From Verrucosispora sp. NA02020 (GTDB lineage: Bacteria > Actinomycetota > Actinomycetes > Mycobacteriales > Micromonosporaceae), in contig NZ_CP054923.1 in assembly GCF_013364215.1 (NCBI RefSeq), forward strand, positions 186,001 through 250,000: a stretch of DNA of 64,000 nucleotides, given 5' to 3'. A program made the position numbers and the translations under genes. The notes under the pieces are model-generated. The model searched no databases, was not told where the DNA came from, and worked only from the letters and a program-made list of their open reading frames with translations. The first letter of the stretch is position 1; each line of letters opens with the position of its first letter. This document shows, one piece after another, positions 1 to 64,000 of this stretch.

Positions 1-118
1 GCTCGCGGACCACCCTGACGCCGACCCGGAGAAGACCGCGACCCGGATGATGAACGCCGCCTGGCTGGGGGCCGGGCAACTCCTGCGCGGCGTGAGCTGG
101 CACCCGCCCGAGGTGTAA
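1..118 (+). CDS. C-terminal fragment, possible TetR-family regulator
   Basis: Only the last 38 codons are inside the window, in the frame beginning at base 2 and ending with TAA at 116-118. The residues read from about ADHPDADPEKTATRMM to QLLRGVSWHPPEV. The Ala/Leu-rich helix followed by a short Trp-His-Pro tail resembles the last helix of TetR/AcrR-type regulators, but there is too little to prove it. The stop codon TAA is also the first part of a 54-bp palindromic element (115-168), so the element may have reset the end of this protein. It converges with the dedA gene on the opposite strand. Confidence 0.4.
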   Translation, partial: LADHPDADPEKTATRMMNAAWLGAGQLLRGVSWHPPEV

Positions 119-168
119 GGAAGGGCACCTTATTAACGCCTGCGGTAGTAGCGGGGTCCCCTGTTAAC
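115..168. repeat. 54-bp imperfect palindromic element, copy A
   Basis: Read on the minus strand this 54-bp block shares its last 27 bases exactly with copy B (818-871) and the same layout with copy C (28518-28571): TTA near one end, a central AGGCGTTA, and CCCTTCCTTA at the other end. It gives TAA stops in both directions: the upstream plus-strand gene ends at 116-118 and dedA ends at 164-166, both inside the element. It could also form a hairpin and act as a terminator between the two convergent genes. Confidence 0.85.
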
Positions 169-793
169 AGCCGCCGTCCGCACCGCTCGCCGCCCGCCGG
201 TGCGCCCGGTGCCGGAGCCAGCGGATCAGCTCCACCAGCAGCGTCACCGAGACCGAGAGCCCGATGCCGGCCAGGATGCCGTGCAGCGGGTGCTGTTCGA
301 AGGCGAGTCCGCCGAAGATGCCGAGCAGGACGCAGTACACCGCCCACGAGGCGCAGCCGATCAGGTCGAAGAGGAAGAACCGGCGCAGCGGGTAACGGAC
401 GGCGCCCATGGCCAGGGTGACCGCCGTCCGCCCGCCCGGGACGTAACGGGCGGCGATGAGGATGACGCCGCCGCGCCGGTCGACCGCCCGCCTGGCCCAT
501 TCCGAACCGGCCCGGCGCCGGCTGTCCACCGGTGAGTGGTCGAGCCGGCGCGACCCACCTCCGCGTCCGATCCCGTACGAGATGTGGTCTCCGACGGTCG
601 CGCCGAGCGTGGCCGCCACGACGATCAGCGCCAGGTTCGGCTCTCCGCCGGTGGCGAGCACGGTGACGCTGATGACCGCCGCCTCGGAGGGCACCAGCGG
701 GAAGAACGCGTCGACGGCGGTGAGCCCGAAGATCAGCAGGTACACCCAGGGTGAGGTGAGTGTCTGTCGGAGCAGGTCGAGCGCGGCCTCCAT
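164..793 (-). CDS. DedA-family (SNARE-associated/VTT) membrane protein
   Basis: 209 residues with several hydrophobic segments, including residues about 15-45 (VYLLIFGLTAVDAFFPLVPS) and 50-75. The E of PSEAA and the later RYVPGGRT motif are hallmarks of the DedA/VTT family, which acts in lipid carrier or phospholipid flipping across the inner membrane. A hydrophobic C-terminal helix is followed by a basic tail. Length is normal for the family. The stop TAA at 164-166 lies in the 54-bp element, and another inverted copy lies just beyond the start, so the gene is bracketed by the two copies. The substrate cannot be told from sequence. Confidence 0.85.
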   Translation of the reverse strand: MEAALDLLRQTLTSPWVYLLIFGLTAVDAFFPLVPSEAAVISVTVLATGGEPNLALIVVAATLGATVGDHISYGIGRGGGSRRLDHSPVDSRRRAGSEWARRAVDRRGGVILIAARYVPGGRTAVTLAMGAVRYPLRRFFLFDLIGCASWAVYCVLLGIFGGLAFEQHPLHGILAGIGLSVSVTLLVELIRWLRHRAHRRAASGADGGC

Positions 794-817
794 GTCTCCA
801 TGCTCAGGGCACGGACT

Positions 818-871
818 GTTAGGAAGGGGCCCTTCCTCTACACCAGGCGTTAATAAGGTGCCCTTCCTTAC
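818..871. repeat. 54-bp palindromic element, copy B (inverted relative to A)
   Basis: The block begins GTTAGGAAGGGG and ends CCCTTCCTTAC, with AGGCGTTAATAAGG in the middle. It is the inverse orientation of copy A. On the minus strand it is translated: it encodes the last 17 residues and TAA stop (819-821) of the adenylosuccinate-synthetase-like gene. Confidence 0.85.
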
Positions 872-2228
872 GAACGTGCTTCTCGGCAGAGGTGGGTCCG
901 TGCGAGGTGAGGAGCACCGGAGCGCCGAGCGCCTCGCCGATCATCTCGGGCCAGTTTGCCGGACCGGCGTCGTAGAGCGGGCGTGCCCGCAGCAGGCGGG
1001 CGGTGAGCGCGGCCTGCCGGTCGAGGTCGCCGGCCGGGCCCGGGAGCAGCCGGTCCAGGCCGTCGTAGCGGCGGCAGATGCGCAGGTCGAGATCACGTTC
1101 GGTGAGATCCAGGTGGGTCAGCGCCAGGCCGTCCACCCCGCCCGCGACCGCCAGGGCGTACGCGTGCGCGACGGCGTCGAAGTGACCGAACCGGAAGCGG
1201 CCCTGCCAGGGGTTCGTCGCGTTGTGCGGGTCGGTCAGCGGCAGCGACGGGTCCTCGGTGACCAGCGGTCCTGGACCGTGCCGGGTGGTGACGGTCCGCA
1301 GCACCCCGATCCGCAGCGCCGATCCGCCCTGCCCGGCCTCGGCCAGCAGAGTCTCGGCGTTGGCGAAGGTGGTGGTGCTCCACGTGGTGTACGGGTGGAA
1401 GCCGTGCCACTCGTCCAGCAGCACCCCCTGGGCGCCCTCGAACACGCACGGCCCGGCCCGTAGCGCCCCGGCCAGCCAGGAGCCGTCGACGATCGCCACC
1501 CGTTCGGCGAAGGCCCGGTACGCCGGCAGGCAGTCCGCGACCGGTGGGGCATCCAGCGGCCCGAGTTCGGCGGTGAGCCGGTCCCGGAGTGCGGTCAACC
1601 GTCGGCGCAGCACCTCCGGGTCGCGGCAGTCGGCGACCCGGGGTGCCTCGTCGGGGTGGGCGAGCCCGTACGCGACAGTCTCGCCCACCCCCTGCCCGCA
1701 GGAACCGTGCCGGTCGGCTCCCCGGGCTGTCTCCCGGGCCCGGTTGGCGGCCCGGTGGTACGGGGTGGCCAGCAGCGCCGCCCCGTCCACGGTCAACCGG
1801 TCGAACGCGTCGGGCACCCCGACGGCGGCGAGGTGGTCGGCCTCGGCGGCGAGCGCCAGCGGGTCCACCACGACGTGCCGGGACAGGTGGGTGCGTACGC
1901 CGGGGTGGAAGGTGCCGGCACCGAACTGCGCGAAGGTGTGGTGTCGGCCGTCGGGCCGGACGACGTTGTGCGCCGCCTGCGCACCCCCGTTGAACCGGAC
2001 CACGGTGTGCACCGGCCGGGTGGCGCAGAGCCAGTCCACGACCGTGCCCTTGCCGGCGTCGCCGTACCCGAGGTCGACCACGATCGCGTGCTCCGGACCC
2101 GGCCCGCCGGCCGAGCCCCCGGTGAACCGGCCCGCCGGACCATCCGCCGGCCCGCTGGCCAACCCGCCTGCCGGGCCGCGCCCGGGTGCCGGGACACCCG
2201 GGCGCGTGACGGTCATCGGCTCGTTCAC
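819..2228 (-). CDS. Adenylosuccinate synthetase paralogue (divergent PurA-like)
   Basis: 469 residues, GTG start overlapping the VWA stop codon (GTGA at 2225-2228). An in-frame ATG four codons later is an alternative. Residues 1-46 are a Gly/Pro/Ala-rich extension. The core has the PurA P-loop-like motif as GDAGKGTVVD (residues 56-65): the catalytic Asp57 is kept, while the usual Glu after it is Ala. RFNGGAQAAHNVV keeps the second catalytic His (His87). The C-terminal GTP-site region TSHGPTSAEKHV lacks the usual Arg of canonical PurA. Canonical PurA joins IMP and aspartate with GTP; this paralogue sits in a regulator/kinase-like/VWA operon rather than with pur genes, so its substrate may differ. 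Residues 453-469 are read from the 54-bp repeat. No canonical purA is in the window. Confidence 0.8.
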   Translation of the reverse strand: MNEPMTVTRPGVPAPGRGPAGGLASGPADGPAGRFTGGSAGGPGPEHAIVVDLGYGDAGKGTVVDWLCATRPVHTVVRFNGGAQAAHNVVRPDGRHHTFAQFGAGTFHPGVRTHLSRHVVVDPLALAAEADHLAAVGVPDAFDRLTVDGAALLATPYHRAANRARETARGADRHGSCGQGVGETVAYGLAHPDEAPRVADCRDPEVLRRRLTALRDRLTAELGPLDAPPVADCLPAYRAFAERVAIVDGSWLAGALRAGPCVFEGAQGVLLDEWHGFHPYTTWSTTTFANAETLLAEAGQGGSALRIGVLRTVTTRHGPGPLVTEDPSLPLTDPHNATNPWQGRFRFGHFDAVAHAYALAVAGGVDGLALTHLDLTERDLDLRICRRYDGLDRLLPGPAGDLDRQAALTARLLRARPLYDAGPANWPEMIGEALGAPVLLTSHGPTSAEKHVRKEGHLINAWCRGRAPS

Positions 2229-3184
2229 AGCCGGACGACCCCGCCGCCGGTGGTGCGGGTGGCCGGCAGCTCGGCCACCTCGGCGCGGCGCGCGCCGTTC
2301 AGCCGGGCCAGCGCCTTCGACACCGTGCGGGTGGCCGTCGAGCCGGTCCGGTCCAGGTCCCGCAGGCCGGTGTCGAGGTCGATGGCCTGCTCGCCGAGGC
2401 CGACGGTGAGCGCGATCGTCTCGCAGACCGCGTCGAGGTCGTCCAGCTCCAGGGCGTTCTGGCCGAGCAGGCCGCGCCAGAAGTCGAGCACCTTGCGGTT
2501 GCCCGAGTAGTGGCTGCCGGCCGGGAGCAGGTAGTACGTGTCCCAGCGGCGGGTCACCTCGTCGACGATCTGCCGCACCGGCACGTCCTCGCGCGGGTCG
2601 TCGCCGATCAGGCGGGCCACCTCGGCGGCCTTGACCGACGGGTACGCCAGCTCGTCGCCGATGATGAAGAGGTAGCCGCGTCGGCCCCGCTTCTCCCAGC
2701 TGTCGGTGACCGTCCGTCGGGCCATGTAGTAGAGCGCCAGTTCGTAGGACTCCATCATCTGGCCGCCACCGCCGCCCTCCAGCACGATCCGCCCGAGGTC
2801 CTCGTCCATCCGGTTGTCGGACTCGAACTGGCCGATCTGCAACGGCACCCGGTCGCAGGTGGCGTCGCCGATCGCGCCGAACATGATCTGCGGGTCGCGG
2901 GCGTACCCCTGGCGCAGCAGCAGTCCCAGCAGTTGCGGCAGCTTGGCCTGGAGGGTGCGGGGCACGTGCCCCATCGAGCCGGTCACGTCGAACAGCACCG
3001 TGACCGGGGTCGACCGCGGGTGCTCGGCCGAGTCACGGCTCTCCCGCGTCGCGCCACGGGGGTCCAGTTGCGGGTGCACCACCTTGGCTCCGCTGTCGCT
3101 GTACGAGAACGCGCTCTTGCCGGTGGCCCGGCGGTACCGGTCGGCGGCGGTGTACACGTCGGTGGACCACATTCCGCTGCCCAT
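2225..3184 (-). CDS. VWA-domain protein, third gene of Nudix/J-kinase/VWA/PurA-like operon
   Basis: 319 residues, ATG at 3182-3184 preceded by a strong AGGAGG site about 6 bases upstream. The centre has a MIDAS-type motif FDVTGSMG (residues about 65-72), then a long von Willebrand A-like region with a second acidic motif IIGDELAYPS. No signal peptide or membrane helix, so it is cytosolic. Such proteins usually bind metal and a protein partner. It starts 10 bases after the J-domain/kinase-like gene and overlaps the PurA-like gene by 4 bases, so the three are probably co-translated. VWA plus kinase-like pairs occur in other actinobacterial stress modules (for example TerY-type), but no TerD or PP2C gene is present here. 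Confidence 0.8.
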   Translation of the reverse strand: MGSGMWSTDVYTAADRYRRATGKSAFSYSDSGAKVVHPQLDPRGATRESRDSAEHPRSTPVTVLFDVTGSMGHVPRTLQAKLPQLLGLLLRQGYARDPQIMFGAIGDATCDRVPLQIGQFESDNRMDEDLGRIVLEGGGGGQMMESYELALYYMARRTVTDSWEKRGRRGYLFIIGDELAYPSVKAAEVARLIGDDPREDVPVRQIVDEVTRRWDTYYLLPAGSHYSGNRKVLDFWRGLLGQNALELDDLDAVCETIALTVGLGEQAIDLDTGLRDLDRTGSTATRTVSKALARLNGARRAEVAELPATRTTGGGVVRL

Positions 3185-3194
3185 GGCAGCCTCC

Positions 3195-4169
3195 TTAGGG
3201 GGTGAGGGTGAAGGGTCGGAAGGTGCGCGGCCCGTAGAGCCGGTGCAGCACCTCGTCGAGTTCGCCGAGCAGTCGCCAGGCGTCGTCGGGGCGGCCCGAC
3301 AGCGATCGCTGTCGGCAGCCCGCCGCGAAGGCGAGCAGCTCGTGCGGGGCCCGGTGCCCCATCAGCCAGGTCATGCACCGGGTGGCCATGTCGATGTCGG
3401 TGCCCGGCCCGCAGGGGCGACGCCCGGTGACCTCGGCCGGGTACCACTCCTGGTGGTCCGGGACCAGCGCGGGCACGACGCCGCCGGGCTCGGTGGCGAA
3501 GCACCAGTCGACCAGCACCACGCCGTGCGCGTCCGGCTCGATCAGCACGTGGGGCGGCAGCACCGCGCCGTGCACGACGCCGGCCCGGTGGGCCAGGCCG
3601 AGCGCCACCAGCAGCCGTCGCCACATCCAGGCCACGTCGCGGGCGTCCAACCCGTCCGGGTACGCCTGCCGCACGTCGACCAGGCTGCGCAGGCCGGGTG
3701 CGGTGGCGAGGACGGTGACCTGGCGTTCCGCCCCGGTGGCGGGGTCCCGGTGCGCGAACGTGTCGACCAGCCGGGGCACGTACGGCAGCCAGCGGGGGTC
3801 GCCGTGGTCGGCGAGTCGGCGCAACGCGCGCTGCTCACGGATCATCAGGTCGTTGTCGCCGACCTCGCGGGGCAGTTTGAGCAGCCGGTCCCCGCCGACG
3901 TCGTAGAGGTCGGCGAGGTCACCCGAGTACGCCGGTGCGCCGCAGTGGTAGCCGCGCAGGACGGTGACCCGGCGGGCGCGCCAGCGGGTGGTGACCCGGA
4001 CGAACGCCTCGGTGGCCTCGGCGCGTACGCCCGGGGCGGTCCGGTCCAGCCGGTCGGGGTGCAGGGCGGTGACCAGTTCCCGGTAGCGGCGTTCCGGTGC
4101 GTCGGCGCCGAACAGGTCGTGGTCGTCGCGGGCAGCGGTGACCAGGCGGATCGCCTCGTCGGTCCTCAT
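3195..4169 (-). CDS. J-domain-like plus degenerate protein-kinase-fold protein
   Basis: 324 residues from the ATG at 4167-4169, which overlaps the Nudix stop codon (ATGA); the frame stays open far upstream but those codons are shadow. Residues 1-60 look like a J-domain and carry HPD (37-39) in ALHPDRLD. Residues about 80-300 look like a protein kinase fold: a beta3 lysine in LLKLPR and a helix-C Glu in REQRAL are kept. The catalytic loop reads VHGAVLPPHVLI, lacking the HRD aspartate and the following Asn, and the DFG position reads VDWC. This suggests a pseudokinase or an atypical phosphotransferase. A J-domain fused to a kinase-like domain would allow coupling to Hsp70. Function unknown. Confidence 0.7.
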   Translation of the reverse strand: MRTDEAIRLVTAARDDHDLFGADAPERRYRELVTALHPDRLDRTAPGVRAEATEAFVRVTTRWRARRVTVLRGYHCGAPAYSGDLADLYDVGGDRLLKLPREVGDNDLMIREQRALRRLADHGDPRWLPYVPRLVDTFAHRDPATGAERQVTVLATAPGLRSLVDVRQAYPDGLDARDVAWMWRRLLVALGLAHRAGVVHGAVLPPHVLIEPDAHGVVLVDWCFATEPGGVVPALVPDHQEWYPAEVTGRRPCGPGTDIDMATRCMTWLMGHRAPHELLAFAAGCRQRSLSGRPDDAWRLLGELDEVLHRLYGPRTFRPFTLTP

Positions 4170-4924
4170 CGCACCGTCTCCTCCCGGGCGGGCCGCAGCA
4201 GCGCCGGGTGCAGCAGCCGGGCGTCGCCGGCCCGGTAGAGGCGGGCACGCGGGCCGCCCCGGCTGCCGCCGCGTTCGGTGTTGGCGCCGGTGCTCTCCAC
4301 GAAGCCGGGCACGGAGAGCACCTTGCGGTGGAAGTTGCCGGCGTGCAGCGGGTGGCCCCAGACCGTCTCGTAGACGGTGCGCAGCTCGCCGATGGTGAAC
4401 TCGGGCGCGAGGAAGCGGGTGGCCAGCGGCGTGTACTCCAGCTTGGAGCGGGCCCGCTCCAGCCCGTCGTCGACGATCCGGCGGTGGTCGAAGGCGAGTT
4501 CCCGGCCGGGCAGCTCGGCGACCGGCACCCAGCCGGCCTCGTCGGCGTCGGTGCCGGCGGTGGCGTCCGGCAGGTCGGGGGCGAAGGCGAGGTGGGCGAT
4601 GGAGACGACCCGCATCCGCGGGTCGCGCTCGGGCGCGCCGTAGCTCGCGAGCTGCTCCATGTGGACGCGACGCAGCCGCTCCCCGCCGAGCCCGGTCTCC
4701 TCGGCCAGCTCCCGCCGGGCGGCGGTGGCCGGGTCCTCGTCCGGGCGGACGAAGCCGCCGGGCAGCGCCCAGTGTCCGGCGTACGGCGGCTCGGCGCGGC
4801 GGATCAGCAGCAGGTGCAGCGCGTCGTCCCGGATGGTCAGCGCGACCACGTCGGCGGTGACCGCCACGGCCGGGTAGGCCCGTGGGTCGTAGGAGGCGAG
4901 GAAGTCCTGCTCGTTCACGCTCAA
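4166..4924 (-). CDS. Nudix hydrolase with C-terminal winged helix (NrtR-like regulator)
   Basis: 252 residues if it starts at the TTG at 4922-4924; a GTG at 4916-4918 two codons later is equally possible. The Nudix box is intact (G57 to G80, including RRELAEETGLG). The C-terminal part, from FTIGELRTVYETVWG at about residue 176 through NFHRKVL, is the winged-helix type found in NrtR-like regulators, which bind ADP-ribose or related nucleotides and control NAD metabolism. It is the first gene of a four-gene operon and is preceded by a direct repeat (4937-4960) that could be its operator, suggesting autoregulation. An intact Nudix box means it may also hydrolyse its ligand. Confidence 0.8.
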   Translation of the reverse strand: MSVNEQDFLASYDPRAYPAVAVTADVVALTIRDDALHLLLIRRAEPPYAGHWALPGGFVRPDEDPATAARRELAEETGLGGERLRRVHMEQLASYGAPERDPRMRVVSIAHLAFAPDLPDATAGTDADEAGWVPVAELPGRELAFDHRRIVDDGLERARSKLEYTPLATRFLAPEFTIGELRTVYETVWGHPLHAGNFHRKVLSVPGFVESTGANTERGGSRGGPRARLYRAGDARLLHPALLRPAREETVR

Positions 4925-4936
4925 TCACTCTCACTC

Positions 4937-4960
4937 TGAGAACATCTCTATGTGAGAACA
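4937..4960. promoter_or_regulatory. Direct repeat TGAGAACA x2, candidate operator of the Nudix operon
   Basis: Two exact copies of TGAGAACA (4937-4944 and 4953-4960) are spaced 16 bases apart, just upstream of the Nudix start codon. The position suits binding by the operon's own winged-helix protein. The -10/-35 boxes could not be assigned with confidence. Confidence 0.45.
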
Positions 4961-4967
4961 ACTTAGC

Positions 4968-5001
4968 GCGAAAAGGAGGGCCGGGCAAGTGCCCGACCCT
5001 C
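4968..5001 (-). terminator. Intrinsic terminator after htdX
   Basis: On the minus strand, GAGGGTCGGGC and GCCCGGCCCTC pair over 11 bases (one G-U) around a 4-base loop (arms 4991-5001 and 4976-4986), followed by CCTTTT. It lies 3 bases past the htdX stop codon and separates that operon from the Nudix promoter. Confidence 0.75.
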
Positions 5002-5004
5002 ACC

Positions 5005-5871
5005 TCAGCGAATCGTGCCCACCAGATGCGGTCGACCTCGCTGGTCGTGCAGCGCGACGTCCCACCCGGCCAGGGCCGCCGTGGCGCTGAACGCCACCGT
5101 GCTCGGCAACGGCACCGGCAGCTTGAACGCCACGTCGACCGTGTACGCCTCGGGCAGCCGGTTCTCCACCGCCGCCAGGCAGCGGGCCTTGCTCCACATC
5201 CCGTGCGCGATCGGCCGGGGGAAGCCGAACAGCTTCGCGCCCAGCCGCGAGGTGTGGATCGGGTTGTGATCGCCGGAGACCCGCGCGTAGTCCGTACCCA
5301 CCCGGGGCTCGACCCGCCACCGCGCGGACGCGGCCGGCGGCGCGGGACGGTCACCCGGGTCGCGCCGTTCGCCGCCACCCGAAGTGCGCTGCAGGCCCAG
5401 GTACGTCGAGACGCCGCGCCACACCTCCTCGCCGTCGACCGACCCGACGAGGACCACGTCGACCTGGCGCCCCCGGTCGTGCGGGCGCAGGTGCTCCGCC
5501 CACGTGGTGAAGTCCAGCCGGTCGGCCACGGTGACCGGGCGGTGCACGGTGATCCGGTTCGCCACGTGCACCACCCCGGTCAACGGGATCGGGAAGTCCG
5601 GTGCGCTGATCAGGCGCAGCGCCAGCGGGAAGCCCACCACGTGCGGGAAGGTCGCCGGCAACCGGTCGGCGAGCCGGAAACCGCACACCCGGTCGTAGTC
5701 GGCCAACCGGTCCGGATCCACGGCCACCCGGTCGACGGCCAACTCCACCGCCGGCACCTCGTCCGTCCGCCGCCCGCCGCGCCCCGGCACCGCGCTCAGC
5801 AGGGCCTGCCGGTACAACGGCCCGGCCGCCGGCAGTGCGGACAGGGTCACCCGCTCCCGTTGCGTGGCCAT
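5005..5871 (-). CDS. htdX: MaoC-like 3-hydroxyacyl dehydratase (HtdX/Rv0241c type)
   Basis: 288 residues from ATG 5869-5871, which overlaps the fabG4 stop codon (TGATG); an upstream start at 5898 is in frame but less likely. The C-terminal hot-dog domain has the MaoC signature DYARVSGDHNPIHTS (catalytic Asp and His) and FGFPRPIAHGMW. The N-terminal half is a second, degenerate hot-dog domain, giving the double-hot-dog layout of the mycobacterial HtdX group, which hydrates or dehydrates (3R)-hydroxyacyl thioesters. Gene order htdX-fabG4 facing fadA2 equals the Rv0241c-Rv0242c-Rv0243 locus of Mycobacterium tuberculosis. Confidence 0.85.
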   Translation of the reverse strand: MATQRERVTLSALPAAGPLYRQALLSAVPGRGGRRTDEVPAVELAVDRVAVDPDRLADYDRVCGFRLADRLPATFPHVVGFPLALRLISAPDFPIPLTGVVHVANRITVHRPVTVADRLDFTTWAEHLRPHDRGRQVDVVLVGSVDGEEVWRGVSTYLGLQRTSGGGERRDPGDRPAPPAASARWRVEPRVGTDYARVSGDHNPIHTSRLGAKLFGFPRPIAHGMWSKARCLAAVENRLPEAYTVDVAFKLPVPLPSTVAFSATAALAGWDVALHDQRGRPHLVGTIR

Positions 5872-7241
5872 CACGCCCCCAGCAGGCTCTGGCCGCACAC
5901 CCGGACCACGTTGCCGCTGACCGCGCCCGAGGCGGGCCAGGCCAGCCAGCCGATGGTCTCCGCGACGTCCACCGGCAGCCCACCCTGGGAGAGGCTGTTC
6001 ATCCGGCGGCCCGCTTCACGCAACACCAGCGGGACACGGGCGGTGAGCCGGGTCTCGATGAAGCCGGGCGCGACGGCGTTCACGCTGATCCCCCGGTCAC
6101 GCAGTGCCGGGGCCAGTGCGTCGACCAGCCCGATAACACCGGCCTTGCTGGTGGCGTAGTTGGTCTGGCCCCGGTTGCCGGCGATCCCGGCGATCGAGGA
6201 GACGCCGACGATCCGCCCGCCGTCCGGGATCACCCGGTCCAGCAGCACGTCGTTGATGCGTTCCTGGCTGGACAGGTTGACGTCGATGACCTGGTCCCAG
6301 CGGTCGGCGTCCATCCGGCCCAGGGTCTTGTCGCGGGTGATGCCGGCGTTGTGCACCACCACGTCCACCCGGCCGTGTCGTTCGGCCAGGTGGTCGGCGA
6401 GCCGGGCCGGCGCGTCGGCGGCGGTCAGGTCGAGCTGTACGGCGCTGCCGCCGATCTCGTTGGCGACGCCGGCCAGCGCGTCCCCGGCGGCCGGCACGTC
6501 CAGCGCCACCACCGTCGCCCCGTCCCGGGCCAGCACCCGGGCCAGTGCCGCGCCGATGCCCCGGGCCGCGCCGGTGACCAGCACCACCTGCCCGTCCAGC
6601 GGGCGGTCCCAGTCCACCGGTGCGCTCGCCCGGCCGGCACCGACCCGGATCACCTGCCCCGACACGTACGCCGAGCGGCCGGAGAGCAGGAACCGCAGGG
6701 TCGCGTCCAGGCTGGTCCAGGTGCTCTCGTCGGCCTGCCGCGTGACGTGGACCAGTTGGGCGGTGATGCCCCGGCCGAAATCCTTGCCGATGCTGCGGGT
6801 CAGCCCCTCCAGGGCCCGCTGGGCGGTCGCCTCACGCGGCGTGTCGCACTCGGCGGGCGGGGTGCCCAACACGATCACCCGGCCGCTGGGCTGCACCGCC
6901 CGGGCCTGCGGGTGGAAGAAGTCGTGCAGTTGCCGCAGCCCGGTCGAGTCGGTGATGCCGGTGGCGTCGTAGACCAGGGCGGAGCTGGTCGGCGTACGGC
7001 CGGAGGTGGGGTCCGGTGCGGCGGTGGCCGGATCGCGCAGGGCGAGCCCGGCGCCGGTCAGGATCCTGCCGACCGGCTCGGCGAGCCGGCCCCCGGTGGA
7101 GGTGCCGAGCAGGACCGGCCCGGGGAGGATCGGCTCACCCGGCGCATGTCGGCGAAGTCGTGGCGGATCGGGTAGTCCGAGGCGCTTGACCAGCGCTCGA
7201 CCGGCGCTCGACTGGACAAAACTCGCGTACCTGTCGGTCAT
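5871..7241 (-). CDS. fabG4: High-molecular-weight 3-oxoacyl reductase FabG4
   Basis: 456 residues. Residues about 1-210 form a flavodoxin-like, catalytically dead N-terminal domain typical of HMW FabG. Residues 211-456 are a short-chain dehydrogenase: LVTGAARGIGAAL for the cofactor, NAG in VHNAGITRD, a catalytic Ser in GVSSIAG, and YATSK containing the catalytic Tyr and Lys. The enzyme reduces 3-oxoacyl thioesters, with NADH preference known for FabG4. It shares an operon with htdX (1-base overlap) and is divergent from fadA2 across 53 bases, so the three probably act on the same acyl-chain cycle and share a regulatory region. Confidence 0.9.
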   Translation of the reverse strand: MTDRYASFVQSSAGRALVKRLGLPDPPRLRRHAPGEPILPGPVLLGTSTGGRLAEPVGRILTGAGLALRDPATAAPDPTSGRTPTSSALVYDATGITDSTGLRQLHDFFHPQARAVQPSGRVIVLGTPPAECDTPREATAQRALEGLTRSIGKDFGRGITAQLVHVTRQADESTWTSLDATLRFLLSGRSAYVSGQVIRVGAGRASAPVDWDRPLDGQVVLVTGAARGIGAALARVLARDGATVVALDVPAAGDALAGVANEIGGSAVQLDLTAADAPARLADHLAERHGRVDVVVHNAGITRDKTLGRMDADRWDQVIDVNLSSQERINDVLLDRVIPDGGRIVGVSSIAGIAGNRGQTNYATSKAGVIGLVDALAPALRDRGISVNAVAPGFIETRLTARVPLVLREAGRRMNSLSQGGLPVDVAETIGWLAWPASGAVSGNVVRVCGQSLLGA

Positions 7242-7294
7242 AGGCGTAGCCTACTGGCGGGTAAGGTACGGCAACACTCCTGAGGAGGCGGATC

Positions 7295-8587
7295 GTGCAG
7301 AAGGTTCGACGGGTCGCGGTCATCGGCGGCAACCGGATCCCCTTCGCCCGCTCGAACTCGCGGTACGCCAGCGCCTCGAACAGTGACATGCTCGGCGCCG
7401 CCCTGGACGGGCTGGTCGCCCGCTTCGGCCTGGCCGGGCAGCGCGTCGGCGAGGTGGTCGCCGGAGCCGTGCTCAAACACGCCAAGGACTTCAACCTGAC
7501 CCGCGAGGTGGTGCTCGGTTCGAAGCTCGACCCGCGCACCCCGGCGTACGACATCCAGCAGGCCTGCGGCACCGGCCTGGAGGCCGCGATCCTGGTCGCC
7601 AACAAGATCGCCCTCGGTCAGCTCGACGTCGGCATCGCCGGCGGTGTCGACACCACCTCCGACGCCCCGCTCGCCGTCAACGAGGACATGCGGCGCACGC
7701 TGCTCCGGCTCAACTCGGCCCGGACGCTGGGCGAGCGGCTGCGGATCGCCGCCAAGCTGCGCCCGGCCCAGCCGTTCCAGCCGGAGGTCCCCCGCAACGC
7801 CGAGCCGCGTACCGGGCTCTCCATGGGCGAGCACGCCGCGCAGACCGCGCTGCGCTGGAACATCGACCGGCAGGCCCAGGACGAGCTGGCGCTGCGCTCG
7901 CACCAGCGGCTCGCCGCCGCGTACGACAAGGGGTTCTTCGACGACCTGATGACCCCCTACCTGGGGCTCACCCGCGACGGAAACCTCCGCGCCGACACCA
8001 CGCTGGAGAAGCTCGGCACGCTGCGGCCGGTCTTCGGCGCCAAGGGCCCGGACGCCGAGCGGGCCACCATGACCGCCGGCAACTCCTCGCCGCTCACCGA
8101 CGGCGCCTCCACCGTGCTGCTGGCCAGCGAGGAGTGGGCAGCCGCACACCAACTGCCGGTGCTGGCCTGGTTCACCTGGTCGGAGACGGCGGCGGTGGAC
8201 TTCGTGCACGGCGACGAGGGCCTGCTGATGGCCCCCGCGTACGCGGTGCCCCGGATGCTGGCCCGGGCCGGGCTCACCCTCCAGGACTTCGACTACTACG
8301 AGATCCACGAGGCGTTCGCCTCGCAGGTGCTGGCCACCCTGGCCGCGTGGGAGTCGCCGGAGTTCTGCAAGGACCGGCTCGGTCTGGACGCCCCGCTCGG
8401 CACCATCGACACCGACAAGCTCAACGTGCACGGCTCCTCGCTGGCCGCCGGGCACCCGTTCGCGGCCACCGGCGGCCGGATCGTGGCCACCCTGGCCAAG
8501 CTCCTCGCCGAGAAGGGCAGCGGCCGGGGACTCATCTCGATCTGCGCGGCCGGCGGCCAGGGCGTGACGGCGATCCTGGAACGCTGA
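7295..8587 (+). CDS. fadA2: Acetyl-CoA acetyltransferase / thiolase FadA2
   Basis: 430 residues, GTG start 7295 with GAGGAGG 6 bases upstream. Thiolase features are the nucleophile Cys in QQACGTGLEAA, the active-site His in EIHEAFASQV and the C-terminal Cys motif CAAGGQGVTAILE. NVHGSSLAAGHPFAATGGR matches the thiolase family. It catalyses thiolytic cleavage or condensation of acyl-CoAs. Divergent from fabG4, the same arrangement as Mycobacterium Rv0243/Rv0242c. Confidence 0.92.
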   Translation: MQKVRRVAVIGGNRIPFARSNSRYASASNSDMLGAALDGLVARFGLAGQRVGEVVAGAVLKHAKDFNLTREVVLGSKLDPRTPAYDIQQACGTGLEAAILVANKIALGQLDVGIAGGVDTTSDAPLAVNEDMRRTLLRLNSARTLGERLRIAAKLRPAQPFQPEVPRNAEPRTGLSMGEHAAQTALRWNIDRQAQDELALRSHQRLAAAYDKGFFDDLMTPYLGLTRDGNLRADTTLEKLGTLRPVFGAKGPDAERATMTAGNSSPLTDGASTVLLASEEWAAAHQLPVLAWFTWSETAAVDFVHGDEGLLMAPAYAVPRMLARAGLTLQDFDYYEIHEAFASQVLATLAAWESPEFCKDRLGLDAPLGTIDTDKLNVHGSSLAAGHPFAATGGRIVATLAKLLAEKGSGRGLISICAAGGQGVTAILER

Positions 8588-8649
8588 CCTCCGGGTTGTC
8601 GGCCGTACCCGGTCGGGGCGGGCGGCGGCGGCATCGGGAGAATGGCGGG

Positions 8650-10074
8650 GTGACGACGATCCCGAACGTGCTCGCCAACCGGTACGCCTCGCCCGAGCTG
8701 GTCGCCCTCTGGTCGCCGGAGGAGAAGATCCGGCTGGAACGTCGCCTCTGGCTGGCCGTGCTCCAAGCCCAGCGGGACCTCGGCGTGCCGGTGCCCGACG
8801 GGGTGGTCGAGGCGTACGAGCGGGTGCTCGACGACGTCGACCTCGACTCGATCGCGGCCCGGGAGCGGGTCACCCGGCACGACGTGAAGGCCCGCATCGA
8901 GGAGTTCAGCGCGCTCGCCGGGTACGAGCACGTGCACAAGGGGATGACCTCGCGGGACCTCACCGAGAACGTCGAGCAGCTCCAGGTGCGTCGCTCGCTG
9001 GAGCTGATCCGGGACCGGGTGGTGGCGACGTTGGCCCGGCTCGCCTGGCACGCCCACGAGTACGCGGACGTGGTGATGGCCGGGCGCTCGCACAACGTCG
9101 CGGCGCAGGCCACCACGCTGGGCAAGCGCTTCGCGTCGGCCGCCGAGGAACTGATCATCGCGTACGAGCGACTGGAGGACCTGATCTCCTGGTACCCGCT
9201 GCGCGGGATCAAGGGGCCGGTGGGTACCGCCGCCGACCAGTTGGACCTCTTCGACGGCGACGCCGAGAAGGTGGCCGAGCTGGAGCGGCGGGTCGCCGAG
9301 CACCTCGGCTTCCAGCGGGTGCTGGACAGCGTCGGGCAGGTCTACCCCCGGTCGATCGACATGGCCGTGATCGCCGCGCTGGCGCAGGTGGCCGCCGCAC
9401 CCTCCTCGCTGGCCACCACGATCCGGCTGATGGTCGGGCAGGAGTTGGCCACCGAGGGCTTCAAGCCGGGCCAGGTGGGTTCCAGCGCGATGCCGCACAA
9501 GATGAACACCCGTTCGTCGGAGCGGGTCAACGGCTTCGCCGTGATCATCCGGGGGTACCTGTCGATGGTCGGCGAGCTGGCCGGCGACCAGTGGAACGAG
9601 GGGGACGTCTCCTGCTCCGTGGTCCGCCGGGTGGCCCTGCCGGACGCCTTCTTCGCCGCCGACGGGCTGTTCCAGACGTTCCTCACCGTGCTCGACGAGT
9701 TCGGCGCGTACCCGGCGGTGATCAACCGGGAGTTGGAGCGTTTCCTTCCATTCCTGGCCACCACCAAGATCCTGGTGGCGGCGGTGCGTCGGGGCGTGGG
9801 CCGGGAGACCGCCCACGAGGCGATCAAGGAGCACGCGGTGGCCGTGGCGCTCGCCATGCGTGAGCAGGGTGCGCCCGACAACGACCTCTTCGACCGCCTC
9901 GCCGCCGACCCCCGGCTGGGCCTCACCCGCGCCGAGATCGACGCCCTGGTCGCCGACCGGGCCGCCTTCGTCGGCGCCGCCCCCGCCCAGATCCAGGCGG
10001 TGACCACCCGGATCTCCAAGATCGTCCAGTCCCACCCACACGCCGCCACCTACACCCCCCCACCAATCCTCTAA
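8650..10074 (+). CDS. purB: Adenylosuccinate lyase
   Basis: 474 residues from GTG 8650-8652; the frame is open further upstream but the PurB N-terminus TTIPNVLANRYASPELV begins here. The fumarase-superfamily signature GSSAMPHKMNTRSSE is intact, containing the catalytic Ser loop. The enzyme cleaves SAICAR and adenylosuccinate in de novo purine synthesis. It is the first of several pur genes spread over 14 kb on the plus strand. It follows fadA2 by 62 bases and ends just before a long perfect inverted repeat. Confidence 0.95.
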   Translation: MTTIPNVLANRYASPELVALWSPEEKIRLERRLWLAVLQAQRDLGVPVPDGVVEAYERVLDDVDLDSIAARERVTRHDVKARIEEFSALAGYEHVHKGMTSRDLTENVEQLQVRRSLELIRDRVVATLARLAWHAHEYADVVMAGRSHNVAAQATTLGKRFASAAEELIIAYERLEDLISWYPLRGIKGPVGTAADQLDLFDGDAEKVAELERRVAEHLGFQRVLDSVGQVYPRSIDMAVIAALAQVAAAPSSLATTIRLMVGQELATEGFKPGQVGSSAMPHKMNTRSSERVNGFAVIIRGYLSMVGELAGDQWNEGDVSCSVVRRVALPDAFFAADGLFQTFLTVLDEFGAYPAVINRELERFLPFLATTKILVAAVRRGVGRETAHEAIKEHAVAVALAMREQGAPDNDLFDRLAADPRLGLTRAEIDALVADRAAFVGAAPAQIQAVTTRISKIVQSHPHAATYTPPPIL

Positions 10075-10100
10075 CCCCCTCCCCCCTACCCGCCGACGCA

Positions 10101-10166
10101 GGCGTTGATCAAGAAGTTTGGGTCGCCCAGGAGTGCTCCGGAGGACCCAAACTTCTTGATCAACGC
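10101..10166. repeat. 24-bp perfect inverted repeat (hairpin element)
   Basis: GGCGTTGATCAAGAAGTTTG... (10101-10124) is perfectly complementary to 10143-10166, with an 18-base loop that itself holds a small GGAG/CTCC stem. It lies between convergent purB and the ybjQ-like gene and could terminate both. The arm is similar to that of the hairpin at 57448-57515 (GATCA, G, AGTT, TGG), suggesting a dispersed family. Confidence 0.8.
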
Positions 10167-10180
10167 CACCGGCCGACTCA

Positions 10181-10216
10181 GGGCGGTGGGGTGGGTGGGT
10201 GGGTGGGGTGGATGGG
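10181..10216 (+). other. Seven G-tracts, potential G-quadruplex
   Basis: Seven runs of three or four G occur in 36 bases, separated by single T or short spacers (10181-10216), two bases past the stop codon of the minus-strand YbjQ-like gene. The spacing fits the standard four-tract quadruplex rule several times over. Because the gene is read on the other strand, its RNA would be C-rich here; the G-rich strand would be the non-template strand only for transcription running on from purB. Confidence 0.6.
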
Positions 10217-10218
10217 TG

Positions 10219-10677
10219 TCAGTCGCGGGTGGGGGTTTCGGCGGCGGAGCTGAGGTTGGGAGCGCTGGCAGGCTCGGCGATGCCGCCCGGGGTCTCGGCG
10301 AAGGACGGGTCCTGGGCGGTCTCGGCCGCTACGAGGGGCTGGTCCGGCGGCATCACGTCGGGCATCTTCGGTGCCACGATCACGGCGGTGCCGTAGGCGC
10401 AGATCTCCATCCACATCTCGCCGCAGTCGCGGCTGTCGAACCGCATCCCCACGACCGCGTTCGCGCCGAGCCGTCGGGCCTCCTCCCCGAGCCGCGCCAC
10501 GGAGTCGGTACGCCAGCGGGTGAGGTTGTCCGGTGCGGACGGGTCGTACGCGCCACCGCGCAGGTTCTTCACCCCCTCGCGGTAGGGGTTGCGGGTCCTG
10601 GCCATGGAGGAGACCACTTCGCCGAGGATCTGGCGGATCTCGTAGCCGGGAAGTTGGTCCGTCGTCACGACCAGCAC
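10219..10677 (-). CDS. YbjQ/UPF0145-family protein
   Basis: 152 residues with GTG start at 10675-10677 (no ATG is in range; a GTG three codons later is possible). The N-terminal 105 residues match the YbjQ (UPF0145) fold: VVTTDQLPGYEIRQILG, then RTRNPYREGVKNLRGG, then LGANAVVGMRFDSRD. The last 45 residues are a Pro/Ala/Glu-rich tail absent from most relatives. The family forms pentamers and is of uncertain function. No signal peptide. Confidence 0.8.
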   Translation of the reverse strand: MLVVTTDQLPGYEIRQILGEVVSSMARTRNPYREGVKNLRGGAYDPSAPDNLTRWRTDSVARLGEEARRLGANAVVGMRFDSRDCGEMWMEICAYGTAVIVAPKMPDVMPPDQPLVAAETAQDPSFAETPGGIAEPASAPNLSSAAETPTRD

Positions 10678-10805
10678 GTTTCTGATGCTGGCAGTCGATG
10701 CGGGTCGCCAACGCGAGGGTTGTTCACCTGAACGGATGCTGCAAAACGACGCGGCGCGGACGGCGGGCGCGCAGCCCACCATCCGCGCCGACCGGGCGCT
10801 AACCG

Positions 10806-11486
10806 TCAGACACCGGCCACCGAGGTGATCCAGGCACGGTTGAACGCGACACTGCCGTAGTTCTGGATGTTCACCCCGTCGGCCGTCGAGGCGACGCCGA
10901 CCTGCGCGCCGTTGTAGAACTGCGGACCGCCCGAGTCGCCCCGCCAGGCGTTGCCGTTGATCCGGGTGCTCCGGATCGCCTGCCCGCCGTACGCGTCGGT
11001 GACGCCGGTGCTGGTCACCCGGACCGACGCGGTCTTGAGCTGGGGGGAGGCCGCGCAGCCGCTGTAGCAGGTCCGGCCCCAGCCGTAGATCGAGTTGGTG
11101 GAGTTGACCGGCGGGTTGCTGCTGGCCAGCGTGACGTAGCTGGTGCTCACCGTGCTGGAGAGCCGCATCAGGGCCAGGTCGTAGCGGCCGTAGGTGGCGC
11201 TGACCGTGCGGGTGACGCCGCCGGAGGAGAGGTACACGCTGCCCACCCGGACGGACATGTTGCTGCCGATGCAGTGCTGGGCGGTGAGCACCCACTGGGG
11301 CGCGATGATCGTGCCGGAGCAGGTGAACGAGCCGTTGCTGAACACCGCTGCCGCCCACGGCGCGGAGGAGACGGTGCTGCCGCCGATGATGTACGGGCTG
11401 ACGGGGGAGGCGACGGCGCCGGAACTGGCGCCGACGACGCCGACCATGGCTGTGGCGAAGGCCACGATCAGGGATCGGATGCGCAT
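10806..11486 (-). CDS. Secreted trypsin-like serine protease (S1 family)
   Basis: 226 residues. A Sec signal peptide of about 26 residues (MRIRSLIVAFATAMVGVVGA) is followed by a very short propeptide and the mature-like IIGGSTV start. The catalytic triad is visible: His in LTAQHC, Asp in RYDLALM, Ser in GDSGGP. Cys pairs around CSGT/QHC and RTCYSGC fit disulfides. Streptomyces-type trypsins have the same length. It probably digests extracellular protein. Preceded by a 451-bp gene-free region. Confidence 0.92.
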   Translation of the reverse strand: MRIRSLIVAFATAMVGVVGASSGAVASPVSPYIIGGSTVSSAPWAAAVFSNGSFTCSGTIIAPQWVLTAQHCIGSNMSVRVGSVYLSSGGVTRTVSATYGRYDLALMRLSSTVSTSYVTLASSNPPVNSTNSIYGWGRTCYSGCAASPQLKTASVRVTSTGVTDAYGGQAIRSTRINGNAWRGDSGGPQFYNGAQVGVASTADGVNIQNYGSVAFNRAWITSVAGV

Positions 11487-11937
11487 CGGTAGGGCTCCTT
11501 CGGGGTGTGGCGACCCGGGTTGACCGAGTCGATCTGCGCTGGCGGGAGGGGGTGAACCGCCACCGCGACGACAGTTAATCGACGTCTGACGATGTACCGT
11601 AGGGCCCGGTGAGGTGTTTCACAAGAGGTTCATCGAAACAGCCGGATGTAACAGTCGGATTCGCTGGCGTCGGGGAAGGGGGGCCGGATCGGGCCGATCA
11701 GGGCCCGTCGACCGCCTGGAGGGGGGTGAAACCTGCCCGGACCGGGCCGTCCGGCAACGAACCCGTATCGAGACTGCAACGAACCCGTATCGGTCCCGAA
11801 GGCCCCACGCGGGTACGGTCGGACACCGCCGGGACCGCGTCCGGCCGGTGCGTCTGGCGCCGTATCTGCCAGGTAGGCTGGCTGCGCTCGCCCGTTGTGG
11901 GTCGGCACCCAACTGCGTACACAGTCAGGAGTGCCCA
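11487..11937. other. 451-bp gene-free region between protease and purS
   Basis: It separates divergent genes and must hold both promoters. It contains a 17-bp exact direct repeat (11754-11770 and 11776-11792). Some short open frames exist on both strands but lack ribosome sites and coding bias. I see no RNA gene or terminator. Confidence 0.6.
11754..11792. promoter_or_regulatory. 17-bp direct repeat upstream of purSQL
   Basis: GCAACGAACCCGTATCG occurs twice exactly, 22 bases apart start to start (about two helical turns), 146 bases before the purS start. The phasing fits a dimeric regulator or two promoter-proximal sites. Which protein binds is unknown. Confidence 0.5.
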
Positions 11938-12201
11938 GTGCCTCGCGTCGTCGTCGACGTCATGCTCAAGCCCGAGATCCTCGATCCTCAGGGCCAGGCC
12001 GTCGCAAACGCGCTGCCCCGGCTCGGCGTCAACGACGTCGCCTCGGTACGGATCGGCAGGCGGATCGAGATCGACTTCACCGGTGAACCGGACCTGGACC
12101 GGGCCCGGGAGATCGCCGACAAGTTGCTCGCCAACCCGGTCATCGAGGACTTCACCGTCCACCTGGTCGAGGCCGACGAAGCCGCGGACGCCCGCTCGTG
12201 A
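11938..12201 (+). CDS. purS: FGAM synthase subunit PurS
   Basis: 87 residues, GTG start 11938 with AGGAG 6 bases upstream. [25 protein letters not shown] and IGRRIEIDF are diagnostic of PurS, the small dimeric subunit that bridges PurL and PurQ in the three-part formylglycinamidine ribonucleotide synthase. Stop overlaps the purQ start (GTGA), indicating translational coupling. Confidence 0.95.
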
Positions 12202-12881
12202 CCGCCCGGGTCGGTGTGGTGACGTTCCCCGGCTCGCTCGACGACGGGGACGCGGCCCGGGCCGTCCGGATCGCCGGCGCGGAGCCGGTCCGCCTCTGGC
12301 ACGGGGACGCCGAGCTGCACGGGGTGGACGCGGTCGTCCTGCCCGGCGGCTTCTCCTACGGTGACTACCTGCGGTGCGGCGCCATCGCCCGGTTCGCCCC
12401 GGTGATGGAGAAGATCGTCGACGCCGCAGCCGGTGGTCTGCCGGTGCTCGGCATCTGCAACGGCTTCCAGATCCTCTGCGAGGCGCACCTGCTGCCCGGC
12501 GCGCTCACCCGCAACCAGCACCTGCACTTCCGCAACCGGGACCAGGTCCTGCGGATCGAGGCGACCGGCACGGCCTGGACGAACGCGTTCCAGCCCGGCC
12601 AGGAGGTGCTGATCCCGGTCAAGAACGGCGAGGGTTGCTACGTCGCCGACCCGGCGACGCTCGACGCGCTGGAGGCCGAGGGTCGGGTGGTGGCCCGGTA
12701 CCTCGGCGGCAACCCGAACGGGTCGCAGCGCGACATCGCCGCGATCACCAACCCCGCCGGCAATGTGGTCGGCATCATGCCGCATCCCGAGCACGCGGTG
12801 GAGGCCCTCACCGGCCCCTCCCTCGACGGCCTCGGCTTCTTCACCTCGGTGCTCAAGCACCTGGTGGGGGCGCCGGCGTGA
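12198..12881 (+). CDS. purQ: FGAM synthase glutaminase subunit PurQ
   Basis: 227 residues, GTG start overlapping the purS stop. A class I glutamine amidotransferase with nucleophile Cys in [10 protein letters not shown] and the His/Glu pair in MPHPEHAVE. It supplies ammonia from glutamine to PurL. Its stop codon overlaps the start of a 24-codon mini-ORF that runs exactly to the purL start. Confidence 0.95.
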
Positions 12882-12952
12882 CCGTCGGCTGCGGGATCAA
12901 CGGTCAGCTCACCCGCCTCCCCGGCGGCGAGCGCAACGAGGAGATGTCATGA
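12878..12952 (+). CDS. 24-residue mini-ORF bridging purQ and purL (coupling leader?)
   Basis: GTG at 12878-12880 overlaps the purQ stop (GTGA). The frame encodes 24 residues beginning [10 protein letters not shown] and ending GERNEEMS, and its TGA overlaps the purL ATG (ATGA at 12949-12952). Ribosomes leaving purQ could therefore be handed straight to purL. It is too short to be recognised as a protein family; I infer a translational-coupling device, but chance is not excluded. Confidence 0.4.
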
Positions 12953-15786
12953 CCACGCATCCGGACCCGGTACGGGAGACCCCGGAGGCATACCCGGCCG
13001 CGCCGGTCCAGCCGAACCCGGCTGCCGCCGCGTCCCCGGTCGCCCCGCCCCGGCACGCCGCCGCGCAGGAGGCCACCGACTGGACCGGCGGGGTGGACAC
13101 CGTCCCGGCCGCCGACGGCAGCCCGGACGAGCTCCAGCCCTACGCCGAGCTCGGGCTCCGCGACGACGAGTACGACCGGATCCGGCACATCCTGGGCCGC
13201 CGGCCGACCCAGTCCGAGCTGGCGATGTACTCGATCATGTGGAGCGAGCACTGCTCCTACAAGTCGAGCAAGGTGCACCTGCGCCAGTTCGGCGAGAAGG
13301 CCCCGCCCAGCGACCGGCTGCTGGCCGGCATCGGGGAGAACGCCGGTGTGGTGCAGATCTCCGACGAGCTGGCGGTGACCTTCAAGGTCGAGTCGCACAA
13401 CCACCCCAGCTTCGTCGAGCCGTACCAGGGTGCCGCCACCGGCGTCGGTGGCATCGTCCGCGACATCCTGGCCATGGGTGCCCGCCCGGTGGCGGTGATG
13501 GACCCGCTGCGCTTCGGTGCCGCCGACCACCCCGACACCGCCCGGGTGCTGCCCGGCGTGGTGGCCGGAGTCGGCGGGTACGGCAACTGCCTCGGTCTGC
13601 CCAACATCGGCGGCGAGGTCGTCTTCGACCCCTGCTACCAGGGCAACCCGCTGGTCAACGCGCTCTGCCTCGGCGTCCTGCCGGTCAGTCGCCTGCAGAA
13701 CAAGGCCGCCGTCGGCCCCGGCAACGTCGTGGTGCTGATGGGCGCCAAGACCGGCCGGGACGGCATCGGCGGTGTCTCCGTGCTGGCCAGCGCCACCTTC
13801 ACCGAGGGCAGCGAGAAGCGCCGCCCGTCGGTGCAGGTCGGTGACCCGTTCATCGAGAAGCTGCTGATCGAGGCGTGCCTGGAGCTGTACGACGCCCAGC
13901 TCGTCGCCGGCATCCAGGACCTCGGTGGCGCCGGGCTGACCTGCGCGCTCACCGAGACCGCCGCGGCGGCCGGCACCGGCATGCGGGTCTGGCTGGAGCG
14001 GGTGCCGCTGCGCGAGCCGTCGATGGAGCCGCACGAGATCCTCGCCAGCGAGTCGCAGGAGCGGATGCTCCTGGTCGTCGAGCCGGACAAGCTCGACGCC
14101 GTGCTCAAGACCTGCGAGAAGTGGGGCGTCCTGGCCACCGCCATCGGCGAGGTCACCGCGCCGCAGCAGGACGGCCAGCCCGGCCGGCTGCTGATCACCT
14201 GGCGGGACCACCTGGTGGTCGACGTGCCGCCGGGGTCGCTGGTGGACGACGGCCCGGTCTACGCCCGCCCGATGCGGGAGCCCGCCGACCTGATCCTGCT
14301 CCAGGCCGACCGGGCCGAGACGCTGCCCCGGCCGACCGACCCGGACGCGCTGCGCGAGACCCTGCTGCGCATGATCGCCTCGCCGAATCTGGCCGACAAG
14401 ACCTGGGTCACCGAGCAGTACGACCGCTACGTGCTGGGCAACACCGTGCTCGCCCAGCCGGAGGACTCGGGCGTGATCCGGATCGACGAGCAGACCGGCC
14501 TGGGCGTGGCGCTCTCGGTCGACGGGAACGGCCGGTACGCCCGGCTCGACCCGTACCACGGCGCCAAGCTGGCGCTGGCCGAGGCGTTCCGCAACGTCGC
14601 GGTCACCGGTGCGACGCCGATCGCGGTCACCGACTGCCTGAACTTCGGTTCGCCGGAGGACCCGGGCGTGATGTGGCAGTTCGCCGAGGCCGTACGCGGT
14701 CTGGCGGACGGTTGCGCCGAACTGGGCATCCCGGTCACCGGCGGCAATGTCAGCTTCTACAACCAGACCGGTGCGGCGGCAATCCACCCGACTCCGGTCG
14801 TCGGCGTGCTCGGTGTGCTGGAGAACGTGGCCGAACGGGTGGCGTCCGGCTTCGTCGCGCACCCCACCAACGAACACGACCAGCTCTTCCTGCTCGGCGA
14901 GACGCACGTCGAGCTCTCCGGCTCGGAGTGGGCCTGGGTCACCCACGAGCACCTCGGCGGCGTACCCCCGCAGGTCGACCTGACGCGCGAGAAGCAGCTC
15001 GCCGGGCTGCTGGCCGCCGCTTCCCGGGTCGGTCACCTCAGCTCCGCGCACGACCTCTCCGACGGTGGTCTCGCGCAGAGCCTGGTGGAGTCCTGCCTGC
15101 GCCACAACGTCGGCGCGCGGATCGCAGTGCCGGAACGGTTCGAGGGCGGCTCGATGCCGTTCGTCTTCCTGTTCAGCGAGTCCGCCGGTCGGGTGCTGGT
15201 CTCGGTGCCGCGCGGGCACGAGAAGGCGTTCACCGCGCTCTGCGCCGAGCACGGTGTGCCGTGGGAGCTGATCGGGGTCACCGACTCCACCGCCGCCGCA
15301 CTCGAGGTGCACGGCCAGTTCCGGGTCGAGCTGGACGAGCTGCGCGAGGCGCACACCGGCACCCTGCCCAAGCTCTTCGGGGGCGTGCAGCCGTTCGAGG
15401 TGACCGCGCCGGAGGCCGTCGGGACGTCGGCCCAGGCCGACGTCGCCCCGACCGCCGACGCCGCCGAGGCGGCTCCGGTCGTCGAGGCGGCACCGACCGC
15501 CGACGCGACGCCGGAGACCGCCGACGTGGTGGACGAGGTGGCGGTGGCGGACGAGGTGCCGGCGACCGACAGCCCGGTCGTCGCATCCGAGGAGCCGACG
15601 ACGGCGGGTGCCGAGGACGAGGACGAGTCGGTGGCCGAGCGGCCGGCCGAGCGGGCGACGCCGCCGGTCCGGGCTAACGCCGCCGGTGAGACCTCGACGG
15701 CCGGGAACGCGCCGGTCGACCAGGCCGGCGCCGAAGCTCCGCAGCCCGGTGCCACTGAGCAGCCTGCCGCGTCCGACGAGCGCTGA
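12949..15786 (+). CDS. purL: FGAM synthase large subunit PurL with long C-terminal tail
   Basis: 945 residues from ATG 12949 with GAGGAG 6 bases upstream. Residues about 65-823 are the small-type PurL core ([19 protein letters not shown], the ATP/Mg loop [18 protein letters not shown]). The first 65 residues are Pro/Ala-rich. Residues 824-945 are an unusual acidic Ala/Val/Glu/Thr/Asp-rich tail with no recognisable fold; small PurL proteins are normally about 740 residues. It acts with PurS and PurQ to make FGAM in the purine pathway. The tail uses the same GC-rich codons as the core, so it is probably translated, not a frameshift. Confidence 0.93.
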
Positions 15787-15790
15787 GGCG

Positions 15791-16543
15791 GTGGCCTCGG
15801 CCGTCTTCGCCCAACCCGGATCGGGAGCCCGGTTCGACTGGGGCCTCGCGGGAGCGGCCGAACTCGGCCGGGTCTGCGCGGCACTGGTGGTGGTGGACGT
15901 GTTGTCGTTCACCACCACCGTCGAGGTTGCCGTCGGCCGGGGGATGCGCGTGCACCCGTTCCCCTGGGGCGCCCAGGCCGCCGACTACGCACAGCGGATC
16001 GGTGCGGTGGTCGCGACCGGTCGGCGGCAGACCGCGCAACATCCGTGGTCGCTGTCGCCTGCCGCGTTGAGCCGGGCACCCTTCGTCGCCGAACTGGTGC
16101 TGCCCTCCCCGAACGGATCGGCCATCAGCGCCGCCGCCAGCGCCACCGGCCTGCCGGTGGTGGCGGCCAACCTGCGTAACGCCCGCGCCGTCGGGAGTTG
16201 GCTGCTGCGCCAGGGGTACGGCTCGACCATCGATCCGATCGGCGTGGTCGCCGCCGGTGAGCAGTGGCCGGACGGCTCGCTCAGGCCGGCGGTGGAGGAC
16301 CAGCTCGGTGCGGCCTGCGTGCTGGACGCCATCTCCGGAGTGCCGGGTGGTCTGTCGGTGGAGGCGGCAATGGCACTCGCCTCGCTGGCCAGCACGCCGG
16401 ATGTGCCTGCGGCGGTCCGGGGTTGCGTGTCCGGTCGCGAGCTGATCGAGGCCGGTTTCCCCGACGATGTCGAGGTCGCGGTACGGGTCGACGCCTCCGA
16501 TGTGGTCCCGCTCCTGCGGCAGGGCGTCTACTCCGCCGCCTGA
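15791..16543 (+). CDS. 2-phosphosulfolactate phosphatase-like (ComB family) protein
   Basis: 250 residues, GTG start 15791, four bases after the purL stop. The ComB fold is visible as VVVDVLSFTTTVEVA near the N-terminus, LPSPNGSAIS in the middle and GVVAAGEQWPDGSLRPAVEDQLGAA for the Mg-binding acidic cluster. Archaeal and Bacillus ComB hydrolyse 2-phosphosulfolactate, but no sulfolactate pathway genes are near, and the substrate here is uncertain. It is likely part of the purSQL transcript, which ends at the terminator 50 bases downstream. Confidence 0.75.
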   Translation: MASAVFAQPGSGARFDWGLAGAAELGRVCAALVVVDVLSFTTTVEVAVGRGMRVHPFPWGAQAADYAQRIGAVVATGRRQTAQHPWSLSPAALSRAPFVAELVLPSPNGSAISAAASATGLPVVAANLRNARAVGSWLLRQGYGSTIDPIGVVAAGEQWPDGSLRPAVEDQLGAACVLDAISGVPGGLSVEAAMALASLASTPDVPAAVRGCVSGRELIEAGFPDDVEVAVRVDASDVVPLLRQGVYSAA

Positions 16544-16591
16544 CCGTTCCGACCGATCACTGCGGACACGTGACCGATCCACCATCGACGA

Positions 16592-16625
16592 AGAGCCGTG
16601 GACCTTCCGGTCCACGGCTCTTTCT
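16592..16625. terminator. Bidirectional intrinsic terminator
   Basis: AGAGCCGTGGACC (16592-16604) pairs perfectly with 16609-16621 around a TTCC loop, followed by TTTCT. It lies between the converging comB-like gene and the Gly-Tyr-Gln-rich membrane protein. Confidence 0.85.
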
Positions 16626-16666
16626 CGTCGGTGCCTCCGCGTCAGCGGGATACGAGGTCCGGGTGG

Positions 16667-18898
16667 TCAGTCGTCCATCCAGTCCAGCCGGCGACCGCCC
16701 CGCTCCTGTCCCGGGCCGTCCGGCCGACCGCGACCGCTCTGCGCCGGATCGCTGTGGTAGCCGCCACCCTGTTGCTGCTGCTCGTAGTCGTTGTCGTAGC
16801 CACCGCGCTGGCGTGGCGGTTCCTGGCCGTAGCCGCCGCCCTGGCCGTAGCCGCCCTGCTCGTAGGCGTTGTCGTAGCCGCCGCGCTGCTGCGGTGGTTC
16901 CTGGCCGTAGCCGCCGCCCTGGCCGTAGCCACCCGGGGCGTAACCGGTGGGCTCGTTGTAGTTGTCGTAGCCGCCGCGCTGCTGCGGTGGTTCCTGGCCG
17001 TAACCGGCGCCCTGGCCGTAGCCGCCGGTCGGCTCCGCGCCGTGACCGTAGCCGCCGGTCGGCTCACCCCGGCCGTAGCCACGGGTGGCGTCGCCGCCCT
17101 GACCGTAACCGCCGGTCGGGTCTTCCTGGCCGTAGCCCCGGGGGGTGTCACCGCCGCCCTGGCCGTAACCGCCGGGCCCGCCCTGGCCGTAACCGCCGGT
17201 CGGGTCGCCCTGGCCGTAGCCTCGGGTGGCGTCGCCGCCCTGGCCGTAGCCACCGGGCTCGCCCTGGCCGTAGCCGGCACCACCGGGCTCGCCGCGACCG
17301 TAGCCACCAGGCTCGGGCTGGCCGTAACCCTGGCCGCCCTCCGGCTGGTAGACGCCGGTCGCGTACGGGTCGGCAGGCGCCGGGTAACGGGTGTCGTCGC
17401 CCTGGTAGCGGCCGGTCGGCTCGTCGTACCGCTCGCCGTAGCCGGCGGCACCACCGGCACCGGCCGGCGGGTACTCCGACCCACTGCCGCCCGCGCCGTA
17501 GTCACGACTGCCGTAGCCGCCACCCGAGGACGGGCTGGTGCCGTAGCCCCCGCCCGAGGAGGGTGCGTTGCCGTAGCCACCACCGGAGGACGGGGCGTTG
17601 CCGTAGCCCGGACCGCCGCCGTAGCCGCCGCCCTGCTCGTCGCCGTAACCGCCCGACCATGCCTGCTGCCCCGAACCGCCCGCCGCGCCGTACGGCTGCG
17701 GAGGCGCACCGTACGGGTCCGGCGGGACGTCGTCGACCACCGGCTGGTGCATCATCGTCGGCGCGTTGGCCAGGCCCGGACCGCCCACCATGGTCGGATC
17801 CGGAGCGGAGCCGACCCGGTTCACCACCCGGGTCTGGTCGTCCGCCCCGGCGAACGAGCCACGGGCTGCGGGAACCGCACCGGCCGGTGCCCCGGCGACG
17901 GGCTCACCGTCGGGATCGGGGTCCTCGTTCTCCTTGCGCTTCATCCAGAGCAGCACGATCGTGCCGACACCGATCGCCACGAAGAGCCCGCCGAGCAGGA
18001 TCAGCAGCCAGTTGCCGAAGCCGCCGGAGCTCTCGTTGCCGGCCGGGGCCTGGGCGGCGGGAGCGTCGCCGGGAGGCGCGTCCGTCTCGTCGGTGGCGTC
18101 GTCCGCGAACGGGTCCTCGGTCGGCTCCGCCGACACACTCTCCGAGGGGGTGGCGCTCGGGCTGGCCGAGGTCTCGATGGCGAGGGTGATCCGTCGCCCG
18201 GTGATCTGCTGGCCGGCGTTGGCGGTGAAGCTCACCGTGGCCCGGATGTCGTCCTTGCTCGCGCCGATGTCGACCCGGCCGGGCGCGATCGGGTTGCCGC
18301 TGTTGCCGGTGAAGCGGAAGTTGCCGTTGCCGTCGCTGGTGGTGTCCCGCTGACGGCCGGCGCTGTCCACCAGCAGCACGTACGCGTTCGGCACCCCGTC
18401 ACCGGAGCGCGCCACGACCTTGCCCGCGATGGAGCGCACTGTCTGCGGCGCCTGGGAGGTGGGCGCGGGGTTGGGCCCGCGCACCGTCATGTCGCGCTCG
18501 TCGCCGCCCTGGTCGCCGCCGGCCCGGGCGGAGACCCGCACCTTGCCGGAACGCTCCTGACCGGCCGCCACGTCGCCCGCGACCAGGTTGACCGTGATCG
18601 AGACCTCTTCGTTGGGCCCGACCACGCGCGCGGGGATGTTGCAGTCGCCCTGGCAGCTCAGCCCGTTGAAGACGTTGACGGAGATGTTGAACGGAGTCGG
18701 CAGCTCGTTGTTGTTCTTGACGCGGAACGTCATCGACGTCTGCTGTCCGGACTGGAGAGTGCCGTTCGGCAGGTTGGTGATCTGGACGTCCGGGTTCGCG
18801 GCGAGTGCGGGTGTGGCGGGGACGGCGAGCAGGGCACCGACAATCAGCGCCACGACCACACCGGCCCGCTTTTGCCAGGCTCGTCGGTGTGTTGACAC
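16667..18898 (-). CDS. Exported membrane protein with cytoplasmic Gly-Tyr-Gly-Gln-rich tail
   Basis: 743 residues with GTG start 18896-18898, about 8 bases after GGAAGG (an ATG at 18958 is open but lacks a ribosome site). Residues 1-33 are a signal peptide ending ATPALA. Residues 34-155 look like extracellular beta-sandwich. About 155-235 is a carboxypeptidase-regulatory/Cna-B-like domain (GKVVARSGDGVPNAYVLLVD). A Pro/Glu/Ser linker leads to one transmembrane helix (292-317), followed by WMKRKE. The cytoplasmic rest, from about 415, is low complexity with 14 GYGQ units, tandem EPPQQRGGYDN blocks and GYGNAPSSGG repeats, similar in composition to prion-like tails such as FUS. Function unknown; it may form a condensed or scaffold layer at the membrane. 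Confidence 0.8.
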   Translation of the reverse strand: MSTHRRAWQKRAGVVVALIVGALLAVPATPALAANPDVQITNLPNGTLQSGQQTSMTFRVKNNNELPTPFNISVNVFNGLSCQGDCNIPARVVGPNEEVSITVNLVAGDVAAGQERSGKVRVSARAGGDQGGDERDMTVRGPNPAPTSQAPQTVRSIAGKVVARSGDGVPNAYVLLVDSAGRQRDTTSDGNGNFRFTGNSGNPIAPGRVDIGASKDDIRATVSFTANAGQQITGRRITLAIETSASPSATPSESVSAEPTEDPFADDATDETDAPPGDAPAAQAPAGNESSGGFGNWLLILLGGLFVAIGVGTIVLLWMKRKENEDPDPDGEPVAGAPAGAVPAARGSFAGADDQTRVVNRVGSAPDPTMVGGPGLANAPTMMHQPVVDDVPPDPYGAPPQPYGAAGGSGQQAWSGGYGDEQGGGYGGGPGYGNAPSSGGGYGNAPSSGGGYGTSPSSGGGYGSRDYGAGGSGSEYPPAGAGGAAGYGERYDEPTGRYQGDDTRYPAPADPYATGVYQPEGGQGYGQPEPGGYGRGEPGGAGYGQGEPGGYGQGGDATRGYGQGDPTGGYGQGGPGGYGQGGGDTPRGYGQEDPTGGYGQGGDATRGYGRGEPTGGYGHGAEPTGGYGQGAGYGQEPPQQRGGYDNYNEPTGYAPGGYGQGGGYGQEPPQQRGGYDNAYEQGGYGQGGGYGQEPPRQRGGYDNDYEQQQQGGGYHSDPAQSGRGRPDGPGQERGGRRLDWMDD

Positions 18899-19057
18899 GT
18901 CCACCGCCTTCCGGACTGACCTCCTCGTACCGGCGAGCGCCGGCCGAAGGAACATCACGGTACGAATACGCCGTCGGCAACTATGCCTTGTCGGGTCGGA
19001 TCGGCGCGACCCAGGGCCATCGTGACGCGCCGGGCGACCGCGCCGTATCGTCCCGTC

Positions 19058-19420
19058 GTGTCCTCTCCGTACATTAAGTCCGCTGCGGTGGCCGCAGTGT
19101 TGTCGGCGCTCGACGAGGGGCGCGCGCCCGAACGGCCGGTGCTTCGTGCGGCGGTCAGGGCCCTACTGGCCACCCTCGCGGAGCGTGCCCCCGGCCGATC
19201 GGTGGAGGTGCGTGTCCCACCTTACGGTGCAGTTCAGTGCGTTCCGGGGCCACGACACACCCGCGGTACTCCGCCGAACACGGTGGAGATGGATCCGCAG
19301 ACATGGGTCCTTCTCGCCACCGGACGGCTCGACTGGGAGTGGGTCGTCACGGAGGGTCGCGTACGGGCGAGTGGCGCGCGAGCGGATCTGTCCGCGTACC
19401 TGCCGCTCGAACTGGAGTGA
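19058..19420 (+). CDS. Sterol-carrier-like small actinobacterial protein
   Basis: 120 residues from GTG 19058 (a GTG at 19022 is in frame). Residues about 55-120 ([21 protein letters not shown], then [19 protein letters not shown], then ADLSAYLPL) resemble the bacterial SCP2-like/sterol carrier family proteins found next to purF in actinobacteria. It may bind a lipid, but no partner is visible. It lies 163 bases upstream of purF on the same strand. Confidence 0.65.
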
Positions 19421-19583
19421 CGCGTGTGGCGCGATGACACTACGCCGCATCAGTGTGACTGTATGTGGCGACATGGATTCGCGTACACTGTCAGGCGACG
19501 ACAGTGTGGTTCCGGCCGATGCAGCGCGGAGCGGCCCCGGTGGCTCCGACAGGCCAGTCCAGACCAGCAAGAGGGAGCGGCAG

Positions 19584-21137
19584 GTGCCCCGAGGCGACGG
19601 CCGGCTGAGCCACGACCTTGATCCCCAACGACCAGGCCCCCAGGACGCGTGTGGCGTCTTCGGTGTCTGGGCGCCGGGGGAAGAGGTCGCCAACCTGACC
19701 TACTTCGGGCTGTACGCGTTGCAGCACCGTGGGCAGGAAGCGGCCGGGATAGCGGTCAGCGACGGCTCCGGCGTGGTGGTTTACAAGGATCTCGGCCTGG
19801 TCGCCCAGGTCTTCGACGAGCCGACGTTGGCGAGCCTGCGCGGGCACGTCGCCATCGGCCACACCCGATACTCGACCACCGGTGCCTCGACCTGGGAGAA
19901 CGCCCAGCCGACCATCCGGGCCACCAGCTCGGGCACCACGATCGCGCTGGCGCACAACGGCAACCTGGTCAACACCGCCGATCTCCAGCGTGAGGTCGCC
20001 GAGCGTGGCCTGGGCACCGACGGCTCGACCAACGACACCTCGCTGGTCACCATGCTGCTGGCCAGTCGCCCGGATCTCTCCGTCGAGGCCGCCGCGCTGG
20101 AGGTGCTGCCGCAGTTGCGGGGCGCGTTCAGCTTCGCCTTCATGGACGAGACCACGCTGTACGCCGCCCGGGACCCGCACGGCGTGCGTCCGCTGGTGCT
20201 CGGCCGCCTGGAGCGGGGCTGGGTGGTGGCCAGCGAGACGGCGGCGCTGGACATCGTCGGCGCGAGCGTGGTCCGCGAGGTCGAGCCCGGTGAGTTGATC
20301 GCGATCGACGCCGAGGGGCTGCGCTCCAACCGGTTCGCCGCGCCCGAGCCCAAGGGCTGTCTCTTCGAGTACGTCTACATCGCCCGCCCGGACGCCACCA
20401 TCGCCGGACGCAACGTGCACTCGGCACGGGTGCAGATCGGCCGCCAGTTGGCCAAGGAGCACCCGGTCGAGGCGGACATGGTCATCCCGGTGCCCGAGTC
20501 GGGCACGCCGGCCGCCATCGGCTACGCCGAGGAGTCCGGCATCACCTACGGCGCCGGCCTGATGAAGAACCCGTACGTCGGTCGTACCTTCATCCAGCCG
20601 TCGCAGACCCTGCGTCAACTCGGCATCCGACTCAAGCTCAACCCGCTGCGCGAGAACGTACGCGGCAAGCGCCTGGTCGTGGTCGACGACTCGATCGTGC
20701 GGGGTAACACCCAGCGCGCGATCGTCCGGATGCTCCGCGAGGCCGGCGCGGTGGAGGTGCACGTCCGCATCTCCTCACCGCCGGTCTCCTGGCCCTGTTT
20801 CTACGGCATCGACTTCGCCACCCGCGCCGAGCTGCTCGCCAACGGCCTCGACAACGAGGGCATCCGGCGTTCCATCGGCGCTGACACGTTGGGCTACGTC
20901 TCGCTGCCCGGTCTGATCGCCGCGACCGAGCAGCCGAAGACCCGGCTGTGCCGGGCCTGCTTCGACGGGGAGTACCCGATCGAGTTGCCCGTCGGGAACC
21001 TGATCGGCAAGCACGTGCTCGAAGGGATCAGCCGCCGGGTCGCGAACCGCGTCGACGACGACGTCGACACCGGTGAGCAGGCCGGCACGACGCCCCGCAC
21101 CGACGTGACGATGTCGGCGACCACACACCGCCCGTAG
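19584..21137 (+). CDS. purF: Amidophosphoribosyltransferase
   Basis: 517 residues from GTG 19584 with GGGAG about 6 bases before; an ATG at 19472 is in frame. The N-terminal nucleophile is in DACGVFGVW (Cys23), so residues 1-22 are a propeptide. PRPP-binding motif LVVVDDSIVRGNT, glutaminase core with HRGQEAAGIAV, and three Cys regions (CLFEY, PCFYG, CRACF) typical of 4Fe-4S PurF. It makes phosphoribosylamine, the committed step of purine synthesis. Followed 64 bases on by purM. Confidence 0.95.
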   Translation: MPRGDGRLSHDLDPQRPGPQDACGVFGVWAPGEEVANLTYFGLYALQHRGQEAAGIAVSDGSGVVVYKDLGLVAQVFDEPTLASLRGHVAIGHTRYSTTGASTWENAQPTIRATSSGTTIALAHNGNLVNTADLQREVAERGLGTDGSTNDTSLVTMLLASRPDLSVEAAALEVLPQLRGAFSFAFMDETTLYAARDPHGVRPLVLGRLERGWVVASETAALDIVGASVVREVEPGELIAIDAEGLRSNRFAAPEPKGCLFEYVYIARPDATIAGRNVHSARVQIGRQLAKEHPVEADMVIPVPESGTPAAIGYAEESGITYGAGLMKNPYVGRTFIQPSQTLRQLGIRLKLNPLRENVRGKRLVVVDDSIVRGNTQRAIVRMLREAGAVEVHVRISSPPVSWPCFYGIDFATRAELLANGLDNEGIRRSIGADTLGYVSLPGLIAATEQPKTRLCRACFDGEYPIELPVGNLIGKHVLEGISRRVANRVDDDVDTGEQAGTTPRTDVTMSATTHRP

Positions 21138-21201
21138 CACCATCCGGCTGCGGCGCCGGTCACCGCCGACGCGGCCGCCGAGAACCACTAAGGGGAGAAC
21201 C

Positions 21202-22353
21202 GTGACGCACGTGTCCGAGCGCAGCGGCGCAGGAAGCAGCCCGACCGGCGGCGGCGACCGTCAGTCCTGGACGGCCGGCACCGGCCGCCCCGCTCGCAAA
21301 CGTTCCGTCTCGTACGCGGACGCCGGCGTGTCGATCGAGGCGGGCGACCGCGCGGTCGAGCTGCTCAAGTCCAAGGTCAAGCAGACCCGACGGCCGGAGG
21401 TGATGGGCGACCTCGGCGGCTTCGCCGGCCTGTTCCGGCTGGACACCACGAAGTACAAGAACCCGATCCTGGCCTCCTCCACGGACGGCGTCGGCACCAA
21501 GCTGGTGATCGCGCAGCAGCTGGACATCCACGACACGGTCGGCATCGACCTGGTCGCGATGGTCGTCGACGACCTGGTGGCCTGCGGCGCCGAGCCGCTG
21601 TTCCTGCTGGACTACATCGCCACCGGTGAGGTCGTGCCGGACCGGGTCGCCGAGATCGGCGCCGGTATCGCCGACGGTTGCCGGTACGCGGGCTGCGCGC
21701 TGCTCGGTGGGGAGACCGCCGAGCACCCGGGTGTGCTCCGCCCCGACGAGTACGACATCTCGGCCACCGGCGTGGGCGTGGTGGAGGAGAGCGAACTCCT
21801 CAGCCCGGAGCGGGTCGAGGTGGGTGACGTGGTGATCGCCATGCGCTCGTCCGGCCTGCACTCCAACGGCTACTCCCTGGTCCGGCACGTGCTGCTGGGC
21901 GCCGGCCGGATGCGGCTGGACGTGGTGATTGACGACTTCGGCCGGCAGCGCACCCTCGGCGAGGAGCTGCTGACCCCGACCAAGATCTACGCGCAGGACT
22001 GCCTCAAGCTGATCGCCGAGGCGGAGGTGCGGTCGCTGGCCCACGTCACCGGCGGTGGCATCCCCGGCAACCTGGTGCGCATCCTGCCCGAGCACGTGGA
22101 CGCGGTGGTCAACCGCTCCACCTGGAAGCCGCAACCGATCTTCGACCTGATCCAGTCCAAGGGGCGGATCGACGACCCGGAGATGGAGGCGACCTTCAAC
22201 ATGGGCGTCGGCATGTTCGCGATCGTCTCGGCCGAGGACGCCGACCGCGCGCTGGCCACGCTGACCGGTCGCGGGGTGGACGCGTGGCAGGCCGGCGAGA
22301 TCATCGAGGGCACCGGTGAGGTGCAGATGATCGGACAGCACACTCGCGGCTGA
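21202..22353 (+). CDS. purM: Phosphoribosylformylglycinamidine cyclo-ligase (AIR synthetase)
   Basis: 383 residues, GTG start 21202 after AAGGGGAGAACC. Residues 1-35 are extra and disordered. PurM motifs are SYADAGVSIEAGDRAVE, SSTDGVGTKL and GGETAEHPGVL. It converts FGAM to AIR with ATP. Located after purF, as is common in actinobacteria. Confidence 0.95.
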   Translation: MTHVSERSGAGSSPTGGGDRQSWTAGTGRPARKRSVSYADAGVSIEAGDRAVELLKSKVKQTRRPEVMGDLGGFAGLFRLDTTKYKNPILASSTDGVGTKLVIAQQLDIHDTVGIDLVAMVVDDLVACGAEPLFLLDYIATGEVVPDRVAEIGAGIADGCRYAGCALLGGETAEHPGVLRPDEYDISATGVGVVEESELLSPERVEVGDVVIAMRSSGLHSNGYSLVRHVLLGAGRMRLDVVIDDFGRQRTLGEELLTPTKIYAQDCLKLIAEAEVRSLAHVTGGGIPGNLVRILPEHVDAVVNRSTWKPQPIFDLIQSKGRIDDPEMEATFNMGVGMFAIVSAEDADRALATLTGRGVDAWQAGEIIEGTGEVQMIGQHTRG

Positions 22354-22514
22354 TCATCTGACACCGATCGTCCAACCACCTGGTCAGGGGTTCACCCAAG
22401 TGGCCGTCGCGGCCTAGCCTTAGAGGCTGCTTCGCCTTTGAGGCGCTGCTTCGGAAGCTGTGGGTGCGCCAGTGCCGTGGTGTGCCCGGTAGCCGTCAAC
22501 CGGTGAGGAGGGCG

Positions 22515-23663
22515 ATGGCTGCACGGGGACGGTCGTTGCGGGGGATGCGGGGTCTGGCCGGCGTCCCGTCGTACGTCGTGATGCAGCCCACCACCCTCTG
22601 CAATCTGGATTGCGCGTACTGCTATCTGCCGTTGCGCGCGGCGGACCGGCGGATGCCGGTGGCGGTGGCGGAGGCGGTGGCCGCCTCGGTGAACCCGTGG
22701 GCCGCCTCCGGGCGGTTCTCGGTGGTCTGGCACGGCGGGGAGCCGCTCGCGGCGGGCCGGGAGCGACTGGCGGCGCTGATGGCGCCGTTCGCCGCCGAGG
22801 TGGAACACCATGTGCAGACCAACGCCACGCTGATCGACGACGCGTGGTGCGAGTTCTTCGTGACGCACCGGATCCGCGTCAGCGTCAGCGTGGACGGGCC
22901 CCGGGCGCGTAACGGGGACCGGGTCACCCGGGCCGGTCATCCGGCGTACGACCGGATCGTGCGGGGTGTGGCGACGTTGCGCCGGCACGACCTGCCGTTC
23001 TCGGCGCTGGCCGTGGTGAACGACCCGTCGCCGGAGCGGGCGGCGGAGTTGTACGCCTACTTCCTCGACCTCGGGTGCGAGGTGCTCGGGGTCAACATCG
23101 AGGAGACCGAGGGCGTCAACACCCGTGACAACGCTCACGACGCCGCCGCGGTGACCGGTTTCTGGGCCGAGCTGGTCGCGGCCTGGCGACGCGAGCCACG
23201 GATCCACCTGCGGGAGGTCGAGTGGTCGCTGCGGTACGCCGCCGCGGTCCTGGACGGCACGGCGGACGACCTGTTGCCGGCCAGTCTCGACCCGATCCCC
23301 ACCGTGGCGCACGACGGCGCGGTGGTCGTGCTCTCACCGGAGCTGGCCGGATTCACCGATCCGCGCCACGGCGACTTCAGCAGCGGGAACGTCCTGGCCA
23401 CACCGTTGCACTCGATTCTCGCCGGTGCGGCCGGCACGGGCTGGGTCGGTGAGTTCCTGAGCGGGGTGGAGGCCTGCCGCTCGTCCTGCCCGTACTTCGG
23501 TTTCTGTGGCGGAGGCCACGCGGCCAACCGCTACTTCGAGCTGGGCCGTTTCGACGGTACGGAGACCGAGCACTGCCGCAACAGCAAGATCCGCCTACTG
23601 GAGGGAGTGTTGGATCATGCCCGAGACCACAGGTCACCGGGAGCCCGAGCGGGTGACGGGTAA
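22515..23663 (+). CDS. amcB: Radical SAM/SPASM peptide maturase (AmcB-like)
   Basis: 382 residues from ATG 22515, with GAGGAGGG just upstream (spacing short; upstream in-frame starts exist). The radical SAM cluster is C29-x3-C33-x2-C36 in CNLDCAYCYLP, with VVWHGGEPL typical of peptide maturases. The C-terminal SPASM region carries Cys in EACRSSCPYFGFCGGG and EHC for auxiliary clusters. It ends over the first 47 bases of a small gene whose product has an aromatic-x-Asn-rich tail, so it most likely forms cyclophane cross-links between aromatic rings and neighbouring residues. The amc assignment rests on my memory of that family's precursor; no search was run. Confidence 0.8.
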   Translation: MAARGRSLRGMRGLAGVPSYVVMQPTTLCNLDCAYCYLPLRAADRRMPVAVAEAVAASVNPWAASGRFSVVWHGGEPLAAGRERLAALMAPFAAEVEHHVQTNATLIDDAWCEFFVTHRIRVSVSVDGPRARNGDRVTRAGHPAYDRIVRGVATLRRHDLPFSALAVVNDPSPERAAELYAYFLDLGCEVLGVNIEETEGVNTRDNAHDAAAVTGFWAELVAAWRREPRIHLREVEWSLRYAAAVLDGTADDLLPASLDPIPTVAHDGAVVVLSPELAGFTDPRHGDFSSGNVLATPLHSILAGAAGTGWVGEFLSGVEACRSSCPYFGFCGGGHAANRYFELGRFDGTETEHCRNSKIRLLEGVLDHARDHRSPGARAGDG

Positions 23664-23853
23664 CGAGGCCGACCGGGTCACCGACCGGGTGCGGGAGGCC
23701 GCTGCCGGGCTCACCGCACTGCTCCAGGAGGCGGAGGCCGCACGACGGCTACGAGCGGAGGTGACGGGCGGCGACGGGGCGAGCGCGGTCTGCGCCTGGA
23801 ACCACTTCGAGAACATCCCGACGTTCTACAACTGGAACAACCGGCCTCGCTGA
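23617..23853 (+). CDS. amcA: Ribosomal peptide precursor with aromatic-x-Asn core (AmcA-like)
   Basis: 78 residues from ATG 23617, inside the end of the maturase gene (47-bp overlap). Residues 1-56 are a charged helical leader rich in Arg/Glu/Ala. The core starts about residue 58, with four three-residue aromatic units: W61-N-H, F64-E-N, F70-Y-N and W73-N-N, ending RPR. These are the expected sites for three-residue cyclophanes. The gene is followed by a strong hairpin (23868). No transporter or protease gene is adjacent, so export and leader removal must be supplied elsewhere. Confidence 0.75.
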   Translation: MPETTGHREPERVTGNEADRVTDRVREAAAGLTALLQEAEAARRLRAEVTGGDGASAVCAWNHFENIPTFYNWNNRPR

Positions 23854-23867
23854 CCGGCCGGAGTCGA

Positions 23868-23910
23868 GGGCCCGCCACGTTCCCGGATTACCTCCGGGCG
23901 TGGCAGGCCC
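23868..23910 (+). terminator. Terminator-like hairpin after amcA
   Basis: GGGCCCGCCACG at 23868-23879 pairs with CGTGGCAGGCCC ending at 23910 with one C-A mismatch; the inner CCCGG/CCGGG stem extends it. No strong T-run follows. Confidence 0.65.
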
Positions 23911-23995
23911 TTGAGCGTCGGGTGGTACGCCGCCGCGTGCCGGGCACATACGTGAGCACGCGGGGAGTTACCGCGTGCTCGGATGTGACCGGGGG

Positions 23996-24205
23996 TCAGC
24001 GGGTGGGACGGACCCAGGTGTCCGGGTCGTCCTCGGCGTGGTCCTCATCATCGTCGACGTACTCTTTGTCGTCGTCGAAATGGTGGTCCGACTTGCCGCT
24101 GCCGCCGAGTTCTCGCTGCAAGGCGGCGAGGTCGGTGTTCGGGGAGTGATACTTCAGCTCCCGGGCCACCTTTGTCTGCTTGGCCTTAGCACGGCCGCGC
24201 CCCAT
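23996..24205 (-). CDS. DUF3073 family protein
   Basis: 69 residues from ATG 24203-24205 with GAGGGGG 8 bases upstream (a longer upstream frame is unlikely). MGRGRAKAKQTKVARELKY followed by PNTDLAALQRELG is the DUF3073 signature of actinobacteria. The N-terminus is very basic and the C-terminal half is acidic (SDHHFDDDKEYVDDDEDHAEDD), giving a two-charge protein. The family is conserved but uncharacterised. Confidence 0.9.
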   Translation of the reverse strand: MGRGRAKAKQTKVARELKYHSPNTDLAALQRELGGSGKSDHHFDDDKEYVDDDEDHAEDDPDTWVRPTR

Positions 24206-24502
24206 GGCTCGACCCCCTCGCACAGAATGCGGGGCAGCCCGAAGGCGGGCCCCGATGACGTCAGGCATCTCTCGTGGCTCTTACGGTACATGGGGATGCC
24301 ACCGTTCGGCACCTCGGGTTACCGCTGACCGCCGCCGCGCGTGGCGGTCAACCGGTCGTCACCCATTGTACCCGGTAAGGAGCGATGCCGGGAACGGTCC
24401 TGACACGGGGTAAAACTCCATGAACGCGTCGTATTTTCAGTTTAGCCGGATGCGCCCGTTAAGGGCGGGAGCAACGCGGCCCGCCCTCAACGTACGGCGA
24501 GG
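24206..24502. other. 297-bp region between DUF3073 gene and vdh
   Basis: Both flanking genes are on the minus strand, so this is the promoter area of DUF3073 and the 3' side of vdh. It contains a relatively A/T-rich stretch (24420-24450) compared with the surroundings, but I cannot assign a specific site. No RNA gene seen. Confidence 0.5.
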
Positions 24503-25585
24503 TCACCGCAGGTGGATCGCGCGCAGCCGGCCGATGTCGGCCATCCGCCGCTCCGCCAGCCGGTCGGCCGCCACGGCGGGCGGGACACCGTCGGTGTCGG
24601 CGAGCCGGAGGATCTCCCGCGTGGTGTCGAAGATGCGGGTCGCCCGCAGCTTGGCGCGGTCGAAGTCGAAGCCCTCGATCTCGTCCGCGACCTGGATCAC
24701 ACCACCGGCGTTCACCACGTAGTCCGGCGCGTAGAGGATGCCCCGGTCGGCGAGCAGCTTCTCCACGCCCGAGTGGGCGAGCTGGTTGTTCGCCGCACCG
24801 GCGACCACCTTCGCCCGCAGCGCGCCGACCGTGTCGTCGTCCAGGGCGCCGCCCAGGGCGCAGGGCGCGTACACGTCGATGTCGGCGGCGGCCAGCGCGG
24901 ACGCGTCCTCGACGAGCGTCACCTCGGGGTGGGTGGTCCGCGCCCAGTCCAGCGCGCGGGGGCTCACGTCGGTGGCCACCACCTCGGCGCCGTCCTCCAG
25001 CAGGTGACCGACCAGGTACTTGCCGACCTTGCCCAGGCCGGCCACACCGACCCGCCTGCCGTGCAGCGTGGGGACCCCCCAGACGTGCTCGGCCGCCGCG
25101 CGCATGCCCTGGAAGACGCCCCAGGCGGTGAGGATCGAGGAATCGCCGGCGCCGCCGTGCTCGACACTGCGGCCCGTGACGTACCGCGTCTCGCGGGCGA
25201 TGACGTCCATGTCCGGCACGTACGTGCCGACGTCGCAGGCGGTGTAGTAGCGCCCGCTCAGCGACTCCACGAAGCGGCCGTACGCGCGCAGCAGCGCCTC
25301 GCTCTTGATCTGCTCGGGGTCACCCCAGATGACCGCCTTGCCGCCACCCAGGTCCAGCCCGGCGAGAGCGTTCTTGTACGCCATGCCGCGGGACAGGTCG
25401 AGCACGTCGGCGAGGGCGGCCTCCTCGCTCGCGTACGGGTAGAAGCGGGTGCCACCCAGCGCCGGGCCGAGCGCGGTGGAGTAGATCCCGATGATCGCCT
25501 TCAGGCCGGTCTGCTTGTCCTGGCAGAACACGACCTGCTCGTGGCCCGTGGATCCCGGGTCGTCGGAAGTGGCGAATACGCCCAT
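24503..25585 (-). CDS. vdh: Valine (leucine/phenylalanine-type) dehydrogenase
   Basis: 360 residues from ATG 25583-25585. [14 protein letters not shown], then [17 protein letters not shown] with the catalytic Lys, a Rossmann GVAGLGKVG, and [12 protein letters not shown] all match the Glu/Leu/Phe/Val dehydrogenase family, closest by memory to Streptomyces Vdh. It oxidatively deaminates branched-chain amino acids with NAD, giving precursors for fatty acids and polyketides. It is a single-gene unit. Confidence 0.9.
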
Positions 25586-25859
25586 GACTGGCTCCTGTGT
25601 CGGCGGGCGTCCTTGTGGGACGCGGACCTCGGTCGAGCCGGCGGGGATGCTGCCGGTGGTGCGAGCCTAGTATCGACGGGCGCTCCCCGGCCCCTCCCGG
25701 GCGTCCACGTCCCGCCCAGCGGGCGTACGCACCGGGCGTCCCGACGCCCGCGCCGTAGGGCGCGACGAGGGCGCCGGACCCCCGTTTCGGCTCGCCACGC
25801 GGTACCGGCCGGGTGACGCCGAGCAACGCTCGGCTTGCCGTTCGTGGGAGGATCGCGCC

Positions 25860-26699
25860 GTGCCGTCGCTCTTCGCCTCATACCTGCGCGTGTACGAGCC
25901 GCTGACCGCCTTCGATCGCGATCGTCAGGCGTACTGGCGGCGCTACGTCGAGCAGGGGCGGGCGGTGGCGCCGGTGGAGGGACCGGTACGGCAACGGACC
26001 TCGGTGATCGAGGCGCTCGGTGCCGGCTGGACCCGGCTGCCCGACCTGCCCGACGAGGCGTACGTGCTGGAGACGGACGAGACGCTGCTGGTGTGCCCGT
26101 GGAACCTGCGCATCCGGGTGGCCGAGGCCGCGCTGAGCGCCCGGGACGGGGTGCCGGCGGTGCTCGCCGACGCGTTCGTGCCGCCGGTGCTGGCCGGGCA
26201 GGCCAAGGCCGTGGTGGAGGACTGGCGCAGCGGGGCCCGGGTGCTGGAGCACGGCGTACCCCGGGTGCACGAGCAGATCGCCACCTGGGGGGTGCCGCTG
26301 CGCTGGTTCGTGCTCTTCGAGGCGCAGGAGCGTCACCACGTGACCGCACCGGAGCGTCGTGCGTTGCGCTTCCGGACGGAGATCTCGAAGGCCCGCCGCC
26401 GGTCGTCGCGTGCGCTGTCGGTGCTGCGCAAGTCGGTGGGGGAGGCGCCCATCACCGAGGCGGTCGAGGAGGCCGCCCGGTGGCTGGAGGAGTTCCACCC
26501 CCGCTCGGTGGTGGAACTGGACTACGGGGGTCTGGTCGAGTTGCTCTCCGACGAGACGCTCGCCGAGGACGACTCGGCGGAACTCGTCGCCACGGGACTC
26601 GCCGGACTGTCGCGTGGTGAGGCCGAGGAGGCGTCTGCGGCGTACGACAAGCTCGTTGCGCGCTGGCGGGCCGTGCAACTTCTAGAACGCTGCAACTAG
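25860..26699 (+). CDS. Conserved actinobacterial protein upstream of bldC
   Basis: 279 residues, GTG start 25860, with GGGAGG 9 bases before. No transmembrane segment. The sequence has FASYLRVYEPLTAF at its start, VLVCPWNLRIR-like strands in the middle (TLLVCPWNLRIRVAEAAL) and a helical, Arg/Glu-rich C-terminal half. I recognise it only as a conserved uncharacterised protein from actinobacterial genomes. It precedes bldC by 252 bases in the same direction. Confidence 0.7.
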   Translation: MPSLFASYLRVYEPLTAFDRDRQAYWRRYVEQGRAVAPVEGPVRQRTSVIEALGAGWTRLPDLPDEAYVLETDETLLVCPWNLRIRVAEAALSARDGVPAVLADAFVPPVLAGQAKAVVEDWRSGARVLEHGVPRVHEQIATWGVPLRWFVLFEAQERHHVTAPERRALRFRTEISKARRRSSRALSVLRKSVGEAPITEAVEEAARWLEEFHPRSVVELDYGGLVELLSDETLAEDDSAELVATGLAGLSRGEAEEASAAYDKLVARWRAVQLLERCN

Positions 26700-26951
26700 T
26701 CCGCTTTTGCCCAAATTTCGGGCTGCAACATGAGGCGTGCTCGTAGTTGTTGCGTCACGAACCGTGACTATGAGTCCGAATAAGGTACTTTCTGGCGTGT
26801 AATAGTCGTATAAATCGGGCATGGTTCATCCGTCCGTCTAGGGACGTTCGGCCGTTCGGCCCATGTCGGACATCGGGGACTAGCCGGACCATGGGAGACG
26901 CGTCGGCCGGCGGGACCCCGGCCGATGTCTCTACATGTGGAGGAGTGACCG

Positions 26952-27161
26952 ATGGCATCGCGAACGCACGAACCAGAGCCGCTACTCACACCGGCCGAGG
27001 TGGCGTCGATGTTCCGTGTCGACCCGAAGACGGTGACCCGCTGGGCGAAGGCCGGCAAGCTGAGCGCCATCCGGACCCTGGGCGGCCACCGCCGGTATCG
27101 CGAGTCCGAGGTCAGGGCGCTGTTGCAGGGGCAGATCCCGCAGCAGCGTCAGGGGGACTGA
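26952..27161 (+). CDS. bldC: BldC-type MerR-like DNA-binding protein
   Basis: 69 residues, ATG 26952 after GGAGGAGTGACCG. The sequence around LLTPAEVASMFRVDPKTVTRWAKAGK and TLGGHRRYRESEVRALL is the compact winged-helix of BldC, which in Streptomyces binds direct repeats and delays development. No effector domain, as expected. The 252-bp upstream region is relatively A/T-rich and contains TCACGAACCGTGA, a short inverted repeat. The gene is followed by a perfect terminator. Confidence 0.93.
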   Translation: MASRTHEPEPLLTPAEVASMFRVDPKTVTRWAKAGKLSAIRTLGGHRRYRESEVRALLQGQIPQQRQGD

Positions 27162-27187
27162 CCGGCTGGTAGATAGCAGAGACACCA

Positions 27188-27223
27188 CGAAGGGCGACGG
27201 ATTCTCGAATCCGTCGCCCTTCG
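27188..27223. terminator. Intrinsic terminator after bldC
   Basis: CGAAGGGCGACGGATT (27188-27203) pairs perfectly with 27208-27223 around a CTCG loop. Usable in both directions between bldC and the convergent oxidoreductase gene. Confidence 0.9.
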
Positions 27224-27261
27224 ACATGTCCCGACCCGGCGGCCGGGTCGGCGTACCGGCC

Positions 27262-27642
27262 TCAGCCGGTCAGCTCGACCCGGATCCCCACCGTGCCGCC
27301 GGTGCCCCGGCGGAGTCGGCTGCCGAGCAGCGTCAGCCGCCCGATCACTCGGTACTTCTGCTTGATCAGCCCCCGGATGCGATCGGTCGCTCCGGGGTCG
27401 TAGAGGCTCGCCCGGGCGGGCACCGCCTCGCCATGGGGTCGACCGCGCACGTCGCACGGCGCCACCGTGACATCCCCACTGCGCCGGATCCGCTTCACCT
27501 TGCCGGCATCCGCCGCAGACCACACCGCCAGGGCGTCGCCGTCGCGTACCGCCCAGACCGGGGTCGGCACCGCGCGGCCGTCCTTGCGGAAGGTCGTAAG
27601 GAGTATGTACTTCTCCGCCGAGAGGCGGTCCAACGTGGTCAC
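27262..27642 (-). CDS. PPOX-class (F420/FMN-dependent) oxidoreductase
   Basis: 126 residues, GTG start 27640-27642. YILLTTFRKDGRAVPTPVWAV and VKRIRRSGDVTVAPCD are typical of the split-barrel pyridoxamine-oxidase-like family that in actinobacteria often uses F420. Size is normal. The physiological substrate is not predictable. Divergent from the methyltransferase across 55 bases. Confidence 0.8.
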   Translation of the reverse strand: MTTLDRLSAEKYILLTTFRKDGRAVPTPVWAVRDGDALAVWSAADAGKVKRIRRSGDVTVAPCDVRGRPHGEAVPARASLYDPGATDRIRGLIKQKYRVIGRLTLLGSRLRRGTGGTVGIRVELTG

Positions 27643-27697
27643 GCCGCCCAGGATACGGGCGTCGCGCGCGACTGAGCAGCCCGTTAGCGTTAAGGAC

Positions 27698-28474
27698 GTG
27701 ACGGGGGAACCACGGATCGGTGACGTCTTCGGAGAACTGCTGCGCGACGCGCTGGCGGTGGCGACCGGGGTCGGTCCCCGGCCGCTGGCCGGCGGGCGGC
27801 TGCCCCGACCGGTCATCGAGATCATCGAACGGGACGACGGGCTGGTCAACGGCGCGCCCGCCGCCCACTACCTGGCCGGGCCGCAGGAGTGGCAACCACA
27901 CGACCACCGGGCCGTGGACCGGGTGCGGGGCGCGACACTGGACGTCGGCGTCGGCGGCGGCCGGATCGCGCTGCTGTTGCAGGAGCGCGGCGTACCCGTG
28001 ACCGGGCTGGACGTCTCGCCCGGCGCGCTCGCGGTGTGCCGTCGTCGGGGCGTACGCGATCTGGTGCACGGCACGGTCGACGAGCACTGCGCCGACGGGC
28101 GGCGCTACGACACGTTCCTGTTGCTCGGCAACAACCTGGGCCTGTTCGAGGGTCGGGAGCGCGCACCCGCCTTCCTGGCGGCCCTGGCCGCGATGGCCAA
28201 CCCCGGGGCGCAGGTGATCGCGCACGGCACCGACCCGTACGGCACCACCGATCCGCTGCACAGCCGCTACCACGAGCGCAACCGTCGACGGGGCCGCCTC
28301 GGCGGGCAGCTCCGGCTGCGGCTGCGCTACCGCGAACTCGGTACGCCCTGGTTCGACTACCTGGTCTGCTCGCCGGGCGAACTCGCCGACCTGGTCCGGG
28401 GCACCGCCTGGCGACTGACCGACGTGGACGACCGGGACGCCCCGTACTACCTCGCCACCCTGCGCCTGAGCTGA
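27698..28474 (+). CDS. Class I SAM-dependent methyltransferase
   Basis: 258 residues from GTG 27698 preceded closely by AAGGA. The Rossmann motif I is ATLDVGVGGGRIALLL, followed by the acidic end of strand 2 in VTGLDVSPGALA and the later loop TFLLLGNNLGLFEG. There is no substrate-specific domain. It ends in a short duplication (CGCCTGAGCTGAGCGC repeated 23 bases on), just before the 54-bp element C. Confidence 0.75.
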   Translation: MTGEPRIGDVFGELLRDALAVATGVGPRPLAGGRLPRPVIEIIERDDGLVNGAPAAHYLAGPQEWQPHDHRAVDRVRGATLDVGVGGGRIALLLQERGVPVTGLDVSPGALAVCRRRGVRDLVHGTVDEHCADGRRYDTFLLLGNNLGLFEGRERAPAFLAALAAMANPGAQVIAHGTDPYGTTDPLHSRYHERNRRRGRLGGQLRLRLRYRELGTPWFDYLVCSPGELADLVRGTAWRLTDVDDRDAPYYLATLRLS

Positions 28475-28517
28475 GCGCCGAGGGCCGCCTGAGCTGAGCG
28501 CCTGGGTGCCGCCGGAT

Positions 28518-28571
28518 GTTAGGAAGGGTCCCCTGCTATGCCTTAGGCGTTAGCAGGGGACCCTTCCTTGA
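28518..28571. repeat. 54-bp palindromic element, copy C
   Basis: The arms AGGAAGGGTCCCCTGCTA (28521-28538) and 28551-28568 are perfectly complementary around a 12-base loop containing AGGCGT. It has the same length and layout as copies A and B, and lies between convergent genes where it may also terminate transcription. Confidence 0.9.
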
Positions 28572-28580
28572 TCCGAAGGC

Positions 28581-28877
28581 TTAGACCTGGACGGTCGGGG
28601 GGAGCTGCTCGGGCGGCAGGCCGCCGTCGCCGTCGACGACCTCGTCGGGCTGACCGTCCTCGTCGATGTCGACCATCGTGACGTCCACCTTGCCGTCGCC
28701 GTCGGTGTCGAACTGGAACAGGTCGGCCTTGCCGTCACCGTCGGTGTCGACCACCCAGACGTCGGTACGGCCGTCGTTGTTGGTGTCGGCGCGCAGCAAC
28801 TCGATGCGCTCGTCGCCGCGCGTCTCGACGGTCTCCTGGGTGCCCGAGTCGCCCGTGGTCTCCGGTGCCTGGCTCAT
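28581..28877 (-). CDS. DxDxDG-repeat (calcium-binding-like) small acidic protein
   Basis: 98 residues from ATG 28875-28877 with GGAAGGA about 7 bases before. Four tandem loops of the DxDxDG type, DTNNDGRTD, DTDGDGKAD, DTDGDGKVD and DIDEDGQPD, resemble EF-hand or thrombospondin-3/dockerin calcium loops. There is no signal peptide, so unlike most such repeats it is likely cytosolic. Function unknown; calcium binding is inferred from the loops. Confidence 0.75.
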   Translation of the reverse strand: MSQAPETTGDSGTQETVETRGDERIELLRADTNNDGRTDVWVVDTDGDGKADLFQFDTDGDGKVDVTMVDIDEDGQPDEVVDGDGGLPPEQLPPTVQV

Positions 28878-29070
28878 CTGTTCGTCCTTCCCTTTGGCTG
28901 TCGGCGGTCTGTACCCGATCCCGTCCGCCCCCACGCATCGGGCCCGGTCGGTGCTGCATAGGGTCGCAGCATGACTGAGCGGAGCGTACGGGCCGGTTGC
29001 GGCGTTGCGGCGATCCCGCGCGTCGACGGCGTCGGAGAGCGTGTCGTCGTCACCCTGCGGTGGTGGCACC

Positions 29071-30003
29071 ATGACTGAACGATTCGTGGTGGTGGGTGCC
29101 GGCACCATGGGCCTCGGCATCGCGTACGTGGCGGCCGGCGCCGGCCACACGGTGGAACTGGTCGAGGTGGACCGGGAACGCGGTGCGGAGGCAATGATCC
29201 GGCTCGCCGAGCTGTGGGACCGGGGCGTCCGGCGCGGCAAGTTGACCGTGGGGCAGGCCGCCGCGAACCAGGAACGCGTCACCCTGCGGGCGGGCCTGGC
29301 CGAGGTGGCTGCGGAGCCACAGGTGATCGTGGAGGCGGTGCCGGAACGGCGCGACCTGAAGCGGGCCGTGCTGGCCGAGGCGGAGGCGCTGCACCCGGCC
29401 CTGTTGGGCAGCAACACCTCCAGCATCCCGATCGCCGAGCTGGCCCAGGGACTGCGCCGGCCCGAGCGCTTCTGCGGGCTGCACTTCTTCAACCCGGTCT
29501 GGGCGATGGCGCTGCTGGAGATCGTGGTCGGCGCGGCCACCGCGCCGGAGACCACCGCCGCCGCCGTCACGCTCGCCACCCGGCTGGGCAAGGACCCCGT
29601 GGTGGTACGCGACATGCCGGGCTTCGCCACCTCCCGGCTCGGGGTGGCCCTCGGTCTGGAGGCGATCCGGATGGTCGCCGACGGGGTGGCCGACCCGGCC
29701 GACATCGACAAGGCCATGGTGCTCGGCTACCGGCACCCGGTCGGGCCACTGGAGCTGACCGACCTGGTGGGTCTGGACGTACGCCTCGACATCGCCCGCA
29801 CCCTCCAGGCCGCGTACGGGGACCGGTTCGCGCCGCCACCGCTGCTGACCGAGATGGTGGCGGCCGGTCGGCTGGGCAAGAAGTCGGGGCAGGGCTTCTA
29901 TCACTGGGTCGACGGTGTGCGTACGGACGGCACGGCGCGGCCTGAGACGGGCGAGGGGACGCCGGGCGCGGCTTCCGCCGACCGGACGGGCGCGGTCCGA
30001 TGA
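29071..30003 (+). CDS. 3-hydroxyacyl-CoA dehydrogenase
   Basis: 310 residues from ATG 29071. The N-terminal NAD-binding GAGTMGLGIA, then LLGSNTSSIPIAELA, LHFFNPVWAMALLEIV with the catalytic His/Glu region, and the C-terminal helical domain (DPADIDKAMVLGYRHPVGPLELTDLVGL) make this a standard HAD. The last ~30 residues are a Gly/Thr-rich tail. The next gene overlaps by 4 bases, giving an adjacent dehydrogenase/hydratase pair as found in fatty-acid or phenylacetate breakdown. No further pathway genes are present to choose between them. Confidence 0.88.
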   Translation: MTERFVVVGAGTMGLGIAYVAAGAGHTVELVEVDRERGAEAMIRLAELWDRGVRRGKLTVGQAAANQERVTLRAGLAEVAAEPQVIVEAVPERRDLKRAVLAEAEALHPALLGSNTSSIPIAELAQGLRRPERFCGLHFFNPVWAMALLEIVVGAATAPETTAAAVTLATRLGKDPVVVRDMPGFATSRLGVALGLEAIRMVADGVADPADIDKAMVLGYRHPVGPLELTDLVGLDVRLDIARTLQAAYGDRFAPPPLLTEMVAAGRLGKKSGQGFYHWVDGVRTDGTARPETGEGTPGAASADRTGAVR

Positions 30004-30746
30004 GCGGCGGGCTGCGGGTCGAGGAACGCCCGGACCGGCTGGTGGTCACACTGGACCGGCCGGAGAAGCGCAACGCCATCGACGCCGACCTGATCGCCGC
30101 GCTGCACGAGGTCTGCGCCGACCTGGAGGCCCGTCCCCGGATGCTGTTGCTGACCGGCGGCACCGACGGGATCTTCGCCGGTGGGGCGGACATCGGTCAG
30201 CTACGCGAGCGGGGCCGCCTGGATGCGCTGGCCGCGATCAACTCGGCCGCCTTCGCCCGGATCCGGGCGCTGCCGATGCCGACCGTGGCGGCCGTCGACG
30301 GTCCTGCGCTGGGCGGTGGCGCCGAGCTCGCGTACGCCTGCGATCTGCGGGTCTGCACCGAGCGGGCGGTCTTCGGCCAGCCGGAGGTGCGGCTCGGCAT
30401 CCTGGCCGGTGCCGGCGCGACGCACCGGCTGCCGGCGCTGGTCGGTGAGGCTCGGGCCAAGGAACTGCTGTTCACCGGTCGCCGGGTGGACGCGGCGGAG
30501 GCGTCCCGGATCGGACTGGTCAACCGGGTGGTGGCGGGGCCGGAGGAGTTGCTGCCGGCGGCCCACGCGCTGATCGACGAGATGGCGAAGGGCTCGGCGC
30601 TGGCGCTGCGGCTGACCAAGCTCGCCGTGGACGCACCGCCCGCCGCCCATCCGCACCTGGACCTGGTCAGCCAGGCGGTGCTCTTCGAGGACGACGAGAA
30701 GTACCGCCGGATGACGGATTTCCTGGACCGGCGTCGCGGTCGCTGA
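30000..30746 (+). CDS. Enoyl-CoA hydratase/isomerase
   Basis: 248 residues, ATG overlapping the preceding stop (ATGA). Crotonase motifs: LDRPEKRNAID, the oxyanion region GIFAGGADIGQL, GGGAELAYACDLRV and the Glu in FGQPEVRLGILAGAGATHRLP. The second catalytic Glu is not obvious at the other usual position, so it may be an isomerase or hydratase. Co-transcribed with the hydroxyacyl-CoA dehydrogenase. Confidence 0.88.
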   Translation: MSGGLRVEERPDRLVVTLDRPEKRNAIDADLIAALHEVCADLEARPRMLLLTGGTDGIFAGGADIGQLRERGRLDALAAINSAAFARIRALPMPTVAAVDGPALGGGAELAYACDLRVCTERAVFGQPEVRLGILAGAGATHRLPALVGEARAKELLFTGRRVDAAEASRIGLVNRVVAGPEELLPAAHALIDEMAKGSALALRLTKLAVDAPPAAHPHLDLVSQAVLFEDDEKYRRMTDFLDRRRGR

Positions 30747-30764
30747 GACCGACCGCAGAGACCA

Positions 30765-30800
30765 CGACGGCCGCACCGGAACCCTCCGGTGCGGCCGTCG
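30765..30800. terminator. Intrinsic terminator between converging genes
   Basis: CGACGGCCGCACCGGA (30765-30780) pairs perfectly with 30785-30800 around an ACCC loop, between the enoyl-CoA hydratase and the minus-strand binding lipoprotein. Confidence 0.85.
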
Positions 30801-30812
30801 CTGTCGGATCGG

Positions 30813-32150
30813 TCAGCGGCCCAGCGCGGCCAGCGGCACGTCGGCGTCCGCCAGCGCCCGGATCACCGCGGCCGACTCGCTGAAGCCGATGAGAAGTACG
30901 GCGTCGGCACCGAAATCCTTGATCTGCTTGGCACCGTCACTGAAGTTGATCGGTGCGGCGTCGGCACCCTCGCCCGGCTCGTAGCCGAGCAGCGTCACCT
31001 TGTCGCCGCCGAACCCGGCCCGCTCCAGTTCGGCCCGGACGGCCTCTTGGAGGCCCTCGCCGTAGGCGTCCTTACGGGCCACGATGGCGATCTTCTGCGG
31101 CCCGTCGCGGAGGATCACGTCGGCCAACGCCCGACCCTGGAGGCTGTCCGGCGGCGCGGTACGGAAGTAGAGGCCCTTGTCCTCCGCGTCGGTCAGCGAC
31201 GCGGCGGTGTTCGACGGGGAGAAGAGGATGCGGCCGGCCGCCACCACGTCCGGCAGGACGGCGGCTGAGATACCGGAGGCGCCGGCCCCGATGATCACGT
31301 GCACCCCGGCACCGACGTGGCTGGCGACCGTCCGCTTGGCGACCGTCGGGTCCGTGCCGTCGTCGCCGTCGATCCAGACCACGTCCTCGTCGAGCACACC
31401 GCCGGCCGCGTTGATCTCCTTGATCGCCAGGCCCACACCGGCTGCGATCGGCGGGTACGCCAGGGCCAGGTCGCCGGTCTTGGGCAGCAGACCGCCGAGG
31501 ACGAGCGGCGCGCCGCTGGGCTGCTGGCTGCCACGCGGCGGCGCCTTCGTGCTCGCCGCCGACTCGTCCCCGGCGCCGACGAACTCCGTCTTGGCGTCGT
31601 TGAGCTGCTGGTTGTCGAAGTGCAGGGTGGCGTAACTGGCGGTGGCGGGCTCACCGGCGTCGGTGAACCCGGCGCGGGTGATCGACACGCTGCGGTACTC
31701 GATGTCGTCGCCGTCGCGGGCCAGCCGCAGGCACTGGGCGGGGGTCTCGCAGCGGGTGCCCTCGTTGGTGACGCCGACGATCTGCCGGGCGATGGCCGCC
31801 GGGTTGGTGCTGCCGGCGAGTTCCGTCGCGAGCGCGCTGATCACCACCGCGTCGTACGCCTCGGCGGCGTAGAGGAAGTCGTTCAGCCCCGGGTCCATGG
31901 ACCGGAGCCGGTTCTTGAAGTCCTCCGGCAGCGGAGTCAGGGGAGTGGTGCCCTTCATGCCGTCGACGAGGTTGGCGCGATCCTGCAACTCTTCCGGGTA
32001 CGAGTTGAGCATGTTGCCGTCCGTACCGTAGAGGCGCACCTGGTCGGCGCCCGCCTCCTCGGTCTGGTCGTTCCCGCATGCGCTGGTGGCGAGCAGGAGG
32101 GTGGCGCAGGTGGCCATGATGGCCGCCCGCAAGCCGCGTGACATGTGCAT
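30813..32150 (-). CDS. LivK-type ABC binding lipoprotein, apparent circular permutant
   Basis: 445 residues with a lipoprotein signal (LLLATSAC, Cys25). In normal proteins of this family the mature chain begins with LLPxTG..GPP..AGVxLAxxEINxAGGV and ends with YxxDGN..GTxP..FxxRL..YAAExYDAVxxxALA..CxTxxxCLxLxxxGxDIxY. Here the order is swapped: residues 37-192 are the usual C-terminal part (LYGTDGNMLNSYPEEL, YAAEAYDAVVISALA, CETPAQCLRLARDGDDIEY), a 20-residue Ser/Pro/Gly linker follows, and residues 213-445 are the usual N-terminal part (LVLGGLLPKTGDLALAYPP, AIKEINAAGGVLDED, ending ALADADVPLAALGR). Lengths match one complete lobe pair, so this looks like a functional circular permutation. No permease or ATPase is next to it. 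Confidence 0.75.
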   Translation of the reverse strand: MHMSRGLRAAIMATCATLLLATSACGNDQTEEAGADQVRLYGTDGNMLNSYPEELQDRANLVDGMKGTTPLTPLPEDFKNRLRSMDPGLNDFLYAAEAYDAVVISALATELAGSTNPAAIARQIVGVTNEGTRCETPAQCLRLARDGDDIEYRSVSITRAGFTDAGEPATASYATLHFDNQQLNDAKTEFVGAGDESAASTKAPPRGSQQPSGAPLVLGGLLPKTGDLALAYPPIAAGVGLAIKEINAAGGVLDEDVVWIDGDDGTDPTVAKRTVASHVGAGVHVIIGAGASGISAAVLPDVVAAGRILFSPSNTAASLTDAEDKGLYFRTAPPDSLQGRALADVILRDGPQKIAIVARKDAYGEGLQEAVRAELERAGFGGDKVTLLGYEPGEGADAAPINFSDGAKQIKDFGADAVLLIGFSESAAVIRALADADVPLAALGR

Positions 32151-32304
32151 CGTCGTCCTTCCTACGGCGAAGGTCCGCTGCGCAGACTAACGTGCCGTGA
32201 CGCACGGCGGGACCGTGGAGGCGTGTCTATCCGCAGGTCGCCCTCCCTAATTACGGAGAGTTACCATCGGTGGTCGCTTGACCGGGCCCCCTACCGTGCG
32301 GTGG

Positions 32305-32694
32305 GTGACCGACTCGCCACAGCAGACGTACGACGACGCCTCCGCCATCCTCAGTTCGGCGCTCGACGGCGACTCCGACGGTGTGGTCGGGACATTCGAC
32401 GCGGTGGTGGACCGGGCCGGCCTCGTCGGGGCGTACGACGTGGCGTGGTGCCTGGCCGCGACGATGGTCGGTGATCCGGTGCCGCCCGGCGCCTGCGCGC
32501 TCGACTTCCCCGAAATCGACCAGGCCGAGTACGACGCCCGCTGGGTGGCCCGTTTCGTCAGCGCGTACGCCAACTCGGACCTGGACACCGCCCGTGCCCT
32601 GTTCGGTGCGGCGGTCGCCGACGGGCTGCTGCCGGAGTGCCTGCTGACCCTCGCCGGTTCGACGGTGGCCACCCTGCGGCACCGGTCCGCCTGA
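32305..32694 (+). CDS. Conserved hypothetical protein, small acidic helical
   Basis: 129 residues from GTG 32305 (TTG 32278 is in frame). Sequence blocks such as DAVVDRAGLVGAYDVAWCLA and ARWVARFVSAYANSDLDTARALF suggest a mostly helical cytosolic protein. No motif or domain recognised. Its last 19 bases before and through the stop are repeated 32 bases downstream (32676-32728). Confidence 0.6.
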   Translation: MTDSPQQTYDDASAILSSALDGDSDGVVGTFDAVVDRAGLVGAYDVAWCLAATMVGDPVPPGACALDFPEIDQAEYDARWVARFVSAYANSDLDTARALFGAAVADGLLPECLLTLAGSTVATLRHRSA

Positions 32695-32728
32695 GCCGCA
32701 GCGCCCGGCGGCACCGGTCCGCCTGAGC
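32676..32728 (+). repeat. 21-bp direct duplication spanning a stop codon
   Basis: GCGGCACCGGTCCGCCTGAGC (21 bp) appears at 32676-32696, across the stop codon of the preceding gene, and again at 32708-32728, offset 32 bases. It looks like a short slipped-strand duplication of the 3' end. Confidence 0.8.
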
Positions 32729-32744
32729 GACAACGGCAGCCCGT

Positions 32745-33257
32745 TCAGGTGCCGGACTGGACCACCGTGGTGGCGTACCGGGACAGCAGCTCGTGCCAGC
32801 CGGCGGTCAGCGCCTGCCGGTAGCCCTCCGCGGCCTGGCCGTGCCGGTCGAAGTGCCGGTGCGCGACCTCGACCAGGGTGCCGGAGCCTTCCGGCGTGAA
32901 CAGCACCTCGACCTCGCTGGCCTGCGCCGGATCGGGCACCGGGGCGCGGTCCGCCCCGATCTGCCAGGTGAACACCAGCCGCCGGGGCGGATCCCAGGTC
33001 AGCACCCGGCCCCAGTCGCTGCGGAAGCCGTAGGGGCCGATCTCATAGAGCATGCCGCCGGCCTGCAGCTCCATGCCAAGCTCGGCCAGGGCCTCCGGGC
33101 CGGACCAGGTGTACTCCATCACCCACCAGTCGGCGAGCCTGCTGGTGAACACCGCGTAGGCCTGCTCGGGGGCGGCCGGGACGACCAGGGCGCTGTGGAT
33201 CGTGAACCGCTCGTGATCCTGTCGGATGTCGATCGGATCAGTAATCCCCTGTCCCAT
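32745..33257 (-). CDS. SRPBCC/AHSA1-like ligand-binding domain protein
   Basis: 170 residues from ATG 33255-33257. The START-like fold is suggested by the opening ALVVPAAPEQAYAVFTSRLADWW and by RVLTWDPPRRLVFTWQIG and GTLVEVAHRHFDRHG, the normal AHSA1-like order. Such proteins bind hydrophobic ligands or help chaperones. No signal peptide and no partner gene. Confidence 0.75.
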   Translation of the reverse strand: MGQGITDPIDIRQDHERFTIHSALVVPAAPEQAYAVFTSRLADWWVMEYTWSGPEALAELGMELQAGGMLYEIGPYGFRSDWGRVLTWDPPRRLVFTWQIGADRAPVPDPAQASEVEVLFTPEGSGTLVEVAHRHFDRHGQAAEGYRQALTAGWHELLSRYATTVVQSGT

Positions 33258-33442
33258 AGGCCCGGACCATACCGGCTCATGCCCGCGTGCGCAGCTTCCC
33301 GCAAGGCCGAGACCTGCCGGAAGATCCGCTTACGGGTCGATTCCGGTCCGCCACGGACATCGGCGGATGGCGGCCTCCGGAGCGGGTATCCGCGGCGCGA
33401 TGCCGCCGGGGTGGTCCAGGGCGGTGGGGCGGAGCGGAGAGC

Positions 33443-34357
33443 ATGGGCGAACAGCCGCAGGCGTCGGTACCCGGGTCCGGACAACCGCACGAGCCGCGCC
33501 TCGGGACGGGGCACCGGGACCGTCCCGGCGCAGGCGGCGGCGAGCCGGCACGGGTGGAGCCGGACGTCCTGTTGGACGTGCCGAGGGTGTCGGTCGACTC
33601 GCTCCGGCTCTCCGTCGACGGATTGGAAGCCGACCTCTCCCTGCGGGCCCGGGTGGCCGGTCTGCTGGAGGTCGACGCCGGTGCCCGCATCCGCCTGGAG
33701 GGTGTGGACCTGGACGTCACCGGGGTGCAGGCCCAGGCTCTGCTCAAGGTACGCCTGGAGAAGCTGGTCACGATCCTCGACCGCGCGCTCACCACGATCG
33801 ACCACCACCCCCAGGTGATCGACGCGTCCCGCCGGTCGAGAGATGCGAGGGACGAGCACCCCGGCCCCCCGCCGACCAGACCCACTGACAGTTCGCTGGG
33901 CGGGTACGCCACGGACCGTACGGGTGGATCACCGGCCGGTCGGGGTGCGGGGCGCGAGGGCCAGGCCGTCGGTCGGACCGCCGACGGGGTCGGTGAGGTG
34001 CCGGAACCCGGGATCGGACCACCGGGCGGAGCCACCGACGACCTCGGACAACAGGTGGGGGCGATCGGGGCGGTGGCCGGCAGGGCACGTGGCGACGCCG
34101 GTGCCGGCCCGGACCGGACGAGGCCACGCGACATCCAGCGGGACGGGCAGCGGGAAAGGTCGCAGGACGGGCCGCGTCACACCCCGCCGGGCGGGGCCGG
34201 GACGGAGCCGGGAGCGGGCACCACCGAGTCGAACGGACCCGAGCCGTCGGCGGCCCGGCAGTTGGCCGAGCAGACCGGGGAGAGCATCCTGCAGGCGGGG
34301 CGCAGCGTGTGGGACGCCATCCAGAGCGGATTGGCACAACGTCGCCAGGACGGCTGA
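33443..34357 (+). CDS. Conserved actinobacterial protein with disordered tail
   Basis: 304 residues from ATG 33443. Residues about 40-130 hold the ordered block PDVLLDVPRVSVDSLRLSVDG, then ARIRLEGVDLDVTGVQAQALLKVRLEKL, then LDRALTTIDHHPQ; I recall this block in many actinobacterial genomes without an assigned function. The remainder is Gly/Arg/Pro-rich disorder, with a short C-terminal helix SGLAQRRQDG. It ends 78 bases before the tRNA cluster. Confidence 0.6.
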   Translation: MGEQPQASVPGSGQPHEPRLGTGHRDRPGAGGGEPARVEPDVLLDVPRVSVDSLRLSVDGLEADLSLRARVAGLLEVDAGARIRLEGVDLDVTGVQAQALLKVRLEKLVTILDRALTTIDHHPQVIDASRRSRDARDEHPGPPPTRPTDSSLGGYATDRTGGSPAGRGAGREGQAVGRTADGVGEVPEPGIGPPGGATDDLGQQVGAIGAVAGRARGDAGAGPDRTRPRDIQRDGQRERSQDGPRHTPPGGAGTEPGAGTTESNGPEPSAARQLAEQTGESILQAGRSVWDAIQSGLAQRRQDG

Positions 34358-34435
34358 GCGGCGTTACCGGGGAAAGCAAAACACCGACCGGCGTTTCCGC
34401 TGGTCGGCGTTGCTGTAGCCCGGCGAAAGGCTATG

Positions 34436-34509
34436 TGGCCAGGGGCGGGGTCGAACCGCCGACCTTCCGATTTTCAGTCGGACGCTCGTACCAACTGAGC
34501 TACCTGGCC
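34436..34509 (-). tRNA. tRNA-Phe (GAA)
   Basis: The minus-strand sequence folds as a cloverleaf with acceptor GGCCAGG/CCTGGCC, anticodon loop CTGAAAA (anticodon GAA) and T-arm GGCGGTTCGACCCCGCC. No CCA is encoded beyond the discriminator A. Confidence 0.95.
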
Positions 34510-34611
34510 GTGGTGCTCGGCTCATGCTACCCGTCCCACCGGGTCCCCGTCGGGAGGGTCACATGCCCCGATACGCAGAACGCCGCGCGAGGTGCGCGGC
34601 GTCAGCGCTTG

Positions 34612-34685
34612 CGGTCCTGACGGGACTTGAACCCGCGACCTCCGCCTTGACAGGGCGGCGAGCACTCCAACTGCTCCACAGGACC
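34612..34685 (-). tRNA. tRNA-Asp (GTC)
   Basis: Acceptor GGTCCTG/CAGGACC, discriminator G, anticodon loop CTGTCAA (GTC), T-arm GCGGGTTCAAGTCCCGT. Fits tRNA-Asp. Confidence 0.95.
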
Positions 34686-34718
34686 TAGCTGGTGTTGCAT
34701 TCGACCGAAGTCGAACCG

Positions 34719-34791
34719 TGCCCCCAACGGGATTCGAACCCGTGCTACCGCCTTGAAAGGGCGGCGTCCTGGGCCGCTAGACGATGAGGGC
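34719..34791 (-). tRNA. tRNA-Glu (TTC)
   Basis: Acceptor GCCCTCA with TGGGGGC (one G-U), anticodon loop CTTTCAA (TTC), T-arm with GGGTTCGAATCCC. It is the first tRNA of the minus-strand Glu-Asp-Phe cluster. Confidence 0.95.
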
Positions 34792-34944
34792 GGCCCCGCT
34801 ATCATTGCACATTCGCAACGTGAGCGGACTTGCTCCCATCCGGCCCCGCCGGAGGCTTGGAAAGCATACGTGATGTCTCACCGGTCGGCCAAACCGGTGT
34901 GGCTACCGCCGCAACGTCTCGTAAAAGTGCAGCTCAGAACGGGT

Positions 34945-35727
34945 CTATCCGAGCTTGGTGATGCCGAGGTCGCGCTTCAGGGCGGCGATCACCCTGGTGC
35001 AGGCGGCGAGCGTGGCGGCCCGATTGCCGCCTCCGTCGTGCAGCAGCACCACCGCGCCGGGCTTGGCGCTGCGCTTCACCCGCTTCTCGATCGTGGCGGC
35101 GGTCGGCTTGGCCCAGTCCTGCGGGTCCACCGTCCAGTGCAGCGACCGCATGTCCAGCTTCTTGGCGACCCGCACCACCTCGGCGGTCCACCGGCCGCCG
35201 GGCTGGCGGTAGAACGGGATCTCCGCGTCGGGCACCGCCCGCCGGATCTCCTTGTTCGTCCGGACCAGGTCGGCGCGGATCTCGGCGACCGGCCGCCGGG
35301 CGAGGTCGAGGTCGTGGTTCCAGCTGTGGTTGCAGAGCTGGTGCCCCTCCCGGACGATCCGCCGGAGCAGGTCGGGATGCTTGCGGACCTGGGCGCCGAC
35401 CACACAGAAGGTGGCGGTGACGCCCGCCTTCTTCAGGCGGTCGAGCACCTTGGGCGTCCAGGTCGGATCGGGTCCGTCGTCGAAGGTGAGAGCCACCCCC
35501 TCGGCCCCGGTGGTGCGGACCAGCCCGGCCGGCAGCTTGGCCGGCAGGGCCCGCAGTGGGGGCTTGGGCGGGGCCAGCGTCGGTGACGGCGAGGGCTCCG
35601 GGGGCAGGGCGGCCGACGGAGGAGGGCTGGACGGGGTGGTCGCCTGGGGCGACTCGCCGCCACCGCCGCAGCCGGTCACCAGGAGGACCAGGCTCGTGAC
35701 ACACGCGAGCAGGACACGGGTACGCAT
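34945..35727 (-). CDS. Lipoprotein polysaccharide deacetylase (NodB fold)
   Basis: 260 residues with a lipobox LLVTGC near residue 20 and a Pro/Ser linker to about 65. The NodB domain has ALTFDDGPDPTWTP (metal Asp), HSWNHDLDLA (two metal His), YRQPGGRW and LLHDGGGNR, all catalytic motifs of CE4 deacetylases. It probably removes N-acetyl groups from peptidoglycan or other glycans outside the membrane. Single gene. Confidence 0.92.
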   Translation of the reverse strand: MRTRVLLACVTSLVLLVTGCGGGGESPQATTPSSPPPSAALPPEPSPSPTLAPPKPPLRALPAKLPAGLVRTTGAEGVALTFDDGPDPTWTPKVLDRLKKAGVTATFCVVGAQVRKHPDLLRRIVREGHQLCNHSWNHDLDLARRPVAEIRADLVRTNKEIRRAVPDAEIPFYRQPGGRWTAEVVRVAKKLDMRSLHWTVDPQDWAKPTAATIEKRVKRSAKPGAVVLLHDGGGNRAATLAACTRVIAALKRDLGITKLG

Positions 35728-35882
35728 CGTTCGCTCCCGAGAGGGGTTCGGGTTCGACGGACTGCCCGACGCTAGTTCACCCGATTTGAGTAGACAAACG
35801 CCGGGTCAGGACGCCACCGCTTTCCGTGCCGACCTAATGCCGTGAACCCCTATGGAAGCCTGCAAAGGCCCCGAAATTTCTC

Positions 35883-36818
35883 TCAGGATGCGGCCGAACG
35901 GTCGAGCGAGTCGCGTACGGCGACGATGAGCGAGACCGCTTCGGTCAGGTCGATCGGCCGGACCACCCCGGCCGGCAGACTCTCGGCCCGCCACCCCGGT
36001 CCCGCCGCGAGGACCAGCAGCGGTCGACGCGGAACGGTCAGCAAGGCGCTGAGCTGGGTGGCATCGGCCGTGGCCCGGGTGTGCGACCAGACCACCACGG
36101 CGGCCGGTCCGGTCCGGTCGATCGCGTCCAGCAGCGCCCTCACCGGGACCCGGGCGCCGAGCATCCGGTGCGCGACACCGGCCTCGGCCAGCGCGGCGGC
36201 CAGCGCCTCCAGGGGCAGGCTGTGCTGCTCCTCGTCGGCGCAGGACAGCAGGATGCGCGGCGGCCCGAGGACGGGACGGGTGGCCGCCGCCAAGGCGAAC
36301 GCCGCCGAGACACAGCGCGACAGCAGATGCTCCACCTCGATCAACACGTCTGTCGCGGCGTGCCGTTGCCCGATGCCGGCGAGCACCGGGCGCAGCAGCC
36401 TGTCCCAGGTGCCGATCACACCCTCGGTGGCCAGGCTGCGTGAGATCGCCTCGTTGATCGCGACCGCGTCCAGCCGCATCGCGGCACGCGCCAGGCCGCG
36501 CGCTGCCGGACCGGCGCGGCCCACCGGAATGGTGTTGCCTCCGCCGTCCCGCGCGGTCCTCGACCGGGCGACACCACCCGCCGCCGTGGCGGGAGCCTGC
36601 CGGGCCCATCGCGCCGCCTCCGCCGGACTGAGCCCCTCGCCGGTGAGCCGTCGCATGACCTCCAGCCGGGCGAGGTCGGCCGTCGTGTAGCGGCGGTGGT
36701 GTCCGGGTACGTGCTCGCTGGGCCCGAGGCCGTAGCGCTGGTGCCAGGTGCGCAGCGTGGTCACCGCGACGCCGAGTCGTCGGGCGACCGCCCCCGCGCT
36801 CAGTGCCTCATCGGCCAC
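35883..36818 (-). CDS. MerR-type regulator with B12-binding domain (CarH/LitR-like)
   Basis: 311 residues with GTG start 36816-36818. The N-terminal MerR winged helix is SAGAVARRLGVAVTTLRTWHQRYGLGPSEH with the usual HRRYT wing. The C-terminal half includes a cobalamin-binding Rossmann domain with EEQHSLPLEALAAALAEAG, holding the His that ligates cobalt in CarH/LitR, and EVEHLLS for the capping EH. Such regulators silence carotenoid genes in the dark and are released by light on adenosylcobalamin. Position next to idi-crtI-crtE fits this. It overlaps idi by 11 bases. Confidence 0.85.
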   Translation of the reverse strand: MADEALSAGAVARRLGVAVTTLRTWHQRYGLGPSEHVPGHHRRYTTADLARLEVMRRLTGEGLSPAEAARWARQAPATAAGGVARSRTARDGGGNTIPVGRAGPAARGLARAAMRLDAVAINEAISRSLATEGVIGTWDRLLRPVLAGIGQRHAATDVLIEVEHLLSRCVSAAFALAAATRPVLGPPRILLSCADEEQHSLPLEALAAALAEAGVAHRMLGARVPVRALLDAIDRTGPAAVVVWSHTRATADATQLSALLTVPRRPLLVLAAGPGWRAESLPAGVVRPIDLTEAVSLIVAVRDSLDRSAAS

Positions 36819-37386
36819 CCGGCCGCTCCGGCCCGTCGCCGGCCGGGGCCGAGGGGTGGAGCAGACGGTCCACCACGCCGACCAGCCACGGCGCGTACGC
36901 GTCGGGGTCACGGTCGAGCTCGGCGGCCAGTGCCGCAGGGTCGACCCAGCGCAGCTCGGCGACCTCCGCAGGCTCGGGACTCAGTGGTGTGTCCGGCGAG
37001 AACTCGCCACGCAGGACGTGGTCGTACTCGACTTCGACCCGACCCGTGGACGGGTCCTCGGCGCGGTACACGTGCACGCCGACCTCGGTCAGCACCACCG
37101 GGCCGACGCCGAGTTCCTCGTGTAGCCGGCGGTTGGCGGACTCGGCCACGTCCTCACCGGGCTGCGGGTGACCACAGCACGTGTTGGCCCAGCGCAGCGG
37201 GAACCGTGTCTTCGCCGCAGCCCGACGCTGGAGGAGGATCCGGCCGTCCGGCGAGACGAGCAGCACGGAGAAGGCACGGTGCAGTTGACCGGGGGTCTGG
37301 TGGGCGGCGGACACGGTGGCCGACCCGATCCGCCGGCCCGAATCGTCGACCAGCTCGACCAGGTGGGCTTCCCGCGACAGTGACAT
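36808..37386 (-). CDS. idi: Isopentenyl-diphosphate delta-isomerase, type I
   Basis: 192 residues. Of two in-frame ATGs, 37384-37386 (MSLSREAH) is preferred because GAAGG lies 9 bases upstream; the other at 37393-37395 directly abuts that site. The Nudix-like core has CCGHPQPGEDVAESANRRLHEELG, where the Cys is catalytic and the His/Glu bind metal. It interconverts IPP and DMAPP for carotenoid synthesis. Confidence 0.92.
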   Translation of the reverse strand: MSLSREAHLVELVDDSGRRIGSATVSAAHQTPGQLHRAFSVLLVSPDGRILLQRRAAAKTRFPLRWANTCCGHPQPGEDVAESANRRLHEELGVGPVVLTEVGVHVYRAEDPSTGRVEVEYDHVLRGEFSPDTPLSPEPAEVAELRWVDPAALAAELDRDPDAYAPWLVGVVDRLLHPSAPAGDGPERPGGR

Positions 37387-37402
37387 CAGAGCCATCCTTC
37401 GT

Positions 37403-38902
37403 TCAGCGGCCACGGCCGGTGATGCGACCGGCGGCCAGCTTGCCCGAGATGAGCACCATGGGAACCCCGACGCCGGGCTGCGTGCCCGAGCCGACGAACA
37501 CCACGTTGGACAGCGACGGGTGCAGGTTCGACGGGCGGAACGGACCGGTCTGGAACAGGGTGTGCGCGGCGGCGAACGGCGTGCCGGCGGCCATGCCCTG
37601 CTCCGCCCACTCGGCCGGGGTGACCGCCCGGAGCACCTCGATGCCGTCGCCGAAGCCGACGTAGCCGCGTTCCTCAAGGGTGGCGACGAGCTGGTCGGAG
37701 TAGCGGGCGGTGAGGTCGCCGCGCCACTCGAAGGGTGCCCGCTCCAGGTTCGGCACCGGGGCGAGCACGTAGTAGGTGTGCCGTCCGGCAGGCGCGACCG
37801 CCGGGTCCGTCCGGCTCGGGTTGGTGACCAGCAGGGACGGGTCGCTCATCAGCTCACCGCGTCGGATGACCTCGTCGAACGTGCCCTTCCAGGAGCGCCC
37901 GAAGTGGATGTTGTGGTGCGCGATGCGCCGGTAGCCCTGGGTCGAGCCGACGTGCAGCACGACGCAGGACGGCGAGTAGGTCAGGCGGCGTTGCCGGGTC
38001 GCCGGCAGCAGGTCGCGGTAGGCCACCGGCAGGTCGGGGTTGAGGACCACCACGTCGGCGGGGACGAACTCGCCGTCGGCGGTCAGCACGCCGGTGGCCC
38101 GGCCGTGGGCGGTCTCCACCCGGGTCACCGTGGTGCCGTACCGGATCTTGACGCCGTGCTTCTCGGCGGCGCCGGCCAGCCCGCGCGAAACCGCGTGGAT
38201 GCCGCCGCGCGGGAAGAAGACCCCGGCGACCGAGTCGAGGTACGCGATGACCGCGTAGATGGCCAGCGCGTCGTGCGGGGCGAGGCCGGCGTACATCGCC
38301 TGGAAGGAGAAGATGCGCCGGGTACGCGGGTCGCGGAAGAACTGGTCGATCTTGGTCTGGAGCCGCCGGAAGGCGCCGGTGGCGACCAGCTTGAGCAGGT
38401 TGGCGGTGAGCAGGTCGGTGGGGGCGTCGAGGTTGCGCTCGATGAAGTCGGCCCGCTCCAACCGCCACAGGTTCCGTGCGAAGTCGACGAACCGCAGGTA
38501 GCCGTCGGCCTCGCGGGGCCCGCAGACCCGGGAGATCTCCGCCGCCATCCGGGCGGTGTCGGTCAGCACGTCGAGCGTGGAGCCGTCCGGGTAGTAGGCG
38601 CGGTACGCCGGGTCGAGCGGCATCAGGTCGACCCAGTCGGACAGCTCCTCGCCCACCGCGCCGAGCGCCTCGGCGATCAGGTCGGGCATGGTGAGCACGG
38701 TGGGGCCGGTGTCGAACTCGTAGCCGTCCACGCTGAGCCGTCCGGCCCGTCCACCCGGCACCGGCTCACGTTCCAGCAGGGTCACCTGCCGCCCGCTGCC
38801 CGCCAGGTGCAGTGCGCAGGCCAGGCCGCCGAGGCCCGCTCCGACGACCACGACCTGATCCGTACGCCCGTCCACGGTTCGCACCGAGAACCTCCCCATC
38901 AT
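37403..38902 (-). CDS. crtI: Phytoene desaturase
   Basis: 499 residues, ATG overlapping the crtE stop (ATGA; a second ATG lies one codon later). N-terminal FAD motif VVVGAGLGGLACALHLA, then GGRAGRLSVDGYEFDTGPTVLTMP, and the C-terminal CrtI signature (GTQPGVGVPMVLISGKLAA). It introduces double bonds into phytoene at the membrane. The start is only 16 bases upstream of idi, within one operon with crtE. Confidence 0.95.
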   Translation of the reverse strand: MMGRFSVRTVDGRTDQVVVVGAGLGGLACALHLAGSGRQVTLLEREPVPGGRAGRLSVDGYEFDTGPTVLTMPDLIAEALGAVGEELSDWVDLMPLDPAYRAYYPDGSTLDVLTDTARMAAEISRVCGPREADGYLRFVDFARNLWRLERADFIERNLDAPTDLLTANLLKLVATGAFRRLQTKIDQFFRDPRTRRIFSFQAMYAGLAPHDALAIYAVIAYLDSVAGVFFPRGGIHAVSRGLAGAAEKHGVKIRYGTTVTRVETAHGRATGVLTADGEFVPADVVVLNPDLPVAYRDLLPATRQRRLTYSPSCVVLHVGSTQGYRRIAHHNIHFGRSWKGTFDEVIRRGELMSDPSLLVTNPSRTDPAVAPAGRHTYYVLAPVPNLERAPFEWRGDLTARYSDQLVATLEERGYVGFGDGIEVLRAVTPAEWAEQGMAAGTPFAAAHTLFQTGPFRPSNLHPSLSNVVFVGSGTQPGVGVPMVLISGKLAAGRITGRGR

Positions 38903-40053
38903 GCTCTCCGGTGGGTGGCCACAGTCGCGAGACCGGCCAACGCCACCCGTGCCGTCTCGTCCACGGCGACGGTGTCGAGCGCCGCCAGGGCCTGGTCGAC
39001 CCGCTCGTCGATCATCCGCTCGATCCGGTCCACCGCGCCGGTGTCCACCACCACCTCAGCCAGCCGGGCGACCTGGGGGGTGCTGACCGGGTCGCCGGTG
39101 CCGTCCAGTTCCCGCAGCTGCGTCGGAGTGGCCATCTCCCGCGCCAGCACGAGCAGCGCGGTCGGCTTGCCGGTGCGCAGGTCGTCGCCGGCCGGCTTGC
39201 CGGTGGTGGCCGGGTCGCCGTAGACGCCGAGCAGGTCGTCGCGGAGCTGGAACGCCTCGCCGACGCAGAGGCCGTAGGCGGTGTACGCCGCGGTCAGGCG
39301 GCCGTCGCCGGTCACGCCGGCCAGGCTGGCGCCGAAGAGCAGCGGACGCTGGACCGTGTAGCTGGCGGTCTTGTAGCGGGCCACCCGCAGGGCCCGGTCG
39401 ACCGACCAGCTCGCCGGGTCGGCCTCGCCGAGGATGTCGAGGTACTGCCCGGCGACCGTCTCCACCCGCATCCGGTCGTACCCGCGGCGGACCGCGAGCA
39501 GCCGGTCCGGGGGCAGGACGGTGCGCGAGAGCAACTGGTCGGCCCAGACCATGCAGAGGTCGCCGATCAGCACCGCGACGGCCTCCCCGAAGCGGCCGGA
39601 GTCGCCGTTGCGGCCGGCGGCGGCGTGCTGGGCGGCGACCGCCATGTGTGCGGTGGGTCGGCCGCGACGGGTGGCGGACGCGTCCATCACGTCGTCGTGC
39701 ACCAGCGCGAAGGTGTGCAGCAGTTCCAGGGTGGCCAGTGCGGGCAGCACCGGGGCCAGCGGTTCGTCGCCGCCCACCGCGCCGCGCCATCCCCAGTAGG
39801 CGAACGTCGGTCGGACCCGCTTGCCGCCGACGAGGACGTAGTCACGTGCCGTTGCGGCGAAACCACCCATCGCCGCGTCGATTTCGGCAAGCGCGTCGAC
39901 CTCGGCGTTCAGGAAGTCGGTGAGGGTCTCATCGACGGCGGCGACGAGATCCCGGGTGTAAGCGGCCAGAACGGCCCGGATCGGATCGTCGTTCCCGACC
40001 GGCTGCTCAGGCCCCACGCGAAGCAGGTTACCGGTAAGTCGGTCGCTGGCCAT
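38899..40053 (-). CDS. crtE: Geranylgeranyl diphosphate synthase
   Basis: 384 residues, ATG 40051-40053. Both Asp-rich motifs are present: DDVMD in ALVHDDVMDASATRRG, and LRDDLLGVYGD in the second half. KRVRPTFAYWG is the N-terminal Arg/Lys substrate site. It builds GGPP for phytoene synthesis. First gene of the leftward crtE-crtI-idi-regulator set. Confidence 0.92.
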   Translation of the reverse strand: MASDRLTGNLLRVGPEQPVGNDDPIRAVLAAYTRDLVAAVDETLTDFLNAEVDALAEIDAAMGGFAATARDYVLVGGKRVRPTFAYWGWRGAVGGDEPLAPVLPALATLELLHTFALVHDDVMDASATRRGRPTAHMAVAAQHAAAGRNGDSGRFGEAVAVLIGDLCMVWADQLLSRTVLPPDRLLAVRRGYDRMRVETVAGQYLDILGEADPASWSVDRALRVARYKTASYTVQRPLLFGASLAGVTGDGRLTAAYTAYGLCVGEAFQLRDDLLGVYGDPATTGKPAGDDLRTGKPTALLVLAREMATPTQLRELDGTGDPVSTPQVARLAEVVVDTGAVDRIERMIDERVDQALAALDTVAVDETARVALAGLATVATHRRA

Positions 40054-40082
40054 GCGGCTGAGCGTACCCTAAGGTTTCAAGT

Positions 40083-40104
40083 TGCGTCGATTGGTGCGTC
40101 GATT
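40083..40104. promoter_or_regulatory. Direct repeat TGCGTCGATT x2 between crtE and crtB
   Basis: TGCGTCGATT occurs at 40083-40092 and 40095-40104 in the 65-bp divergent intergenic region. The 12-base spacing is close to one helical turn and could be the operator of the B12-binding MerR regulator, acting on both directions. Confidence 0.45.
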
Positions 40105-40118
40105 TTCGAGGAGGGCTC

Positions 40119-41030
40119 GTGGAGACGGATCTCAGTGCCGCCTACGAGAGGTGCCGTGAGCTGCACAAACGCCACGGGCGTACCTACTATCTCGCCACCC
40201 GGCTACTACCCGCATGGAAACGGCGTCATGTGCACGCCTTATATGGATTCACTCGGTACGCGGACGAGATCGTCGACCAGACAGAGGAGCTGCCACCGCC
40301 GGCGCGTGCCGCCCGGCTGGACGACTGGGGCGGCCGGTTCATCGCCGGACTGCACGGCGAGCAGGTCGACGACCCGCTGCTCCCGGCGGTGCTGCACACC
40401 ATCGCCGTGTTCGACCTGGACCGGGAGGACTTCGCCGCGTTCCTCAAGAGCATGGCGATGGACCTGACCGTGACCTCCTACCGCACCTACGCCCACCTGC
40501 TGGACTACATGGAGGGCTCGGCGGCGGTCATCGGCACCATGATGCTGCCCATCCTGGGCAGTTCCGCCCCGGCGGCGGCCCGGGAGCCGGCCCGTCAACT
40601 GGGCTTCGCGTTCCAGCTCACCAACTTCGTCCGGGACGTCGCCGAGGACCTGGACCGGGGGCGGACGTACCTGCCGGAGGAGGACCTGGCGGCCTTCGGC
40701 CTGACCCACGAGGACCTGCTGGCCTGCCGTGCGGCGGGACGGGCCACCGAACCGGTCCGCGAGTTGATCCGGCACGAGGTGGATCGCGCCCAGACCCACT
40801 ACGCCGCCGCGGCACCCGGAGTGCTCCTGCTCGACCCCGCCTCGCAGGCGTGCATCCGCACCGCGTACGCGCTGTACGGCGGGATCCTCGACGAGGTCGC
40901 CGCCCAGGACTACGACGTGTTCGTCCGGCGGGCCACCGTGCCCCGGCGACGCCGGATGGCGGTCGCCTCGCGTGCCCTGCTCACCCCGGCCGGCACGCCG
41001 GTCGAGCTGCCCGGGCCTCGGCTGCGGTGA
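40119..41030 (+). CDS. crtB: Phytoene synthase
   Basis: 303 residues, GTG start 40119, with GAGGAGG 8 bases before. The two Asp-rich trans-IPPS motifs, YADEIVDQT and NFVRDVAEDLDRGRTYLPEED, match CrtB. It condenses two GGPP to phytoene. Divergent from crtE; overlaps the photolyase by 4 bases. Confidence 0.95.
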   Translation: METDLSAAYERCRELHKRHGRTYYLATRLLPAWKRRHVHALYGFTRYADEIVDQTEELPPPARAARLDDWGGRFIAGLHGEQVDDPLLPAVLHTIAVFDLDREDFAAFLKSMAMDLTVTSYRTYAHLLDYMEGSAAVIGTMMLPILGSSAPAAAREPARQLGFAFQLTNFVRDVAEDLDRGRTYLPEEDLAAFGLTHEDLLACRAAGRATEPVRELIRHEVDRAQTHYAAAAPGVLLLDPASQACIRTAYALYGGILDEVAAQDYDVFVRRATVPRRRRMAVASRALLTPAGTPVELPGPRLR

Positions 41031-42349
41031 GCGTGCGTACCGCCGTCGTGCTGTTCACCCGCGACCTGCGGGTGCACGACCACCCTGCGCTGGCGACGAC
41101 CTGTGCCGCCTTCGACCGGGTGGTGCCGTTGTACGTCCTGGACCCGGCGTTGGCCGGACTGTCGCCCAACCGCACCCGCTTCCTGCACCAGAGTCTCGCC
41201 GACCTGCGCGACGCGCTGCGGCGGCTCGGCGGCGACCTGGTGCTGCGGCACGGCGACCCGGTGGCCGAGACGGTCCGGCTGGCCGGGGAGGTGGGCGCCG
41301 AGGCGGTGGCGCTCTCGGCCGACGTCTCCCGGTACGCCACCCGGCGGGCCGACCGGCTGCGCGCCGAGTGCGACCGGCACCGGTTGCACCTGCGCTTCTT
41401 CCCGGGTCTGACGGTGGTGGAGCCGGGGGCCACGACGCCGAGCAGCGGCGACCACTACCGGGTGTTCAGCCCGTACCACCGGGCCTGGAGCGGGCAGCGG
41501 TGGCGCGACGAACTGGCCGCGCCGTCCCGGGTGTCGCTGCCGGGCGGGGTTTCGGTGGGCCGCCTGCCGGCGCTGCCCGACGGCGAGTCACCGGACGCGG
41601 CGGTGGGTGGCGAGACGGAGGCGCGGAGTCGCCTCGACCGGTGGATGCCGCACCTGGCCGAGTACGGCGACCGGCACGACGACATGGCCGGTGACGCGAC
41701 CTCCCGGATCAGCCCCTACCTGCGGTTCGGCTGCGTGTCGCCGCTGACCGTGGCGAACCGGGCCGGCGACCCCGCGTCGCCCTTCGTCCGCCAGGTCTGT
41801 TGGCGGGACTTCTACTACCAGGTCACCGCCGCCTTTCCGGACATCTCCCGGAAGGTCTACCGGCGTGGCGCCACCGAGCAGTGGCGGTACGACGACGGCG
41901 CGGTCGCGGACTGGACGGTGGGCCGCACCGGCGTACCGATCGTGGACGCCGGGATGCGGCAGTTGCGGGCGGAGGGCTGGCTGCACAACCGGGCCCGCCT
42001 GATCACCGCCGGCTACCTGACCAAGTCGCTCGGCCTGGACTGGCGCGCCGGACTGGCGTTCTACTTCCGGTGGCTGCTCGACGGGGACGTGGCCAACAAC
42101 TCGGGCAACTGGCAGTGGGTGGCCGGCACCGGCAACGACACCAGGCCGTACCGGGGGTTCAACCCGATCCGGCAGGCCGAACGGTACGACCCGGAGGGCG
42201 CGTACGTGCGGCGCTGGGTGCCGGAACTGGCGGCGGTGTCCGGCAAGGCGGTGCACCAGCCGTGGCGGCTGCCCGAGGCGCTCCGCCGGAGCCTGGACTA
42301 CCCGCCGCCCACGGCGGCGCGCGGGGTCGATCCGGTCTGGCTGCGCTGA
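41027..42349 (+). CDS. phr: Deoxyribodipyrimidine photolyase (cryptochrome/photolyase family)
   Basis: 440 residues from GTG 41027, overlapping the crtB stop (GTGA). N-terminal VVLFTRDLRVHDHPAL, FAD-binding WRDFYYQ and AGMRQLRAEGWLHNRARLI, and DGDVANNSGNWQWVAGTG with GFNPIRQAERYDP are classical class I CPD photolyase motifs. It repairs UV dimers using light. Its coupling to crtB and a B12 light-sensing regulator makes a photoprotection operon. Confidence 0.93.
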   Translation: MSVRTAVVLFTRDLRVHDHPALATTCAAFDRVVPLYVLDPALAGLSPNRTRFLHQSLADLRDALRRLGGDLVLRHGDPVAETVRLAGEVGAEAVALSADVSRYATRRADRLRAECDRHRLHLRFFPGLTVVEPGATTPSSGDHYRVFSPYHRAWSGQRWRDELAAPSRVSLPGGVSVGRLPALPDGESPDAAVGGETEARSRLDRWMPHLAEYGDRHDDMAGDATSRISPYLRFGCVSPLTVANRAGDPASPFVRQVCWRDFYYQVTAAFPDISRKVYRRGATEQWRYDDGAVADWTVGRTGVPIVDAGMRQLRAEGWLHNRARLITAGYLTKSLGLDWRAGLAFYFRWLLDGDVANNSGNWQWVAGTGNDTRPYRGFNPIRQAERYDPEGAYVRRWVPELAAVSGKAVHQPWRLPEALRRSLDYPPPTAARGVDPVWLR

Positions 42350-42403
42350 GACGGTCCGCGTGGCCGGGTGGTCGGCGGGCGGACGGTGCGCGATGCTGAC
42401 GGC

Positions 42404-43882
42404 ATGGCGGAGCCGGAAGTGGTGGACGTGGTCGTGCTCGGGCTCGGTGTCGGCGGCGAGGAGGTGGCCGGGCGACTCGCCGAGGCCGGTCTCACCGTGG
42501 TCGGCATCGATCGGAACCTGGTGGGTGGGGAGTGCCCGTACTGGGGCTGCATCCCGAGCAAGATGATGATCCGGGCGGCGAACGCGCTGGCCGAGGCGCG
42601 GCGGGTCGACGGGCTGGCCGGCACCGCCGAGGTCCGGCCGGACTGGGCGCCGGTGGCGCAACGGATCCGCCAGGAGGCCACCGACGACTGGGACGACCGG
42701 GCCGCCGTGGAGCGGTTCACCGGCAAGGGCGGACGCTTCGTCCGGGGCAGTGGCCGCCTCGACGGACCGGGGCGGGTGCGCGTCGGCGACCAGGTCTTCC
42801 AGGCCCGGCACGGGATCGTGCTGGGCACCGGCACCGCGCCGTCGGTGCCGCCGATCGACGGGTTGGCCGGTACGCCGTACTGGACGAACCGGGAGGCCGT
42901 CGAGGTCGAGGAGCTGCCCGAGTCGGTGCTGGTGCTGGGCGGCGGGGCGATCGGCCTGGAGTTGTCCCAGGTGTTCGCCCGCTTCGGCGTACGCGTCACC
43001 GTGGTCGAGGCGTTCGACCGGGTGCTCGCGGTGGAGGAGCCGGAGGCGTCCGAGGTGGCCGCCGCCGCGCTGCGCGCCGACGGGGTCGAGATCCACACCG
43101 GGGTACGCGCGACCCGGGTCACGCACGGCCCGGACGGGTTCACCCTGCACGGCGCGGACGGCGCGGAGTTCACCGCCGAACGGCTGCTGGTGGTGACCGG
43201 CCGCCGCGCCCACCTCGACGAGTTGGGGCTGGACACGGTGGGTGTCGACGCGAGCCGGCGGTACCTGGCCGTGGACGACCGGCTGCACGTGACCGACGGG
43301 ATCTGGGCGGTCGGCGACGTGACCGGCGAGGGCGCCTTCACCCACATCGCCATGTACCAGGCGTCCATCGTGGTCGCCGACCTGCTCGACCACGTGCGGC
43401 GGACGGACGGCGGCGCGGATCCGAGTGGCACCTCCAGTGTGGTCGGTGGCGCGGTCGGCGTGGCCGGCTCGTTGGCGGCCACCGGGTCGAGCGGCGGGGC
43501 CGGGTCGGTGCCCCGCGCCGACTACCGGGCCCTGCCCCGGGTGACCTTCACCGACCCGGAGATCGGCGCGGTCGGCCTCACCGAGCAGCAGGCCCGGGAA
43601 CGCGGCGTCAACGTGCAGGTCGGTTTCACCCCACTCGCCTCGTCCACCCGGGGCTGGATCCACCGCACCGAGGGGGCCGGGTTCATCAAGGTGGTCGCCG
43701 ACGCCGACCAGGGGGTGCTGGTCGGCGCCACCTCGGCCGGTCCGGCCGGCGGCGAGGTCCTCTCCGGTCTGGCGGTGGCGGTGCACGCGGCGGTGCCGGT
43801 GGCGCAGCTCCGGCACATGATCTACGCGTACCCGACCTTCCACCGTGCGGTGTCCGAGGCGTTGCGTGATCTGAGTTCGTGA
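42404..43882 (+). CDS. FAD/NAD(P)-disulfide oxidoreductase, dihydrolipoamide-dehydrogenase-like
   Basis: 492 residues from ATG 42404. FAD motif VVVLGLGVGGEEVAGRL and the redox-active disulfide GECPYWGCIPSK, then NAD motif VLVLGGGAIGLELSQVF. The dimerisation end reads HMIYAYPTFHRAVSEAL. A Gly/Ser/Ala-rich insertion of about 40 residues (TDGGADPSGTSS to GGAGSVPRAD) lies between the FAD and interface domains, which is unusual. Electron acceptor unknown; no lipoyl partner gene is nearby. Confidence 0.82.
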   Translation: MAEPEVVDVVVLGLGVGGEEVAGRLAEAGLTVVGIDRNLVGGECPYWGCIPSKMMIRAANALAEARRVDGLAGTAEVRPDWAPVAQRIRQEATDDWDDRAAVERFTGKGGRFVRGSGRLDGPGRVRVGDQVFQARHGIVLGTGTAPSVPPIDGLAGTPYWTNREAVEVEELPESVLVLGGGAIGLELSQVFARFGVRVTVVEAFDRVLAVEEPEASEVAAAALRADGVEIHTGVRATRVTHGPDGFTLHGADGAEFTAERLLVVTGRRAHLDELGLDTVGVDASRRYLAVDDRLHVTDGIWAVGDVTGEGAFTHIAMYQASIVVADLLDHVRRTDGGADPSGTSSVVGGAVGVAGSLAATGSSGGAGSVPRADYRALPRVTFTDPEIGAVGLTEQQARERGVNVQVGFTPLASSTRGWIHRTEGAGFIKVVADADQGVLVGATSAGPAGGEVLSGLAVAVHAAVPVAQLRHMIYAYPTFHRAVSEALRDLSS

Positions 43883-43954
43883 TCTGACGTCACCCGTCAG
43901 TCCGCGACAAGTGGCTGTTCTGTTTTTGCAGTCTCAGGACGTAGGATTGCGGCC

Positions 43955-44956
43955 GTGACGAAACGGTTGACCGAGGTGGCCCGCAAGGCGGGCGTCAGCG
44001 AAGCCACCGTGAGTCGGGTGCTCAACGGCCGCGGTGGCGTGGCCGAGGCGACCCGGACCGCGGTGCTCACCGCCCTGGACGTGCTCGGCTACGAGCGCCC
44101 GAGCAAGCTGCGTGGCGAACGGGCCCGGCTGGTGGGCCTGGTGCTGCCCGAGTTGCAGAACCCGATCTTCCCGGCGCTCGCCGAGGTGGTCACCGGTTCG
44201 TTGGCGCAACGCGGGTTCACCCCCGCGCTCTGTGCCCGGACGATCGGCGGGGTCTCCGAGTCGGCGTACGTGGAGATGCTCCTCGACCACCAGGTCTCCG
44301 GGGTCATCTTCGCCGGTGGCTCGTACGCGTTGGCCGACGCCTCGCACGAGCACTACCGCCGGCTGACCGATCGGGGCCTGCCGGTGGTGCTGGTCAACGC
44401 CGGCGTCGACGAGTTGGGCTTCCCCCGCGTCTCCACCGACGACGCGGTGGCGGTGGAGCAGGCGTACGGCCACCTGCGCTCGCTCGGGCACGAGCGGATC
44501 GGCCTGGTGCTCGGCCCGGAGGACCACGTGCCGTCGCGACGCAAGCTGGACGCCCTGGGGCGGGTCGCCGGCTGGGCCGACGACACCGAGTTCGTCGCGC
44601 GGTCCAGCTTCTCCATGGAGGGCGCCCGGGTCGCCGCGAGCAAACTGGTCGACCGTGGCGTGACCGGGGTGATCTGTGCCAGCGACGTGCTGGCCCTGGG
44701 CGCGATCCGCGCGGTCCGTCGGCTCGGCCGCTCGGTGCCGGGTGACGTCTCGGTGGTCGGCTTCGACGACTCCGCGTTCATGACCTGCACCGACCCGCCG
44801 CTGACCACGGTGCGCCAGCCGATCGAGACCATGGGGCAGGCCGCCGTGGACCTGCTGGTGACCCAGATCGAGGGTGGCGGCGTGTTCACCGACGAACTGC
44901 TCTTCGAGCCGGAGCTGGTGGTGCGCGGGTCGACCGCGCCCGCGCCCGGCCGCTGA
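43955..44956 (+). CDS. LacI-family repressor of the glucan locus
   Basis: 333 residues, GTG start 43955. The helix-turn-helix KRLTEVARKAGVSEATVSRVLNGRGGVAEAT is classic, followed by a periplasmic-binding-type effector domain with VGLVLPELQNPIFP, GHERIGLV, CASDVLALGAIRA and DVSVVGFDDSAFMTC. It lies immediately upstream of a sugar ABC system and alpha-glucosidase, so it probably represses these until an oligosaccharide inducer binds. Followed by a strong terminator. Confidence 0.9.
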   Translation: MTKRLTEVARKAGVSEATVSRVLNGRGGVAEATRTAVLTALDVLGYERPSKLRGERARLVGLVLPELQNPIFPALAEVVTGSLAQRGFTPALCARTIGGVSESAYVEMLLDHQVSGVIFAGGSYALADASHEHYRRLTDRGLPVVLVNAGVDELGFPRVSTDDAVAVEQAYGHLRSLGHERIGLVLGPEDHVPSRRKLDALGRVAGWADDTEFVARSSFSMEGARVAASKLVDRGVTGVICASDVLALGAIRAVRRLGRSVPGDVSVVGFDDSAFMTCTDPPLTTVRQPIETMGQAAVDLLVTQIEGGGVFTDELLFEPELVVRGSTAPAPGR

Positions 44957-45306
44957 TCCCGCCCGCCGTCCCGGTTCGTCGGTCCCGGCCGACACCTGCC
45001 CTTCGCTGACCCCCATCCCGCGCGACCCGAGAGGCCGCCGACCGCTGCTCGCGGTCGGCGGCCTTCGTCGTGATCCCGAGCGAGGCCCATGTCTTTGTCT
45101 CTCGGCATAGTGTCGCTAAATTTCATCATCAGATCGAAACCTTGCTGAGAAGAGTCGCCCTCGCTACAGTGACTCCACTCACACCCGGCCCCCGGTCAGT
45201 CACACGGGGTCAGGACACCGATCAGCAGCAGGCATCGCGGCGGTGGCGATCACCGCGGTTCAGCGAACTTCACGGCGACACTTCGTTTTCCCGAAGGGAT
45301 GGACAG
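44957..45306. other. 350-bp region between lacI-type gene and sugar-binding lipoprotein
   Basis: Contains the terminator (45032-45064) and the promoter of the sugar operon. Bases 45110-45145 are A/T-rich with TTTC at 45121 and GAAA at 45136, a weak LacI-type inverted pair. No gene or RNA found. Confidence 0.45.
45032..45064 (+). terminator. Intrinsic terminator after lacI-type gene
   Basis: AGGCCGCCGACCGC (45032-45045) pairs perfectly with 45051-45064 across a TGCTC loop. Confidence 0.85.
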
Positions 45307-46680
45307 ATGTCCGTACCGCAGTACCGGAAGGCTGCGGCGTTGGCGCTCGTGGCCGGGCTCAGCCTCACGGCGTGCTCCACCAAGAGCGGCGACACCAGCG
45401 ACGACGCGAGCGGCAAGGTCACCATCACCGTCGACTGCCAGCCGGTCGGCGCGCAGAAGGAGCTGCTCCAGAACTGGAACGAGGACGTCGCCGAGTTCCA
45501 GCGGCAGAACCCCGACATCGTGGTCAAGAGCGTCAGCGTCGGCGAGCAGTGCAACAACCCGCCGGACTTCACCGCCCGCCTGGCCGGCGGCACGGTGACC
45601 GACGTGTTCTACGGGTACATGACCGATCTCCAGCAGGTGCTCGACTCCGGCCAGGCGATGGACATCACCGAGTACGCCACCGCCGAGACGGTCCCGACCT
45701 GGGACAGCGTCGACCCGGCGCTCAAGGAGGTCTTCACCGACGGGGGGAGGCTCTACGCCGTACCGGTGAAGAACTACTCGATGGGCCTGGTCTACAACAA
45801 GGTGCTGTTCCAGCAGGCCGGGCTCGACGTGAACAACCCGCCGAAGACATGGGGCGAGGTCCGGGAGGCGGCCAGGAAGATCTCCGCGCTGGGCAGCGGG
45901 ATCGCCGGCTACGCCGAGTACAGCGCCGGCAACACCGGCGGTTGGCACTTCACCGCGTTGCTCTACTCCCAGGGCGGCCAGGTGCTGACCGAGGACGGCG
46001 GCAAGGCCGCCTTCAACAGCCCGCAGGGCCGCCAGGTCCTGCAGAACCTCAAGGACATGCGGTACGGCGACGACAGCATGGGCGACCGTCAGCTGCTCCA
46101 GTGGGGTGACCTGTTGACCAACGCCGGTGCGGGCAAGGTCGGCATGTTCGTCGGCGCACCCGACACCACCCAGGCGATCGTCAGCCAGTTCCAGGGCAAG
46201 TTCGAGGACTGGGCGATGGCACCGCTGCCCGGCCAGGACGGCAGGGCGTCGGGCACGCTCGGCGGCGGCGAGGGTTACTTCTTCAAGAAGGACCTCACCC
46301 CGGAGCAGGTCGAAGCCGGTCTCAAGTGGATCGCTTACCAGAAGCTGACGCCGGGCAAGGGGCAGCTCGACTACGCCCGGGCCAAGCCGCAGAACTACCC
46401 GGTCGGTCTGCCGCAGCCGCTGCTGTTCAGCAACGGCAGCGACGCCCAGAAGCAGGAACTCGACCTGCGGAAGGCGAACGCGAACGTGGACACCGCGAAC
46501 TTCGCCCTCTTCGAGGCGAACCCGGTCCCGATCAAGGGCGAGCCGCGCAACGCACAGGCGATCTACGCCGTCCTGGACGCCGCGATGTCCGGGGTGCTCA
46601 CCAACCGCAACGCCGACATCGACGCGCTGCTCAAGACGGCCGAGGAGAAGGTCAACCAACTCCTCGCCGCGCAGGGCTGA
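45307..46680 (+). CDS. Sugar ABC transporter binding lipoprotein
   Basis: 457 residues from ATG 45307 with GAAGGGA upstream. Signal with lipobox LSLTAC (Cys about residue 22), acidic/Ser-rich linker, then a type I solute-binding fold: KVTITVDCQPVGAQKELLQ, DVFYGYMTDLQQVLDSG, GGRLYAVPVKNYSMGLVYNK, EGYFFKKDLT. Family 1 carbohydrate-binding proteins have this layout. It likely delivers alpha-gluco-oligosaccharides to the two permeases downstream. Confidence 0.9.
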   Translation: MSVPQYRKAAALALVAGLSLTACSTKSGDTSDDASGKVTITVDCQPVGAQKELLQNWNEDVAEFQRQNPDIVVKSVSVGEQCNNPPDFTARLAGGTVTDVFYGYMTDLQQVLDSGQAMDITEYATAETVPTWDSVDPALKEVFTDGGRLYAVPVKNYSMGLVYNKVLFQQAGLDVNNPPKTWGEVREAARKISALGSGIAGYAEYSAGNTGGWHFTALLYSQGGQVLTEDGGKAAFNSPQGRQVLQNLKDMRYGDDSMGDRQLLQWGDLLTNAGAGKVGMFVGAPDTTQAIVSQFQGKFEDWAMAPLPGQDGRASGTLGGGEGYFFKKDLTPEQVEAGLKWIAYQKLTPGKGQLDYARAKPQNYPVGLPQPLLFSNGSDAQKQELDLRKANANVDTANFALFEANPVPIKGEPRNAQAIYAVLDAAMSGVLTNRNADIDALLKTAEEKVNQLLAAQG

Positions 46681-46765
46681 CCCGCACGGGTGGGGACCGG
46701 CCCGCCGGCCCCCACCCGCACCACCGCCGTACCACCCAGGTCGTCCCACCCCACCAGGAGTTGCC

Positions 46766-47722
46766 TTGGCGATCACCGCTGCCCCGGCCGCCACCCGAGC
46801 CCCGGGGCGAACCCCCTCACCGGCCCCGGCCGGGCCGCCTCGGTCCAGCCTCGGCCGCAAGGTCCGGGACAACCTCACCGGGCACGCGTTCCTGATCGGT
46901 GCGGTGCTCTGCTTCGCGGTCTTCTCCTGGTACCCGATGGTCCGGGGCGTGGTGATGAGCTTCCAGCGCACCCGGCGCGGCGAGACCACCTGGGTCGGCT
47001 GGGACAACTACCTGCGCATCCTCGACGACCCCAGCTTCGCCACGGCCTGGCAGAACACCTTCTACTTCACCGGTCTCGCGCTCGTCCTCGGGTACGCGGT
47101 GCCGTTCTTCGTGGCGATCCTGCTCAACGAGTTCCGGCACGCCCGGGGATATCTGCGGATCCTGGTCTACCTGCCGGTGATGCTGCCCCCCGCCTCGGCC
47201 CTGTTCCTGTTCAAGTTCTACGCGTACGACCCCGGCGACGCCGGTCTGTTCAACGCGATCCTCAAGGGACTGGGCCTGCCCACCTCGCAGTGGATGCAGT
47301 CCCCGGAGATGACCGTGCCGGCCATGGTCATCGCGTCGACCTGGATGAACATGGGCAGCGCGGTGCTGATCTATCTGGCCGCCCTGCAGAACATCCCCGG
47401 TGAGCTGTACGAGGCCGCCGAACTCGACGGCGCGGGGATCTGGCGACGCATCCGGCACGTCACCATCCCGCAGACCCGGCTGATCCTCGCCCTGCTGGCG
47501 ATGCTCCAGATCGTCGCCACCATGCAGCTCTTCATCGAGCCGCTGATCCTGGCCAACGGCGCGGGCGCGGAGGACTCGGCGACCTCGGTCGCGTACCTCA
47601 TCTATCAGCACGGGTTCTTCCAGAACGACCTCAACGGTGCCGCCGCACTCGGCGTGATCATGCTCGTCGTGCTGGCCGGCTTCTCCGCCGTCTACCTGCG
47701 GCTGACCGCGAAACAGGACTAG
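46766..47722 (+). CDS. Sugar ABC permease (MalF type)
   Basis: 318 residues, TTG start 46766 placed 6 bases after AGGAG. Six membrane segments are visible (for example HAFLIGAVLCFAVFSWYPM and ILRILVYLPVMLPPASALF-like), with the EAA loop YEAAELDGAGIWRRIRHVTIPQT. It forms the channel with the next gene. Part of the operon with the binding lipoprotein. Confidence 0.92.
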   Translation: MAITAAPAATRAPGRTPSPAPAGPPRSSLGRKVRDNLTGHAFLIGAVLCFAVFSWYPMVRGVVMSFQRTRRGETTWVGWDNYLRILDDPSFATAWQNTFYFTGLALVLGYAVPFFVAILLNEFRHARGYLRILVYLPVMLPPASALFLFKFYAYDPGDAGLFNAILKGLGLPTSQWMQSPEMTVPAMVIASTWMNMGSAVLIYLAALQNIPGELYEAAELDGAGIWRRIRHVTIPQTRLILALLAMLQIVATMQLFIEPLILANGAGAEDSATSVAYLIYQHGFFQNDLNGAAALGVIMLVVLAGFSAVYLRLTAKQD

Positions 47723-47734
47723 GACACCGACGCC

Positions 47735-48622
47735 ATGGCACAGGACTCCGGCACCCGTACCCTCATCTCGCAGGCGCAGCTCCGGCGCGGCCCCGGCCGG
47801 GCGATCTACTGGACGTTGCTCGTCGTCGTGGTCGTCGGCTTCACGCTGGTCTTCCTCGGGCCGCTGTACTGGATGGTCACCGGTGCGCTCAAGTCCGGTC
47901 AGGAGATCGCGCAGACCCCGCCGTCGCTGTTCCCGCAGGACCCGCAGTGGCGCAACTACGTCGACGCGTGGCACCACCTGGCCCTGGCCAAGCTGCTGTT
48001 CAACACGTTCTACTACGCGGCCGGCGCGGTGCTGTTCCAGCTCGTCTTCGACACCGCCGCGGCGTACTCGCTGTCGAAGCTGCGGCCGGTGCTCGGCTCC
48101 GCGATCCTCGGCCTGATGCTGGCCACGCTGATGATCCCGGCGATGGTCCTGATCGTCCCGCAGTACGTGACCGTGATCGACCTGCCGATCCTGAACGTCA
48201 GCCTGCTCGACTCGCCGTTCGCGATCTGGCTGCCGCTGGTCGCCAACGCCTTCAACATCTTCCTGCTCAAGCGGTTCTTCGACTCGATCCCGGAGGACCT
48301 GATGTCGGCCGCCCTGATGGACGGGGCGACGCCGCTGCGCACCCTCTGGTCGATCGTCCTGCCGATGTCCCGCCCGATCCTCGGCGTGGTCTCGATCTTC
48401 GCGGTGACCGCGGTCTGGAAGGACTTCCTCTGGCCGAAGCTGGTGATGCCCTCGCCGGAGACCCGGACGGTCAGCGTCGGCATCTACGCCTTCGCCGGCG
48501 GTACGCCGATGAACGTGGTGATCGCCGCCTCGGTGATCGCCGCGATACCGACGGTGGTCATCTTCCTGATCTTCCAACGGAACATCATGTCCGGCCTGAC
48601 CACCGGCGGACTCAAGGGCTAG
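47735..48622 (+). CDS. Sugar ABC permease (MalG type)
   Basis: 295 residues, ATG 47735, 12 bases after the first permease. Multiple transmembrane segments and the EAA-loop SAALMDGATPLRTLWSIVLP. No ATPase gene lies in the operon, so a shared sugar ATPase (MsiK type, known in actinobacteria) must drive it. Confidence 0.92.
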   Translation: MAQDSGTRTLISQAQLRRGPGRAIYWTLLVVVVVGFTLVFLGPLYWMVTGALKSGQEIAQTPPSLFPQDPQWRNYVDAWHHLALAKLLFNTFYYAAGAVLFQLVFDTAAAYSLSKLRPVLGSAILGLMLATLMIPAMVLIVPQYVTVIDLPILNVSLLDSPFAIWLPLVANAFNIFLLKRFFDSIPEDLMSAALMDGATPLRTLWSIVLPMSRPILGVVSIFAVTAVWKDFLWPKLVMPSPETRTVSVGIYAFAGGTPMNVVIAASVIAAIPTVVIFLIFQRNIMSGLTTGGLKG

Positions 48623-48648
48623 CCCCCAAACGCAGAAAGCAGGTGCTC

Positions 48649-50286
48649 GTGTCCCCAGCAGACAGCGGTCCGTGGTGGCGAGGCGCGGTGATCTACCAGG
48701 TGTACCCCCGGAGCTTCGCCGACGGCAACGGTGACGGCATCGGCGACGTGGCCGGCATCCGCTCCCGGCTGGGCTACCTCGCCACGCTCGGGGTCGACGC
48801 GATCTGGTTCAGCCCCTGGTATCCCTCGCCGATGGCCGACGCCGGCTACGACGTGGCCGACTACCGCGACATCGACCCGGTCTTCGGCACGCTGGGCGAG
48901 GTGGAGGCGTTGATCGCCGAGGCGCACGCGGTCGGTATCCGGACCATCGTCGACGTGGTGCCGAACCACTGCTCCGACGCGCATCCCTGGTTCCGGGCCG
49001 CGCTGGCCGGGGGGCCGGACGCCCCCGAGCGGGAGCTGTTCTGGTTCCGCCCGGGACGAGGCCCCGACGGTGACCAGCGCCCCACCGACTGGGTCGGCGA
49101 GTTCGGCGGCCCCACCTGGACCCGGACCACAGACCCGGACGGTCGTCCCGGTGACTGGTACCTGCACCTGTTCGCTCCGGAGCAGCCGGACTTCAACTGG
49201 GACCACCCCCAGGTCCGCGCCGAGTTCGAGGACGTCCTGCGCTTCTGGTTCGACCGGGGAGTGGACGGCATCCGGATCGACTCCGCCGGACTGCTGGTCA
49301 AGGACGCCACGTTGCCCGAGGTGACGGCAGACCGGCCGCACCCGTTCCACGACCTCGACGGGGTGCACGAGATATACCGGGACTGGCGACGGATCGCGGA
49401 CGCGTACCCGGGGGAGCGGGCGTTGATCGGGGAGGTGTGGCTGCCCGACCGGCAGCGGTTCGCCGCCTACCTGCGGCCCGACGAACTGCACGCGGCCTTC
49501 AACTTCGACTTCCTCGGCTGCGCCTGGGACGCCGCCGCGCTGCGGGAGAGCATCGACGGCACGCTGCACGCCCACGCGCCGGTCGGCGCGCCGGCCACCT
49601 GGGTCCTCTCCAACCACGACGTCACCCGGCACGTCACCCGGTACGGCCGGGCGGACACCACGTTCAGCTTCGCCGCCAAACGCGAGGGCATCCCGACCGA
49701 CCTGGAACTGGGCACCCGGCGGGCCCGCGCCGCCGCGCTGCTGTCCCTGTCGCTACCGGGTGCCGCCTACGTCTACCAGGGCGAGGAACTGGGTCTCTGG
49801 GAGGTCGAGGACATCCCGTACGAGCTGCGCCAGGACCCGATGTGGGAGCGGTCCGGGCGGATCGACCCGGGTCGGGACGGGTGCCGCGTACCCCTGCCGT
49901 GGTCGGGGGAGTCGCCGCCGTTCGGCTTCGGTCCGGACGGTGCGCAGGCCACGCCGTGGCTGCCGCAACCGGCCGACTGGAAGGACCGCACCGCCGACGC
50001 GCAGGCCGGTGACGACCGGTCGATGTTGGAGCTGTACCGGGCCGCCATCGCCGTCCGCCGCGCCGAACCGGCGCTCGGCGACGGGCCGATGGCCTGGCTG
50101 CCCGCCCCGGACGGGGTGCTGGCGTTCCGGCGGGACCCCGGTTTCGCCTGCGCGGTGAACCTCTCCACGGTGGCGGTACCGCTACCGCCGCACACCGGTC
50201 GGCTGCTCGCCAGCGGGCCGCTCGACGACGACCTGCTGCCGCCGGACACCGCCGTCTGGCTGCGGACCGCACCCGAATCCGCCTAG
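48649..50286 (+). CDS. GH13 alpha-glucosidase
   Basis: 545 residues from GTG 48649 (an in-frame GTG at 48643 is possible). GH13 regions: DVVPNHCSDAHPWF, the nucleophile Asp in DGIRIDSAG, the acid Glu in LIGEVWLP, and the third Asp in LSNHDVTRH. No signal peptide, so it acts in the cytoplasm on the imported oligosaccharides. Sits directly after the permease genes; a terminator follows. Confidence 0.93.
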   Translation: MSPADSGPWWRGAVIYQVYPRSFADGNGDGIGDVAGIRSRLGYLATLGVDAIWFSPWYPSPMADAGYDVADYRDIDPVFGTLGEVEALIAEAHAVGIRTIVDVVPNHCSDAHPWFRAALAGGPDAPERELFWFRPGRGPDGDQRPTDWVGEFGGPTWTRTTDPDGRPGDWYLHLFAPEQPDFNWDHPQVRAEFEDVLRFWFDRGVDGIRIDSAGLLVKDATLPEVTADRPHPFHDLDGVHEIYRDWRRIADAYPGERALIGEVWLPDRQRFAAYLRPDELHAAFNFDFLGCAWDAAALRESIDGTLHAHAPVGAPATWVLSNHDVTRHVTRYGRADTTFSFAAKREGIPTDLELGTRRARAAALLSLSLPGAAYVYQGEELGLWEVEDIPYELRQDPMWERSGRIDPGRDGCRVPLPWSGESPPFGFGPDGAQATPWLPQPADWKDRTADAQAGDDRSMLELYRAAIAVRRAEPALGDGPMAWLPAPDGVLAFRRDPGFACAVNLSTVAVPLPPHTGRLLASGPLDDDLLPPDTAVWLRTAPESA

Positions 50287-50290
50287 TTCC

Positions 50291-50334
50291 GCGCCCGGTG
50301 TCGGCGGCTCCGTCCCGCCGCCGGCACCGGGCGC
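50291..50334 (+). terminator. Terminator after the alpha-glucosidase gene
   Basis: The 17-base arms GCGCCCGGTGTCGGCGG (50291-50307) and 50318-50334 pair with one G-U and a 10-base loop, just after the stop codon. Confidence 0.75.
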
Positions 50335-50420
50335 GTCCGGAACCGACGAGGAGGTGACGGCAGCACCGGCACCATCACCACGGGGGACCTGGCCACCTGA
50401 GGAAAGGGAGAGCGCCGCTC

Positions 50421-53297
50421 ATGGCCGACCACACCGTCTCGCACCACCCCCATCCACCCGGCCACCGGCTCCGCACCACGCTGGCCGCCCTCACCGGCAC
50501 CGCCCTCGCCGCCGCCTCGATCTCGGTCGTCACCCTCGCCGGGACCGCGACCCCGGCACGCGCCGCCGGGCTCAGCCCGTTCGACATCGTCGGTCGGGGC
50601 GCCACCGTCGCGTTCGTCGAGCTCGAGGCCGAGTACGCCGCGCACACCGGCACCCGGATCGGCCCGGACCGCCGTTACGGCACCTTGCCGTCGGAGGCCA
50701 GCGGCCGGGAGGCGGTCACCCTCGACGCGGTCGGGGAGTACGTCGAGTTCACTCTCACCGCACCCGCGAACGCGGTGACGTTCCGCTACAGCCTCCCCGA
50801 CAACGCCGCCGGCACCGGCCGGGACGCCACGATCGACCTGCGGGCCAACGGCAGCCTGGTCAAACCGGTGCCGGTGACCTCGAAGTACGGCTGGTACTAC
50901 GGCGGTTACCCGTTCAACAACAACCCCGGTGACGTCAACCCGCACCACTTCTACGACGAGGCGCGGACGCTCTTCGGCACCACCTACCCGACCGGTACGA
51001 AGATCAGGCTCCAGGTCTCGTCGACCGCGCAGTCCCCGACGTTCACCATCGACCTGGCCGACTTCGAGCTGGTCGCCGCGCCGATCACCAAGCCGGCGAA
51101 CGTGCTCGACGTGGTCACCGACTTCGGTGCCGACCCGACCGGCGCGACCGACTCCACCGCCCGCTTCCAGGCCGCCGTCGACGCCGGGAAGGCCCAGGGG
51201 CGTACGGTCTGGATCCCGCCGGGCACCTTCACGCTCTGGGACCACGTGGTGGTCGACGGGGTGACCCTGCGCGGGGCGGGGCCGTGGCACTCGGTGCTCG
51301 GCGGCCGACACCCCACCGACCGGAAGCGGGCCGCCGGCGTCTACGGCAAGTACGTCTCCGGCGGCGGATACCGGGGCGAGATCCGGCCGCACGAGGCGGG
51401 CGGGCCCAGCCGCAACGTGGAGCTGCGCGACTTCGCCATCATCGGTGACATCCGGGAACGCGTCGACGACGACCAGGTCAACGCCATCGGTGGGGCGATG
51501 TCGGACTCGGTGGTGGACAACCTGTGGCTCCAGCACACCAAGGTCGGCGCGTGGATGGACGGGCCGATGGACAACTTCACCCTCCGCAACAGCCGGATCC
51601 TGGACCAGACCGCCGACGGGGTGAACTTCCACTGGGGAGTCACCAACTCGACGGTCACCAACACGTTCGTCCGCAACACCGGTGACGACGCGCTGGCGAT
51701 GTGGGCGGACACCGTGCCGAACGTGGGCAACTCCTTCACCCGCAACACCATCGGCGTGACCGTTCTCGCCAACCACCTGGTCACGTACGGCGGTCGGGAC
51801 ATCCGCATAACCGACAACGTCACCGCCGACTCGGTCACCAACGGTGGTGGCATCCACGTGGCGAACCGGTACACCGGAGTGCAGGGTGCGACCGCGGTGG
51901 CCGGCACGATCACCGTGGCGCGCAACACGCTGATCCGGAACGGCAACTCCGACTACAACTGGCGGTTCGGGGTCGGCGCGATCTGGTTCTCCGCGTTGAA
52001 CGAGCCGCTCCAGGGCGCGTCGATCCAGGTCAGCGACACCGACATCCTGGACAGCTCGTATGCGGCGCTGCACTGGATCGAGGGCGTCAGCAGCGGCATC
52101 AGCTTCACCAACGTCCGCATCGACGGCACCGGCACGTACGCGCTCCAGGTGCAGGCGCCCAGCCAGGTCTCCTTCACCAACGTACGGGCCACCGGCATCG
52201 CCCAGCCCAACCCGATCCACAACTGTGTGGGCAGCGGCTTCCAGATCAGCCAGGGTGCCGGCAACTCCGGCTGGTACACCGCCAACCCGTACTGCGGTCC
52301 GTGGCCGGAACCGCAGTGGGGCGGCGGCCCGACGAGCCCGCCACCGACCACCCCACCGCCGACCACCCCACCGCCGACCACCCCACCTCCCACCACGCCG
52401 CCCCCGACCACGCCGCCGCCGGGCGGGAACCTGGCCCAGGGACGGCCGGTCGTCGCGTCCAGCCACAATCAGACCTACCAGGCGGGCAACGCGGTCGACG
52501 GCAACGCGGGCACGTACTGGGAGAGCGGCGGCACCGCGTTCCCGCAGACGCTCACCGTCGATCTCGGCGCGGCCCGTGCCGTCGACCGGGTCGTGCTCAG
52601 GCTGCCGGCCGGCTGGGAGCGGCGGACGCAGGCGCTGTCGGTGTCGGGCTCGATCGACGGCAGCTCGTGGACCACGCTCGCCGCCTCGGCGGGACGGGTC
52701 TTCGACCCGGCCACCGGCAACAACGTGTCGATCGGTCTGCCTTCCGGTGACCGCCGGTTCGTCCGGCTGAGCATCACCGGCAACACCGGCTGGCCGGCGG
52801 CGCAGATCGCCGAGTTCGAGGTGTACGGCGGCAGCACCCCGCCGCCGACCACCCCACCGCCCACCACCGCGCCACCGACCGGCAACCTGGCCCAGGGACG
52901 GCCGGTAGTGGCGACCAGCCACGTCGACGTGTACGCGGCGGGTAACGCGGTCGACGGCAACGCGGGCACGTACTGGGAGAGCGCCAACAACGCGTTCCCG
53001 CAGACGCTCACCGTCGACCTCGGCACCGCCCGTCCGGTGGGTCGGGTGGTGCTCAGGCTGCCACCGTCACCGGCCTGGCAGACGCGTACCCAGACGGTGT
53101 CGGTGCTCGGTTCCACCGACGGCACCACCTGGACCACGCTCGCCGCCTCGGCGGGCCGCACCTTCGACCCGGCCACCGGCAACAGCGTGTCGATCAGCCT
53201 CACCACCGGTGACCGCCGGTTCGTCCGGCTCAGCGTCACCGGCAACACCGGCTGGCCGGCGGCGCAGATCGCCGAGTTCGAGGTCCACGCCACCTGA
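50421..53297 (+). CDS. Secreted GH87-like alpha-1,3-glucanase/mycodextranase with two F5/8C domains
   Basis: 958 residues. Signal peptide about 1-48. Residues about 57-215 form an N-terminal carbohydrate-binding-like domain (ATVAFVELEAEYAAHTG). Residues about 225-620 are a right-handed beta-helix (VTDFGADPTGATDSTA, GVNFHWGVTNS, RNTGDDALAMW); the adjacent Asp pair in TGDD is typical of the GH87 active site. A (PPTT)n linker near 639-665 is followed by two F5/8-type-C (discoidin) domains, about 669-805 and 822-958, each starting NLAQGRPV. Expected to cleave alpha-1,3-glucan or nigeran outside the cell. It follows the sugar-uptake operon, and its own promoter lies after the terminator. Confidence 0.88.
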   Translation: MADHTVSHHPHPPGHRLRTTLAALTGTALAAASISVVTLAGTATPARAAGLSPFDIVGRGATVAFVELEAEYAAHTGTRIGPDRRYGTLPSEASGREAVTLDAVGEYVEFTLTAPANAVTFRYSLPDNAAGTGRDATIDLRANGSLVKPVPVTSKYGWYYGGYPFNNNPGDVNPHHFYDEARTLFGTTYPTGTKIRLQVSSTAQSPTFTIDLADFELVAAPITKPANVLDVVTDFGADPTGATDSTARFQAAVDAGKAQGRTVWIPPGTFTLWDHVVVDGVTLRGAGPWHSVLGGRHPTDRKRAAGVYGKYVSGGGYRGEIRPHEAGGPSRNVELRDFAIIGDIRERVDDDQVNAIGGAMSDSVVDNLWLQHTKVGAWMDGPMDNFTLRNSRILDQTADGVNFHWGVTNSTVTNTFVRNTGDDALAMWADTVPNVGNSFTRNTIGVTVLANHLVTYGGRDIRITDNVTADSVTNGGGIHVANRYTGVQGATAVAGTITVARNTLIRNGNSDYNWRFGVGAIWFSALNEPLQGASIQVSDTDILDSSYAALHWIEGVSSGISFTNVRIDGTGTYALQVQAPSQVSFTNVRATGIAQPNPIHNCVGSGFQISQGAGNSGWYTANPYCGPWPEPQWGGGPTSPPPTTPPPTTPPPTTPPPTTPPPTTPPPGGNLAQGRPVVASSHNQTYQAGNAVDGNAGTYWESGGTAFPQTLTVDLGAARAVDRVVLRLPAGWERRTQALSVSGSIDGSSWTTLAASAGRVFDPATGNNVSIGLPSGDRRFVRLSITGNTGWPAAQIAEFEVYGGSTPPPTTPPPTTAPPTGNLAQGRPVVATSHVDVYAAGNAVDGNAGTYWESANNAFPQTLTVDLGTARPVGRVVLRLPPSPAWQTRTQTVSVLGSTDGTTWTTLAASAGRTFDPATGNSVSISLTTGDRRFVRLSVTGNTGWPAAQIAEFEVHAT

Positions 53298-53299
53298 CC

Positions 53300-53339
53300 C
53301 GTGGGTGGGCCCCGCACGCCGAGGCGGGGCCCACCCACG
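53300..53339 (+). terminator. Terminator after the first glucanase gene
   Basis: CGTGGGTGGGCCCCGC (53300-53315) pairs perfectly with 53324-53339 over an 8-base loop. Confidence 0.85.
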
Positions 53340-53399
53340 CCGTAAGAGCGCCACCCGGTAACGCCTCTCCACATCCCCGGAAGAAGGTGTCGATCCCCC

Positions 53400-56300
53400 A
53401 TGTCCAGACTCCGTACCCGGCTGTCCGCCGTGCTCGTCGCGGTCGGCCTCGTCCTCACCGCGGCCCCCGCACCGCCGGCCGCCGCAGCCGGTGGGCCCAA
53501 CCTGGCCGCCGGCCGTCCGGCCACCGCCAGCAGCGTCAACGGCTCGTTCGTCGCGGCCAACGTCACCGACGGCAACGCCGGCACCTACTGGGAGAGCGGT
53601 GGTGCCCTCCCGCAGTGGGTGCAGGTCGACCTGGGCTCCGCCCACTCCGTCGACCAGGTCAAACTGAAACTGCCGGCCGGCTGGGAGTCCCGCACCCAGA
53701 CGCTGTCGGTGCAGGGCAGCACCACCGGCAGCGCCTTCGCCACGATCGCCGGTTCGGCCGGCCGCACCTTCAGCCCGGCCGGTGGCAACACGGTCACCCT
53801 CGACTTCCCGGCCACCACCACCCGGTACGTGCGGATCGCGATCACCGCGAACACCGGCTGGTCCGCCGCGCAACTCGCCGAGTTGGAGGTGTACGGCGCA
53901 GTGGCCTCGTCGGCCAACCTGGCGGCCGGTCGGAGCATGTCCGCCAGCGGCCACGCCGACGTCTACGTCGCCGGCAACGCCAACGACGGCAACCAGAGCA
54001 GCTACTGGGAGAGCCCGAACAACGCCCTCCCGCAGTGGATCCAGGTGGACCTGGGCGCCACGGTCACCGTCGACCGGCTGGTGCTCAAACTGCCCGCCGG
54101 GTGGGGCGCGCGCACTCAGACGGCGACCGTGCAGGGCAGCACCACCGGTACGAACTTCACCACCCTGGTCGCCTCCACCGGGTACGCCTTCAACCCGGCC
54201 AGCGGCAACACGGTGAGCATCACCGTCGGCTCGGCCGCCACCCGCTACGTCCGGTTGCTGGTCACCGCGAACACCGGCTGGTCGGCGGGGCAACTGGCCG
54301 AGATCGAGGTGTACGGCCCGGCCACCGGTGACACCCAGCCGCCGTCCGCGCCGACGAACCTGGCGTTCACCGAGCCGGGCAGTGGGCAGGTGCGGTTGAC
54401 GTGGTCGGCGTCGACGGACAACGTCGGGGTGACCGGGTACGACGTGTATGCCAACGGTGCGTTGCGGGCGAGTGTGTCGGGTACGACGTTGGCGTTCTCG
54501 GACACGCAGCCGGCGAGTGCCACGGTGTCGTACGTGGTACGGGCCAGGGACGCGGCGGGCAACATCTCCGCGAACAGCAACACCGTCACCCGTACCGGCA
54601 GCACGCCCGGCGGCACCGACCTGGCCGCCGGCAAGCCGGCCACCGCCTCGTCGATGGTGCACGTCTTCGCCGCGGCCAACGCCGTCGACGGCGACGTCAC
54701 CACCTACTGGGAGGGGGCACCGGGCGCGTACCCGGGCACGTTGACGGTCGCGCTCGGCGCCAACGCCAGCGTCAGCGCGATCGTGGTGAAGCTGAACCCG
54801 GACCCGGCGTGGGGTCCGCGCACCCAGACCTTCTCGGTGCTCGGCCGGGAGCAGTCCGCCTCCGGCTTCAGCACGCTGGTCGGCTCGGCGACCTACTCGT
54901 TCAGCCCGGCGGGCAGCAACACGGTCACCATCCCGGTCTCGGCGACCGCCGCCGACGTGCGACTCTCCTTCACCGCCAACACCGGGTCGTCGAACGGGCA
55001 GGTCGCCGAACTCCAGGTGATCGGCACCCCGGCACCGAACCCGGACCTCACCGTCACCACGGTGACCTCCGCCCCGGCCAACCCGGTGGAGACCGATCAG
55101 CTCACGCTCACCGCCACCGTCCGCAACGCGGGCACCCTGGCCGCCGGCGCGACCACGGTCGACTTCGCCCTGGACGGGACGAAGGTGGGCCAGGCGGCCG
55201 TCGGCGCGCTCGCCGCCGGTGCGTCGACGAGCGTGTCGACCACCGTCTCGGCCCGGAACGCGGGCAGTTACCAGCTCAGCGCCACGGTCGACCCGGCGAA
55301 CACGATCATCGAGCAGAACGAGGGCAACAACGCGTACACGAACCCGACCCGGCTGACGGTCGGCCCGGTGGCCAGCTCCGACCTGGTCGCCTCGGCGGTC
55401 ACCTGGTCACCGGGTACACCCGGCGCGGGTGCCACCGTCCGCTTCTCGGTGACCCTGCGCAACCAGGGCACCGTCGCCTCGGCGAGCGGGTCGCACGGCA
55501 TCACGCTGACCGTGCTGAACGACGCCGGCACGGCGGTGCGGACGCTCACCGGATCGACGGGCGGCGGCATCGGCGCGGGTGTCACGGCGAGCCCGGTCGA
55601 CCTGGGCACCTGGACGGCGGCCAACGGCCGGTACACCGTCCGGGTGGTGATCGCCGCCGACGCCAACGAACTGCCGGTGAAGCGGGCCAACAACACCAGC
55701 GAACGTCCGCTGTTCGTGGGACGCGGCGCCAACCTGCCGTACGACCACTACGAGGCCGAGGAGGGCTCGGTCGGCGGCGGAGCCCAGGTGATCGGGCCGA
55801 ACCGGACCATCGGCGACCTGGCCGGAGAGGCGTCCGGCCGGCGGGCGGTGACCCTCAACACCACCGGCGCGTACGTCGAGTGGACCACCAAGGCGCCGGC
55901 CAACGCCCTGGTCACCCGCTTCTCCATCCCGGACGCCCCGAACGGAGGCGGGATCACCTCGACGTTGAACATCTATGTCAACGGGGTGCTGCACAAGCCG
56001 ATCAGCCTCACCTCGAAGCACATCTGGCTGTACGGCGCCGAGGCCAGCCCGAGCGACTCGCCGAGCGCGGGCCCGCCCCGGCACCTCTACGACGAGGCGA
56101 ACGTGCTGCTCAACTCCACCATCCCGGCCGGCAGCCGGATCCGGTTGCAGAAGGACCCGGCGAACACCACCACGTACGCCGTCGACTTCGTCGACCTGGA
56201 GCAGGTGACTCCCCGGGAGAACCCGGACCCGGCGCGGTACCGGGTGCCGAACGGGTTCAGCCACGCCGACGTGCAGAGCGCGTTGGACGCGGTCCGGATG

Positions 56301-57407
56301 GACACCACCGGCAACCTGGTCGGTGTCTACCTGCCCGCCGGCACGTACGAGACCGCCCAGAAGTTCCAGGTGTACGGCAAGGCGGTGAAGGTGGTCGGCG
56401 CCGGCATGTGGTTCACCCGGTTCCAGACGCCGTCGTCGCAGCAGAACACCGACGCCGGGTTCCGGGTGGAGCCGAGCGCCAGCGGGTCGACCTTCTCCCA
56501 CCTGGCGTTCTTCGGCAACTACACGGTCCGGCAGGACGGGCCCGGCAAGGTCTGGGGTGAACTCAAGGACGTCGACGACCTCACCCTGGACAACGTCTGG
56601 GTCGAGCACACGGTCTGCGCGTACTGGGGGGTGAGCGTCAGCGGCCTGAAGATCACCGACAGCCGCTTCCGGAACACCTTCGCCGACGCGGTGAACCTGA
56701 CCAACGGCAGCACCGACAACCTGGTCAGCAACTCGGAGGGCAGGTCCAACGGCGACGACGCCTTCGCGCTCTTCTCCGCGACCGACCAGGGCGCGTCGAC
56801 CGGCAACCACGGCAACGTGTTCGAGAACCTGACCGCCACGTTGACCTGGCGGGCGGCCGGGATCGCCGTGTACGGCGGCTACGACAACGTGTTCCGCAAC
56901 CTCTACATCGCGGACATGCTGACGTACTCGGGCATCACCATCAGTTCACTGGACTTCGGATATCCGTTCGTCGGATTCGGGTCCAGCCCACCGACCCGTT
57001 TCGAGAACATCTCGTTGGTCCGGGCCGGTGGTCATTTCTGGGGTGCGCAGACCTTCCCGGCGATCTGGGTGTTCTCCGCGTCCAAGGAGTTCCGGGGCAT
57101 CCGCGTCAGCGACGTGGACATCGTCGACCCGACCTACTCCGGCATCATGTTCCAGACCAAGTACACCGGCAGTCAACCGGAGAACCCGATCACCGACACG
57201 GTCTTCACCAACGTGTCGATCAGCGGTGCCCGGCGCAGCGGTGACGCCTTCGACGCCAAGTCGGGCTTCGGGATCTGGGTCAACGAGATGCCCGAGGCGG
57301 GTCAGGGCCCGGCAGTCGGCTCGGTCACCTTCACCAACCTGCGGTTGAGCGACAACTGGCAGGACATCCGCAACACCACGTCCACCTTCACCATCAACCG
57401 CAACTGA
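53400..57407 (+). CDS. Large secreted GH87-like glucanase with F5/8C, FN3 and CARDB domains
   Basis: 1335 residues, ATG 53400. Signal peptide about 1-31. Domain order by sequence: F5/8C at about 32-165 and 170-310, FN3 at 310-400, a third F5/8C at 404-545, two CARDB domains (NPDLTVTTVTSAPANP, 546; SSDLVASAVTWSPGTP, 658), an N-terminal glucanase-type binding domain from 778 (YDHYEAEEGSVGGGAQ), then a beta-helix from about 947 with NGDDAFALFSATDQ, the GH87 Asp pair. It is a paralogue of the preceding glucanase with the catalytic part at the other end. Likely binds and cleaves insoluble alpha-1,3-glucan. Confidence 0.88.
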   Translation: MSRLRTRLSAVLVAVGLVLTAAPAPPAAAAGGPNLAAGRPATASSVNGSFVAANVTDGNAGTYWESGGALPQWVQVDLGSAHSVDQVKLKLPAGWESRTQTLSVQGSTTGSAFATIAGSAGRTFSPAGGNTVTLDFPATTTRYVRIAITANTGWSAAQLAELEVYGAVASSANLAAGRSMSASGHADVYVAGNANDGNQSSYWESPNNALPQWIQVDLGATVTVDRLVLKLPAGWGARTQTATVQGSTTGTNFTTLVASTGYAFNPASGNTVSITVGSAATRYVRLLVTANTGWSAGQLAEIEVYGPATGDTQPPSAPTNLAFTEPGSGQVRLTWSASTDNVGVTGYDVYANGALRASVSGTTLAFSDTQPASATVSYVVRARDAAGNISANSNTVTRTGSTPGGTDLAAGKPATASSMVHVFAAANAVDGDVTTYWEGAPGAYPGTLTVALGANASVSAIVVKLNPDPAWGPRTQTFSVLGREQSASGFSTLVGSATYSFSPAGSNTVTIPVSATAADVRLSFTANTGSSNGQVAELQVIGTPAPNPDLTVTTVTSAPANPVETDQLTLTATVRNAGTLAAGATTVDFALDGTKVGQAAVGALAAGASTSVSTTVSARNAGSYQLSATVDPANTIIEQNEGNNAYTNPTRLTVGPVASSDLVASAVTWSPGTPGAGATVRFSVTLRNQGTVASASGSHGITLTVLNDAGTAVRTLTGSTGGGIGAGVTASPVDLGTWTAANGRYTVRVVIAADANELPVKRANNTSERPLFVGRGANLPYDHYEAEEGSVGGGAQVIGPNRTIGDLAGEASGRRAVTLNTTGAYVEWTTKAPANALVTRFSIPDAPNGGGITSTLNIYVNGVLHKPISLTSKHIWLYGAEASPSDSPSAGPPRHLYDEANVLLNSTIPAGSRIRLQKDPANTTTYAVDFVDLEQVTPRENPDPARYRVPNGFSHADVQSALDAVRMDTTGNLVGVYLPAGTYETAQKFQVYGKAVKVVGAGMWFTRFQTPSSQQNTDAGFRVEPSASGSTFSHLAFFGNYTVRQDGPGKVWGELKDVDDLTLDNVWVEHTVCAYWGVSVSGLKITDSRFRNTFADAVNLTNGSTDNLVSNSEGRSNGDDAFALFSATDQGASTGNHGNVFENLTATLTWRAAGIAVYGGYDNVFRNLYIADMLTYSGITISSLDFGYPFVGFGSSPPTRFENISLVRAGGHFWGAQTFPAIWVFSASKEFRGIRVSDVDIVDPTYSGIMFQTKYTGSQPENPITDTVFTNVSISGARRSGDAFDAKSGFGIWVNEMPEAGQGPAVGSVTFTNLRLSDNWQDIRNTTSTFTINRN

Positions 57408-57444
57408 CCCACACTCCGCCCTCACGTCGATAGCCGGCCCTGAC

Positions 57445-57516
57445 GTCGATCATGGAGTTGTGGCACTCCCGATAGCCCACAAGAAGGGCAAAGAGTCCGC
57501 CACAACTCTTTGATCG
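57445..57516. repeat. Imperfect 17-bp inverted repeat (related hairpin family)
   Basis: GATCATGGAGTTGTGGC (57448-57464) pairs with 57499-57515 in 15 of 17 positions across a 34-base spacer. ACGTCGAT is also repeated at 57424 and 57443. It resembles the hairpin at 10101 in its arm consensus and lies after the glucanase stop. Confidence 0.65.
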
Positions 57517-57607
57517 CGGGGGTCCGTCGGAGACGGCGTGACACGGTCGCCGACGGTTCGTCCCCGACGACCGGTTTGCGCCCGCGTACGGCGGGAAGTC
57601 GGTACGG

Positions 57608-58459
57608 GTGCGAGCGTTGTTGACGAAGATCGAGCAAGCGTCCGGGCTGGACCGGTTCGGTGACCGGTTGCAGCGAGCGGTGCAGGGCACCCTGCGCGGG
57701 CAGCGGGTCCGGGACCTGCTGCACGGTGTCTGGCTGGGTCATCCGCTGCACCCGGCGATGGTGCAGGTGCCGGTGGGCTCGTGGGTCAGTGCGGCGATCC
57801 TGGACCTGATGCCGGGCCAGCGTCGAGCCGCCACCACGCTCACCACCATCGGCACGGTGAGCGCGTTGCCGGCGGCCGTCGCCGGGCTCAACGACTGGGC
57901 CGCGCTCTCCCGTGACCAGCGTCGGGTCGGCCTGGTGCACGCCGCCTCGAACACCGTCGCGCTGGTCCTCTACTCCGGCTCGGTGGCCGCGCGGTTCTCC
58001 GGCCGCCACCAACTCGGCCGGACCCTCGGCTGGCTCGGGCTCGGTGCCGCCGGTGCCGGCGCGTACCTGGGGGGACACCTGGCGTACAAGCAGGGTGCCC
58101 AGGTCAACGTGAGCGTCTCCGACCTGCACCTGATCAGCGACGGTTGGCACTCGGTCGCCGAGATGGCCACGCTGCCGCAGCGGCAACTGGTGACCCGCAA
58201 GGTGGACGACGTCTCGGTGATCCTCTATCGGCACGGCGACGACGTCACGGTGATGCTCGAACGCTGCCCGCACCAGAGCGGCCCGCTCGGCGAGGGCGAG
58301 GTCACCGAGATCGACGGCCACGCCTGCGTGGTGTGTCCGTGGCACGGCAGCACCTTCCGCCTCAACGGCGGCGAGGTGGTGCACGGCCCGTCCGGCAACG
58401 ACCAGCAGACCCTGCCGACCCGGGTGGTCGCGGGCCGGGTGGAGGCCCGGCTGCCGTGA
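57608..58459 (+). CDS. DUF2231 membrane protein fused to a Rieske 2Fe-2S domain
   Basis: 283 residues, GTG start 57608. The N-terminal half (about 25-165) is the DUF2231 integral membrane part with HPLHPAMVQVPVGSWVSAA. The C-terminal half is a Rieske domain, with CPHQSGPL and CVVCPWHGSTF supplying two Cys and two His. It probably passes electrons at the membrane. The partner oxidase is unknown. Confidence 0.85.
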   Translation: MRALLTKIEQASGLDRFGDRLQRAVQGTLRGQRVRDLLHGVWLGHPLHPAMVQVPVGSWVSAAILDLMPGQRRAATTLTTIGTVSALPAAVAGLNDWAALSRDQRRVGLVHAASNTVALVLYSGSVAARFSGRHQLGRTLGWLGLGAAGAGAYLGGHLAYKQGAQVNVSVSDLHLISDGWHSVAEMATLPQRQLVTRKVDDVSVILYRHGDDVTVMLERCPHQSGPLGEGEVTEIDGHACVVCPWHGSTFRLNGGEVVHGPSGNDQQTLPTRVVAGRVEARLP

Positions 58460-58473
58460 GGCGACGGCCCCGG

Positions 58474-59577
58474 TCAGTCCTTGCGGTGACGGCCGACCGG
58501 CAGTTCGGCGGGCGGACCGCTCCGGACCGGCTGCCGGGTGGCGGCCACCGGCACCGGGCGACGCCGTAGGCCGAGCACCGCACCGATCTGGGCCCCCACG
58601 ATGCTGGCCACGGCGAGCACCGCCGAGATGGCGAGCGGACGGTTCACCCGGTCCGGTTCACCGGCCCGTGCCGCGCCCACCGTCACCACCGGCGGATGCC
58701 CCTCCGGTGCCTCGTCGTGCGGTGCCGGCCGTCCCTGCGGCGTGGCGGCGGGAGAGGGCGGCGTGGGCGCGGCGGACTCCGGCTGCTCCACATCCGGCTT
58801 CGACGGCGTCGGCCTCGACGGCGTCGGACGCGACTGCTCGGGAGCGGGACGGGCCTGCGCACCGACCAGCCGGCCGGTCGCGTGCGGCCGGGCACCCTGG
58901 TCGTCCGCGTTGGCCGGCAGCGTGATCAGTTGGCCGGGGCGGATCCGGTCCGGGTCCCGCAGCTTGTTGAGCGCGGCCAACTCCCGGTAGTCCTCGAAGT
59001 CGTCCAGGTAACGGTCGGCGACCTTGCCGAGGTAGTCGCCCTTCGCCACCTTGTATACCGGCGCGTCGGCGGTCGCGCGTTCCGTCCCCGAGGACACCGG
59101 CTCGTACGCCGTGGGCGGCCCGGCGAGCGTCGCGGTGGCCGCCGCCGGCGCCGAGTAGGCGGGGGCGGTGTAGGCCGTGGTGGCGGCCGTGGCCGCCGGG
59201 CTGGCGGCGATGATCAACGCGACCGAGCCGACCAGGGCCGCCGCCGCCCGCTGCTGCCGACCCATCCCGGGCAGCCGGGGCGCCGGGCGGCGCAGCGACT
59301 GCGCGCCCAACTCCACGAGCACCGACAGCGCGAAGCTGGCCCAGCCGAACCAGCCGACGATCGCCAACGCCCGCAGGAAGAGTTGCCCGTCGTCCCGGCT
59401 GGTCAGCGTGGTGCCGATCTCCGCGAGTGTGGGCACGTGGTCCGGCAGAGGGTTGCCGGCGAACGCCACCAACGCGATCGGACCGCCGACCAGCAGACCG
59501 ATCAGCACCACCAGTGCGCCGAATCCGGTCAGCACCCGACCGACCCGCCGTACGGCGGTGCCACCCGATGCGGCCAT
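58474..59577 (-). CDS. LysM-domain membrane protein upstream of tad-like genes
   Basis: 367 residues, ATG 59575-59577. Transmembrane helices near residues 17-42, 65-90 and 110-130, then a LysM motif (VYKVAKGDYLGKVADRYL, LNKLRDPDRIRPGQLITLP), a Pro-rich linker and a C-terminal transmembrane helix (AISAVLAVASIVGAQIGAVLGL). It may anchor the Tad-like apparatus to the cell wall. It lies 15 bases downstream of the last tad gene on the same strand. Confidence 0.8.
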   Translation of the reverse strand: MAASGGTAVRRVGRVLTGFGALVVLIGLLVGGPIALVAFAGNPLPDHVPTLAEIGTTLTSRDDGQLFLRALAIVGWFGWASFALSVLVELGAQSLRRPAPRLPGMGRQQRAAAALVGSVALIIAASPAATAATTAYTAPAYSAPAAATATLAGPPTAYEPVSSGTERATADAPVYKVAKGDYLGKVADRYLDDFEDYRELAALNKLRDPDRIRPGQLITLPANADDQGARPHATGRLVGAQARPAPEQSRPTPSRPTPSKPDVEQPESAAPTPPSPAATPQGRPAPHDEAPEGHPPVVTVGAARAGEPDRVNRPLAISAVLAVASIVGAQIGAVLGLRRRPVPVAATRQPVRSGPPAELPVGRHRKD

Positions 59578-59592
59578 GGCTACCTTCCTTCC

Positions 59593-60018
59593 CTAGGGAG
59601 CCCCGGTCAGCGCCCGCGCGGTCGCCTCACCGGAGACGGTGACGGTGTTGGAGAAGCCGAAGAGGCCGAGCATCGCCCGGCGGTAGGTGACGGACACCCG
59701 TACCCGGATGACGGTCTCGCCGTCGACCACCGGGAAGGTCACGTCGTGGCCGGTGGCCCCGGCGGCGGCGAGGTAGTCCGCGACGGCCGCGCGGGCCTCG
59801 GTCTGGTCGATGCGCTTCGGGCCGCCCTCGATGGCGGTCGCCCGGTCGATGGCCTGGCCACCGGTCCGGGCCGCCTCGGCGGCCAGGTTCTCGGCGCGTT
59901 GCAGTGTGCGGAGCTGACCGGCGCCGTCGAACGCCATGCCGATGATGCCGAGCACGCCGATCATCGCCACGGCGAGGAAGATGCTCACCCGCCCGGCGTC
60001 CCCGCGCCCGGCCGTCAT
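59593..60018 (-). CDS. TadG-like pilus assembly protein
   Basis: 141 residues from ATG 60016-60018, overlapping the upstream stop (ATGA). An N-terminal helix with GRVSIFLAVAMIGVLGIIGMAFDG and the following TLQRAENLAAEAARTGGQA match the TadE/TadG family pseudopilins. No VWA domain, so this is a short version. Confidence 0.75.
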   Translation of the reverse strand: MTAGRGDAGRVSIFLAVAMIGVLGIIGMAFDGAGQLRTLQRAENLAAEAARTGGQAIDRATAIEGGPKRIDQTEARAAVADYLAAAGATGHDVTFPVVDGETVIRVRVSVTYRRAMLGLFGFSNTVTVSGEATARALTGAP

Positions 60019-60467
60019 CCCCGGCTCCGGTAACGGTCCAACGGCGAGGTGAACGAGGCGGTGACCCGGTTTCCGCTCGGCATCCTCAGGACGGAGATCC
60101 TGATGTCCTGGTAGGAGACGGTACAAGCGATCTGCACGGTGACCGTGGCGTCCTGCCCGACGGAGCTGCTGAAGGCTTGACCGAAGGTGGTGGACCGTCC
60201 GTCGACCGATCCGCTGAAGGTCACCTGCGGCTCGCCGGAGCAGGCCAACCCCCTCCAGTCGAGCTGGCTGCGGACCGCGTCGAGGGCCTCGGTGCGGGCG
60301 GTGCGGGCGTCGCGGGAGATGGAGGCCGCGCGGGCGGCGTCGTGTGCCGCCGCCTCCAGTGCCTCGCTGGCCACCGCGGTACGCCCGGCGACTCCGGCCA
60401 GCACCATCATGGCCAGGAACGCGGGTGCCAGGACGGCCACCTCGATCGAGACCGAGCCCCGGCTCAT
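60015..60467 (-). CDS. TadE-like pseudopilin, second copy
   Basis: 150 residues from ATG 60465-60467, chosen because it overlaps the preceding stop (ATGA); ATG 60479 is open too. N-terminal RGSVSIEVAVLAPAFLAMMVL matches the TadE signature before the hydrophobic helix. Cys residues in the C-terminal part (ACSGEP, IACTV) suggest a disulfide. Confidence 0.8.
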   Translation of the reverse strand: MSRGSVSIEVAVLAPAFLAMMVLAGVAGRTAVASEALEAAAHDAARAASISRDARTARTEALDAVRSQLDWRGLACSGEPQVTFSGSVDGRSTTFGQAFSSSVGQDATVTVQIACTVSYQDIRISVLRMPSGNRVTASFTSPLDRYRSRG

Positions 60468-60910
60468 GGTGCGGTCCATCGTTCCGCCGTCCCGTGTGCG
60501 GTCTCTTCGATGGAGAAGCTGACTCCCGGCACCACCGACAGAGAGCGGCCGGTCACCGTGCACGTCACGTCGGTGGCCGAGGTGACGCAGCTCGGCCCTG
60601 GTTCGTCCCAGTCGACCAGCCAGCCACCGGCCTGGGTGAGGAAGCGCGCGGCGCGTTCCTCGCCGGCCCCGGCCGGAGCCTGGTGAAGCCGCTGTGCGTT
60701 GACTCCGCTCTGTGCCGCGTTGAGCGCGGTGGACCTGGCGACAAAGACGGCGGCCACCTGGATCGAGCCGAACAGCAGGATCAGGATCGCCGGTAGCGCC
60801 ACCGCCAACTCCACCGGGTTGCCGCCGCGTTCGCCGTCACCGGGCAGCCGAGGGTGCCGGATGGCCGTGACCATCCGGCACCCGGCGTAGCGGCGGCGGC
60901 GCATCGTCAC
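60464..60910 (-). CDS. TadE-like pseudopilin, first copy
   Basis: 148 residues, GTG start 60908-60910 (GTGA overlap with the Flp-like gene). RGGNPVELAVALPAILILLFGSIQVAAVF is the TadE motif with the membrane helix, then two Cys (SCVTSATDVTC). Together with the next two genes it forms a minor pilin set. Confidence 0.82.
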   Translation of the reverse strand: MTMRRRRYAGCRMVTAIRHPRLPGDGERGGNPVELAVALPAILILLFGSIQVAAVFVARSTALNAAQSGVNAQRLHQAPAGAGEERAARFLTQAGGWLVDWDEPGPSCVTSATDVTCTVTGRSLSVVPGVSFSIEETAHGTAERWTAP

Positions 60911-61134
60911 GGTGCCGGCGGCCCGGGGATGCGGCCCATCCAGTTGTTGGCGGCGGTCAGGGCCGCTGCCGTGACCGCCAACGCCACCGTCACCAGGCCG
61001 AAGATGATCACGGCGGTCGGTACGGGGCTGTCGCCACGGTCCCCCCGCAGGTACACAAGCCGCGCCCGCAGCGCGGTCTGTACGTGGGTCAGCCGCACGC
61101 CCAGCGCGGCGTTCAGTTCGGTGAGGACGGACAT
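60907..61134 (-). CDS. Flp-like small pilin
   Basis: 75 residues, ATG 61132-61134. Basic N-terminal segment, then GDSPVPTAVIIFGLVTVALAVTAAALTAA as a single hydrophobic helix, as in actinobacterial Flp-type pilins, though the usual Glu after the cleavage site is absent. It is encoded between tadC and the tadE genes. Confidence 0.7.
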   Translation of the reverse strand: MSVLTELNAALGVRLTHVQTALRARLVYLRGDRGDSPVPTAVIIFGLVTVALAVTAAALTAANNWMGRIPGPPAP

Positions 61135-61162
61135 CGGGGGCTCCTTCGGTTGAGGTCGAGTG

Positions 61163-62026
61163 CTAAAGGCGGGCGAGGAAGGGATAGATGGCGAAGCCGA
61201 GCAGGACGAAGACCAGCAGCGCGCCGGGAATGTCGAGCCGGCTGGTCACTCCCTCGGCCCGGGCCAGGTTGTCGGTGCGGATCTGGTCGCGCAGCGAGTC
61301 GGCGCGGCTGCGCAGGGTCTCGTGCACCTGGGCGCCCTCGCTGCCGGACGAGCGCATGATCGCGCCGACGTCGCCCAGCTCGGGGATGCCGATCCGGTCG
61401 GAGAGGCCGCGGAGTTCGTCCCAGGGCGAGTGCATCTGCATCTGGGCCATGCGCAGTGCCTCGGAGATCCGGTCGAAGACCCAGCCCTCACAGATGGCGG
61501 CGGCCCGCTCCAACGACTGCACCGGGCCGTGCGCGGCGGAGAGCTGCAACGCGACCAGATCCAGGTAGGTACAGACCGCCTGCCGGAACTCGTCCCGGGC
61601 CGCCTCCGCGCGGGCGATCATCGACCGGTGCGCGACCAGCGCGCAGAGCACTGCCAGACCGAGGCTGCCCAGCACCGGTACGGTCAGCGGCAGCGAGACG
61701 CCCACGGCCAACAGCGTGAAGCCGAGCAGGGCCGGTGCGGCGAGCCCGATCAACGCGGACAGCAGCATGGAGAGGGCGTACTGCTCGGGGGTGCGGTCGA
61801 GCAGGGCCAGTTGCCGGTGCGGCGGGCGCAGCCAGCGGGCCAGCCCGGTCAGCCAGTCCAGCCGGCGGTCGGCCGGACCGAGCCGGGTCGCGCCCGGCGG
61901 CTGGTGCAGTCGCCGCAGAGCCGGACCGAGCGCCGGGGTCGCCGGCACCAGCTCGCGCACGATCAGGTACACGCCCAGCCCGACCACGGCACCGCTGAGC
62001 ACCGCGATGGTGAGGTGCAGGTTCAC
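61163..62026 (-). CDS. tadC: TadC inner-membrane platform protein
   Basis: 287 residues from GTG 62024-62026, overlapping the tadB stop (GTGA). Multiple hydrophobic segments, for example LTIAVLSGAVVGLGVYLIV and ALLVFVLLGFAIYPFL at the C-terminus, and the GspF-type core DEFRQAVCTYLDLVALQLSAAHGPVQSLERAA. It pairs with TadB as the platform of Tad pilus assembly. Confidence 0.88.
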   Translation of the reverse strand: MNLHLTIAVLSGAVVGLGVYLIVRELVPATPALGPALRRLHQPPGATRLGPADRRLDWLTGLARWLRPPHRQLALLDRTPEQYALSMLLSALIGLAAPALLGFTLLAVGVSLPLTVPVLGSLGLAVLCALVAHRSMIARAEAARDEFRQAVCTYLDLVALQLSAAHGPVQSLERAAAICEGWVFDRISEALRMAQMQMHSPWDELRGLSDRIGIPELGDVGAIMRSSGSEGAQVHETLRSRADSLRDQIRTDNLARAEGVTSRLDIPGALLVFVLLGFAIYPFLARL

Positions 62027-62925
62027 GCCACCACCTCCCGGGGATCGGGGGCGGGCAGGAAGCGGGCCGGTCGCGGCGGCTGACTCATCGAGCGCACCCA
62101 GGCCAGCAGGCCGACGAAGGCAGCGCCGAGCACCGCCATCACCACCTGGCCGAACGGCGTGTCGTACGGCTGCACGTATTCGCGGTTGAGCAGCCCGTAC
62201 CCGATGGTGGCCAGGGTCATCCCGGTCAGGAAGCGGACCGCGAACCGGGGTTGGGTGCGCTTGGCCTCGATCTCGCGTCTGGTGGCGACCTCGGCGGACG
62301 CCGCCGCGGCGATCGAGCCGAGGACGTCGCCGAGGCGTTCGCCCCGGTCGGTGAGGTGCAGGATGAGCGCCGCCACCACCTGGTCGCAGACCGGGTCGCC
62401 GATGTCGTCGGCGAACGCCAGCAGGGCGGAGCGGGCCAGCCACCCGGCCTGGAGCCGGGCGGCGAGCAGGCGTATCTCCTCCTGGATCTCCTCCGGTGCG
62501 GTGCCGACGGTGCCGATGATCGCCTGCTGGAGACCCTGCCCGGTGGAGGAGACGTCCTTGAGGCGGCGGGTCCACTCGCCGACCGCCTCGATCCGCGCGA
62601 TCGCCCGCCGTTCCGCCCGGCCGACCGAGAAGAGCCACGGCGTACCGGGCACCGCCACGGCGACCAGCAGCCCGACCACCGGTAGCCCGGTCACCAGGAA
62701 GGCCAGCGCGCCCGCGACCACCGCGCCGATCAGCAACGCCTGATGGGTCTGCTGTTCGCGCAGCGTGGTGCCGGAGCCACGCCACAGCCGGCTGAGTCCC
62801 GGGCCCGCGCCGGGTGCCGGGCCGGGCGGGCGACGCGTGCCGACCAGCGCGACGACCGTGAGCACCAGCCCGGCCACACAGGCCGCCCCGGAGACCACCG
62901 CGATGAGTTGGATGTTGTCGAGCAC
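62023..62925 (-). CDS. tadB: TadB inner-membrane platform protein
   Basis: 300 residues, GTG start 62923-62925, three bases after the tadA stop. N-terminal hydrophobic segments (IAVVSGAACVAGLVLTVVALVG), GspF-like block EWTRRLKDVSSTGQGLQQAI and a second hydrophobic end. It forms the platform with TadC. Confidence 0.88.
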   Translation of the reverse strand: MLDNIQLIAVVSGAACVAGLVLTVVALVGTRRPPGPAPGAGPGLSRLWRGSGTTLREQQTHQALLIGAVVAGALAFLVTGLPVVGLLVAVAVPGTPWLFSVGRAERRAIARIEAVGEWTRRLKDVSSTGQGLQQAIIGTVGTAPEEIQEEIRLLAARLQAGWLARSALLAFADDIGDPVCDQVVAALILHLTDRGERLGDVLGSIAAAASAEVATRREIEAKRTQPRFAVRFLTGMTLATIGYGLLNREYVQPYDTPFGQVVMAVLGAAFVGLLAWVRSMSQPPRPARFLPAPDPREVVA

Positions 62926-62928
62926 GGG

Positions 62929-64000
62929 TCACCGCCGCCCGAGTCGGGTCTGCTTGGGGCGTCGCCACGCGCCCTGGCCGGCCTCGATCCAGCGGCTGAG
63001 CAGCCGGGCGTCGTAGCCCACCCGCAGCAGTTGGCCGCGGACCCGTTCCGGCAGGTGCCGGGGGACGGCCCGGCCGTCCGGGCCCGGTCCGAACACCTGG
63101 GTGGTGGTGATGCGGCTGCTCTCGCCGACGCCGAGCACCTCCTCGACGTGCGACACGAACCGGTGCTTGCGGCCACCGATCCCGGTCTCGTCCTCCACGT
63201 TGACATAGACGATGAGGTCGAGGGCGTTGCCGGCCATCCGGCGGGCCTGGTCGACGGTCATCTCGCGGCCGTGCGCCAGCGCCAACTCGATGATCCGCTC
63301 GCTCACCCCAGCGGGGGTACGCGCGTGGATCGTGCACATCGACCCCCGGCTGGTGGTCATCGCCTGGAGCATCGGCACGATCTCCCGGGACCGCACCTCG
63401 CCGACGATGATCCGCAGCACACCCATCCGGAGCGAGACCGGGATCAGGTCGGCGATGCTCACCTCGCCCGCCGGGCGGCCGTCCGGCCCGCGTTCGCCGT
63501 GCCCCTCCCGCGCCTCGAAGCTCATCACCGCACGGTGCCGCTGACCGCGCCGGGCCGGTAGCAACTCCCGGCTCTCCTCCAGCAGCACGTACGGCTCGTC
63601 CTGCGGGATCTCGCTCATCAGCGCCCGGATGACCGTGGTCTTACCGGCACCGGCCAGCCCGGCGACCATGATGTTCAGTCCGGCGCGCATGGACGCGCGG
63701 AGGAAGTCCCGCAGCAGCGGGTCGACCATCTCGTCCAGGTCACCCCGCGCCCCGGTCAGGTCGTCCAGGGTCACGTCGAGCGTGTTGTGCTTGCGGATGA
63801 CCGCGTACGGGCGGTGGCTGACCAGGAACACGGCGGCCAACCGGCTGCCGTCGGGCAGTTGAAGGTCCAGGGTGGGCTTCGAGGTGGAGAGCGAACGCTC
63901 GGTGGCACCGGCCCGGCGGGCGGCCGCCTGGAGGATCTCCACCAGCTCGTCGTCGCTGTCCGCGATCGGGTCGGTCCAGTCCACGCCGCCGCCGTGCCGG
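62929..64000 (-). CDS. tadA: TadA/CpaF secretion ATPase, 5' end cut by window
   Basis: The frame is open to base 64000, so the N-terminus lies outside; at least 357 residues are visible. Walker A GLAGAGKTT, an Asp box (VLLEESRELL), Walker B LRIIVGEVRSREI and the His box in SMCTIHARTPAG are all intact. The C-terminal part ends with RPKQTRLGRR. It powers Tad pilus/secretion. Confidence 0.92.
   Translation of the reverse strand, partial: RHGGGVDWTDPIADSDDELVEILQAAARRAGATERSLSTSKPTLDLQLPDGSRLAAVFLVSHRPYAVIRKHNTLDVTLDDLTGARGDLDEMVDPLLRDFLRASMRAGLNIMVAGLAGAGKTTVIRALMSEIPQDEPYVLLEESRELLPARRGQRHRAVMSFEAREGHGERGPDGRPAGEVSIADLIPVSLRMGVLRIIVGEVRSREIVPMLQAMTTSRGSMCTIHARTPAGVSERIIELALAHGREMTVDQARRMAGNALDLIVYVNVEDETGIGGRKHRFVSHVEEVLGVGESSRITTTQVFGPGPDGRAVPRHLPERVRGQLLRVGYDARLLSRWIEAGQGAWRRPKQTRLGRR

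Follow-up and report, generated by a model that had tools for sequence, protein, structure and literature searches.

The window, a stretch of 64,000 nucleotides from Verrucosispora sp. NA02020 (contig NZ_CP054923.1, positions 186,001 to 250,000), contains a gene in which the parts of a LivK-type solute-binding lipoprotein were found in swapped order. The features of this gene and of its divergent neighbour are listed in Table 1. The motif LLATSAC at Cys25 was read by eye and is taken by us to be a lipobox from the familiar pattern; with a signal sequence and this motif present, export and lipid anchoring are predicted at the sequence level. A pattern search recovered a lipobox in 25 of 28 permuted rows. 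About 23 residues separated the C-like from the N-like part of the protein; the first-pass annotation had placed a linker of 20 residues between them, and its position held while its length was slightly revised. The linker started inside a GAGDESAAS junction, the core of which, [AT]G[DN]E, also occurred in families f16 and f13. The scanned neighbours were a 3-hydroxyacyl-CoA dehydrogenase, an enoyl-CoA hydratase, the 138-aa ORF and an AHSA1-type protein, and no ABC gene adjoined the permuted gene in the window, in agreement with the first reading.

Table 1. Features of the permuted gene and its divergent neighbour (positions in the window)
Feature	Position	Strand	Basis
Permuted LivK-type solute-binding lipoprotein, 445 aa	30813..32150	-	ORF, Pfam match, alignment in both orders
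Signal peptide, residues 1-24, lipobox ATSA followed by C25	32079..32150	-	sequence, read by eye
Cys25 (lipid attachment) and short tether, residues 25-36	32043..32078	-	sequence
Old C-terminal segment, now first, about residues 37-190 (YGTDGN, YAAEAYDAV, Cys pair)	31581..32042	-	alignment to canonical L061
Linker from old C-terminus to old N-terminus, about residues 191-213	31512..31580	-	junction comparison
Old N-terminal segment, now last, residues 214-445, ends before DGN strand	30816..31511	-	alignment to canonical L061; PF13458 3-216
Divergent neighbour, 138 aa	32278..32694	+	no Pfam/NCBIfam match at E <= 0.01

The segment order was evaluated against profiles, a canonical homologue and known structures. 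PF13458 (Peripla_BP_6) matched residues 217–439 only, which correspond to positions 3–216 of the 343 in the profile, at 103.7 bits (curated cut-off 31.7); the chain in its natural order did not run through the full profile. The canonical-order reference was a protein of 428 aa (L061:3247-4533) encoded beside livF in a genome from another family of the same order. It aligned to the protein in two pieces and in swapped order: residues 34–171 corresponded to 269–403 of the reference (104 bits, 41% identity) and residues 192–438 to 30–268 (178 bits, 43% identity). When the protein was re-ordered in silico, one end-to-end alignment of 366 columns was obtained (42% identity, 264 bits). The re-ordered chain matched Peripla_BP_6 over 3–312 at 117.4 bits, and the canonical homologue matched it over 2–312. 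Furthermore, the significant structure match of the natural-order chain was confined to residues 214–444, and residues 2–343 of the re-ordered chain matched PDB 4n0q over 10–334. A partial profile match that lengthened on re-ordering indicates a permuted derivative rather than an ordinary LivK member. The chain stopped where the canonical reference goes on into the DGN motif, which is the end point that had been noticed from the sequence as the place where YGTDGN would follow. The C-terminal motifs came first in all 43 scorable permuted rows (5 of 48 were unscorable), and the N-terminal motifs came first in all 40 scorable canonical rows (9 of 49 were unscorable). A pattern for the S79 loop (28 of 48 permuted and 41 of 49 canonical rows) was set aside, being too strict for how this loop reads in the genus of the window. 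A scan of viral contigs for further relatives found none. The gene is thus a circularly permuted LivK-type (Peripla_BP_6) protein, with its C-terminal ~150 residues before its N-terminal ~230; both the motif order and the circular permutation proposed in the first-pass annotation were confirmed.

The conservation of this order was explored in other genomes. The protein was matched at E ≤ 1e-10 in 45 of 61 genomes, including all 36 other genomes of the same genus. One colinear, near-full-length copy was present in 35 of these 36, and the last (G014) had two adjacent matches in the same order and in different frames. In G014 (L063 4837-6185) the permuted gene was split over two frames, owing to either a draft-assembly error or a pseudogene. 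The search for orthologues with the same segment order, which had been suggested as a check, was also positive in other genera, with colinear orthologues in Micromonospora yasonensis (74%) and Phytohabitans suffuscus (66%). Within the family Micromonosporaceae, 187 of 250 genomes matched at E ≤ 1e-20. The level of E ≤ 1e-90 was reached by 63 rows from the genus of the window, counting its own genome, and by 83 from other genera, distributed over 29 of 44 genera. Among the matches listed in this search (down to about 1e-116), all were colinear over nearly the whole query, and the few Micromonosporaceae rows between 1e-116 and 1e-90 are presumably colinear as well. The other 41 matching genomes gave weaker matches, and the five that were read (L111, L112, L113, L117, L118) were canonical. 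The linker and the cut site were conserved among the orthologues. In six comparisons with Micromonosporaceae orthologues, dN was 0.09–0.18 and dS was 0.34–0.51; dN was thus well below dS, which points to purifying selection on the gene. The conservation across genomes excludes chance as the source of the swapped order.

The gene occurred twice in its genome at 100% identity because it lies in a tandem duplication of ~149 kb, in which C1:167679-317073 is repeated directly to about 466687 with small differences. The copies were 99.9–100% identical in the stretches compared, and the window was covered throughout. Two differences were noted, one of about 60 bp near C1:169172 and one of about 279 bp. 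Positions 54325–54601 of the window, which lie inside an ORF of 1335 aa (53400–57407, + strand) with an apparent signal peptide, are single here; the second copy of the duplication has this stretch doubled in tandem, an extra unit of ~279 bp. The duplication is either a real recent amplification or an assembly artefact. A near-perfect repeat of this kind is open to assembly trouble, and the permuted gene could in principle be a mis-join of two halves of normal genes. The colinear copies in 35 of the 36 congeneric genomes, the same order in G014 despite its split, and the colinear orthologues of M. yasonensis and Phytohabitans suffuscus with their conserved linker and cut site exclude such a mis-join, the probability of which is practically nil. 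Either a decayed remnant that does not fold or a fused pair of unrelated halves would be in line with the AlphaFold prediction (pLDDT 44, pTM 0.43), which was too poor to judge the fold; such low confidence is unsurprising, as only three sequences were supplied. This explanation is very improbable in view of the low dN relative to dS, of the identity of each half (39–43%) to one and the same canonical homologue, and of the match of the re-ordered chain to 4n0q.

Beyond the family, 124 of 298 genomes of the order matched the protein at E ≤ 1e-20. Colinear copies at 41–47% identity were found in 45 genomes of family f16 and in one of f13. Among the matches listed, those of families f10, f8, f15 and f4 and of some genera of f1 were split as expected for the canonical order. 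The class search (394 genomes), for which the f13 protein was the query at E ≤ 1e-75, yielded 28 matches, 11 colinear and 17 with the N part only, and added families f49, f41 and f39. The phylum search (396 genomes, E ≤ 1e-65) yielded 18 matches, 8 colinear and 10 with the N part only, and added families f122, f81 and f68. More distant copies will have been missed at these strict class and phylum thresholds. As judged from these homologues, the permuted order is widespread and conserved in families of Actinomycetota.

Two cut sites were distinguished among the permuted proteins. The type A cut lay just before the Y-x-x-D-G strand (families f1, f16, f13, f49, f41 and f39), and the type B cut, which was taken from chain ends and the alignment, lay about 20 residues later, for example after DGNMGNALGENFDAG (families f122, f81 and f68). 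Counted in the alignment, the D of the Y-x-x-D-G motif corresponded to D226 of 3ipc, which we take to be Glu226 of LivK and, by the known LivK domain boundaries, to be located in lobe 2. The alignment for the trees excluded 16 of 44 permuted rows, which were extra representatives of f1 and f16 and not all near-copies. P_L098 and P_L163 were kept out of the later trees because the lipobox pattern had picked the wrong place in them, and for the thinned tree that followed 17 more rows were taken out and 17 new rows were added. The first tree (53 rows) put all canonical proteins on one side of a branch with support 91. This single split into canonical and permuted proteins was lost with wider sampling. 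On the 62-row tree the order must have changed five times, a number already required by the strongly supported branches alone. The groups for the AU tests were named in part after the trees had been seen. A single clade of all permuted rows was rejected (ΔlnL 153, p-AU 5e-77), as was a single clade of cut type A (ΔlnL 146, p 2e-5), and a single clade of cut type B was not rejected (p 0.125). Further one-clade tests gave p 2e-9 for groups I and II, p 0.007 for group I with four type B rows, p 0.039 for group II with L147 and p 0.0023, a rejection, for groups II and III. In quick trees of the separate parts, the C part rejected a type A clade (p 6e-42), whereas the N part did not (p 0.087). Group I (f1, f16 and f13) was one clade in the 62-row tree (98/94) and was not in the thinned set, where forcing it cost 0.45 lnL and was not rejected (p 0.30). 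The [AT]G[DN]E junction was present in 26 of 32 group I rows, in none of the 12 other permuted rows and in 1 of 36 canonical tails, and this shared junction favours a single origin of group I. Whether the clade of the window and f16 share one origin depends on the sampling.

Both forms were found within one genus, that of genome G650. At E ≤ 1e-30, 68 of its 118 genomes matched, of which 5 carried permuted proteins (73–100% identity to L147) and 63 gave partial matches of the canonical type. In addition to L147 (permuted) and L156 (canonical), the loci read comprised four further permuted and 13 further canonical ones. LivF-G-M-H were present in all four new permuted loci, and LivF-G-M in 12 of the 13 new canonical loci, with LivH in 11 (L198 ends at a contig edge). 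The five permuted proteins (group III) grouped in one clade (100/99) with 12 of the 14 canonical congeners, C_L200 (on a long branch) and C_L156 being outside; their placement inside rather than beside the canonical congeners had a support of only 92/50. The linkers were informative about the origin of the permuted form. That of L187 runs from ..DYITGQI through PDSTDVKPDQKIQGAPA (17 residues) to KGDGV, which is followed by FTVG. The C-termini of its canonical congeners read ..EYIAGQI or ..EYIAGNI, with tethers that end, for example, in ..KGDGT before L. A [DNE]G end before the N segment was shared by 10 of the 12 permuted rows from groups II, III and type B and by 29 of 36 canonical rows. All 32 group I rows lacked it, as did the five canonical relatives nearest to that group. 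Linkers of permuted proteins thus tend to retain the tether end typical of the canonical proteins related to them. A linker composed of an old C-terminus, a spacer and an old N-terminal tether supports duplication with loss of both outer halves, the origin that had been proposed from the window. The loci read contained no intermediate, whether duplicated or fused, and hence we infer the duplication and fusion step from the linkers.

The gene neighbourhoods were compared within and outside Micromonosporaceae. No liv cluster was found beside the permuted gene in the 10 loci of the family that were read with flanks of about 3 kb, and two of them (L098 and L101) contained a weak LivG-like ATPase match (29–30%). 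The 138-aa divergent gene adjoined the permuted gene in all 62 Micromonosporaceae loci of the first set, as it did in 8 of 10 further loci, and its identity across the family was 58–91%. Outside the family, 20 of 24 distinct permuted loci encoded LivF in the stretch read, with an identity to the reference of 66% or more; the four others were L088 and L140 (both G340), L091 (contig edge) and L162 (contig edge, LivH present). G340, a genome of f16, has two permuted copies, L088 and L140, and the stretches read around them contained no liv genes. In the usual canonical arrangement, the binding-protein gene converged on livF-G-M-H, and in many cases a response regulator lay upstream or polA was nearby. 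A response regulator was also located beside the permuted gene, on the side away from livF, in loci of f16, f13, f49 and f41 and not in those of f39, f122, f81 and f68; its ANTAR type was seen for L062 only. In the genome of the window, PF13458 matched at ten places; the match ran over most of the profile at eight of them and over 3–216 only at both copies of the permuted gene. The polA-liv operon of this genome has its own canonical binding protein (29% identity). In that operon (L135, C1:5368000-5383000), LivF-G-M-H were 28–42% identical to the references, versus mostly 46–80% elsewhere. Since permuted genes usually adjoin livF-G-M-H in the same way as canonical ones, the permuted protein very probably serves an ABC importer in the other lineages of Actinomycetota. 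In Micromonosporaceae it looks like an orphan.

The number of origins and the role of the orphan protein admit other explanations. A single ancient permutation that was inherited vertically and also passed on by horizontal transfer would be compatible with group I, which does look like one event with a common [AT]G[DN]E junction, with the arrangement of the first, smaller tree and with the N part, which alone does not reject a type A clade. Two different cut sites, the rejection of a single permuted clade, the clade that group III shares with canonical proteins of its own genus and the linkers that keep the tether end of local canonical relatives speak against it, and a single origin is improbable. 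The two cut sites, the tree tests (under the models used) and the linker sequences indicate several independent permutations in Actinomycetota, probably at least four, with groups I, II and III and type B counted as one event each. As for the role, the protein of Micromonosporaceae may have left transport and become a surface receptor or sensor, perhaps together with the 138-aa protein. The orphan locus with its conserved divergent neighbour, the long branch to the clade (0.69) and the canonical binding protein kept by the liv operon of the genome are consistent with this role. However, the neighbour matches no Pfam or NCBIfam family, and orphan binding proteins can also serve importers encoded far away. 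A receptor is therefore conceivable and rather unlikely.

The preferred explanation, to which a probability of about 0.86 is assigned, is that the gene encodes a functional permuted type I binding lipoprotein, which arose from a canonical gene by duplication and fusion, recurred elsewhere and looks like an orphan in Micromonosporaceae. The chain would run from the lipid-anchored N-terminus through the strand of the YGTDGN loop to the old C-terminus, across the linker of ~23 residues to the old N-terminus, and would end before the YGTDGN strand. The same secondary-structure elements would then close into the usual two-lobe trap. A canonical gene was presumably duplicated in tandem and fused in frame, and the first N part and the last C part were lost. 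In most other lineages read, the permuted protein would be the binding protein of the adjoining LivF-G-M-H importer, as suggested by gene position, and the orphan of Micromonosporaceae is probably still a binding protein. Its ligand may be amino-acid-like. Equivalent permutations would have occurred independently in other lineages of Actinomycetota at two neighbouring cut sites. A more far-reaching proposal is offered tentatively, with odds below even: the permutations of liv-operon binding proteins in Actinomycetota, at least four and independent, with cuts in two adjacent loops that flank the ligand-contacting DGN strand, may each have arisen by duplication and fusion at the operon, and may have been favoured because the tether moves from lobe 1 to lobe 2, which would alter the presentation of the trap to the importer or its closure.

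Natural circular permutations are usually encountered long after the event and with a single origin. In the present case, canonical and permuted forms share the same operon position, once within one genus, and the linker is still readable. Hence, the duplication–fusion route and any benefit of re-anchoring are directly testable. Moreover, annotation based on profiles reports such permuted proteins as partial matches, which is a caution for its use, and natural permuted binding proteins of importers could be scaffolds for biosensor design.

No report of permuted LivK-type proteins was found in the literature searched, a coverage outside which most subscription papers fall. The LivK and LIV-binding structures 4n0q, 3ipc, 1usg and 2lbp match the N part in its natural order, and 4n0q and 3ipc match most of the re-ordered chain; unlike the protein of the window, all four are unpermuted. 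Canonical binding proteins of actinobacterial liv operons, such as L061, belong to the same family, and other permuted lineages share their position on the livF side, whereas the protein of the window differs from them in segment order, anchoring point and the added linker. The closest known case is TpMglB-2 (Tp0684) of Treponema pallidum, for which a crystal structure of a lipidated, circularly permuted type I glucose-binding protein was described (PMC4990184). According to that paper, TpMglB-2 still binds its ligand and changes conformation despite the permutation; the authors propose a class "Type Ic" and see a possible connection with anchoring to the membrane (PMC4990184). A lipid-anchored, permuted type I chain is common to both proteins, in the window as judged by sequence only. 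TpMglB-2 belongs to the sugar-binding MglB family, whereas the protein of the window belongs to the LivK family. In TpMglB-2, the first three strands of the N lobe were moved to the chain end and a fourth lobe crossing was added (PMC4990184); the protein of the window is cut instead by the DGN loop, near 226 of 3ipc, and its predicted strand order differs from the one described for TpMglB-2. A permuted type I binding protein was thus already known, and the LivK family, the cut sites and the recurrence look new.
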